Both the position numbers and the translations under genes were made by a program. Source: an uncultured Pseudomonadota bacterium (GTDB lineage Bacteria > Pseudomonadota > Alphaproteobacteria > RF32 > CAG-239). Taken from it: DNA of 34,604 nucleotides. The notes under the pieces were generated by a model. That model saw only the letters and a program-made list of their open reading frames with translations. It searched no databases and was not told the DNA's origin. Location of the stretch: positions 1-34,604 of the forward strand of contig CASEYY010000030.1 of the NCBI GenBank assembly GCA_949292335.1, read 5' to 3'. This document shows positions 1-34,604 of the stretch, one piece after another; position 1 is the stretch's first letter, and each line of letters begins with the position of its first letter.

Positions 1-66
1 AAAGAGGCTATGTTTAAGTACTTTACTCAACATCCTTGTTGCGTCCTTAAATCTTGGTTTTCTTAA
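1..66 (+). CDS. possible C-terminal end of an unidentified gene cut by the window edge
   Basis: Frame 1 is open from the first base to a TAA at 64-66, giving 21 residues ending KSWFS. It stops just before a strong terminator hairpin, as the last gene of a plus-strand unit would. A second plus-strand frame is also open across this stretch (27 codons), so the frame assignment is not secure. The fragment is too short to identify. Confidence 0.25.
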   Translation, partial: KEAMFKYFTQHPCCVLKSWFS

Positions 67-70
67 GAAA

Positions 71-108
71 AATCCGCACGGTTAATTACTCCGTACGGAT
101 TTTATTTT
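71..108. terminator. bidirectional intrinsic terminator
   Basis: Arms 71-81 and 91-101 pair over 11 bp with one mismatch around a 9-base loop. A T-rich tract (101-108) follows on the plus strand and an A-rich tract precedes it, so the hairpin can also end minus-strand transcription. It lies 3' of the minus-strand gene ending at 144 and after the possible partial gene ending at 66. Confidence 0.75.
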
Positions 109-143
109 ACCACATTTTTTCTTAAAAAGAAATTAATTTTTAT

Positions 144-857
144 CTATACCCAAGACAATACCGCCGCAAAAAATATCGGTATCGACAAATTATCATCTAT
201 TTCAATTTTATCTTCAAAAACTTCTACCAAAGTCGCCACCAAACAAGCCAACACACTCAACCATCCAAACGGGTATACCGGCCAAAACAACAGATTTATA
301 ACAACGGCAGATAAGAAAAATGCCAAAGTACCTTCCAAGGTTTTATTTTTATATATTTTAATTCTTCCGATTGACCGTCCAACTAGAGCTGCGGCACTGT
401 CAGATACCAACATCACCGTCAAAGCAATCGCACCTACTTCTTTAGAGAAAAAGCACAAGCACAACAACGAGGAAAACAACACATATATTGCTCCGGTAAA
501 CTGAAAATGCTCTCGCGAGGTCTCTTTATTGCGTAAGGTTCTTAAAAACAAAATTCCAAAAGATTTTCTGGCCCATGGATATTTCTTAAAATTTCCATAT
601 TCCAAAATCACATTACCGACCAATATTACCAATAAAATCGGCACCAAAACAATCTTGGGCATAAAATATATCGCCGCCGGTATCCAAAGCGAGCTCAAAT
701 GTATAGCCTTACGCATTAATTCTTTGCGAAAAGCCTTATCTTTGCTGAGCTGTTGATAGAGCAAATCAACCCTTTGCCGTTGTTCTTCCCAGCTCAACCT
801 TTTTATTTGCTTAAAAACCCTTTTATAGTCCGGCTGTTGATATTTAAAATGCCACAT
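144..857 (-). CDS. polyprenol/dolichol-kinase-like integral membrane protein (SEC59/VTE5/VTE6 type)
   Basis: About 237 aa with several hydrophobic segments in the C-terminal two thirds. Visible family marks are RKAIHLSS after the N-terminal cytosolic stretch, the block LVSDSAAALVGRSIGR followed by KNKTLEGTLAFF, and a C-terminal DNLSIPIF motif. These resemble the CTP-dependent prenol, dolichol and phytol kinase family, which phosphorylates isoprenoid alcohols at the membrane. The substrate here is unknown; an undecaprenol or related lipid is a guess. I chose the ATG at 857 because a GGAG lies about 10 bases upstream; in-frame GTG (875) and ATG (866) starts also exist. It is the last gene of the minus-strand block and lies 123 bases beyond the XRE gene's terminator, so it may have its own promoter. 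A CDP-diglyceride synthetase-like role is a less likely alternative. Confidence 0.7.
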   Translation of the reverse strand: MWHFKYQQPDYKRVFKQIKRLSWEEQRQRVDLLYQQLSKDKAFRKELMRKAIHLSSLWIPAAIYFMPKIVLVPILLVILVGNVILEYGNFKKYPWARKSFGILFLRTLRNKETSREHFQFTGAIYVLFSSLLCLCFFSKEVGAIALTVMLVSDSAAALVGRSIGRIKIYKNKTLEGTLAFFLSAVVINLLFWPVYPFGWLSVLACLVATLVEVFEDKIEIDDNLSIPIFFAAVLSWV

Positions 858-952
858 TATACACATACTCCGCACTTAATAACCAGATATTAATTAAAGC
901 CCATCCCAACCTCAAGCAAAAAGCTAGCTCTGTGGATTAAATATCACAACTT

Positions 953-980
953 AAAAAAAATCCGGCAAAGCCGGATTTTT
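953..980 (-). terminator. intrinsic terminator after the XRE regulator
   Basis: TCCGGC (961-966) and GCCGGA (970-975) form a tight stem with an AAA loop. The stem is extended by a run of A on one side and T on the other. On the minus strand it begins immediately after the stop codon of the regulator at 981. Its symmetry means it could work in both directions. Confidence 0.8.
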
Positions 981-1487
981 CTATTTATTTTCTTCTTTGT
1001 CATCGTCTTTATTGTACAAATAAGTACTCTTTGACATAGCGACGATTAAATCAAACAAATGTTTGGCCGCCTGCCGATTAGGAATTTTATAGTAAGCCCG
1101 TACCAATTCCAAAGTTTCTTGCTTTAACATCGGATCGGCATTAAAAGTTTCGGTTTCTTCGTTCAAAACCAAATCAGCTTCCGGATTGCTGAACATTCTG
1201 GGGCTTTGTTTTGCCACAGTCTTATCCATATCATCATAAAAGAAGCTTATCGGTGCATCCAAAACAACGCTAAAATCCCACAATCTGCTGGCACTGACTC
1301 TGTTTAAGCCTTTTTCGTATTTTTGTATCTGCTGAAATGTCAAGCCGAGCAAATCTCCCAATTTTTCTTGACTCCAGCCCAATAAGTTGCGACGCATTCT
1401 TATGCGTTTCCCAACATGGATATCAATCGGATTCGGAGCTCCCGAAGGCGTCCGCCCTCTTGATGCTTTTCGCGATATTGATTTCAT
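981..1487 (-). CDS. XRE/Cro-CI family transcriptional regulator
   Basis: 168 aa. A basic N-terminal tail (about 1-17) is followed by a helix-turn-helix domain at about 23-80: HVGKRIRMRRNLLGWSQEKL, then LTFQQIQKYEKG. The C-terminal half is helical and acidic, ending DDDKEENK. Length and layout match the single-HTH regulators widespread in Alphaproteobacteria (PhrR/SpdR-like), which often sit beside lnt. The start is supported by AAGGA about 8 bases upstream. It follows lnt by 65 bases on the same strand and is closed by its own terminator, so it may be co-transcribed with lnt or have a promoter in that gap. Its targets cannot be read from the sequence. Confidence 0.85.
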   Translation of the reverse strand: MKSISRKASRGRTPSGAPNPIDIHVGKRIRMRRNLLGWSQEKLGDLLGLTFQQIQKYEKGLNRVSASRLWDFSVVLDAPISFFYDDMDKTVAKQSPRMFSNPEADLVLNEETETFNADPMLKQETLELVRAYYKIPNRQAAKHLFDLIVAMSKSTYLYNKDDDKEENK

Positions 1488-1552
1488 TTTTCAAGTCCTT
1501 ATCATAAAAGCAATTACAAATAAGTTTTTATCAAGACACCAAAGCCAAACAA

Positions 1553-3076
1553 CTACAACTTTTTCTGGTGCCCACTTTCCTTTATACCTGTTAAAAAGAA
1601 TAAAATCAAGCAAAAGGTGATTATTCCCCAATTACCCAACTTGCCGTATAAGGTCTTTTCAACCATTGGTTTATCTAAATTTACATCGACAAACCCCTTA
1701 TAATTAAGTGCTAAAAAATTTTTTTCTTGACCATTAGCATTAATCATACCGCTAATGCCGTTATTTGCCGCTCTGATGATTGCCACCCCCTCTTCCACGG
1801 CTCGCAATTTGGTTGCCACCCAGTGCTGATAAGGTCCGGAGGAGTTGCCGTACCAACCGTCATTGGTCAGATTTATCACAAAATCAGGTTTTTCGCCGTC
1901 ATTTAATATTTCATGCGGAAAAATTGCTTCATAACAAATAATGGCACTAAAACTCGGCAACCCCGGTAATTTAATATTTTTCGGCCCCTCGCCTTTTCCG
2001 AAAGTCCCGATGGCATTGGCCACCGGTTTAATAAACTCCGGCAAATACTCTCGCAACGGAATATATTCTCCAAACGGCACCAAATGGGTTTTATGATAAT
2101 AATCTACAACTCTGCCCTCATCATCAATCACCGCCATGGAATTATGCGGCACATAAAAATCACCCTTTAGCTGATAAGATATCATACCGGTTATAAGATA
2201 TGCTCCTTGAGGAATGATTTTTTTGGCCTCATTCATATGGATATCATCCACATCCAGCATAAACGGTGATGCCGTCTCTCCCCACACGATAAGATTCGGT
2301 TTTTTATCACCATCCGCCTCGCTCAAATCCAAATACTGCCCAAAATTATTTTCCAGTTCTTGCTTTTGCCATTTCATCTGTTGTTTTATGCTGGGTTGCA
2401 CGATTCTCACAACTGTATCGGTTTCTTCAATATTGATGTTTTTTAGTCTTAAATATCCGCCAACCCATAAAAACGATGGCAAAGCAATCACAACAATTAA
2501 TACCCTGACAAAAGTTTGTTTATCTTTTTCCTTAAAATAGATTCCGATAGCGGTAAAGAACAACATAGCAATCAAAGACAACAGATAAGTCCCGCCCCAA
2601 GCTGCAACTTGAATAAGCTCATCGGAAAATGCCCAAACATAACCCAATAGATTCCACGGAAAACCGGTAAAAATAAAACTTCTGACCCATTCGCCGATAA
2701 CAAAAGCCGCAGCCAAAGCCAGCCACTTTTTCCAAGGAGCATTAATTTTTGCCACAACCATTGTCGGCACGGCAAAAAACAGCCCGAAAAATCCGCCGCT
2801 GCCTAGTAAAACAAGAGGATATAACCAGCCGAATTTATCCGGCTCAATCAACAAGGCATTACCAATCCATGATAAAGAACAAGCAAAATGCGAAAATCCG
2901 AACCAATAACCAACAGCGAAAGATTTTTTACGGCTATCGCTATTCAATAACAACCAAAACCACAAACCAAAAGCCAACCACATTACCGGCCAATAATAAT
3001 ACGGAGCAAAACCTAAAGCACTGCAAGCTCCGGCGACCAAAGCCGTTAATTTGGCATGTTTTAGTAAATATTGCAT
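1553..3076 (-). CDS. lnt: apolipoprotein N-acyltransferase
   Basis: 507 aa, the usual length for Lnt, the inner-membrane enzyme that adds the third acyl chain to the N-terminal cysteine of lipoproteins. Hydrophobic segments fill residues 5-205, followed by a nitrilase-like periplasmic domain (about 220-480) and a last membrane segment near the C terminus. The catalytic triad is visible: Glu267 in VWGET, Lys329 in HKTHLVPFGEYIP, and Cys381 in IICYEAIFP, in the same order as E. coli E267/K335/C387. The ATG overlaps the corC stop codon by one base (TAATG), implying translational coupling. Its presence fits the two lipoproteins encoded in this window. Confidence 0.97.
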   Translation of the reverse strand: MQYLLKHAKLTALVAGACSALGFAPYYYWPVMWLAFGLWFWLLLNSDSRKKSFAVGYWFGFSHFACSLSWIGNALLIEPDKFGWLYPLVLLGSGGFFGLFFAVPTMVVAKINAPWKKWLALAAAFVIGEWVRSFIFTGFPWNLLGYVWAFSDELIQVAAWGGTYLLSLIAMLFFTAIGIYFKEKDKQTFVRVLIVVIALPSFLWVGGYLRLKNINIEETDTVVRIVQPSIKQQMKWQKQELENNFGQYLDLSEADGDKKPNLIVWGETASPFMLDVDDIHMNEAKKIIPQGAYLITGMISYQLKGDFYVPHNSMAVIDDEGRVVDYYHKTHLVPFGEYIPLREYLPEFIKPVANAIGTFGKGEGPKNIKLPGLPSFSAIICYEAIFPHEILNDGEKPDFVINLTNDGWYGNSSGPYQHWVATKLRAVEEGVAIIRAANNGISGMINANGQEKNFLALNYKGFVDVNLDKPMVEKTLYGKLGNWGIITFCLILFFLTGIKESGHQKKL

Positions 3077-3963
3077 TATTCGCCTTTGGCTTCTTCTTTA
3101 AGCTGTGGTTTAACAATAACCACTTTTTTAACCTGGCACGGGTCGGCATCCAAGATTCTGAATTTAACGCCGTTATTACCTTCAACCAGTTCCCCTTTTT
3201 CGGGAATTCGCTGAATAAAATGAACGATGAGACTGTTTAAGGTTTCAAGATTATCGACCTCTTCTTCGCTCAGCCCCTCACACAAATCCATACCCACAAC
3301 ATCTTTAATTTCATCCAACTCGGCCTTTCCGTCGGCCAAGATATTACCGTTTTGCTGACGGCAAATCAACGGATCATCTTCACGATCATACTCGTCCTCA
3401 ATATCTCCCACAATCTCTTCCAGCAAATCCTCTATTGTGAGCAACCCCTCAATTCCGCCATACTCATCCACGACCACCGCCATGTGAATTTTTTCTTGTT
3501 GCATTTCTTTCAACAAATCCAGCACTCTTTTTTCTTGCGATACAAATTTTATCTTATCGCTGATAATGTCCGCAACTTTTGCTTCACCGCGGTTTTGCAA
3601 CACTTCCTTAACCAAATCGATAACATGAACAATACCGATAATATCATCCAACGATTCGCCATAAATCGGGATTCTTGAATGTCCTTCGTTTATCATCAAC
3701 TCGGCCAAATCTTGCACATTACCGTCTTTCGGAAAAGCTGTGATATCGGCTCTCGGAATCATGGCATTACCGCATTTTCTGTCTTTCAAATCCAAAACAT
3801 TGTTCAAGATAAGTTGCTCGTGTTCGCTCAAATCTTCATCGCCGTTAAAAGCAGCTTCTTCAATCAAATCCTCGATGGTTTCACGCACATTTTCTTGTTG
3901 TTTGGGTTTAAACCACTTAGCAAAAATATTTACTTTTTCTTCGCGATTTTCTTCTTCGGTCAT
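3076..3963 (-). CDS. corC: CorC/HlyC-family CBS-domain protein
   Basis: 295 aa without membrane segments. An acidic N-terminal region is followed by paired CBS motifs at about 65-190 (MIPRADITAFP, GHSRIPIYGESLDDIIGIVH, MAVVVDEYGGIEGLLTIEDLLEEIVGDIEDEYD) and a C-terminal CorC_HlyC transporter-associated domain at about 205-285. This is the soluble CorC/TlyC form, linked in other bacteria to magnesium/cobalt efflux and once named hemolysin; the biochemical role is not settled. It lies three bases after ybeY and one base overlaps lnt, the common alphaproteobacterial ybeY-corC-lnt order. Confidence 0.92.
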   Translation of the reverse strand: MTEEENREEKVNIFAKWFKPKQQENVRETIEDLIEEAAFNGDEDLSEHEQLILNNVLDLKDRKCGNAMIPRADITAFPKDGNVQDLAELMINEGHSRIPIYGESLDDIIGIVHVIDLVKEVLQNRGEAKVADIISDKIKFVSQEKRVLDLLKEMQQEKIHMAVVVDEYGGIEGLLTIEDLLEEIVGDIEDEYDREDDPLICRQQNGNILADGKAELDEIKDVVGMDLCEGLSEEEVDNLETLNSLIVHFIQRIPEKGELVEGNNGVKFRILDADPCQVKKVVIVKPQLKEEAKGE

Positions 3964-3966
3964 TTT

Positions 3967-4500
3967 CTAAATTATCTCCTCGTCGGCATAAGGGTTTTTT
4001 ATTCCCATTTTTTGTAAAATATCAATTTCGATTGCTTCCATTTCCTCGGCTTCGTCATCGCTCTGATGGTCGTATCCCGCCAGGTGCAAAACTCCGTGTA
4101 CCAGCAGATGAGCAAAATGATCTTGCAATGGAATTTTTTTAATTTCCGCTTCTTTTTGCAAAGTCTCAAGCGACATAATCATATCACCTGCTTCCAAGAT
4201 TTCACCATCGCAAAAATCATCGGGAAAATTGTCATCATCAATATTGGCAAAAGATAATATATTGGTCGGAGCATCTTTTTTTCTAAACTCCGAGTTCAAC
4301 TCTTTGACCTGATTATCATTGCTCAGGCTCAAATTTGCCGTTACGGATTTTCCGTAACTTAAGCCTTCATCAAGACCGTTTTCTTGCATATATTCAACAG
4401 TTTCGGCAAACACATCTTTGGCATATTTCTCAATATCCACGGGCAGTTTCAACCACCTATCATCATCAACGATAACTTCCAGAAGATTACTCATCGCCAT
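3967..4500 (-). CDS. ybeY: endoribonuclease YbeY (rRNA maturation factor)
   Basis: About 177 aa. The C-terminal part carries the metal-binding signature HGVLHLAGYDH, which coordinates zinc in this single-strand endoribonuclease involved in 16S rRNA 3'-end processing and ribosome quality control. Upstream lies the typical LNSEFRKKDAPTNILSF block. The reading frame extends to an ATG at 4524, but no ribosome binding site precedes it. The ATGs at 4500 (MAMSNLL) and 4494 (MSNLL) have a GAG-containing purine stretch upstream and overlap the phoH stop only slightly, so 4500 is chosen, with 4494 equally possible. Confidence 0.93.
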   Translation of the reverse strand: MAMSNLLEVIVDDDRWLKLPVDIEKYAKDVFAETVEYMQENGLDEGLSYGKSVTANLSLSNDNQVKELNSEFRKKDAPTNILSFANIDDDNFPDDFCDGEILEAGDMIMSLETLQKEAEIKKIPLQDHFAHLLVHGVLHLAGYDHQSDDEAEEMEAIEIDILQKMGIKNPYADEEII

Positions 4501-5452
4501 ACTCGTTTTTACTCTTTTTTTCATAAGCCTGAACTATCTTGGCAACCAACCCGTGACGAACCACATCATCAGCCGAGAACCTGACCGAGGCAATATTCGG
4601 AGTTCCTTTCAATACCTCCAGAGCATCTCTAAGTCCCGAAACCACGCCACGCGGTAAGTCGACTTGGCTCAAGTCACCGTTAACCACCATTCGAGAATTT
4701 TCGCCCAAACGGGTCAAAAACATTTTCATTTGCATCGGAGTTGTATTTTGAGCCTCATCTAAAATCACGAACGCATTTGACAAAGTACGACCACGCATAA
4801 AGGCAAGCGGAGCAATCTCGATTTCACCCAAAGTAATTTTTTTATCCACCTGTTCGGCCGGCAACATCTCATACAAGGCATCATAGAGCGGTCGCAAATA
4901 CGGATCTACTTTTTCTTTCAAATCGCCGGGCAAAAAGCCTAAATTTTCACCGGCTTCCACCGCAGGTCTTGATAAAATGATTTTATCGATAGCACCCTCA
5001 AGCATCATCGACACCGCCAAAGCCACCGCCAAATAAGTTTTACCGGTACCGGCAGGCCCCAACCCGAACACCAATTCATTTTGCATCATGGTTTGAATAT
5101 ATTCGGCCTGAGTTGCCGACCGCGGATAGATATGTCTTTTTTTGGTTTTAAGTACAATATTGCTCAAATCCTGAGCGGTTTGCGTATCGGTGCTTCCGCC
5201 GCTGATTCTAACCGCTGCCTTAACCTCTTGTTCACCGATTTCAATACCGCGGCTAACCTTATTATACAAAACATCAATCGCGGTTTTGGCCTGTTCGATG
5301 GCACTTTTTTCGCCTTTGATATTAATATTGTTGCCAAAATTGGTAATTTCCACGCCCAAGCTTTTCTCAAGCATTTTCAAATTGGCGTCCTGAGCACCGA
5401 CCAACTGTTGTACCAAAGTATTATTAAATAATTCAAAACTGATTTCTGCCAT
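4487..5452 (-). CDS. phoH: PhoH-family ATPase (PhoH-like, YbeZ type)
   Basis: 321 aa. An N-terminal KH-like part (about 1-85) is followed by the PhoH P-loop domain (about 105-310). Walker A is GPAGTGKT at 132-139 and Walker B is FVILDEAQN at 228-236, followed by an arginine/asparagine-rich sensor region (SRMVVNGDLSQVDLPRG). PhoH-like proteins are cytosolic ATPases that in many bacteria are genetically and physically tied to YbeY and are thought to act in RNA metabolism. It lies five bases after miaB and overlaps ybeY. It is not shown here to be phosphate regulated; no Pho box was recognised. Confidence 0.95.
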   Translation of the reverse strand: MAEISFELFNNTLVQQLVGAQDANLKMLEKSLGVEITNFGNNINIKGEKSAIEQAKTAIDVLYNKVSRGIEIGEQEVKAAVRISGGSTDTQTAQDLSNIVLKTKKRHIYPRSATQAEYIQTMMQNELVFGLGPAGTGKTYLAVALAVSMMLEGAIDKIILSRPAVEAGENLGFLPGDLKEKVDPYLRPLYDALYEMLPAEQVDKKITLGEIEIAPLAFMRGRTLSNAFVILDEAQNTTPMQMKMFLTRLGENSRMVVNGDLSQVDLPRGVVSGLRDALEVLKGTPNIASVRFSADDVVRHGLVAKIVQAYEKKSKNEYGDE

Positions 5453-5457
5453 TGCGA

Positions 5458-6792
5458 TTATTCCTTTACGATTTTACCCGACAACGAATTCATTGTCACT
5501 TCTTCTATTTTAACACTAACAATCTTGTTCAACAAGTCCTTATCGGCATCGGCGTATATATTTTGCATATAAGGAGTTCTGCCCGTGAGTTGTCCCTGGT
5601 GGCGACCTTTATCCTCAAACAGCACTTCCATTGTTTTTCCGACCGAACTTTGATTAAACTTCAGCTGATAATCAAACAATTTGTCTTGCAATATTTGCAA
5701 TCTTTCTTTTTTGATTTTTTCTTCTACCTGATTTGGCATAACGGCGGCCGGCGTTCCGGGACGTTTCGAATACTTAAAAGAAAAAGCCTGAATAAATTTA
5801 ACTTTATCAACAACTTCCAAAGTCTTTGCAAAATCGGCATCACTTTCACCCGGAAACCCGACGATAAAATCCGAAGAAAAACCCAAATTCGGATTAGCCG
5901 ATTTTAACTTATCAATTATTTCCAGATATTCTCCCGAAGTGTGCCTTCTGTTCATCGCCTTTAATATGGCATCCGAACCCGACTGTATCGGCAAATGTAG
6001 ATAAGGCATCAATTTTTTAATATCACGATGACATTCGATTAAATCATCGGTAACATCGGCCGGATAAGAAGTAGTATAGCGGATTCTTTTCAAGCCGTCG
6101 AGTTCATCCAATTTGCGGAGCAGATAAGCTAAATTCTGCTCTTTGCCGTTTTTATCTTCGCCATGGTAGGAGTTGACATTTTGCCCCAAGAGGTTAATTT
6201 CCACAGTCCCTTCGGCAACCAACTTTTTAGCCTCTTCAATAACCTGCTCAACCGGTCTTGAGGTTTCCACGCCTCTGGTATAAGGCACGACACAATAAGT
6301 ACAGAAGTTATTACATCCTTCCTGAATTGCCAAAAAAGAACAACCTCCGGTGCTTTTATTCTCAGGTAAGAAGTCGAATTTTGATATAGCCGGAAAATCG
6401 GTATCAATAATTGTTTGCCCCGACTTGCGAGCTATTTTTTGCAAAATTTCTGGCAATCGATAATAAGTCAAAGGCCCCAAAGCAAAATCCACGAAGTCTG
6501 CTCTCTTGGCAATTTGCTCATCTTCTGCCTGAACCACACATCCAAGCACCCCGATAACGGTATTTTTTCCCTCGGCGGCTCTTTCTTGTTTAATCAGATT
6601 GATTCTGCCCAAATCAGAAAACAACTTTTCGGTAGCTTTTTCTCTGATATGACAAGTATTAAAAATCACCAGATCGGCCTGTTTGATAGACGAAGCCACG
6701 CTCAATCCCATATTTTCGAGGATAACGGCCACACGGTGAGAATCATAAACATTCATCTGACAGCCAAATGTTTTGATATAATATTTTTTCAT
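5458..6792 (-). CDS. miaB: tRNA-2-methylthio-N6-dimethylallyladenosine synthase
   Basis: 444 aa, the normal length. MiaB is a radical-SAM methylthiotransferase that converts i6A37 to ms2i6A37 in tRNAs reading U-starting codons. The N-terminal UPF0004 domain has the three auxiliary-cluster cysteines Cys11 (TFGCQMN), Cys47 (FNTCHIREKA) and Cys85 (GVLGCVVQ). The radical-SAM cysteines are Cys160, Cys164 and Cys167 in GCNNFCTYCVVPYTRG. A C-terminal TRAM domain runs from about 378 to the end. It is the first gene of the minus-strand block; the 152 bases upstream must hold the promoter, but no clear -35/-10 pair stood out on that strand. Confidence 0.97.
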   Translation of the reverse strand: MKKYYIKTFGCQMNVYDSHRVAVILENMGLSVASSIKQADLVIFNTCHIREKATEKLFSDLGRINLIKQERAAEGKNTVIGVLGCVVQAEDEQIAKRADFVDFALGPLTYYRLPEILQKIARKSGQTIIDTDFPAISKFDFLPENKSTGGCSFLAIQEGCNNFCTYCVVPYTRGVETSRPVEQVIEEAKKLVAEGTVEINLLGQNVNSYHGEDKNGKEQNLAYLLRKLDELDGLKRIRYTTSYPADVTDDLIECHRDIKKLMPYLHLPIQSGSDAILKAMNRRHTSGEYLEIIDKLKSANPNLGFSSDFIVGFPGESDADFAKTLEVVDKVKFIQAFSFKYSKRPGTPAAVMPNQVEEKIKKERLQILQDKLFDYQLKFNQSSVGKTMEVLFEDKGRHQGQLTGRTPYMQNIYADADKDLLNKIVSVKIEEVTMNSLSGKIVKE

Positions 6793-6882
6793 TTTTTATA
6801 CAATACTCCACGACTTTAAGAGGTATGGTAAGTCAATATTTACGATATTTCAAACTTTTTTTACTTTTTTCCCTTATTTTAA

Positions 6883-6911
6883 TTGAAAAAAGCAGATATT
6901 TCTGCTAACCT
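6883..6911 (+). promoter_or_regulatory. candidate sigma70-type promoter with embedded inverted repeat
   Basis: TTGAAA (6883-6888), a 17-base spacer, and TAACCT (6906-6911) lie upstream of the TerB-like gene. The spacer contains a perfect 6-bp inverted repeat, AGCAGA-TATT-TCTGCT (6891-6906), placed like a repressor operator. A second possible -10, TATAAT at 6923-6928, sits slightly downstream. The match is by eye; the binding protein is unknown. Confidence 0.45.
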
Positions 6912-6944
6912 CAACTTGTATTTATAATTATCGGGAGATATCAA

Positions 6945-7391
6945 ATGTCTGGTTTTAATATGGAAGCTCAAACAAACTACATTTCGCAATTATCGGAAGA
7001 AGAGAGAATAATTTTTGTTCAAACCTTAGCGAGTCTTGCCCGCTGTGACGGCAATTTTGACGATGAAGAAAAAGCTTTCATTAAAGACTTGGCGATTGCC
7101 TTTGGTATCACCCGAGCCAATGCCGACAGAGTTTTGCAAAAACTCACCGACGAAGAGCTCATTCAAGAAGTATCAAAAATCAAAAATCGCCAAGCAGCTC
7201 TACAGCTCATAAAGGAGTGCTGCTTACTTACCAACTCCGACGGAGACTTATCCGAACTCGAAGTTATTTTAATAGGCAAGATAGGTCAAGCCATGGGTGT
7301 TGAATTGGAAAAGATCGAGCAAATCAGCCAATGGGTTATTGACCGTATTATTTGGCTTGAAGAAGGCAAATTGATTTTTGAGCAAGTTTAA
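6945..7391 (+). CDS. TerB-like (tellurite-resistance/DjlA N-terminal fold) protein
   Basis: 148 aa, all helical, cytosolic. Two related acidic motifs are visible: LARCDGNFDDEEKAFIKDLA at about 32-51 and TNSDGDLSELEVILIGKIG at about 96-114. This internal duplication with paired aspartates is typical of the TerB/DjlA-N fold, which binds metal ions. GGGAG lies about 7 bases before the ATG. The gene is only 19 bases ahead of the next unidentified gene and is probably co-transcribed with it. Other ter genes are absent, so a role in tellurite resistance should not be assumed; the domain is widespread as a generic membrane- or stress-associated module. Confidence 0.7.
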   Translation: MSGFNMEAQTNYISQLSEEERIIFVQTLASLARCDGNFDDEEKAFIKDLAIAFGITRANADRVLQKLTDEELIQEVSKIKNRQAALQLIKECCLLTNSDGDLSELEVILIGKIGQAMGVELEKIEQISQWVIDRIIWLEEGKLIFEQV

Positions 7392-7410
7392 CTATAAGGG
7401 GAGCAAGTTT

Positions 7411-8571
7411 ATGGAAAACATGATAGTAAACCTCTCGGATGTTGACATCACCGACAGCGGAGAGTTTGCCGGTTACGAAGATTTCAAAGAACAGCTTAAC
7501 TTTGAACAAGAAAATCGCCCCTTTCCGCACACCTATATTCCGCAGGAAATAAGAGAACGTAACCAAGCTGTTGCGGCACATCTTTCGGCAATGGATAAAG
7601 AGAATCTCAAAGCCAAAGCCGATGCACTGCTTAAAGCTCAGAACATACCTTCTCGCTACGATGACTTAATTGATCATATGGCCACCAAGAGCAACGGCAA
7701 TTATGCCAATTTTTCTTCGCAATGGTCGCCGCTTTTATGGCAATCCCGCGAAACAGCAGAGGTTACCAAGGTTAATGTCGGCAACCAAGTTATGGAAAGT
7801 TTTGACCTTGACTTTATGATTGCCGAAAGTCTGCAAAAATTATACTCCGGCGAAGACCCCAAAGCCGAATATTATGATTGGATTGAACGGCAGCAACAAA
7901 TTGAAATTGCTATTCGAACCGATGGCACGACGGAAGATGAAATTGTTGCCCGCAATACATTCATTAGCTTTTTGGACGACCGTGAAACTGATATTAAACG
8001 CGTTATCCAGCTATACAGCGGTGCGGCCTTCAACTCCAACAGCAGGTTACAAGCCGAAGCCAAAGAGAAGCTCAAATTTTTAACTTTCAAACTTAGCGAG
8101 TTACGTCGTTTGAGAGAAAAGACGCAAAATACCAAATCTCACGCCGACAGCAAAGAATACTTTGAAGCCAAAGAGCGAGCCGAAAGAAGAGAGGCTATAG
8201 CAGCCACCGCCGCTATTAGTACCCTGGCTCTGACGCCGGAAATCATAAGCCTTGGTGAAAGAAAATTAAAAGCAGAGATAAATACCGATTCGCTGGAACA
8301 TGGCATCGGCGAAAGCTTTGTTCGTTTGCGTCCCGAAACCCACACCCCAGACCAAGCTTACGAAAAAATAGCCGCCGCTAAACAACATCGTGAAGAAATG
8401 ATTGCCATGTTTACGGCCATGCGTAATGGTATTTCCAAAGAAGAATGGCTCAAAATGCGACAGGAGGGTAAAACTCCGCAAGTAGCCGCAAGTACTCGCG
8501 AAAAAATCCGCAAGCTGCAAGGGTTCAGAGCCGCAATGTTTAAGCAGCATTCCAACGAAATGTCGGCATAA
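7411..8571 (+). CDS. unrecognised helical protein paired with the TerB-like gene
   Basis: About 386 aa; I do not recognise a family. The start at 7411 (MENMIVNLSD) is chosen because AGGGGAG lies seven bases upstream; an in-frame ATG at 7378 would overlap the preceding gene. There is no signal peptide or clear membrane segment, although a short apolar alanine-rich stretch (IAATAAISTLALTPEI) occurs around residue 262. The rest is charged and mostly helical, with likely coiled coil at about 205-260 (KEKLKFLTFKLSELRRLREK, then EAKERAERRE) and a basic C terminus. Codon use resembles its neighbours, so there is no sign of recent transfer. Its tight spacing to the TerB-like gene suggests a joint function. 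Confidence 0.75.
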   Translation: MENMIVNLSDVDITDSGEFAGYEDFKEQLNFEQENRPFPHTYIPQEIRERNQAVAAHLSAMDKENLKAKADALLKAQNIPSRYDDLIDHMATKSNGNYANFSSQWSPLLWQSRETAEVTKVNVGNQVMESFDLDFMIAESLQKLYSGEDPKAEYYDWIERQQQIEIAIRTDGTTEDEIVARNTFISFLDDRETDIKRVIQLYSGAAFNSNSRLQAEAKEKLKFLTFKLSELRRLREKTQNTKSHADSKEYFEAKERAERREAIAATAAISTLALTPEIISLGERKLKAEINTDSLEHGIGESFVRLRPETHTPDQAYEKIAAAKQHREEMIAMFTAMRNGISKEEWLKMRQEGKTPQVAASTREKIRKLQGFRAAMFKQHSNEMSA

Positions 8572-8574
8572 TAG

Positions 8575-8603
8575 TTGACATCTAAAAAAACTTAGGCTAT
8601 GCC
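8575..8603 (+). promoter_or_regulatory. candidate sigma70-type promoter of the yggT-yggU-folD operon
   Basis: TTGACA (8575-8580), a 17-base spacer, then TATGCC (8598-8603), 38 bases before the yggT start codon. The -35 is a perfect consensus and the -10 is moderate. The -35 starts only three bases after the preceding stop codon and no terminator separates the units, so read-through from upstream is also possible. Confidence 0.5.
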
Positions 8604-8641
8604 AATAGATAATAACCAACAAACATAAGGGATTTTAAGTT

Positions 8642-8944
8642 ATGATTATATTTGACCCCATTTTTGAAATTTTAGCACTCATCGTTGACATTTATTTCAA
8701 AATCATCGTTGTACAGGTGGTCTTGTTTTGGCTCATTCATTTCAAGGTTCTTGAGCCTTCCAACAAATATGCTCAAAAAACCGTTGAGCTGTTAGATAAA
8801 GTTACGGTTCCGGTATATGAAAAAATCAAATCAAAAATACCTACCACCTATTCAGGCATTGATTTTTCGCCGTTTATTTTGCTCTTAGCGGTTTATTTCG
8901 TATACCGTGTAATCGTTAGTATCCGTGTTTTGATAGCAGGATAA
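8642..8944 (+). CDS. YggT family membrane protein
   Basis: 100 aa with two hydrophobic segments, about 5-33 and 75-97. The layout is that of a YggT repeat: a first helix, a short polar region ending TVPVYEKIKSKIP, then GIDFSPFILLLAVYFVYRVI. Family members are small inner-membrane proteins; some, called CcmB3/YlmG, are linked to membrane or nucleoid organisation, but the function is not established. The gene is immediately followed, one base after its TAA, by the TTG start of the DUF167 gene, so the two are translationally linked. AAGGGA lies about 8 bases before the ATG. Confidence 0.85.
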   Translation: MIIFDPIFEILALIVDIYFKIIVVQVVLFWLIHFKVLEPSNKYAQKTVELLDKVTVPVYEKIKSKIPTTYSGIDFSPFILLLAVYFVYRVIVSIRVLIAG

Positions 8945-8945
8945 T

Positions 8946-9239
8946 TTGTTTTACGATAACACAGATGACGGGATTATTTTAAGAATTAGGCTCAAGCCTA
9001 ACTCTTCTTGTTGTAAGATATCAGGAATTTTTACCGCTCCCAACGGTGATGAATTTCTAAAAATAAACATTATAAGTATCCCCGAAAAAGGCAAAGCCAA
9101 CCAAGAACTGATTTCTTTACTGGCCAAAAAATTACATCTTGCCAAATCAAATTTTCAAATAATCTCTGGCGAACTTGACAGATACAAAAAAATCCTTATA
9201 ACTGGCGAAGTAAAAGATTTAGAAAATAAATTAAAATAA
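8946..9239 (+). CDS. yggU: DUF167/YggU family protein, TTG start
   Basis: 97 aa. The family pattern is visible: ILRIRLKPNSSCCKISGI at the start, EFLKINIISIPEKGKANQEL in the middle, and KSNFQIISGELDRYKKILI near the end, matching the YggU fold in which P-x-x-G-x-A-N-x-E is the hallmark. The protein is small and cytosolic and its role is unknown. The start codon is TTG at 8946, one base after the yggT stop. No ATG lies in a plausible position, and the family N terminus begins close to this point. The yggT-yggU-folD order is recurrent in Alphaproteobacteria. Confidence 0.88.
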   Translation: MFYDNTDDGIILRIRLKPNSSCCKISGIFTAPNGDEFLKINIISIPEKGKANQELISLLAKKLHLAKSNFQIISGELDRYKKILITGEVKDLENKLK

Positions 9240-9251
9240 TACGGAGGGGAG

Positions 9252-10145
9252 ATGGAAACCAATATCATTAAAGGTAAGGAATGTGCCGAAAAAGTCCTGC
9301 AAAATTTATCCGATAAAATTTCCGCTCTTCCCACCGAAGAAACACCGATTCTCGCCGTAATCATGGTCGGAGACAACGAAGCCAGCCAAATTTATGTTCG
9401 CAACAAACAAAAAGCCGCCGCCAAAATCGGAATGGGCTGCGAGGTCATGGAATTTTCGTCCTCAATCGGCGAAAACGCACTATTGGAAGTAATTGACGAA
9501 TTAAATTCCAACCACCACATTAATGGCATAATCGTTCAACTTCCTCTCCCCTCACATATCGACACCCTAAAGGTTTTATCCCGCATAAGATCATCAAAAG
9601 ATGTTGATGGCTTTGGCCCTTATAACAGTGGATTACTCTCCTATAATTCCGAACAAGCAGTTATATCGGCAACCCCTAAAGGAATAATGCACTTACTACT
9701 TTCAACCGGCATTGAACTAAAAGGCAAAAACGCCGTTGTTATCGGTCGTTCCAACATTGTCGGCAAACCTATTGCCATGCTGCTCACCAATCATAACTGT
9801 ACCGTAACTTTAGCTCATTCCAAAACCACCAATCTTCCTGATATCATAAAGACATCGGATATAGTTGTCGCCGCTTGCGGCAGAGCCAAGATGATAAAAG
9901 GTGATTGGCTCAAAGAAGGAGCCGTTGTCATTGATGTCGGCATCAATAGAATAGATGGTAAGCTCTGTGGCGATGTTGATTATGATAGTGCCATAGGTAA
10001 AGCTTCTTACATCACACCGGTTCCCGGCGGCGTAGGTCCTATGACTATAGCCATGCTCTTAAGTAACACTTTTGAAGCTTTTATTCGCCAGCAATCCGAG
10101 CCGGAATGTTCTTGTGGCAAATCCGGCTGTCACTGCCACCACTAA
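9252..10145 (+). CDS. folD: bifunctional methylene-THF dehydrogenase / methenyl-THF cyclohydrolase
   Basis: 297 aa. FolD interconverts 5,10-methylene-THF and 10-formyl-THF in the cytosol using NADP. Motifs present are SQIYVRNKQKAA with the catalytic lysine region (about 45-56), GIIVQLPLP, KDVDGFGPYNSG, the nucleotide-binding VIGRSNIVGKP, and TPVPGGVGPMTIAML near the end. It ends in an unusual tail, PECSCGKSGCHCHH, with four cysteines and three histidines that standard FolD lacks. AGGGGAG lies just before the ATG. With glyA elsewhere in the window it supplies one-carbon units. Confidence 0.97.
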   Translation: METNIIKGKECAEKVLQNLSDKISALPTEETPILAVIMVGDNEASQIYVRNKQKAAAKIGMGCEVMEFSSSIGENALLEVIDELNSNHHINGIIVQLPLPSHIDTLKVLSRIRSSKDVDGFGPYNSGLLSYNSEQAVISATPKGIMHLLLSTGIELKGKNAVVIGRSNIVGKPIAMLLTNHNCTVTLAHSKTTNLPDIIKTSDIVVAACGRAKMIKGDWLKEGAVVIDVGINRIDGKLCGDVDYDSAIGKASYITPVPGGVGPMTIAMLLSNTFEAFIRQQSEPECSCGKSGCHCHH

Positions 10146-10172
10146 TTACTATTTTTTGGAGTTTTACTGACG

Positions 10173-10772
10173 ATGATAAAATATTTTCGCCACATTGTGC
10201 AACGCACTTACGATGTAATGCTGGATCTGTCGGCTAAACCAAACGCCATGTTATTTTTATTTATCGTGGCTTTTGCCGAAAGCTCATTTTTTCCGATTCC
10301 CCCTGATGTCATGCTCATTCCCATGGTTTTAGCCACCCCGAATAAAGCATGGCGTATTGCCGGACTGGCCACTTTTGCCAGTGTATTTGGCGGTTGTTTT
10401 GGCTATGGCATCGGCATATTTGCGTTTGACATGATTGCCAAGCCGATTTTGGAATTTTATAATGCTTTTGAGCAATTTCACGAATTTGAAAATTACTACC
10501 ACGAATATGGTGCCTGGATAGTCTTCGGAGCAGGTATCACCCCATTCCCCTACAAGATTATCACTATTGCCAGCGGTGTTGTACACCTTGATTTGGTAGT
10601 ATTTACCATTGCCTCTGTTCTTGCCCGCGGCATGAGATTTTTCTTAGTTGCATGGTTATTAAAGAAATACGGTGCCCCAATGAAAATATTTATCGAAAAA
10701 CACTTGGGCATATTATCAGTATTATTCTTAGCCTTGCTGATTGGCGGATTTGCCGCACTCAAATATCTCTAA
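10173..10772 (+). CDS. YqaA/DedA-type VTT-domain membrane protein
   Basis: 199 aa with hydrophobic segments at about 25-50, 60-90, 115-130 and 175-197. Hallmarks are AESSFFPIPPDVMLIPMV and GAGITPFPYKIITIASG, which match the YqaA branch of the DedA (SNARE-associated/VTT) superfamily. DedA proteins are implicated in flipping polyprenyl phosphate or phospholipids and in membrane-potential homeostasis; which applies here is unknown. It lies 27 bases after folD with a GGAG-containing leader and ends the plus-strand operon at a strong terminator. Confidence 0.88.
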   Translation: MIKYFRHIVQRTYDVMLDLSAKPNAMLFLFIVAFAESSFFPIPPDVMLIPMVLATPNKAWRIAGLATFASVFGGCFGYGIGIFAFDMIAKPILEFYNAFEQFHEFENYYHEYGAWIVFGAGITPFPYKIITIASGVVHLDLVVFTIASVLARGMRFFLVAWLLKKYGAPMKIFIEKHLGILSVLFLALLIGGFAALKYL

Positions 10773-10777
10773 AACCG

Positions 10778-10801
10778 AAGCCCCGTTTCACGGGGCTTTG
10801 C
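10778..10801. terminator. bidirectional terminator between convergent genes
   Basis: AAGCCCCGT (10778-10786) and ACGGGGCTT (10790-10798) form a perfect 9-bp stem with a TTC loop. T-rich sequence follows on the plus side and A-rich sequence lies on the other. It sits between the stop of the YqaA-like gene (10772) and the stop of the convergent Mic60-like gene (10803), serving both. Confidence 0.85.
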
Positions 10802-10802
10802 T

Positions 10803-11804
10803 TTAATTGTTTTGCAAAAATTTAACTTTCATTACCGCCAACGCATTAGCCGAAATTTTTGAAATTGCATAATAGAAATCATTATACATTTCCGCCTGTA
10901 CTTTCCACTCTTGCAAATTCTTATTATTAGCCCACTCTTCATTAATAGGCTTATCAATAAATGATACGGCTTGTTTGGTTTCACCGACAGCTACCATCTC
11001 GCTCAAGGTTGCCCAGAAAACATCTTTTTCGGTAAGCGGCTGATTTTTTTCATCTGATGTTTTCTCAATTTTTACAACCTTTTGCAGTTGCAAATAAATT
11101 CTGTCTTTCCAATTATCTGCCGAAGCTAAAGTTTCATCAACCACTTCAAATTCCTTAGCATAAACTTCGGCAAATCTGTGCTGCAACTCACTTAAAGACG
11201 GGACTCCTTCGGTTGCAGCTTTATTAATCAAGGCAATTTCTTTGGCAATTTTATAATTTCCGGCCGCCAATTCATTTAAAACTTCGGCCTCATAAACAAA
11301 ACTTCCGCCGCGTTCAGCCGCATCTTTTACCAACATTGCTGCCGTAAGAGTTAAGGCGGATTTATCGGTAACCTTTGCCAAATCATCAATCTTGCTTTCG
11401 GCTCTGTCCATTCTCTGCACCAAACCCAAAACGGCATCGACATCAGCTTTTGACTTTATGGTATTAACCGTAATATTTTCCATATTTTCCAACTTTTGAT
11501 TAACTGTCGACAAATCAGGATTAGCTGCCATTTGAGCCACTTCCGCCACCTCTGTCTTAAGCATTGCAAGTTGTTTTTGCAACTCGTTTATTTGCACCAG
11601 ATATATATCCTCTTCGGTTTTTTTATTCGCCCACATATCTTTGAATTGATTCAAAAGTTGAGGATTTTCCCACAATTTATACCCCAGCACCGCAACTGCA
11701 ACAACTACCACCAAAGATAAAATTTTGGCTTTGCGTTTTTTATTTTTAGGAGCAACCACTTCTTCTGATATTGTTTCGGTAACCGCTTCGTTTTTCTTCG
11801 ACAT
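10803..11804 (-). CDS. Mic60/mitofilin-like inner-membrane protein (COG4223 type)
   Basis: About 333 aa: a charged N-terminal tail, one membrane segment at about 28-44 (ILSLVVVVAVAVLGYKLW), a coiled coil at about 65-150, and a helical C-terminal domain containing GVPSLSELQHRFAEVYAKEF. That last motif and the overall layout match the alphaproteobacterial mitofilin/Mic60 family, thought to shape intracytoplasmic membranes. The start at 11804 is chosen because GGGAG lies about 8 bases upstream; the in-frame start at 11828 lacks one. In many Alphaproteobacteria this gene sits in a hemC-hemD-COG4223 cluster beside tsaD. Here it is directly divergent from tsaD without hem genes, which supports the assignment by position. 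Sequence similarity by eye alone is moderate. Confidence 0.65.
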   Translation of the reverse strand: MSKKNEAVTETISEEVVAPKNKKRKAKILSLVVVVAVAVLGYKLWENPQLLNQFKDMWANKKTEEDIYLVQINELQKQLAMLKTEVAEVAQMAANPDLSTVNQKLENMENITVNTIKSKADVDAVLGLVQRMDRAESKIDDLAKVTDKSALTLTAAMLVKDAAERGGSFVYEAEVLNELAAGNYKIAKEIALINKAATEGVPSLSELQHRFAEVYAKEFEVVDETLASADNWKDRIYLQLQKVVKIEKTSDEKNQPLTEKDVFWATLSEMVAVGETKQAVSFIDKPINEEWANNKNLQEWKVQAEMYNDFYYAISKISANALAVMKVKFLQNN

Positions 11805-11836
11805 ATTACATCTCCCGTTATTGTGCAATTAAAGGC

Positions 11837-11865
11837 TTGGCAAGATTTTTTTTATAGTGTATACA
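11837..11865 (+). promoter_or_regulatory. candidate promoter of tsaD-nth
   Basis: TTGGCA (11837-11842), 17-base spacer, TATACA (11860-11865). The -10 is part of a perfect 8-bp palindrome TGTATACA (11858-11865). It lies in the 111-base divergent region between the Mic60-like gene and tsaD and would start transcription about 45 bases before the tsaD ATG. Confidence 0.5.
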
Positions 11866-11915
11866 ATATAAAAAAAGAAGCAACTGCAAATTAAATTTGT
11901 AAAGAAGAATGAACA

Positions 11916-12992
11916 ATGATAGTGCTGGGAATAGAAAGCAGCTGTGACGAGACTGCCGCAGCTTTAGTCAATGACAAAAAAGAAATCTTGGGCTCGACCG
12001 TACTAACGCAGAGCGAGCACAAAAATTTCGGTGGTGTGGTTCCGGAGATTGCCGCCCGTGCTCACCTTGAGCATATCGACGAGATAATTGAAGAAACTTT
12101 CAAAAAAGCCGGTATCAAACCTCAAGACATTGATGCTGTTGCTGCCGCCGCCGGCCCCGGTTTAATCGGCGGAGTAACGGTAGGAGTTATGGCCGGCAAA
12201 GCTTTATCTTTAGCTTTAAACAAGCCCTTTATTGCCGTAAATCACCTGGAAGGCCACGCTCTGACCGCTCGCCTCAATTCCGATGTCAGTTACCCTTATT
12301 TACTGTTGCTTACCTCCGGCGGTCATTGCCAAATTCTAATTGTCAAAGGTGTCGGCGATTTTGAAAGACTGGGCACCACCATTGATGATGCCGCCGGCGA
12401 AGCCTTTGACAAAGTTGCCAAGATGCTGGGACTAGGCTATCCCGGCGGCCCCATAATCGAAAAAATGGCAGCCTTGGGCGACGAAAATCGTTTTGTTCTA
12501 CCGCGTCCGCTTTACAACTCACCGGATTGCAATTTATCATTTTCCGGCCTTAAAACCGCCGTTCGCAAGATTATTGAATCTTATTCCGAAGACGGCATAA
12601 TTGAACACGCCATCATGCGTAAACGGGATATTGCCGACATTTGTGCCTGCTTCCAAAAAGCCGTCACCGAAAGCTTGCTTCACAAACTGCAAAAAGCTAT
12701 TACCATCTTCCGCAAGCAGTGTCCCGAAGGAAAGCACATAGTCGTTGCCGGAGGAGTTGCGGCCAACACCTACTTAAGAGAACACCTAAAAGACTTAGCC
12801 GATAAAGAAAGATTAATTTTTGCCGCTCCGCCGATAAAATTCTGTACCGATAACGGCGTCATGATTGCTTGGGCCGGAGTTGAAAGAGCACTTAGAGGTT
12901 TATATAACGATTTGGATTTCAAACCCCGTCCGCGTTGGCCCTTAGATGAAAACGCACCCAAAGCCGCCGGTGCCGGAGGTGTAAAGGCATGA
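11916..12992 (+). CDS. tsaD: tRNA N6-adenosine threonylcarbamoyltransferase
   Basis: 358 aa. TsaD (Gcp/YgjD/Kae1) transfers the threonylcarbamoyl group to A37 of ANN-decoding tRNAs, with TsaB/C/E as partners elsewhere. Seen here: N-terminal GIESSCDETAAALV, the iron/metal-binding NHLEGHAL with His110 and His114, the ATP-binding LLTSGGHCQI, GGVAANTYLRE, and the C-terminal CTDNGVMIAWAG. It is usually followed in bacteria by other genes of translation quality; here nth overlaps it by four bases (ATGA). The extra C-terminal tail after RPRWPLD is short and alanine/glycine rich. Confidence 0.97.
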   Translation: MIVLGIESSCDETAAALVNDKKEILGSTVLTQSEHKNFGGVVPEIAARAHLEHIDEIIEETFKKAGIKPQDIDAVAAAAGPGLIGGVTVGVMAGKALSLALNKPFIAVNHLEGHALTARLNSDVSYPYLLLLTSGGHCQILIVKGVGDFERLGTTIDDAAGEAFDKVAKMLGLGYPGGPIIEKMAALGDENRFVLPRPLYNSPDCNLSFSGLKTAVRKIIESYSEDGIIEHAIMRKRDIADICACFQKAVTESLLHKLQKAITIFRKQCPEGKHIVVAGGVAANTYLREHLKDLADKERLIFAAPPIKFCTDNGVMIAWAGVERALRGLYNDLDFKPRPRWPLDENAPKAAGAGGVKA

Positions 12993-13621
12993 GAAATATA
13001 TCAGAAATATGTCAAATTCTTGATGTCTTAAAACAGGCTAATCCCACACCTAAAAGTGAGCTTGAATTTCATAATGCCTATACATTGTTGGTCGCCATTA
13101 TATTATCGGCTCAAAGTACCGATAAAGGAGTTAACAAGGCCACCAAAGAGCTATTCAAACTTGCCGACACTCCGCAACAAATGTTGGATTTGGGTATCGA
13201 CAAACTCAAGGAGCATATCAAGACTATCGGTCTATATAACAACAAAGCCAAAAATATAATGGCCTTGTCCCAGATTTTGGTAGATAAGTATTCCGGCGAA
13301 GTTCCCAACGACCGCGATATTTTAGAAACCCTCCCCGGAGTTGGCCGCAAAACCGCCAATGTTTTGCTCAATGTCTGGTGGCATCAACCTACCGTCGCGG
13401 TAGATACTCATGTTCTTCGCTTGGCCAAACGATTAGAACTCAGCGACAACAACACTCCCTTGGGGGTTGAAGCCGACTTAAACCAGCTCCCGCATGATTA
13501 CCGTTTATATGTCAATCACTGGCTGGTACTGTTTGGTCGTTATATCTGCAAAGCTCAAAAACCAGACTGTCCCAACTGCCCGTTAGCACAATTTTGTCAT
13601 AGTGCAGATAAAAGAATTTAA
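12989..13621 (+). CDS. nth: endonuclease III (DNA glycosylase/AP lyase)
   Basis: 210 aa. Nth removes oxidised pyrimidines from DNA and cleaves the abasic site. The helix-hairpin-helix LETLPGVGRKTANVLLN is at 112-128 with catalytic Lys121, and the catalytic Asp139 is in VAVDTHVLRLAKRL. The C-terminal iron-sulfur loop has Cys187, Cys194, Cys197 and Cys203 (CKAQKPDCPNCPLAQFC), giving the usual C-x6-C-x2-C-x5-C spacing. The ATG overlaps the tsaD stop (ATGA). The 3' end overlaps the convergent acylphosphatase gene by four bases, so no terminator fits between them. Confidence 0.97.
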   Translation: MRNISEICQILDVLKQANPTPKSELEFHNAYTLLVAIILSAQSTDKGVNKATKELFKLADTPQQMLDLGIDKLKEHIKTIGLYNNKAKNIMALSQILVDKYSGEVPNDRDILETLPGVGRKTANVLLNVWWHQPTVAVDTHVLRLAKRLELSDNNTPLGVEADLNQLPHDYRLYVNHWLVLFGRYICKAQKPDCPNCPLAQFCHSADKRI

Positions 13622-13905
13622 ACTCTGGTAAAGATACCCTCTTCCACCGGCGGCAAGAAAGAGCTAATTCTACCAACCACAAACTCCACGGTATCCACTC
13701 TGCCCCACAGCGGTCCTTTTTGACATGCGGCAACCATTAAATCTATGTTATCCGGCTCCCCTCTTAACCTAAGCACGACCGAGCCGTCGCAATCATTGTG
13801 CACCCAACCGGATATTCCGCCGATTTCTTTAGCTTTTGCCACTGCCCAACGACGATACCCAACACCTTGTACTCGTCCCTTAACTCTGATGGTAACTTCT
13901 TTCAT
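13618..13905 (-). CDS. acyP: acylphosphatase
   Basis: 95 aa, the typical length for this small cytosolic enzyme that hydrolyses acyl-phosphate bonds. The signature GRVQGVGYRRWAVAKA holds the phosphate-binding arginine (Arg18) and ISGWVHNDCDGSVVL holds the catalytic asparagine (Asn37). It is the last gene of the rarA-rluC/D-asmA-atp12 run, starting in a four-base ATGA overlap with the gene before it. Its stop overlaps the convergent nth stop. Confidence 0.95.
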   Translation of the reverse strand: MKEVTIRVKGRVQGVGYRRWAVAKAKEIGGISGWVHNDCDGSVVLRLRGEPDNIDLMVAACQKGPLWGRVDTVEFVVGRISSFLPPVEEGIFTRV

Positions 13906-14396
13906 GACCTAAGATAATTTTCAATTTCTTTAAGTTCATCACATCTTTCTTTTCTTTTTGCGGCAGCTTCATTATCGGTTCCCCACATTTCATTCTGCCA
14001 CAACTCTTCCAGATAAGAAAGTTCACAAGCTTTTTCGGCATTAATTTTACCTTTAACCAAAGCCAAGGCCAATAATGTTGATCTCATGTTAAGGGTCGCC
14101 GCATAAAAGCAAGCCAATTCCTTATCACTCATTTTTCTCAGTACAACGCCCAAAGGAGCCTTCATCGCCGAATTTTCCGGTACATCTAAAGTATTGGTTT
14201 TATTAAGGGCGGTCTTTAACAATTCGGCCGACCAATCCAAAATCGGCATCCATTTTTCTTTCTGCCGCAACACCAATTCCTTATTTTCTCCCCAAAAGAA
14301 CAACAAATCGGTCTTCGCAAATTCTAAAAGTTTACTGATAATCTCATCGCGATTATCGGCAATTTCTTTCACGGCCTGATCGAGTATTTTCCTCAC
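13902..14396 (-). CDS. ATP12-family F1-ATPase assembly chaperone, N-terminally short
   Basis: 164 aa. The conserved ATP12 C-terminal domain is visible: FAKTDLLFFWGENKELVLRQ, WMPILDW, a central region with TLNMRSTLLALALVKGKI, and LEELWQNEMWGTDNEA near the end. In mitochondria Atp12 escorts the F1 alpha subunit during assembly; alphaproteobacterial homologues are assumed to do the same. Family members are usually well over 200 aa, with an N-terminal beta domain carrying an LDGR-type motif that is missing here. The start is a GTG at 14396 with a perfect AGGAGG five bases upstream, and asmA ends nine bases before, so no room exists for the missing part. Confidence 0.8.
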   Translation of the reverse strand: MRKILDQAVKEIADNRDEIISKLLEFAKTDLLFFWGENKELVLRQKEKWMPILDWSAELLKTALNKTNTLDVPENSAMKAPLGVVLRKMSDKELACFYAATLNMRSTLLALALVKGKINAEKACELSYLEELWQNEMWGTDNEAAAKRKERCDELKEIENYLRS

Positions 14397-14405
14397 CTCT
14401 ACCTC

Positions 14406-16505
14406 CTATTTTTTTAAGTTGTCGGTAAATGCGTCAAACAAATTTTTTGCGGTATTACCTAAATCTTTTATTGCCTTTCTGGTCTGCTCGTCGGCTCCGT
14501 TATATATGTCTTGAGTTGTTGCCTTTACGCCGGTAGGCTTAGGGAATCTTGACGCATAAGCAGTACCCTGCAAAGCCGTGTAACAAGGACTTTCATCCCC
14601 ATTCAAAAGCACTTGCGACCCCAAATACAACCCACCGCTTGCCACACTGCCGACAATAGTTGTCAAAGCAGCTTCATTATCCAATCTGATTTTTGGTTGC
14701 TCTAAGGTCCCCTCAATTTTAACAAACGAAGCCAAGGCCTGAGCAATATTTCCGTCTGCCAACTTATTTAAGGTCGGAGCAATAGTGAAATCTATTTTAT
14801 CATTAACCAAATTAATATTACCGCTACTTATTATTTTTAGCTTAGAACCGTTAAATACAATTCCTTGCGGGAAGTTGGCTTTTCCGTTTCCGATATCACT
14901 ACGCAACACCGCACACTCCATATTCATATTTGTATTGGTGTTGGTATCTATCCGCAAAATTTCAAACAGTTTGGTAAAGATATTACTGGCCAACCACGAT
15001 AATTTACCGGTTTTAATTTCTGACTTTCCGAGAATTGCAATCACACTGCCGGAAGCTTTTTGTGAAAGCTCACGATAAGTTGCACCGTTGGTCGACAAAT
15101 TAACATCTATATCCAAATTACCACCGCTTAATACTTGCATACTGCCGGCATTTCCTGTAGCTAAATCTTTTTGCAAATCCTGCAATTTCATATTTTGGGT
15201 CTTAAGTTGTAAAGTTGCGGTCTTTGCTTTACCGTTCACTTGAGCAGTAGCACTTAAATTTCCGCCACCGATACCGGCATCAAATTTCGTAACATTAAGC
15301 TGCTCATTTTGCAGTTTGGCATTAAGCAAAACATTGTTCAACACAATATCTTTATTAACAGCAAGCCTTGCAACATTAAGCATAACATCAGCGTCAACCA
15401 AGCCCAAATATTCATAAGGTATTTTTTCATTTGGCACCATTTCCAATGCTTGTGCTTGTTTTATGAGTTGCGGCATTTGCCAGGATGTTTTCGAGCTTTG
15501 CGTCAAGCTATCAACATTGATACTTGGAGAAGTAAGATTGAGATTAACATATGGCTTAGCCTTACTCCAGTTTACCTTAGCCGTTCCGGTTATCTGATTA
15601 CCTGCCAACCATAAATTTTTGAAATTTATATCGGCTTGATTTATATCGCCGTCTACCCTAAGCTCGGCCGATACCGCCGGAGCTCCAAAATTTCCGTCAG
15701 GATTCGTAACACTTCCTTCTGCCGCATACCTTGGCGACTGCGTAACATCCTCCACCGCACCCGCAATATCGGCTTTTACATTAAAAGCACTGCCGTTAAA
15801 GGTAAAATTAACTTTATCCTCATTAAGCAAAGAGTCCAAATTATCAAGACTTATCTCCGCCGTGATGTCATCGCCATCCAATTCAGCGTCAATATTTATG
15901 TTTGTATTTTCGCTACTGTTTGGAATACTCATATTAATGACGTTAATCACCAACTGCTTAGTCACATTATTTGCCATATCGCTGTAGAGCAACACACCAT
16001 TCACTATCTCGACTTCTCTGGCAATCAAACCTGCGGCAAGCAGCGGAACTTCTTGCGTAGTCTCGTTTGTTTTTTTGACCACGGCAGCCTTTTTTATGGT
16101 AGATGATTTTGGTGTAAACATCCAGTTCACAGCTCCGTCAGCTGCTTTTTCCAAATATATCTCCGGCTGGATTAAACCCAGTTTGTCCACCACGATTTTT
16201 CCTTTTAACAGAGGAAGTATGGCGGCCTTAATTTCCAATTTTTGCAATTTTACCATTTGCGGTGTTGATGCCCAATCAGGATTAGCAAACTCCACATCAT
16301 TCACCTCCAAAGTCGGCACCAAAGAAATCGCTAACTTAGCCTCACCATTAATCTTAAGCTCTCTTCCGGTTTCTTTTAAAACGATATCTTCAATATAAGA
16401 TTTATATTTATTCAAATCAAAATTTCTGACAAAGACAAAACCGCCCAAGGCCAAAATTATAATTAAACTGCAAATCACCGAAGCTGTTTTTTTGATAAAC
16501 CGCAT
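14406..16505 (-). CDS. AsmA-family envelope protein
   Basis: 699 aa. An N-terminal membrane anchor (about 5-26) is followed by the AsmA opening YIEDIVLKETGRELKINGEA, then a long repetitive beta-rich region, and a C-terminal AsmA domain with FNGSKLKIISSGNINL and KIDFTIAPTLNKLAD. AsmA-like proteins are now viewed as bridge-like lipid-transfer proteins between inner and outer membrane; the substrate here is inferred. It starts two bases after the rluC/D stop and is part of the same transcript. No defect was seen. Confidence 0.9.
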   Translation of the reverse strand: MRFIKKTASVICSLIIILALGGFVFVRNFDLNKYKSYIEDIVLKETGRELKINGEAKLAISLVPTLEVNDVEFANPDWASTPQMVKLQKLEIKAAILPLLKGKIVVDKLGLIQPEIYLEKAADGAVNWMFTPKSSTIKKAAVVKKTNETTQEVPLLAAGLIAREVEIVNGVLLYSDMANNVTKQLVINVINMSIPNSSENTNINIDAELDGDDITAEISLDNLDSLLNEDKVNFTFNGSAFNVKADIAGAVEDVTQSPRYAAEGSVTNPDGNFGAPAVSAELRVDGDINQADINFKNLWLAGNQITGTAKVNWSKAKPYVNLNLTSPSINVDSLTQSSKTSWQMPQLIKQAQALEMVPNEKIPYEYLGLVDADVMLNVARLAVNKDIVLNNVLLNAKLQNEQLNVTKFDAGIGGGNLSATAQVNGKAKTATLQLKTQNMKLQDLQKDLATGNAGSMQVLSGGNLDIDVNLSTNGATYRELSQKASGSVIAILGKSEIKTGKLSWLASNIFTKLFEILRIDTNTNTNMNMECAVLRSDIGNGKANFPQGIVFNGSKLKIISSGNINLVNDKIDFTIAPTLNKLADGNIAQALASFVKIEGTLEQPKIRLDNEAALTTIVGSVASGGLYLGSQVLLNGDESPCYTALQGTAYASRFPKPTGVKATTQDIYNGADEQTRKAIKDLGNTAKNLFDAFTDNLKK

Positions 16506-16507
16506 TA

Positions 16508-17437
16508 CTATTTCTCCTCACAATTCAACCCCAAAAAAGCCAAAGCTTCTCTAAAATGCTCCGGCAACTCGGCAGTTATTTTCACATTTTTATATATATC
16601 GGATAAATCTATTTTATAGGCATGAAGATATAACTTATCTTTAATTCCATTAAATTTTTCTCTTTTTAAGCCAAAATATTTATCATCCCCGACGATTGGC
16701 GTTCCGATGTATTCCATATGAGCCCTGATTTGATGGGTTCGTCCGGTCAAAGGCGAAGCCCTAACCAAAGCGAATTTATCACCGAGATTATCCAAAACCT
16801 CATACTCGGTAACAGCCTTTTTACCATCTTCGACAATTATGGATTTTTCCCCCATTTTTTCCAGCGGAGCCTTAATTTCGCCTTTACTTTTTTTCGGACA
16901 CCCTTTTACCAACGCCAAATATGTCTTTTGCAAATTATGCTCACGAAAAGCCTTGGTCAAAATATCGGCGTTCTTTCTGTCTCTGGCCAAGACCAAAATA
17001 CCCGATGTATCTTTGTCGATTCTATGTACCAACTTGGGAGCTTCTTCATTACCGAATTTCAAGGCCTCCAGCATAGCATCAATATGCCGCACGGTATTGG
17101 TTCCGCCCTGCACCGCGAGCCCGCTCGGTTTATTAAGAGCGATAATGTTTTTATCTTTATAAATAACCAAGGATTGAATGAAAGCTTTATCGTTATCAGA
17201 AATTTTTCTTTCTTTTGTTGCCGATACCTCATCATTAAGCGGCGGAATTCTTATTTCTTGCCCTGCCGCCAACTTAAGCGATGTTTCACCTCTCTTACCA
17301 TCAATCTTAATTTGTTTGGTTCGCAACAATTTTTGCAATCTCGACAATGGTAGATTCGGATAATACTTCAAGAACCAGCGATTTAACCTCATCCCGTCAT
17401 CAATCTGTTTCACAACGACAATCTGGGGTTTATTCAT
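16508..17437 (-). CDS. RluA-family large-subunit rRNA pseudouridine synthase (RluC/RluD type)
   Basis: 309 aa. An N-terminal S4 RNA-binding domain (about 15-65) is followed by the pseudouridine synthase domain. The catalytic signature HRIDKDTSGILVLAR starts at 138, giving Asp141 as the nucleophile, and RTHQIRAHM is also present. RluC modifies U955/2504/2580 and RluD modifies U1911/1915/1917 of 23S rRNA in E. coli; the RluC assignment is favoured because alphaproteobacteria commonly place an RluC-like gene near the ATP12 gene, but I leave the symbol open. The ATG overlaps the rarA stop by eight bases. Confidence 0.92.
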   Translation of the reverse strand: MNKPQIVVVKQIDDGMRLNRWFLKYYPNLPLSRLQKLLRTKQIKIDGKRGETSLKLAAGQEIRIPPLNDEVSATKERKISDNDKAFIQSLVIYKDKNIIALNKPSGLAVQGGTNTVRHIDAMLEALKFGNEEAPKLVHRIDKDTSGILVLARDRKNADILTKAFREHNLQKTYLALVKGCPKKSKGEIKAPLEKMGEKSIIVEDGKKAVTEYEVLDNLGDKFALVRASPLTGRTHQIRAHMEYIGTPIVGDDKYFGLKREKFNGIKDKLYLHAYKIDLSDIYKNVKITAELPEHFREALAFLGLNCEEK

Positions 17438-18749
17438 TTTTCATTCCTTTCTGCCGTTGTTTTTCTTGCCGCAACTTATCAAAATATTCCACCCGTTTTT
17501 TAATTTCGCGTTCAAACCCGCGGTCTGCCGGATGGTATAACTTAACTCTTTGCATTCCCTCGGGAAAATAATTAGCCCCCGAAAACCCGTCTTCACAATC
17601 GGGATCATATTCATAACCCTCACTGTAACCAAGCTGTTTCATTAGCTTAGTCGGAGCATTAAGAATATTTTTCGGCGGCATCAAAGAACCGGTTTTTCTG
17701 GCCAAATCAAACGCAGCATGCATAGCTTTGTAAACGCCTACCGATTTCGGAGCCGTAGCAAGATATGCCGCCAGCTGCATAACCGCCAAATCCCCTTCCG
17801 GTGAGCCCAATCTCTCATAAGTATCCCAACAAGCAATAGCCTGAACCACCGCCCCCGGATCGGCCAAAGAAACATCTTCAATGGCAAATCTGGTCAACCT
17901 TCTGAGTATATATTTCGGATCCTCGCCGGATGTTATCATTCTGGCCACCCAATACAAAGCCGCATCGACATCGGAACCGCGTAAAGATTTATGTACAGCC
18001 GAGATAAGATTATAATGACCGTCACGTCCTTTATCATACACCGGAGCTCTGGAGCGGATTATTTTAACAATGGAATCTTTATCAAAAATCTCCCCGCTTT
18101 TGGCATAATTCCACACACTTTCGGCCAAATTCAAAATATACCTTCCGTCACCGTCGGCGATTTGTTTCATAAAGCTTCTCGCTTCATCATCAACCGGCAA
18201 TTTTTTTCCTTCCTCTTTCTCGGCTCGTTGCAATAATTCTTCAAAATTATCTTCATTTAAGCGATTCAATACAAAGACCTGACACCTTGACAGCAAAGCG
18301 GCATTAAGCTCAAAAGATGGATTCTCGGTCGTTGCACCGACCAAGATTATGGTTCCGTCCTCGACATAAGGTAAGAAACCGTCCTGTTGTGATTTATTAA
18401 AGCGATGAATTTCATCAACAAACAATAAAGTTCCGATTCCCTGATTAGCACGTCTTTCCTGAGCATACTGGAACACTCTTTTCAAATCGGCCACGCCGGA
18501 AAACACCGCCGAGATTTGTTCAAAATAAAGTTTGGTATTTTCGGCAATCAATCTGGCAATAGTGGTTTTTCCGCACCCCGGAGGCCCCCACAATATAAAA
18601 GAGCCCACTTTACCCGAAGCAAGCATTCTTCCAAGCGGTGCGTCTTTACCTATAACTTGCTCTTGCCCCACCACTTCATCCAAAGTCTTGGGACGCAATC
18701 TATCGGCCAGAGGTCTTTTAACCGTTGTTGAAAATAAAGTTTCTTCCAT
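17430..18749 (-). CDS. rarA: replication-associated recombination protein A (MgsA/RarA AAA+ ATPase)
   Basis: 439 aa. Opening RPLADRLRPKTLDEVVGQE, Walker A GPPGCGKT at 55-62, Walker B LLFVDEIHRFNKSQQD, sensor 1 GATTENPSFELN, and the C-terminal tetramerisation region containing PKSVGVYKAMHAA are all visible. RarA acts at stalled replication forks. The gene follows the VirD4-like gene by 69 bases without a terminator, so it may be read from that transcript as well as from its own promoter. It is the head of the rluC/D-asmA-atp12-acyP run. Confidence 0.96.
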   Translation of the reverse strand: MEETLFSTTVKRPLADRLRPKTLDEVVGQEQVIGKDAPLGRMLASGKVGSFILWGPPGCGKTTIARLIAENTKLYFEQISAVFSGVADLKRVFQYAQERRANQGIGTLLFVDEIHRFNKSQQDGFLPYVEDGTIILVGATTENPSFELNAALLSRCQVFVLNRLNEDNFEELLQRAEKEEGKKLPVDDEARSFMKQIADGDGRYILNLAESVWNYAKSGEIFDKDSIVKIIRSRAPVYDKGRDGHYNLISAVHKSLRGSDVDAALYWVARMITSGEDPKYILRRLTRFAIEDVSLADPGAVVQAIACWDTYERLGSPEGDLAVMQLAAYLATAPKSVGVYKAMHAAFDLARKTGSLMPPKNILNAPTKLMKQLGYSEGYEYDPDCEDGFSGANYFPEGMQRVKLYHPADRGFEREIKKRVEYFDKLRQEKQRQKGMKNE

Positions 18750-18818
18750 TTTTACGACTTCAAAACGATTCGTTTATTCATACCGGAAAATATATCAGAT
18801 TAGGCGGTTAAATAACAA

Positions 18819-21149
18819 TTATTTTTTTAAGGTAAACGGATTTTTATCCTCCGCCTCATAAACATCAAAAGCCCCTTCCTTCATCCACCAATCTTTTTCG
18901 TCGGTTTGCACTTTTTGTTGTTTTTCTTTCAAGGCTTGTTTTTTTTCTTTTATCTTATTTTCAATTTCGTCTCTATCATGTCGCTGGATTTCGTTAATTT
19001 CACTGATTGCAAAATCCATGTTTTCTTGCAATTCTGCCAAATCCTCTGCCGAGAATTTTCTTTTCCCGAAGATTTCGGTAATTTTCGGAGTATTAAGATC
19101 CGTAGCATTTTTATTAAACATCTCTTCGTCAGACAAAGTATAATCCGTATCCAAAACGACCAGTTTTTTAAAGCTCTCTTCATCATTAAAAAAGATATTA
19201 TCGGTCAGTATCGGTCGATTATAAAAGCCTTCGGCCAAAAGAATCTGGCAATCTTTGGTATCGAGATCCACCTCGCTGTCCAAATCAAAATACCGGGCCA
19301 ATTTTTCAAAATAATAGGCATTAGCGAAATATTTTCCGTCATATTTTTTTATTTTTTCTTTATATTGGGATATTTGCACAGCCTTTGTCGCAAAATTTGC
19401 CAGTTTGTGGAATTGATTGCTCAACAGTTGATTATTCTTAGCCTTAACGATTTTATATTCGGTATTTGTAACTATCGTCTCCAGATCATCATGGCCATAT
19501 GTTTTTTCGAGTAAATCCAAGCTATTACACAAGATTAATGTTGTTGCCTTTTTATTTTTCCCGCTTTCCAACAACTGAGCCAAATTTCTAATTCGTAAAT
19601 TATGCCCCACATCGTCGAGCACCAACATCATCGGCAAATCAGGAACATTCCCGTTCAAATTACGATACAATATTTCATCGACAAACATTTGGTTCAAGAT
19701 TTTTGACGGATAAGAATTAGCAAGCGAATAAACCGTAACCGGCTTAATCATATCATCCTTTTCATCAAACACTCCGTTTATATAATCAAAATCAAAGTCA
19801 TTACCGTCGGTTCTTTCTCTGACAGATTGATTGGTAAATATTTTAAAAGGCCGCAAAGCATAAACAAAAGCAATTTGCCGCTGTTTGGGCGACAGCATAA
19901 TCATTTTATTCAAGCCATCGACGGCCAACTCGCCGTAACCGAAGAGGACGGCTTCACGAAACAACGAAATAATCCAAGACTTCCAGTCTCTTTTTCCGTC
20001 ATCTTTATTGGTAATATAATTATCAATCAACCAATCGGTAATTGCGGCAAAACAAACATCTTTACCGCACCACTGCTCGGGAATACCGGCCCAACTTCCG
20101 ATAGGCATATAGTTTTCTTCATCTATGGCATTATCCGTCAACAAATCGACAGCTCTTTTGGCGTATTTATCCGGCATATGGATATAATAGCTCATAAGTA
20201 TTTCTTTATCTTCCTTATTAAGGTGTTTTCCCGATATTATTTTTTCCAAGAAATAGTCATTAGCCTGAGCCTGATTAACTTTTGCCGTCCAAAACTCCAA
20301 TATTGCGGCAATAAAAGTATAAGCCAACAAATTCCAATAGCTGTTTTTTTCCTTTTCGTTTACATCGATGACATATCCGGCAATTCTTTTGATATAAGCT
20401 TTTTTATCATCCGGATTTTGCGGAATATTTTTACGACACAACGGATTCCATCTTGGATAGAAAAGATTTTTATCCGGCTCGTCGACCAAATCCCAATTAT
20501 AATAAAACACTTTTCCCAAAGTGGCACGATATCCGGCAGTATATTTCGGCAAAGCTCCGGTCAAATCCATGGCGATTATTGAATATTTGTCGGCATTGAG
20601 TATTGACGGGATAGCCTCGTTTGAAGTTTTGCCGGTTCCCATTTCGCCGACACACAAAACAGATTTTGCTTCTGCAGTACTCAACAGTTCATCGGCAAAT
20701 TTTCCCAGCACGATACCGGAATTACCAGTAATTCCCATTTTTTTTATATCTGCCGGTTTGGCAAAATGATAAGTCAGGATATACCACAATCTAAAAGAAT
20801 ATCTTCGCTCCCAAAAAGCAAAGGTCAAGGTTATTATCATTATAAGTAGGACGATAACCGGGATTAGGAGCAGTGGCGAAAATTGCATTTGCCTTATATT
20901 TTGCAACAATTCTTTCCACCAGATAGAGTAAAGTTGCATTATATAAAACGGGTTATAAAATATCTCGGCCCAATCGCAATTTAAGCCTTCTCCAGGGATA
21001 AGCTCCAAGGCATAGGCTCCCTCTAAAAGGGCAAAACCAAACACGGAAATTCCCCAAAAACTAAAGTATGTAAGCAACAAAGCCGCACCGACATAAAACA
21101 ATGCTCTGATGCGACTTTTTTCTTCAGCTATGGAAATTTTCTCAACCAT
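18819..21149 (-). CDS. VirD4/TraG-like (type IV coupling protein) membrane ATPase
   Basis: 776 aa. Two N-terminal membrane segments (about 14-42 and 91-111) are followed by a cytosolic ATPase. Walker A is GEMGTGKTS (168-176), and SIIAMDLTGALPKYTAGYRA matches the D-x-K/T-G-E region of VirD4 proteins. Further on are PMMLVLDDVGHNL (Walker B-like), NLAQLLESGKNKKATTLILCNSLDLLEKTYG, and TNTEYKIVKAKNNQL. The order fits type IV secretion coupling proteins that hand substrates to a channel. Walker B reads D-D where family members have D-E, and the sensor Gln is Asn. The C terminus (about 700-760) is a charged coiled coil. No relaxase, VirB or pilus gene is seen nearby. A TraD/FtsK-like DNA pump is the alternative. 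Confidence 0.75.
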   Translation of the reverse strand: MVEKISIAEEKSRIRALFYVGAALLLTYFSFWGISVFGFALLEGAYALELIPGEGLNCDWAEIFYNPFYIMQLYSIWWKELLQNIRQMQFSPLLLIPVIVLLIMIITLTFAFWERRYSFRLWYILTYHFAKPADIKKMGITGNSGIVLGKFADELLSTAEAKSVLCVGEMGTGKTSNEAIPSILNADKYSIIAMDLTGALPKYTAGYRATLGKVFYYNWDLVDEPDKNLFYPRWNPLCRKNIPQNPDDKKAYIKRIAGYVIDVNEKEKNSYWNLLAYTFIAAILEFWTAKVNQAQANDYFLEKIISGKHLNKEDKEILMSYYIHMPDKYAKRAVDLLTDNAIDEENYMPIGSWAGIPEQWCGKDVCFAAITDWLIDNYITNKDDGKRDWKSWIISLFREAVLFGYGELAVDGLNKMIMLSPKQRQIAFVYALRPFKIFTNQSVRERTDGNDFDFDYINGVFDEKDDMIKPVTVYSLANSYPSKILNQMFVDEILYRNLNGNVPDLPMMLVLDDVGHNLRIRNLAQLLESGKNKKATTLILCNSLDLLEKTYGHDDLETIVTNTEYKIVKAKNNQLLSNQFHKLANFATKAVQISQYKEKIKKYDGKYFANAYYFEKLARYFDLDSEVDLDTKDCQILLAEGFYNRPILTDNIFFNDEESFKKLVVLDTDYTLSDEEMFNKNATDLNTPKITEIFGKRKFSAEDLAELQENMDFAISEINEIQRHDRDEIENKIKEKKQALKEKQQKVQTDEKDWWMKEGAFDVYEAEDKNPFTLKK

Positions 21150-21154
21150 AAGCT

Positions 21155-22261
21155 CTACCTACCCCGACCGCTTCGAAAAGGAATTATCCGCCGTTTAGTA
21201 TCTTTGTTTTTCTGTTTTTCGGCTTCCAGACTATCTCTCAAGGCTTTACGGGCAGCAAGTTCTTTTTGTTTTCTTTCTTCAATAATTCTCCGTAATTCCT
21301 CATTATGTGAATTAGCTTGTTTTTCTTGCTCAGACTTAGCATTATCCAATGCTTCTTTATCTTTAACTTCAGGTTTATCTGCTTTACCAAAAACCTTTTT
21401 TCCCATTTTAAGCAAAGTTTCAATACTTACGCCCTTGTCCTTTTGAAAATCCCACACACCGAACTCTTTACCGTCCCCCAGAAACAAATCCGTAAAATCA
21501 ACGCCTTTGTAATTTCCTTTATTTTTCTTTTTCGGAGCTAATATCCTAGCCAACTCTTCCGCCCCCGGTACTCTGCCCAGAGCTTGAGCAATCTGTTGCG
21601 GAGTAATAATGCATTCGCTCAAATCCAATCCGACGATATTAACTCCGGTAAAATCGACTCCGGTAAAGTCGACCCCGCGTAAATCAAGTTTGCTCAAATC
21701 TATATTTGCCAGATTCAAGCCTCGGAGATTCATATTTTTCAAGCTTAGCTTATGCGGATAATATTTTGCCAAATATTCAATTACGGCCTGCAATTCTTCC
21801 AAACCGGCTGCATCGATATCGACATCGACCAGTATGGCATTTTCTAAATCGGCATCGGTAAGTTTCACCCCGTGCATTTTAGCTTTGGCAAAATTTGTAT
21901 TCTGCAACACGGCACCGGAAAATATTGCACCGGTCAAATCAGCACCCGAAAGATTAGCACCGGTAAGATTAGCTCCCGAGAAGTCAACCCCGCGTAAATC
22001 GGCACCCGAAAAATCCACACCGCTCAGATTTGCCACCGAAAAATTAGCTCCTCGCAAATTTTCATTGGCAAATTTTCCGCTTTCCAAATTTTTACCTACG
22101 AACTGCAAATCATCGTCAAATGACACCTTTACATCATCACCTTGTTTTGCCACCCGATGCCAGGTACCGCCGTTTTCTTCACCGGCCAATTCTTTTTCAA
22201 AGGCGTCCGTTTGTTCTTTCAATCTGCTACGCAGCTCATCAAGTTTGTGTTCATCCGTCAT
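21155..22261 (-). CDS. pentapeptide-repeat protein with coiled-coil tail
   Basis: 368 aa, no signal peptide. After a charged N terminus (1-55), two blocks of A(D/N)LxG-type pentapeptides occur at about 57-150 and 176-220 (for example NLRGANFSVANLSGVDFSG), predicted to form a right-handed quadrilateral beta helix. A short linker region (about 225-295) is followed by a charged helical or coiled-coil tail (about 300-355) ending in a basic stretch, RRIIPFRSGRGR. The gene lies five bases before the VirD4-like gene and 69 bases after the SPOR lipoprotein gene. Function is unknown; pentapeptide proteins range from gyrase-binding proteins to secreted effectors, and the context would permit a scaffold or a substrate for the VirD4-like ATPase. 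Confidence 0.85.
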   Translation of the reverse strand: MTDEHKLDELRSRLKEQTDAFEKELAGEENGGTWHRVAKQGDDVKVSFDDDLQFVGKNLESGKFANENLRGANFSVANLSGVDFSGADLRGVDFSGANLTGANLSGADLTGAIFSGAVLQNTNFAKAKMHGVKLTDADLENAILVDVDIDAAGLEELQAVIEYLAKYYPHKLSLKNMNLRGLNLANIDLSKLDLRGVDFTGVDFTGVNIVGLDLSECIITPQQIAQALGRVPGAEELARILAPKKKNKGNYKGVDFTDLFLGDGKEFGVWDFQKDKGVSIETLLKMGKKVFGKADKPEVKDKEALDNAKSEQEKQANSHNEELRRIIEERKQKELAARKALRDSLEAEKQKNKDTKRRIIPFRSGRGR

Positions 22262-22330
22262 TAAAAAACCTCTGCTTCAACCACTTGCTAAGGTTAAGGG
22301 TAATTCAAAAATTACAATTTTACAAACAAA

Positions 22331-24082
22331 TTATTTCAAAATACATTCAAAACCCTGATTGATTACTTGATTGCATAAAGATTTAAGATTTTCTGGTTCT
22401 GGTTTTACTAAAATACGATGATACGACACACCGTTAACGACGGCATTCTCAATGAACATATCATATCCGGCCAACGCTTTTACATTATCTTTTAGTCTTT
22501 TTTGTTCTTCAATGGCGTTACCCATATCAGTATAGGCTCCGAGCTGTAATAAGGTTTTATTTTTGGTGCTTATCACAGGCTTTGCAACCGATTTTGTTTT
22601 TTGCTTTACCGGTTTGTTTTTTACCTTCTCATCACTACCGTCAATCAGCTCCTCAAGCCAACCGTCCTTATGAGCCCAAGCATTACCGCCGTCATCCCAT
22701 CTTGGCTGCTCTTTAACTGCCGAAAGCATAACGATTACATCTTTATTAAAGGCTTTTTGCAACACAGTTTCGATATCGGCAATTTTGGCCTTCAACATAT
22801 TTTTATCAAACGGTGACAATCCGGCCAAATAGTACAGGTTACGCAAAGCTGCGGCTCTTTCGGCCAATATCTGTGCTTCTTTTTGCTCCAAAGCGATTAT
22901 GGCGATTTCTTGGTTCAGCAAATCGATTTTTTCATAGTCCGGCAATTTATCTTTTTTCTTCATTTCCCGCAGTAGATTCTTAGCCTCGGACAATTTATAG
23001 CGGTTAGCCTCATAGTCAAATGAAGCTTTTTCGACCAACCGATAAGCCAATTCTACTTGTGTCATCACCAAAGCTGCCAATTCATCAAAAGCTTTTTGTT
23101 TGATTCTTTCGTCTTTTTTATCGTTTTGATATTCGTCTACGGCACTAAGCAAATTCATGGTAACTCTTTTGGCTTTATTAAAGAGTTCATTTTCATATCT
23201 CCCGTCATCGACTTTCAAGCCGTTAATATCAAGCCTTGCGACCGGAGGATAATCGACATAAGCCTGCCGTCTGGCCTTTGCGGTATTAAAAGATCCCAGT
23301 TGCTCTTTAGCCAAAGCAAATTCGCGGCGATTTGCGACTGCGGCATCGGCAAAAATATCGGGAGTATAATTCTTGTCAAAATCTTCCAGCTCGTAGAATC
23401 TCTTACCCGTCAAAGACAAATTTTTATCGGTGATTTTAAGCAACTGCGAATACTCGGTTGAGGTAAATTGCAACTGTTTTTTAATTTCGCCCAAATTATT
23501 CAAAGCCACTTCCAAATTTTTGCGGTAATTAAGTTGCGGTAGTGTCAATTCATCATTTTTGTACTGCTCGTTAAGTTTGGCCAAAACTTTTCCCTGTTGG
23601 GAGAGAAGCCTGTCAATTTTTTTAATCTGTTTAAGGGCGAATATTTCTTCTCTTTGCAGTTTTATGGCGGCCAAGCTCAAATTTTGAGCAGACTTTGCAT
23701 ACAAATTATTTTCGACATATCCCTGATTATCGGTCAACACGCTCATGGCATAAATATCGGCAAAATCCATAGCTCTTGCGGCATTATAGAGCTTATCCTC
23801 GGGCTGGCCGGCATCAAACATTGCCTCCACGGTTTTAACCGGATTCTCATTTTCGCCGTAGATTTTTTTAAACATATTCTGAGCGGAAACATCGGCGTTA
23901 TACTTTGCCGCTCTGGCCATGGCGTAATAGACATCAATTTTATCCGGAGCTTTTTCATAAGTACCGGTAAAGACCAAATCGGTAGTTTGCAAATCACTTC
24001 CCAATGATTTTTTATCTGCGGCACAAGCAGCCAGCAACATTGTAGCCGACAACATCAATCCGCGAGCGAAGTTCTTAATCAT
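22331..24082 (-). CDS. outer-membrane-efflux-like lipoprotein with C-terminal SPOR domain
   Basis: About 583 aa. Start 24082 (MIKNFARGLM) is chosen because a GGGGG-containing site lies just upstream and the peptide then has a lipoprotein signal with lipobox LAAC (Cys20); the open frame extends to 24115 with no ribosome site. The +2 residue is Ala, so sorting to the outer membrane is expected. The middle (about 40-460) is long helical and coiled coil and begins VYYAMARAAKYNADVSAQN, resembling TolC-type proteins; ALRNLYYLAGLSPFD at about 430 is also like them. The last 75 residues (LQLGAYTDMGNAIEEQKRL onward) look like a SPOR peptidoglycan-binding domain. OEP assignment is moderate, SPOR fair. 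First gene of the VirD4 cluster. Confidence 0.7.
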   Translation of the reverse strand: MIKNFARGLMLSATMLLAACAADKKSLGSDLQTTDLVFTGTYEKAPDKIDVYYAMARAAKYNADVSAQNMFKKIYGENENPVKTVEAMFDAGQPEDKLYNAARAMDFADIYAMSVLTDNQGYVENNLYAKSAQNLSLAAIKLQREEIFALKQIKKIDRLLSQQGKVLAKLNEQYKNDELTLPQLNYRKNLEVALNNLGEIKKQLQFTSTEYSQLLKITDKNLSLTGKRFYELEDFDKNYTPDIFADAAVANRREFALAKEQLGSFNTAKARRQAYVDYPPVARLDINGLKVDDGRYENELFNKAKRVTMNLLSAVDEYQNDKKDERIKQKAFDELAALVMTQVELAYRLVEKASFDYEANRYKLSEAKNLLREMKKKDKLPDYEKIDLLNQEIAIIALEQKEAQILAERAAALRNLYYLAGLSPFDKNMLKAKIADIETVLQKAFNKDVIVMLSAVKEQPRWDDGGNAWAHKDGWLEELIDGSDEKVKNKPVKQKTKSVAKPVISTKNKTLLQLGAYTDMGNAIEEQKRLKDNVKALAGYDMFIENAVVNGVSYHRILVKPEPENLKSLCNQVINQGFECILK

Positions 24083-24097
24083 AAAGCCCCCTGATTT

Positions 24098-24115
24098 TGT
24101 AACAAAATGTAACAA
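24098..24115 (-). repeat. tandem direct repeat TGTAACAA upstream of the SPOR lipoprotein gene
   Basis: TGTAACAA occurs at 24098-24105 and again at 24108-24115, a ten-base period, inside the short divergent region before the lipoprotein start codon. One helical turn between copies puts both on one DNA face, as in a regulator site. No binding protein is known. Confidence 0.4.
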
Positions 24116-24131
24116 GAATTTAAAAGCTTTT

Positions 24132-24148
24132 TACCAAAATAATTGGTA
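24132..24148. promoter_or_regulatory. palindromic operator candidate in divergent region
   Basis: TACCAA (24132-24137), 5-base spacer, TTGGTA (24143-24148): a perfect inverted repeat between the SPOR lipoprotein gene (minus) and the oxidoreductase gene (plus). It overlaps TATATG-like -10 sequence and would suit a dimeric repressor acting on one or both directions. Confidence 0.4.
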
Positions 24149-24196
24149 TATGTAAACCAAAATTAAAATTCTACAAACAATTTAGAGGTAAAAAAT

Positions 24197-25204
24197 ATGA
24201 CTAACCCGATTAGAGTTGCCATAATAGGTGCCGGTATGATGGGCAAGAACCATCTTAAAACATACAAGACATTATCTGAATTTGAATTGGTCGGCGTATA
24301 CGATATTGTTCCTGAAGCAGCCGCTGCTGCAGCCGAAACTTTTGGCATTAAGGCATATAAATCATTAGAAGAAGTTGCTGCCGATGTTGATGCGGTAAGT
24401 ATTGTTACCACCTCGGTAACCCATGCCGAAGTCGGTTTGTTTTTCTTAAACAAAGGCATTCACTGCCTGATGGAAAAACCGCTTGCCACTACCGAAGCCG
24501 AGTGCCAAGAATTAATCTCAGCCGCTCACCGCAACAATGTAACCCTTTTGGTCGGCCACATCGAACAGTTTAATCCGGCCATTGAGCAATTACACAAAAT
24601 TTTGGCCGACAATTCGCAAATCTGCTCTCTTGAAGCTCGCAGAATGTCGGCAGCCTCCGGCCGTATTACCGATGTTGATGTTGCCATGGATTTGATGATT
24701 CACGATGCCGAGATTATTTTGTCTTTGGTAAAATCGCCGGTAGTAGATGTTCAAGCCTCGGCGGTTCGCACCAACAAATCACCGGCCGGCAAAGATTACA
24801 TCACTGCCATGGTTGAATTTGCCAACGGTGTTACCGCGGTATTAACCGCTTCTCGCATCACTCAATCAAGGATTCGCACTTTGAATGTTACCACCAACGA
24901 CAACTACATTGATTTGGACTTTATCAACCAAAGTATTGCCGTTCATTCACAAGGTCGTATGCATGGTGTTAATGCCAATGACTTACCGGAAAATCTGCGT
25001 TATGGTTTGAAAGGAAGCGTTGAAAACCTGTTTATCATGCAATCGCAACCTCTTGCATCTGAACTCAATCACTTTGCCAACTGTATCAGAGGCAAAGAAA
25101 TGCCGAGAATTTCCGGCGAACAGGCTTTAGATGCCCTAAGAGTAATTTGGGCGGTGCAAAATGCCGTAAATTTTAGTTCCAATCTGCAAATGGCCGCAGA
25201 ATAA
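24197..25204 (+). CDS. Gfo/Idh/MocA-family NAD(P)-dependent oxidoreductase
   Basis: 335 aa. An N-terminal Rossmann fold with IIGAGMMGKNHLKTY (9-23) and the family EKP motif (93-95 in LMEKPLATTEAE) are followed by GHIEQFNPAIEQL and MDLMIHDAEIILSL, where a conserved His lies. The GHxE-x-FNPA pattern is frequent in members acting on UDP-N-acetylhexosamines, such as GnnA and WlbA; the substrate is not provable here. A UDP-GlcNAc 3-dehydrogenase role in lipid A or surface sugar synthesis is a reasonable guess, but no partner aminotransferase is in the window. GAGG lies nine bases before the ATG. It is divergent from the VirD4 cluster and ends at a strong terminator. Confidence 0.88.
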   Translation: MTNPIRVAIIGAGMMGKNHLKTYKTLSEFELVGVYDIVPEAAAAAAETFGIKAYKSLEEVAADVDAVSIVTTSVTHAEVGLFFLNKGIHCLMEKPLATTEAECQELISAAHRNNVTLLVGHIEQFNPAIEQLHKILADNSQICSLEARRMSAASGRITDVDVAMDLMIHDAEIILSLVKSPVVDVQASAVRTNKSPAGKDYITAMVEFANGVTAVLTASRITQSRIRTLNVTTNDNYIDLDFINQSIAVHSQGRMHGVNANDLPENLRYGLKGSVENLFIMQSQPLASELNHFANCIRGKEMPRISGEQALDALRVIWAVQNAVNFSSNLQMAAE

Positions 25205-25223
25205 ATACTTGCCAAAACCAAAA

Positions 25224-25259
25224 CAAAGGGGCATAAAAGAAATGCCCCTTTGTTTTTTT
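25224..25259 (+). terminator. strong intrinsic terminator directly upstream of truA
   Basis: An 11-bp perfect stem, CAAAGGGGCAT (25224-25234) with ATGCCCCTTTG (25242-25252), a 7-base loop, then seven T (25253-25259). The truA ribosome-binding sequence GAGG begins at 25260, immediately after the T tract, so no promoter can lie between the terminator and truA. Confidence 0.9.
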
Positions 25260-25269
25260 GAGGATAATG

Positions 25270-26037
25270 ATGCGTTACAAACTGACACTCGAATATGACG
25301 GAACCAATACTCTAGGCTGGCAAAGGCAACTTGACGGCCCGTCGATTCAAGAATATTTGGAAAAAGTATTAGAAATTTTGAGCGGACAACATTCCGAGGT
25401 TGCCGCTGCCGGTCGCACCGATGCCGGCGTTCACGCTTTAGCTCAAGTAGCCCATATTGACTTTGATACTTCGATGGAAGAATGGAAAATCAGAGAGGCT
25501 TTCAATGCCAATTTAAGACAACTCGAAGCCCCGGTCGTTGTCCTCAATGTTGAAAAGGCTCCGGATGGTTTTCATGCCCGATTTTCAGCCACCGGACGCG
25601 GTTATATATACCGTCTGTTAAACCGCCGTGCTCCATCGATTCTGTTAAACAATCGGGTTTGGTGGGTTCCGGTTCCGCTTGATGTCGAAAAGATGCAACA
25701 AGGAGCAAAATATCTGCTGGGCAAGCACGATTTCACTTCTTTTCGTGCCGCTGCCTGCCAAGCCAAATCGCCAATAAAAACCCTAGACCGATTTGACATT
25801 GAAAAAAAAGGTGATGAAATAATATTTACGGTTGAAGCCAAATCTTTCCTGCACCACCAGGTCAGAAACATGGTCGGTACTTTAAAAATGGTCGGTGAAG
25901 GAAAAATTACACCACAAGAAGTAAAAAACATTTTAGAAGCCAAAGACCGCACCAAGGCCGGTATGACAGCCCCGGCTTGCGGATTATATTTAAGCAAGGT
26001 CACATACTCAAGGCAGGAATTTTCAAATAAAATTTGA
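25270..26037 (+). CDS. truA: tRNA pseudouridine(38-40) synthase
   Basis: 255 aa. TruA converts uridines 38-40 in the anticodon stem-loop of many tRNAs. Seen here: RYKLTLEYDGTNTLGWQRQ at the start, the catalytic AAGRTDAGVHALAQ with Asp51, and FLHHQVRNMVGTL near the C terminus. The ATG at 25270 is preceded by GAGG with six-base spacing, and the ATG at 25267 is the close alternative; an upstream TTG (25258) in the terminator tract is unlikely. No promoter is visible between it and the preceding terminator. Its 3' end is part of a second terminator hairpin. Confidence 0.96.
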   Translation: MRYKLTLEYDGTNTLGWQRQLDGPSIQEYLEKVLEILSGQHSEVAAAGRTDAGVHALAQVAHIDFDTSMEEWKIREAFNANLRQLEAPVVVLNVEKAPDGFHARFSATGRGYIYRLLNRRAPSILLNNRVWWVPVPLDVEKMQQGAKYLLGKHDFTSFRAAACQAKSPIKTLDRFDIEKKGDEIIFTVEAKSFLHHQVRNMVGTLKMVGEGKITPQEVKNILEAKDRTKAGMTAPACGLYLSKVTYSRQEFSNKI

Positions 26038-26056
26038 AAACTCCTGCCCTGCTTTT
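26012..26056 (+). terminator. terminator overlapping the truA stop codon
   Basis: Arms 26012-26028 and 26032-26048 pair over 17 positions with one mismatch and an AAA loop. The hairpin includes the last eight or nine codons of truA and its TGA (26035-26037). A CTGCTTTT tail follows. It separates truA from the convergent lepA. Confidence 0.75.
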
Positions 26057-26150
26057 ATGATATGCCGGGCTACACACCCGACAATGATAATATATATCTT
26101 CGGATTTAAAATACAACATTTAATTTATATTTTTACAAAATTTCGCTAAA

Positions 26151-27959
26151 TCACTCATCACCTATACGCAACGCTTCAATAAAGGCCGACTGCGGAACTT
26201 CGACCTTTCCGAATTGCCGCATTCTGAGTTTACCTTTCTTTTGCTTGTCCAACAACTTGCGTTTTCTGGTAACATCGCCCCCATAGCACTTAGCGGTAAC
26301 ATCCTTGCGTAAAGCCGAAATGGTTTCTCTGGCTACCACTCTGCCGCCGATACAAGCCTGTATCGGAATTTTAAACAAGTGTCTGGGAATTAAGTCTTTG
26401 AGCCGTTCGCAAATCTGTCGGCCTCGCGATTCGGCCTCGGATTTATGAGAAAGAAAAGCCAAGGCATCAACCGGTTCTTCATTAATTAAGATCTGTACTT
26501 TAACCAAATCCGCCTGCTGATATCCGATAAGCTCATAGTCAAAGCTGGCATATCCCGAGGTAATCGATTTAAGCCGGTCATAAAAATCAAACACGATTTC
26601 GTTTAACGGAATTTTGTAAACCACCATAGCTCTTGAACCGACATAGGTAAGCTCTTGTTGCTCACCGCGGCGTTCGGTACAAAGCTTTAACACCGAACCC
26701 AAATAAGTATCCGGCACCAAGATGGTGGCCTTCACCATCGGTTCTTCAATCGAAGCGATTTTGGTCGGCTCCGGCATATCGGCCGGATTATGCAAAGTAA
26801 TATTTTCCCCGTTGGTTAAATGAATCTTATAAGCCACCGACGGAGCGGTAGTAATCAAGTCCAAATCGAATTCTCGGCCCAACCTTTCTTGAATAATTTC
26901 CATATGTAGAAGCCCCAAAAATCCGCATCTGAAACCCAAGCCCAAAGCCGCCGAATTTTCGTTTTGATAATCAATACTGGCATCATTAAGTTTAAGCTTG
27001 GCCAAAGCATCTTTTAGGGCTTCATATTGGCTTGAATCAACCGGAAAGATAGAACAGAACACTACCGGTATAGATGGCTTAAAACCGGCTAAAGGCTCGG
27101 CACAAGGTTTTTTATTATCGGTAATCGTATCGCCGACACTGCAATCGCCCACGCTTTTAATACTTGCGGTAATAAAACCTACCTCACCGGGATAAAGAGC
27201 CTCGACATCAGTCATTTTTGGTGAAAATACGCCCACTTTGTCCACCAGATAAACCGCATTGTTAGACATCATTCTGATTTGCGTTTTTTTCCGCAACACA
27301 CCGTCATGAATTCTCACCAAAATAATCACTCCGAGATAGCTGTCATACCAACTGTCAATCAGCAATGCTTTCAAAGGTTCATTTTCATCACCTTTTGGTG
27401 CCGGTAATTTGTGCACTATTGCTTCCAGTAATTCGTCAACGCCAAGTCCGGTTTTACCGGAAGTTTCAACCGCGTCCGAAGTATCCAAGCCGATAACATC
27501 TTCAATTTGTTGCTTAACTCTGTCGACATCGGCCGACGGCAAATCCACTTTATTTAAGACCGGAATAATCTCGTGATTATTATCAATCGCCAAATAAACA
27601 TTGGCAAGGGTTTGAGCTTCTACGCCCTGTGTCGCATCCACCACCAAAATCGAACCCTCACAAGAGGCTAAAGAACGCGAAACCTCATAAGAAAAATCCA
27701 CGTGCCCCGGAGTATCAATAAGATTGAGCTGGTATATTTGTCCGTCTTTAGCCGTATAATTAAGCCTAACGGTCTGAGCTTTAATCGTAATACCTCTTTC
27801 CCGCTCAATATCCATATTATCCAACACCTGCTCGGTCATTTCTCTTTTTTCCAAGCCGCCGCATTTTTCGATAAGTCTGTCGGCCAGTGTTGATTTTCCG
27901 TGATCAATATGGGCGATAATTGCAAAATTTCTGATTAAACTTATATCGTGATTACTCAT
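26151..27959 (-). CDS. lepA: elongation factor 4 (LepA), GTPase
   Basis: About 602 aa. LepA is a ribosome-bound translational GTPase that back-translocates or assists initiation. The G1 motif [15 protein letters not shown]2 RGITIKA, G3 DTPGHVDF and G4 NKVDLP are present. The LepA C-terminal domain is marked by [20 protein letters not shown]. The ATG at 27959 (MSNHDISLI) is chosen over an in-frame GTG at 27974 because the family N terminus starts here. It stands alone and is divergent from the GNAT gene. Confidence 0.97.
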
Positions 27960-28050
27960 TTTATAATCTTTCACAACGCATAAAATTTATCTTACTCAAC
28001 AACATACCGAAAAAATTAAAATACGCAAGCATTGTTTTAAGCCTTTATGA

Positions 28051-28079
28051 TTGACTAAGATAAATAAAGTATGCATAAT
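28051..28079 (+). promoter_or_regulatory. candidate promoter of the GNAT gene
   Basis: TTGACT (28051-28056), 17-base spacer, CATAAT (28074-28079), about 31 bases before the start codon. The -35 is one base from consensus and the -10 is close to TATAAT. Confidence 0.6.
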
Positions 28080-28109
28080 GGATGATATATATTATTGGGG
28101 AGAAGATTA

Positions 28110-28547
28110 ATGAAAAAAATGATCGACATTGAATTCGGTTCCGGCCGTTATGAACAGCTTGTAGAGCTGCGATATAAGGTATTGTTGGAACCGTTGGGAC
28201 TAAAATTTTTGGATTCCCACCGCGACAAAGAGGTAAATTATCTTCACATTGGCTGTATTGAAAACCTTGATGACAAGCTCATCGGCGGTCTAATGTTGAT
28301 TCCCCTTGACGATAAAAACATCCGCATGATGCAAGTAGCTGTAGACAGCAAATATCAAGGCGAAGGCGTCGGACATGCTCTGGTTGCCTATGCCGAAAAA
28401 AGAGCCAAAGAAGCCGGTTATAAGAATATTATCATGCACGCCATGATTAATGTAATCGGTTTTTACGAAAAAATGGGCTACCACCAAGAGGGCGATATTT
28501 TTGAAGAACGCGGCATCACCTTTGCCAAGATGGTAAAAAAGCTTTAG
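28110..28547 (+). CDS. GNAT-family N-acetyltransferase
   Basis: 145 aa. The acetyl-CoA binding loop reads VAVDSKYQGEGVGHALVAYA (about 75-94; the motif is Q/R-x-x-G-x-G/A) with IGFYEKMGYHQEGD near the C terminus, typical of GCN5-related acetyltransferases. The substrate is unknown. The start at 28110 follows GGGGAG with good spacing; an in-frame TTG at 28095 is unlikely. A monocistronic gene with its own promoter and terminator. Confidence 0.88.
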   Translation: MKKMIDIEFGSGRYEQLVELRYKVLLEPLGLKFLDSHRDKEVNYLHIGCIENLDDKLIGGLMLIPLDDKNIRMMQVAVDSKYQGEGVGHALVAYAEKRAKEAGYKNIIMHAMINVIGFYEKMGYHQEGDIFEERGITFAKMVKKL

Positions 28548-28551
28548 TTAT

Positions 28552-28580
28552 AAAACCCGCCGTTGCCGACGGGTTTTAAT
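28552..28580. terminator. bidirectional terminator between GNAT gene and def
   Basis: AAAACCCG-CCG (28552-28562) pairs with CG-A-CGGGTTTT (28567-28577) with one mismatch and a 4-base loop. The runs of A and T at the ends let it work in both directions: for the GNAT gene on the plus strand and for the murF-nrdR-nusB-def run on the minus strand. Confidence 0.8.
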
Positions 28581-29096
28581 TTATTCTTGATGTTCTTTAC
28601 GAAATTTTTCCAATTTTTTCAAAAGCATTTGCCGCTTCAACCGGCTGATACGATCAATATACAAAATACCGTCGAGGTGGTCTAATTCGTGCTGAGTCGC
28701 CACGGCCAGAAAATCTTCGACCAACATTTCCTGCTGCTTTCCATGATAATCCAAATACCTGATTTTCACACTGGCCGGTCTTTCCACCTCGGCTCTTTGC
28801 CCCGGTACCGACAAACAACCTTCTTCGGAAATTTCGGTTTCTTCCGACCGCCAGATAATCTCCGGATTGACCAAATACAGCGGATTCGGTTCCTCATCTT
28901 CGCGAGCAATATCAATCACCACGATTCGCTTTGACACACCAATTTGCGGAGCCGCCAAGCCACAACCGTTGGAGGCATACATGGTCTCCAACATATCATC
29001 CAACAATTTACGCAATTCATCATCCACTTTTTCAACCGGCTCGGCCTTTTTCTTCAAAATCGGATGCGGATATTCATAAAGTTTAAGTTTTGCCAT
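28581..29096 (-). CDS. def: peptide deformylase
   Basis: 171 aa. It removes the formyl group from nascent proteins. The three signatures are GCGLAAPQIG (44-53), EGCLSVPG (92-99, metal Cys94) and QHELDH (135-140, metal His136 and His140 with catalytic Glu137). The start at 29096 (MAKLKLYEYP) is the family start; an in-frame TTG at 29102 is less likely. The 15-base gap after nusB holds GGACTTTTG as a weak ribosome site. Last gene of the murF-nrdR-nusB-def run. Confidence 0.97.
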   Translation of the reverse strand: MAKLKLYEYPHPILKKKAEPVEKVDDELRKLLDDMLETMYASNGCGLAAPQIGVSKRIVVIDIAREDEEPNPLYLVNPEIIWRSEETEISEEGCLSVPGQRAEVERPASVKIRYLDYHGKQQEMLVEDFLAVATQHELDHLDGILYIDRISRLKRQMLLKKLEKFRKEHQE

Positions 29097-29111
29097 AATC
29101 AAAAGTCCGTT

Positions 29112-29603
29112 TTACCTGATAGCTTTGGCGATTGTATCCAGCAAAGCATTAACCATCTTAGGTTCATTTTTGCTAAAGAAAGCATACGCCAAATCGACAT
29201 ATTCCTTGACAATAACCGCAGCGTCGACATCGGTTGTATTGGCAAGCTCATAGGCTGCACACAATAACAAAGCTCGCAAAGTTCCGTCAAAGCGGTCAAA
29301 CTGCCATCCGTCTTTTAAGTAATGAGCCAAAGACTTTTCCAGTTGTTCTTTATTTTTATGCACACCGCGAGTAAGCTCGGAAAAATAATCTACATCCATA
29401 GCCTCAACTTCGACCATATTTTCCAACACTTCATAGCCGTCACTTTCCTCTTCGATTACATAGCGTCCGACCTCGCCGTTCACAAAGTCTTTTATAACTT
29501 CATCAACCGAAAGCTGACCGAACTCAATCATATAAGCGGCTTGCACCGCAGCCAGACGAGCCGCGGATTTTTTCTTAATTTTTTCCGAAATAAACTTAGC
29601 CAT
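29112..29603 (-). CDS. nusB: transcription antitermination/ribosome biogenesis factor NusB
   Basis: 163 aa. Helical protein with an arginine-rich N terminus: KKKSAARLAAVQAAYMIEFG, then the C-terminal DGTLRALLLCAAYEL, AVIVKEYVDLAYAFF and FVNALLDTIAK-like block. NusB with NusE binds boxA of rRNA leaders. The ATG is directly abutting the nrdR stop (TAAATG). In many Alphaproteobacteria nusB follows ribE/ribH; those genes are not here. Confidence 0.95.
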   Translation of the reverse strand: MAKFISEKIKKKSAARLAAVQAAYMIEFGQLSVDEVIKDFVNGEVGRYVIEEESDGYEVLENMVEVEAMDVDYFSELTRGVHKNKEQLEKSLAHYLKDGWQFDRFDGTLRALLLCAAYELANTTDVDAAVIVKEYVDLAYAFFSKNEPKMVNALLDTIAKAIR

Positions 29604-30077
29604 TTACTCTTCTCCTTTAGGGCTGGCCATTTTTTCCAAAGTTTCCAAAAATTCTTCAAAATCTTTCGGCTCTCTAAAATCCCGATAAACCGAAGCAAAT
29701 CTGATGTATGCGACATGGTCGAGATTTGCCAAAGCTTCCATTGCCATTTCACCGATTTGCACCGAAGTAACTTCGTTTTCGCCGGTACTTTCCAATCTTC
29801 TTTGAATGGAGCTGACAATTTTTTCAACTCTTTCCGAAGCCACCGGTCTTTTTCTTACGGCGATATAGATTGAGCGAGCCAGCTTATCTCTGTCAAACAT
29901 CACTCTTTCACCGTTTTTTTTGACCACGGTCAAATCACGCAACTGCACTCTCTCGTAGGTAGTAAACCGTTGTCCGCATTCCGGACATTCACGACGGCGT
30001 CTGATTGAAGTATCATCATCGGCATTACGAGAATCTTTAACCTGAGTGTCATCACACCCGCAAAACGGACATTTCAT
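29604..30077 (-). CDS. nrdR: transcriptional repressor NrdR
   Basis: 157 aa. NrdR is a zinc-ribbon, ATP-cone repressor of ribonucleotide reductase genes. The zinc ligands are Cys3, Cys6, Cys31 and Cys34 (MKCPFC and [12 protein letters not shown]). The ATP-cone follows, from about 46 ([16 protein letters not shown]) to 135. The gene starts four bases after the murF stop. No nrd gene or NrdR-box pair was seen in the window, so its targets lie elsewhere. Confidence 0.97.
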
Positions 30078-30081
30078 ATTT

Positions 30082-31404
30082 TTACTTTCCTTTTTCCATA
30101 AGTTCTTCGGCCACTTGATAAAGCTTTGAAGAATACCTTGCCCCTTTTATAAGTACAATATCATTATTTTGCAAGCACTTATTTAACAAAAAATCGGCCA
30201 AACCATCTTTATTTTCAAAATAGTGTTTTTCTCTTGTTTCGGGGATTTGAGCTAACATATCTTTCATCTCGGGGCATACTCCGATAATAACATCAATATC
30301 GGTTTGTGCCGCCAATTTTCCCACCTCGATGTGACACTGTTTAGACATTTCGCCAAGCTCGGCCATCTTGCCCAATACGGCAATTTTGCGGCCGCCGTGT
30401 TTCATATCATTCAAACCTTTAAGGGCAATTTTCATAGCCTCGGGCTGTCCCGAATAACTATCATCAATCAAAGTATATTTTCCGCTTGATGGAAGTTTTA
30501 ATTCGTGCTTTGCCCCTCTGCCGGCCAACGCCTTAAAATCGCTCAAATGGCGAGCAGTTTTTACCACATCAAGATTAAGAGCTTTGATTAAAGTCAAAAC
30601 ACACCAGGCATTATAAAGATTATGCTCGGCATCATTCTCCAAATTAAGTTCAACTTCCGGATGTTTGGCTTTACCGAAAGTAACAATTTCCGCCCCGTTT
30701 TCTTTAGCTCTTTTTTGTAAGATATCGGCAAAATTGGTATCTTCGTTAATTATGGCAATACCGCCTTTTTTTAAGCCTTTAAAAATTTCGGCCTTTGCCT
30801 CGGCAATCCCTTCAAAACTATCAAAAAACTCTATATGCATCGGATAAACATTGGTAATAATAGCAATATCGGGCTTAACATATCCGGTCAGCTCCTCAAT
30901 CTCACCTTTTGCACTCATGCCCATTTCAATAACGGCAAAGTCAGCATCCATATCCAAATTACACAAAGTATACGGCACCCCGACATTGTTATTAAAATTG
31001 CCTTCCGTCGCATATACTTTGCCAAATTGTTGCAAAGCAAATTTTATTTCTTCTTTGGTTGTGGTTTTTCCGGCACTTCCGGTCAAACCGATAACTTTAC
31101 CCTTAAACAACGAACGGTTATAAGCCCCGATTTTGCCATAAGCCTGTAAAGTATTTTCTACCACTATTTGTTTATCTTTTGCCACATCAGGTAACAGATG
31201 GTCAACTATTGCCGCCACCGCACCCTTGGCAATTACTTCTTTAACAAACTCATGTCCGTCAAATTTTTCACCTCTAAGAGCAATAAACAAATCGCCCTGT
31301 CCTGCTTTTCGGCTATCGGTAACTACATTGGTAAACTCTCCGTCTATTACCTCATTTTGTGCATCAACAATTTGCAATAACTCTGAAATTTTTAGCTTTT
31401 TCAT
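30082..31404 (-). CDS. murF: UDP-N-acetylmuramoyl-tripeptide--D-alanyl-D-alanine ligase
   Basis: 440 aa. MurF adds D-Ala-D-Ala to the peptidoglycan precursor in the cytosol. The P-loop is [14 protein letters not shown] (107-120), then [29 protein letters not shown], and [15 protein letters not shown] near the ligase domain. It is the head of the murF-nrdR-nusB-def run with a good promoter upstream. It is unusual in that murF sits away from the dcw cluster and next to nrdR. Confidence 0.95.
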
Positions 31405-31452
31405 CTCTACAACACCTCAAAAATACTCGATTCCTTAAAATATACAGCACAA

Positions 31453-31481
31453 AATATAAAAAATTTATTTATTTTTGACAA
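31453..31481 (-). promoter_or_regulatory. promoter of the murF-nrdR-nusB-def run
   Basis: On the minus strand, TTGTCA (31476-31481), a 17-base spacer, and TATATT (31453-31458). The transcription start would be about 45 bases before the murF ATG at 31404. Confidence 0.65.
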
Positions 31482-31712
31482 AAAAGCTTGCTTTTTTACA
31501 AAAACTAATATACTAAGGTTCTTGCAATTTTATTTTTTTGCCATATTTTTTTAAATTTGCCCTATCGCGATATAAAATACAATGATTAAAGGGACATATG
31601 TTGTATTTTGAGTAGGCTGCAAATCCAATCAAGAATCCTTCCCAAGTTGTGATAATTTCGGAATGATTCGATGAGCATTAAACAAAATGCCATTTTCAAA
31701 TTTACTTGTTTC

Positions 31713-31754
31713 AAAGAACGCCGCCGTCTGTGAAGATAGCGGCCTTCGCTTTTT
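31713..31754 (+). terminator. weak terminator-like hairpin
   Basis: GCCGC (31720-31724) pairs with GCGGC (31739-31743), with outer AAAG/CTTT pairing and a run of T after (31750-31754). No plus-strand gene lies directly upstream, so it may belong to a transferred segment. Confidence 0.3.
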
Positions 31755-31838
31755 AAATAGACAAAAAACTTGATTTTCAAAATAATTGTATTAAACTCAT
31801 CCACAAACACAATATTATTCACTTAAAATTTTATAATT

Positions 31839-32393
31839 ATGAAAAAGTTTTTTTATTTTATTGCCACTTTGGCAATAGTTACAGGTTTATCATCCTGCGG
31901 ACCGGAGCTTATTCCCATAAACGGTAGCGACCTCTGCCTGATTGCATCGGATCAGCCGGAGTACGGAAAGTACAATCTGTACAATCCACTCACGGAGCAG
32001 AGATTTTACCCTGCCATTGACACCGCTTATGTGGTATGGAATCAAATCTTTGCCTTGTCTTATAAAAACAACAAGGAATATAGCTTCCGTAACGATGGCT
32101 TTCTACGAAGGATGGCCGAGAAGATATATTTTATCGAATTCTCGGAAAACGGCAAAGACTACCGTTTTATCGTATACAAAGTATACGAGAACGGACAGAT
32201 TATATATCGCCGTTGCAACCAGAATTTTGCATGGTGGTGGGATATTTGGCCCAGCCAGTTTGAAGGGATATCAAAACTCCCCAAAATGGGTAGCACCACA
32301 CCCAAAGATCATATGATTCGTTTTACGGATCAGGATCTTAAAAAATATTATATACTTGTGGACGAGATGATCGCAAACCACAAGTTAAATTAG
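31839..32393 (+). CDS. putative small lipoprotein, Bacteroidota-like, possibly acquired
   Basis: 184 aa. The N terminus is a lipoprotein signal, MKKFFYFIATLAIVTGLSSC, with Cys20 in SSCGPE, a pattern common in Bacteroidota lipoproteins. The mature part is rich in aromatic residues (for example RRCNQNFAWWWDIWPSQF) and matches no family I know. No Shine-Dalgarno precedes the ATG, only AT-rich sequence (CTTAAAATTTTATAATT), as in Bacteroidota, whereas nearly all other genes here have GGAG-type sites. It is the only plus-strand gene between two minus-strand blocks. It ends at a terminator shared with glyA. Transfer is inference; a strictly local gene is possible. Confidence 0.7.
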   Translation: MKKFFYFIATLAIVTGLSSCGPELIPINGSDLCLIASDQPEYGKYNLYNPLTEQRFYPAIDTAYVVWNQIFALSYKNNKEYSFRNDGFLRRMAEKIYFIEFSENGKDYRFIVYKVYENGQIIYRRCNQNFAWWWDIWPSQFEGISKLPKMGSTTPKDHMIRFTDQDLKKYYILVDEMIANHKLN

Positions 32394-32401
32394 CACTAAA
32401 C

Positions 32402-32444
32402 CCAAAGGCACCGTCCGTTACAAGACAGTGCCTTTTGGCATTTT
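32402..32444. terminator. bidirectional terminator between lipoprotein gene and glyA
   Basis: CCAAAGGCAC (32402-32411) pairs with GTGCCTTT-T-GG (32428-32438) with a bulge, extended inward by GTC/GAC; T-rich sequence follows. It lies nine bases after the lipoprotein stop and overlaps the glyA stop region on the minus strand. Confidence 0.7.
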
Positions 32445-33696
32445 AATATATCGGAAATTTTTTACACAACTCTATAGCTTGAGCTGCCGTTTTTTGAATT
32501 TGTTCATTTTCTTTTTGTGTTCCGATAGCTTCAATCACATCAACAATCATATTTGCGATTTCCGCAAATTCTTTTTCCTTAAATCCACGAGTGGTACCGG
32601 CAGGAGTTCCGAGTCTGATACCGGAAGTAATTTTAGGAGGCATCGGATCGAAAGGAATAGCATTTTTATTGCAGGTGATATGTGCCCTATCCAAAGCATC
32701 TGCCACCACATCACCGGTAACATTTTTGGCTCGCAAATCGACCAATAACAAATGTGTATCGGTTCCGCCGGATACCAAATTTAATCCTCTTTTAATAAGA
32801 GTTTCACCCATAACTTTGGCATTTATCACCACTTGTTTGGCATAAGTCTTAAACTCATCAGACAAGTCTTCCTTAAAGCAAACGGCCTTAGCGGCGATTA
32901 CATGTTCCAAAGGCCCTCCTTGCGTTCCGGGGAATATTGCCGAATTTATTTTTTTAGCCAAATCCTCATTATTGGTGAGTATCATACCGCCGCGAGGACC
33001 ACGCAAAGTTTTGTGAGTAGTAGTAGTAACGACATCAGCCCAGTTAAGCGGATTAGGATGAATTCCTGCCGCCACCAGTCCGGCAAAATGAGCCATATCG
33101 ACCATCAAATAAGCACCGACTTTATCGGCAATTTTTCTAAATCTGGCAAAGTCAATCTGTCTCGGATAAGCTGACCCGCCGGCAACAATTAATTTAGGTT
33201 TATTCTCGAGAGCTATTCTTTCAACTTCATCGTAGTCAATCAATCCGCTATCTTTTTTGACGCCATAAGCAACGGCTTTGAGCCATTTTCCTGATATCGA
33301 AACCTTTGCTCCGTGAGTTAGGTGTCCGCCGGCATCGAGGCTCATGCCGAGTATGGTGTCAAAAGGTTGCAGCAAAGCCAGATAGACCGCGGTATTTGCC
33401 TGACTGCCGGAATGGGGTTGCACATTGACAAATTTGGCAGCAAAGAGTTTTTTAGCTCTTTCGATAGCCAGTGTTTCGATTTCATCAATAAACTCACAAC
33501 CGTGATAATATCTTTTATTAGGGTATCCTTCGGCATATTTATTGGTAAGCACGGAACCTTGGGCTTCCATCACGGCTTTTGAGACGATATTCTCCGAAGC
33601 GATCAGTTCGATTTGATTTTGTTGTCGGTTAAGTTCTTTTTGAATAAGTTCAAAGACTTCATTATCTTCAACAATCAGGTTTTCACAAAAATCCAT
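32443..33696 (-). CDS. glyA: serine hydroxymethyltransferase
   Basis: 417 aa with the start at 33696 ([15 protein letters not shown]), chosen because the family N terminus starts here and AGGAG lies about 10 bases upstream. The frame is open to 33924, but that extension overlaps rpiB and reads as a shadow. GlyA makes glycine and 5,10-methylene-THF from serine, feeding folD. The PLP-binding [13 protein letters not shown] and the substrate-binding [10 protein letters not shown] and HSGSQAN blocks are intact. Confidence 0.97.
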
Positions 33697-33709
33697 TTTC
33701 AAGCAACTC

Positions 33710-34141
33710 CTATTTATCCAGCTCGGCGATTCTGCGACAATGTCTTTCACCGTTAGAGAAATTGGTATTAAAGAAAATATCCAGATAATGCAAGACCGAA
33801 TTTTGATTTTGAATTCTGGCACCGAAGACGGCGACATTAGCATCATTATGTTCTCTGGCCAGAGCAGCAACTTTTTCGTCATACAGGAGAGCCGCACGGA
33901 TTCCCTTATGGCGATTAGCGGCAATAGAGATACCGATTCCGGTACCGCAGATTAATATTCCCATATCGGCATTTCCGCTATTGATTTCGGCGGCCATTTT
34001 ATCGGCGATAATGGGGTAATCGCAAGATTCTTCGGAAAAAGTACCCAAATCAGATAATATAAGACCTTTTTTTTCATAATATTGTTTGATAGATTCTTTC
34101 AAAGCGAAACCGCCGTGATCGGCGCCTATAGCAATTTTCAT
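33710..34141 (-). CDS. rpiB: ribose-5-phosphate isomerase B
   Basis: 143 aa. RpiB interconverts ribose 5-phosphate and ribulose 5-phosphate in the pentose phosphate pathway. The N-terminal [14 protein letters not shown] with Asp8/His9 and the active-site [21 protein letters not shown] are present. The start at 34141 follows GAGG with six-base spacing; the ATG at 34153 in the same frame would place that GAGG inside the gene. It is thirteen bases from glyA, the classical alphaproteobacterial rpiB-glyA pair. Confidence 0.96.
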
Positions 34142-34189
34142 TCCGAACCTCATTATTGATTAACGACATTGAGCATGATACAACATAAT

Positions 34190-34239
34190 TGTGATAAAAA
34201 AAGATTTTTTTAAAAAAATATATTGACTGTGATAAAAAA
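34190..34239 (+). repeat. direct repeat TGTGATAAAAAA around the tRNA promoter
   Basis: TGTGATAAAAAA occurs at 34190-34201 and 34228-34239, the second copy inside the spacer of the tRNA promoter. The AT-rich sequence between them includes a TTTTTTTAAAAAAA palindrome. It could be an upstream activating or regulator site. Confidence 0.4.
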
Positions 34240-34252
34240 TTCTGTATATATA
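34223..34252 (+). promoter_or_regulatory. promoter of the tRNA-Cys / tRNA-Asn unit
   Basis: TTGACT (34223-34228) with TATATA at 34245-34250 (16-base spacer) or 34247-34252 (18-base spacer), about 35 bases before tRNA-Cys. AT-rich DNA upstream could serve as an UP element. Confidence 0.65.
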
Positions 34253-34286
34253 GGAAACACCGATTGAGAGAACGGTATTTTAGATT

Positions 34287-34361
34287 GGCCGGTTGGCAGA
34301 GTGGCTCATGCAGAGGACTGCAAATCCTTGTACATCGGTTCAATTCCGGTACCGGCCTCCA
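34287..34361 (+). tRNA. tRNA-Cys (GCA)
   Basis: A complete cloverleaf: acceptor GGCCGGT (34287-34293) with ACCGGCC (34351-34357), discriminator U at 34358 as expected for Cys, and encoded CCA (34359-34361). The anticodon GCA is at 34320-34322 in the loop CTGCAAA, with stem 34313-34317/34325-34329. The T loop TTCAATT is present. Confidence 0.96.
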
Positions 34362-34381
34362 AAGTGATTTTACCGTCTTAT

Positions 34382-34456
34382 TCCGGCTTAGCTCAGCGGT
34401 AGAGCAATCGGCTGTTAACCGATCGGTCGCCTGTTCGAATCAGGCAGCCGGAGCCA
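34382..34456 (+). tRNA. tRNA-Asn (GTT)
   Basis: Acceptor TCCGGCT (34382-34388) pairs with AGCCGGA (34446-34452), discriminator G (34453), and encoded CCA (34454-34456). The anticodon GTT is at 34414-34416 in loop CTGTTAA with stem ATCGG/CCGAT. It follows tRNA-Cys by 20 bases and shares its promoter. Confidence 0.97.
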
Positions 34457-34460
34457 AAAG

Positions 34461-34490
34461 AAATCCCACCTTCACGGTGGGATTTTTTTT
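34461..34490 (+). terminator. terminator of the tRNA unit
   Basis: AAATCCCACC (34461-34470) pairs with GGTGGGATTT (34476-34485) around a 5-base loop, followed by T to 34490. It starts four bases after the CCA of tRNA-Asn. Confidence 0.9.
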
Positions 34491-34604
34491 GGCTTTGTTA
34501 TCTGATTTGAGTGGCGGCCGAAGGGAGCCTGTTTGGAGTGGATAGTTGGTGAGCACAAATTTATGCAGTGCGAACCTTACGACACGAGGAGGACCCGCTT
34601 GCGG
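34491..34604. other. unassigned GC-richer stretch at the window edge
   Basis: The last 114 bases hold no supported gene. From about 34510 the sequence is richer in G and C than the rest, and it ends in CCGC-TT-GCGG (34595-34604), a palindrome cut by the window end. Position just 3' of tRNA genes would fit the border of an integrated element, but this cannot be shown here. Confidence 0.3.

Follow-up and report, generated by a model that had tools for sequence, protein, structure and literature searches.

A pentapeptide-repeat protein and a divergent VirD4-type ATPase as a candidate non-conjugative module in an alphaproteobacterial order

Overview

The DNA stretch of 34,604 nucleotides analysed here (the window) comes from an alphaproteobacterium of the order RF32 and carries the adjacent genes LIPO, PENTA and VirD4A. 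We assign a probability of about one half to the reading that PENTA and VirD4A are the core of a two-protein module to which LIPO was added in this order, and that the module is non-conjugative and, in the window's clade, seemingly independent of a type IV secretion system (T4SS). Family identity, synteny, the separate grouping of pentapeptide-linked VirD4s, changed motifs, and the failure to find VirB4 or a PF03432 relaxase in the window's own genome are computed results.

Organization of the locus

The three neighbouring minus-strand genes described in the initial annotation are real by the ORF list and its coordinates: 5 bases lie between PENTA and VirD4A and 69 between LIPO and PENTA. Another 69 bases separate VirD4A from the conserved neighbour rarA/mgsA, which comes next in the same orientation.

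22331-24082, minus strand: LIPO, 583 aa from ATG, TolC-fold lipoprotein with no predicted barrel strands
21155-22261, minus strand: PENTA, 368 aa, pentapeptide-repeat protein, no signal peptide apparent by eye
18819-21149, minus strand: VirD4A, 776 aa, VirD4-superfamily inner-membrane ATPase
17430-18749, minus strand: rarA/mgsA, conserved neighbour downstream of VirD4A

An alternative TTG start of LIPO at 24115 gives 594 aa. Third-position GC of the trio (0.38–0.42) is similar to that of six neighbouring genes (0.39–0.47). Promoter and terminator scans remained at the shuffled level (17 hits versus a shuffled mean of 15.6, and 8 versus 5.8, respectively). The window was earlier said to lack relaxase, VirB, pilus and integrase genes, and this holds, VirD4A aside: Pfam scans of the 28 larger window proteins (8 at E<=1 and 20 at E<=1e-5) gave no match to families of T4SS components, relaxases, pili or integrases. 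A phage origin was dropped, as VirD4A and LIPO have no PHROG match, and a defence role was dropped for lack of a PADLOC match.

VirD4A, a VirD4-superfamily ATPase with altered motifs

VirD4A belongs to the VirD4 superfamily of ATPases. It matches the Pfam families T4SS-DNA_transf (PF02534; 37.9 bits, cut-off 20.1), TrwB_AAD_bind (28 bits, cut-off 20.5) and TraG-D_C (23.5 bits, cut-off 22), and T4SS-DNA_transf is matched by all 56 of 56 family members at E<=0.01. In the predicted structure a helical domain lies between core strands, as in the fold of coupling proteins, and the best fold matches are Cag-beta and TrwB. Two N-terminal transmembrane segments are indicated by 19-residue hydrophobic windows starting at residues 16–24 and 85–98. 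Pfam and fold thus agree with the original VirD4-like assignment, and no family matches better than VirD4.

20619-20651, minus strand: Walker A of VirD4A, residues 167-177, VGEMGTGKTSN; Lys in 54/54 orthologues
19599-19631, minus strand: Walker B of VirD4A, residues 507-517, MMLVLDDVGHN; Asp replaces the usual Glu
18834-18890, minus strand: C-terminal WW..E..F...NPF motif of VirD4A, residues 754-772

VirD4A does not have the canonical Walker B (DE). The second position is Asp in 49 of 54 orthologues, Asn in four and Gly in one, and never Glu; the other VirD4, VirD4B, has Glu in 6/6. The Gln of the motif after Walker B is also changed. The C-terminal WW...NPF motif is present in 49/54 VirD4A and in the one orthologue of another family, f2, and in none of the other VirD4 rows (12 P, 6 B, 14 Bx and 6 C, two rows being fragments).

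The protein changes fast: identity to relatives is 80–81% for VirD4A, 90–93% for PENTA and 90–99% for flanking genes. Together with the loss of the Walker B Glu and the next-motif Gln, this suggests that VirD4A may not hydrolyse ATP. One could therefore regard it as a pseudo-ATPase that is either decaying or regulatory and is retained for a scaffolding role or to modulate VirD4B, and VirD4A is indeed not found, among the matches listed, in 64 of 126 order genomes. We consider this unlikely: the Walker A Lys is kept in every orthologue, invariant residues are spread along the orthologue alignment, dN/dS of 0.05–0.07 indicates purifying selection, and the C-terminal motif is specific.

Fourfold-site divergence from two relatives is 0.55–0.60 for PENTA and VirD4A, 0.44–0.47 for LIPO and 0.21–0.53 for 11 flanking genes. 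Between those two relatives the rise is less marked (0.49 and 0.44 in PENTA/VirD4A; up to 0.51 in the flanks). Allele exchange or codon bias could possibly account for the raised values.

Distribution and synteny in the order

Among 126 genomes of the order, many of them fragmented, VirD4A was found in at least 62 (as told from VirD4B by score and location), LIPO in 67 (68 with G083, which has a SPOR-only match) and PENTA in 119. The trio are neighbours in relatives, as had been expected, and the opposite outcome was not seen. They are not three inseparable parts, as the annotation had implied: PENTA occurs without VirD4A in 57/126 genomes and LIPO in 6/126, VirD4A occurs without LIPO in 1/126, and outside the order the pair stands without a recognised LIPO homologue next to it. 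Retention of PENTA without VirD4A points to another role of this protein, in addition or instead.

The linkage of PENTA to VirD4A is tight, with gaps from -44 to +21 bases in 48/52 order loci; at two of the 54 VirD4A loci (L112 and L116) a same-strand PENTA ORF is absent from the ORF set. At loci without VirD4A, PENTA adjoins rarA in 12/15, the exceptions being two g5 loci and L069 (one gene between). No rarA orthologue was found in the seven genomes without PENTA; we set RarA aside as a functional partner and attribute this to block loss, since outside the order the pair adjoins other genes.

It could be argued that the genes have no functional link and are neighbours held by slow genome rearrangement, since the neighbourhood of rarA, rluC and asmA is conserved as well. 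This is extremely improbable given that PENTA and VirD4A overlap or lie within 21 bases of each other at nearly all loci, and that four further families have the pair amid other outer neighbours.

The PENTA-VirD4 pair outside the order

A second VirD4, defined as an additional protein that scores 193 bits or higher with the VirD4A profile (weaker ones, for example in G127, G174 and larger genomes, are uncounted), was found in 13 genomes outside the order. In 11 of them, from four families, a pentapeptide gene identified by BLAST and alignment stands immediately upstream of it; no such gene is beside it in G193 and G156. None of these 11 genomes has a pentapeptide gene immediately next to its B-type VirD4. 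On inspection, the G127 locus (L235) has no clear VirD4, and in G214 the VirD4 beside the pentapeptide gene is interrupted by a stop. The PENTA groups are homologous across families (profile E 2.2e-38, over 150 columns that are mostly repeats). The outer neighbours of the pair in the four families are other than those in the order, and LIPO homologues were not recognised next to it there.

In unrooted trees that include 15 of 54 VirD4A rows, a branch with 100/100 support separates the pentapeptide-linked VirD4s from the others, and it does so under a mixture model too. L226 (a fragment) and L237 (cut) are out of both trees, and L225 and L233 (long) are out of the second as well; L225 is a VirD4 of the P type that has no pentapeptide gene. 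This lineage appears to have split from other VirD4s before the surveyed families diverged. The core of the module, the PENTA-VirD4 pair, is apparently older than the order.

In family f2, represented by a single genome, the cluster with PENTA and VirD4 further contains an M50/HlyD gene and two genes of the HlyD type. They were rejected as module parts because none of 20 other M50 stretches inspected has a VirD4 homologue (L130 being a short contig, and L142 one where the ORF caller missed the M50 gene). Nothing related to the M50/HlyD protein of f2 was found in the window's genome. In L141 a pentapeptide gene lies about 5 kb from the M50 gene.

VirB4 and relaxase genes

VirB4 was matched in 105/126 order genomes at a locus elsewhere than the trio, with at least 216 bits in 104 of the 105 and weakly in G104; none of the matching genomes passes the strict cut-off. 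Among control genomes 8/14 match at E<=0.001, one of them over the cut-off. The survey covered the best 7 candidates per genome and misses some, such as G069, which has a 1283-aa T4SS-locus protein.

In the window's own genome VirB4 was not found with PF03135, with TIGR00929 (best 7 of 15 candidates) or with a same-genus VirB4, the last being a search without a positive control within it; the VirB4 of L163 does match PF03135. The 1283-aa protein is found in 6/16 genomes, including G033, the source of the query, and was not found in the window's genome and nine relatives. All ten retain both VirD4A and VirD4B. The VirB4 locus has apparently been lost in the window's clade, as judged in the window's genome from VirB4 and the 1283-aa protein; by this search the genome does not show the VirB4 locus that would mark VirD4A as the coupling protein of a T4SS. 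The earlier statement that there are no other secretion genes therefore stands within the window and fails for most of the order, which has the VirB4 locus elsewhere.

No order genome (0/126) has a PF03432 relaxase over the cut-off; two weak matches occur in G095 and G106 and none in the window's genome. Conjugation was rejected on this ground, and no conjugative T4SS with a relaxase was seen adjoining the trio in these genomes. The proposal of a vertically retained coupling-protein homologue outside conjugation gains support from these counts and from synteny in relatives.

PENTA: acidic repeats and a basic tail

The pentapeptide-repeat identity proposed for PENTA is supported by 216 bits against Pfam Pentapeptide (PF00805) and by tandem A(D/N)LXX repeats.

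21608-22114, minus strand: acidic region of PENTA with the pentapeptide repeats, residues 50-218 approximately (from the alignment)
21158-21202, minus strand: Arg-rich C-terminal tail of PENTA, residues 354-368, ending SGRGR

All NCBIfam models listed for PENTA are under their cut-offs, including the curated Qnr family (50.5 bits versus 240) and MfpA (48.9 versus 360). A link to DotG/IcmE from the same source was dropped as repeat similarity (24 bits, cut-off 750). The repeats have a mean net charge of -12.5 over 175-aa stretches in 68 members. At least three Arg among the final 15 residues are found in 52/68 members versus 66/1091 other ORFs, and the final 15 residues of relatives in other families have a mean net charge of +6.5 (n=11).

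VirD4 proteins have been studied as substrate receptors of T4SSs, and basic signals at the C-terminus are a known feature of T4SS substrates. Such tails raise the question of whether VirD4A is a second coupling protein and PENTA an exported cargo, recruited through its Arg-rich tail into the order's T4SS. The VirB4 matches in most of the order would fit, as would a precedent in Rickettsia, where one report names cREM-4, which contains a small pentapeptide repeat, among the proteins interacting with the coupling protein RvhD4 (PMC11077975). We nevertheless judge export of PENTA rather unlikely. In ten genomes the pair is present although the large T4SS-locus protein was not found, the tail is retained in PENTA of genomes without VirD4A, fairly Arg-rich tails also occur in 17/56 LIPO and are not specific to PENTA, and PENTA evolves more slowly than VirD4A.

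LIPO: a TolC-like fold with no predicted barrel

24023-24034, minus strand: lipobox LAAC of LIPO, residues 17-20; Cys20 at least 90% conserved
22334-22558, minus strand: SPOR domain of LIPO, residues 509-583

The lipobox pattern occurs within the first 60 residues of 42/53 LIPO members. The window's LIPO scores 15 bits against SPOR, under the cut-off of 21, and is not among the 26/55 family members that match at E<=0.01; these members, and a model whose C-terminus fits solved SPOR domains, bear out the SPOR assignment. The efflux-like label was also apt, as profile-profile comparison relates LIPO to OEP-type proteins (prob 99.8, E 1.2e-27; in the comparison set the Pfam scan covered the f2 protein alone), and the model has the helical-barrel fold.

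This relatedness, with the f2 HlyD-type and M50/HlyD genes that could bridge the periplasm, would suit a full trans-envelope exporter in which VirD4A drives transport through a LIPO outer-membrane channel, close to what was first suggested. We think this very unlikely. Strands of three or more residues are predicted in SPOR alone, so that an outer-membrane pore is not predicted and the trans-envelope channel finds no support, and the OEP alignment shows a gap at one stretch, presumably the place of the first barrel hairpin in the OEP family. Moreover, the M50/HlyD protein was not found in the window's genome, the 20 other M50 stretches show no VirD4 homologue, and VirD4A and LIPO are separable.

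Proposed module

In the reading we prefer, VirD4A would be a coupling-protein-type motor of the inner membrane, probably forming a ring there, and PENTA, encoded by the tightly linked upstream gene, its dedicated cytoplasmic partner. VirD4A would use ATP, possibly at a low rate given the altered Walker B, to engage or release a protein bound via PENTA and the WW...NPF tail. LIPO would have joined on the periplasmic side in this order, where it could hold peptidoglycan via its SPOR domain and anchor or guide the site. In the window's clade the module seems to work without a VirB4-driven T4SS.

We tentatively propose, at somewhat less than even odds, a new class of VirD4 motor: a stand-alone envelope machine outside T4SSs, with a pentapeptide partner and, in one order, a barrel-less TolC-fold lipoprotein. 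No published description of a VirD4-pentapeptide pair was found in the literature searched. According to a 2025 review, some T4SSs lack VirD4, and VirB4 is a signature subunit of all described T4SSs (PMC12857230). A genome where VirD4 is kept and no VirB4 is found is the reverse case, and of its two VirD4s VirD4A is under purifying selection. If the proposal is true, a VirD4 motor can operate independently, which offers a natural setting for studying the activity of a coupling protein that has no channel. The partnership would also assign a role to pentapeptide repeats, a family of mostly unknown functions.

Comparison with known systems

VirD4A resembles the VirD4/TraG/TrwB/Cag-beta coupling proteins in that it matches PF02534 and has two hydrophobic segments at the N-terminus, a Walker A and the Cag-beta/TrwB fold. 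It differs from them in a Walker B that is mostly DD, the lost motif Gln, its own WW...NPF motif, a pentapeptide neighbour, and a genome where VirB4 and a PF03432 relaxase were not found. In contrast to the coupling complex of the Legionella T4BSS, centred on DotL with the partners DotM, DotN, IcmS/W and LvgA, the neighbour here is a pentapeptide protein. PENTA shares repeats and an acidic repeat region with Qnr/MfpA/PipB-type proteins, but is under the NCBIfam cut-offs, has a long Arg-tailed C-terminus and is linked to VirD4. Unlike TolC/CusC outer-membrane factors, LIPO is without predicted beta-barrel strands and has a C-terminal SPOR domain. Alphaproteobacterial OEP-HlyD-HlyD/GAF-M50 clusters have an OEP related to LIPO, and one of these clusters lies next to PENTA and VirD4 in f2; the 20 other stretches show no VirD4 homologue, and the M50 protein was not found in the window's genome, where the trio lies.

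Organization of the VirD4A locus

Three consecutive open reading frames make up the cluster in the window:

22331-24082, minus strand: LIPO, TolC-fold lipoprotein with a SPOR domain
21155-22261, minus strand: PENTA, pentapeptide-repeat protein (Pfam pentapeptide, 216 bits)
18819-21149, minus strand: VirD4A, ATPase of the Pfam VirD4 superfamily

The compact arrangement described in the initial annotation is present, with gaps of 69 bases between LIPO and PENTA and 5 bases between PENTA and VirD4A; rarA follows VirD4A after 69 bases. VirD4A is assigned to the VirD4 superfamily by matches above the Pfam cut-offs (T4SS-DNA_transf, 37.9 bits; TrwB_AAD_bind, 28; TraG-D_C, 23.5), and it is the only one of the 28 window proteins scanned with Pfam to match a T4SS, relaxase, pilus or integrase family. 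Fourfold-degenerate divergence from two relatives is 0.55–0.60 in PENTA and VirD4A (18819-22261) versus 0.21–0.53 in 11 flanking genes, possibly reflecting allele exchange.

Distribution and synteny in the order

By our reading of homologue match lists for the 126 genomes of the order, PENTA is present in 119, LIPO in 67, VirD4A in at least 62, and the latter two together in at least 61. Among the matches listed, one genome has VirD4A without LIPO, six have LIPO without VirD4A, and the seven PENTA-less genomes have neither. The gene order LIPO-PENTA-VirD4A-rarA is conserved across genera, at times with one additional gene inserted, and PENTA and VirD4A are spaced by -44 to +21 bases in 48 of 52 loci. 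In genera g2 and g11, a gene of 423–445 aa adjoins VirD4A or PENTA (L048:7029-8300, L052, L053, L069); its L048 version matched no Pfam, PADLOC or PHROG family. Where VirD4A is absent, PENTA adjoins rarA in 12 of 15 loci read. In the seven PENTA-less genomes (G008, G018, G029, G069, G081, G062, G071) no RarA orthologue was found either, their best hits being partial with 24–35% identity; the PENTA-rarA block was therefore probably lost as one.

The central region of PENTA is strongly conserved in the alignment, and its repeat region is acidic, with a net charge averaging -12.5 over 68 members. An arginine-rich C-terminal tail, with three or more Arg among the final 15 residues, occurs in 52 of 68 PENTA members, as compared with 17 of 56 LIPO proteins and 66 of 1091 other ORFs of at least 150 aa. 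This tail is also found in genomes without VirD4A; five of 11 PENTA relatives from other families reach the same count, with more Lys there.

The VirD4-pentapeptide pair outside the order

When the VirD4A profile was searched across the class, 80 of 385 genomes gave a match. In 13 genomes from outside the order, a second VirD4 match reaches at least 193 bits; reading all 13 loci revealed a pentapeptide gene directly upstream in 11 (families f40, f74, f23, f91) and none beside the second VirD4 in G193 and G156. None of these 11 genomes has a pentapeptide gene directly adjoining its B-type VirD4; a B416-like gene lies there instead in all 11. In the single genome of family f2 (G001), adjacent PENTA and VirD4 genes lie beside an outer-membrane efflux protein (OEP) gene, two HlyD-type genes and an M50/HlyD gene. 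OEP-HlyD-HlyD/GAF-M50 clusters also occur in other alphaproteobacteria (L131, L132, L136, L138, L139, L144), several adjoining giant ORFs that resemble repeat proteins.

Profile comparison shows the two PENTA groups to be homologous (E 2.2e-38 over 150 columns, mostly repeat). In unrooted trees of 52 and 50 VirD4s, built under plain and mixture models, VirD4A, the f2 protein and the P-type VirD4s, the second VirD4s of the other families, share one side of a 100/100 branch. Walker B differs among the P-type proteins, reading DD or DE, or DN in L225, and most of them retain the Gln; motif loss is thus most pronounced in the window's order.

T4SS genes and VirD4B

VirB4 family matches at E<=0.001 were found in 105 of 126 order genomes (104 with at least 216 bits, none over the strict cut-off) and in eight of 14 control genomes; the search is incomplete, giving no VirB4 in G069. 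Relaxase PF03432 exceeded its cut-off in none of the 126. The six loci read (L162-L167) are T4SS-like, with VirB4, VirB8-type and VirB2-type genes, a 96-aa gene and a large protein. The 96-aa gene adjoins VirB4 in all six and the VirB8-type family occurs in four; L163 has Pfam-confirmed VirB4 and VirB8, and L164 a Pfam-confirmed pilin of the VirB2 type. The 1413-aa L163 version of the large protein matched no Pfam family, and TcpQ and secretin genes lie close to that locus.

The window's genome (1,475,206 bases in 49 contigs, the window being C30; completeness rating 100%) yielded no VirB4 with PF03135, TIGR00929 or a same-genus VirB4 protein. The 1283-aa T4SS-locus protein is present in six of 16 genomes searched, including G033 (the query source) and G069, and was not found in the window's genome or nine relatives; all ten retain both VirD4A and the second, B-type VirD4B. 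VirD4B belongs to a conserved five-gene group, B294-B710-B159-B416-VirD4B (L038:163-7287; C48 in the window's genome), beside rluD and rpoH; for B416, B710 and B294, no Pfam match exceeds the cut-off. VirD4B is retained in genomes where the VirB4 search found none, and in the window's genome it shares 91% identity with its counterpart in G022, a genome carrying the T4SS locus.

Interpretation

LIPO, an addition seen in this order, is unlikely to act alone as a pore. The unit, revised from three genes, is the VirD4-pentapeptide pair, which seems older than the order. We infer that VirD4A is the docking site of PENTA and that the pair would handle protein. In the window's clade it seems to work without a T4SS. 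The initial view of a coupling-protein homologue retained outside conjugation is borne out.
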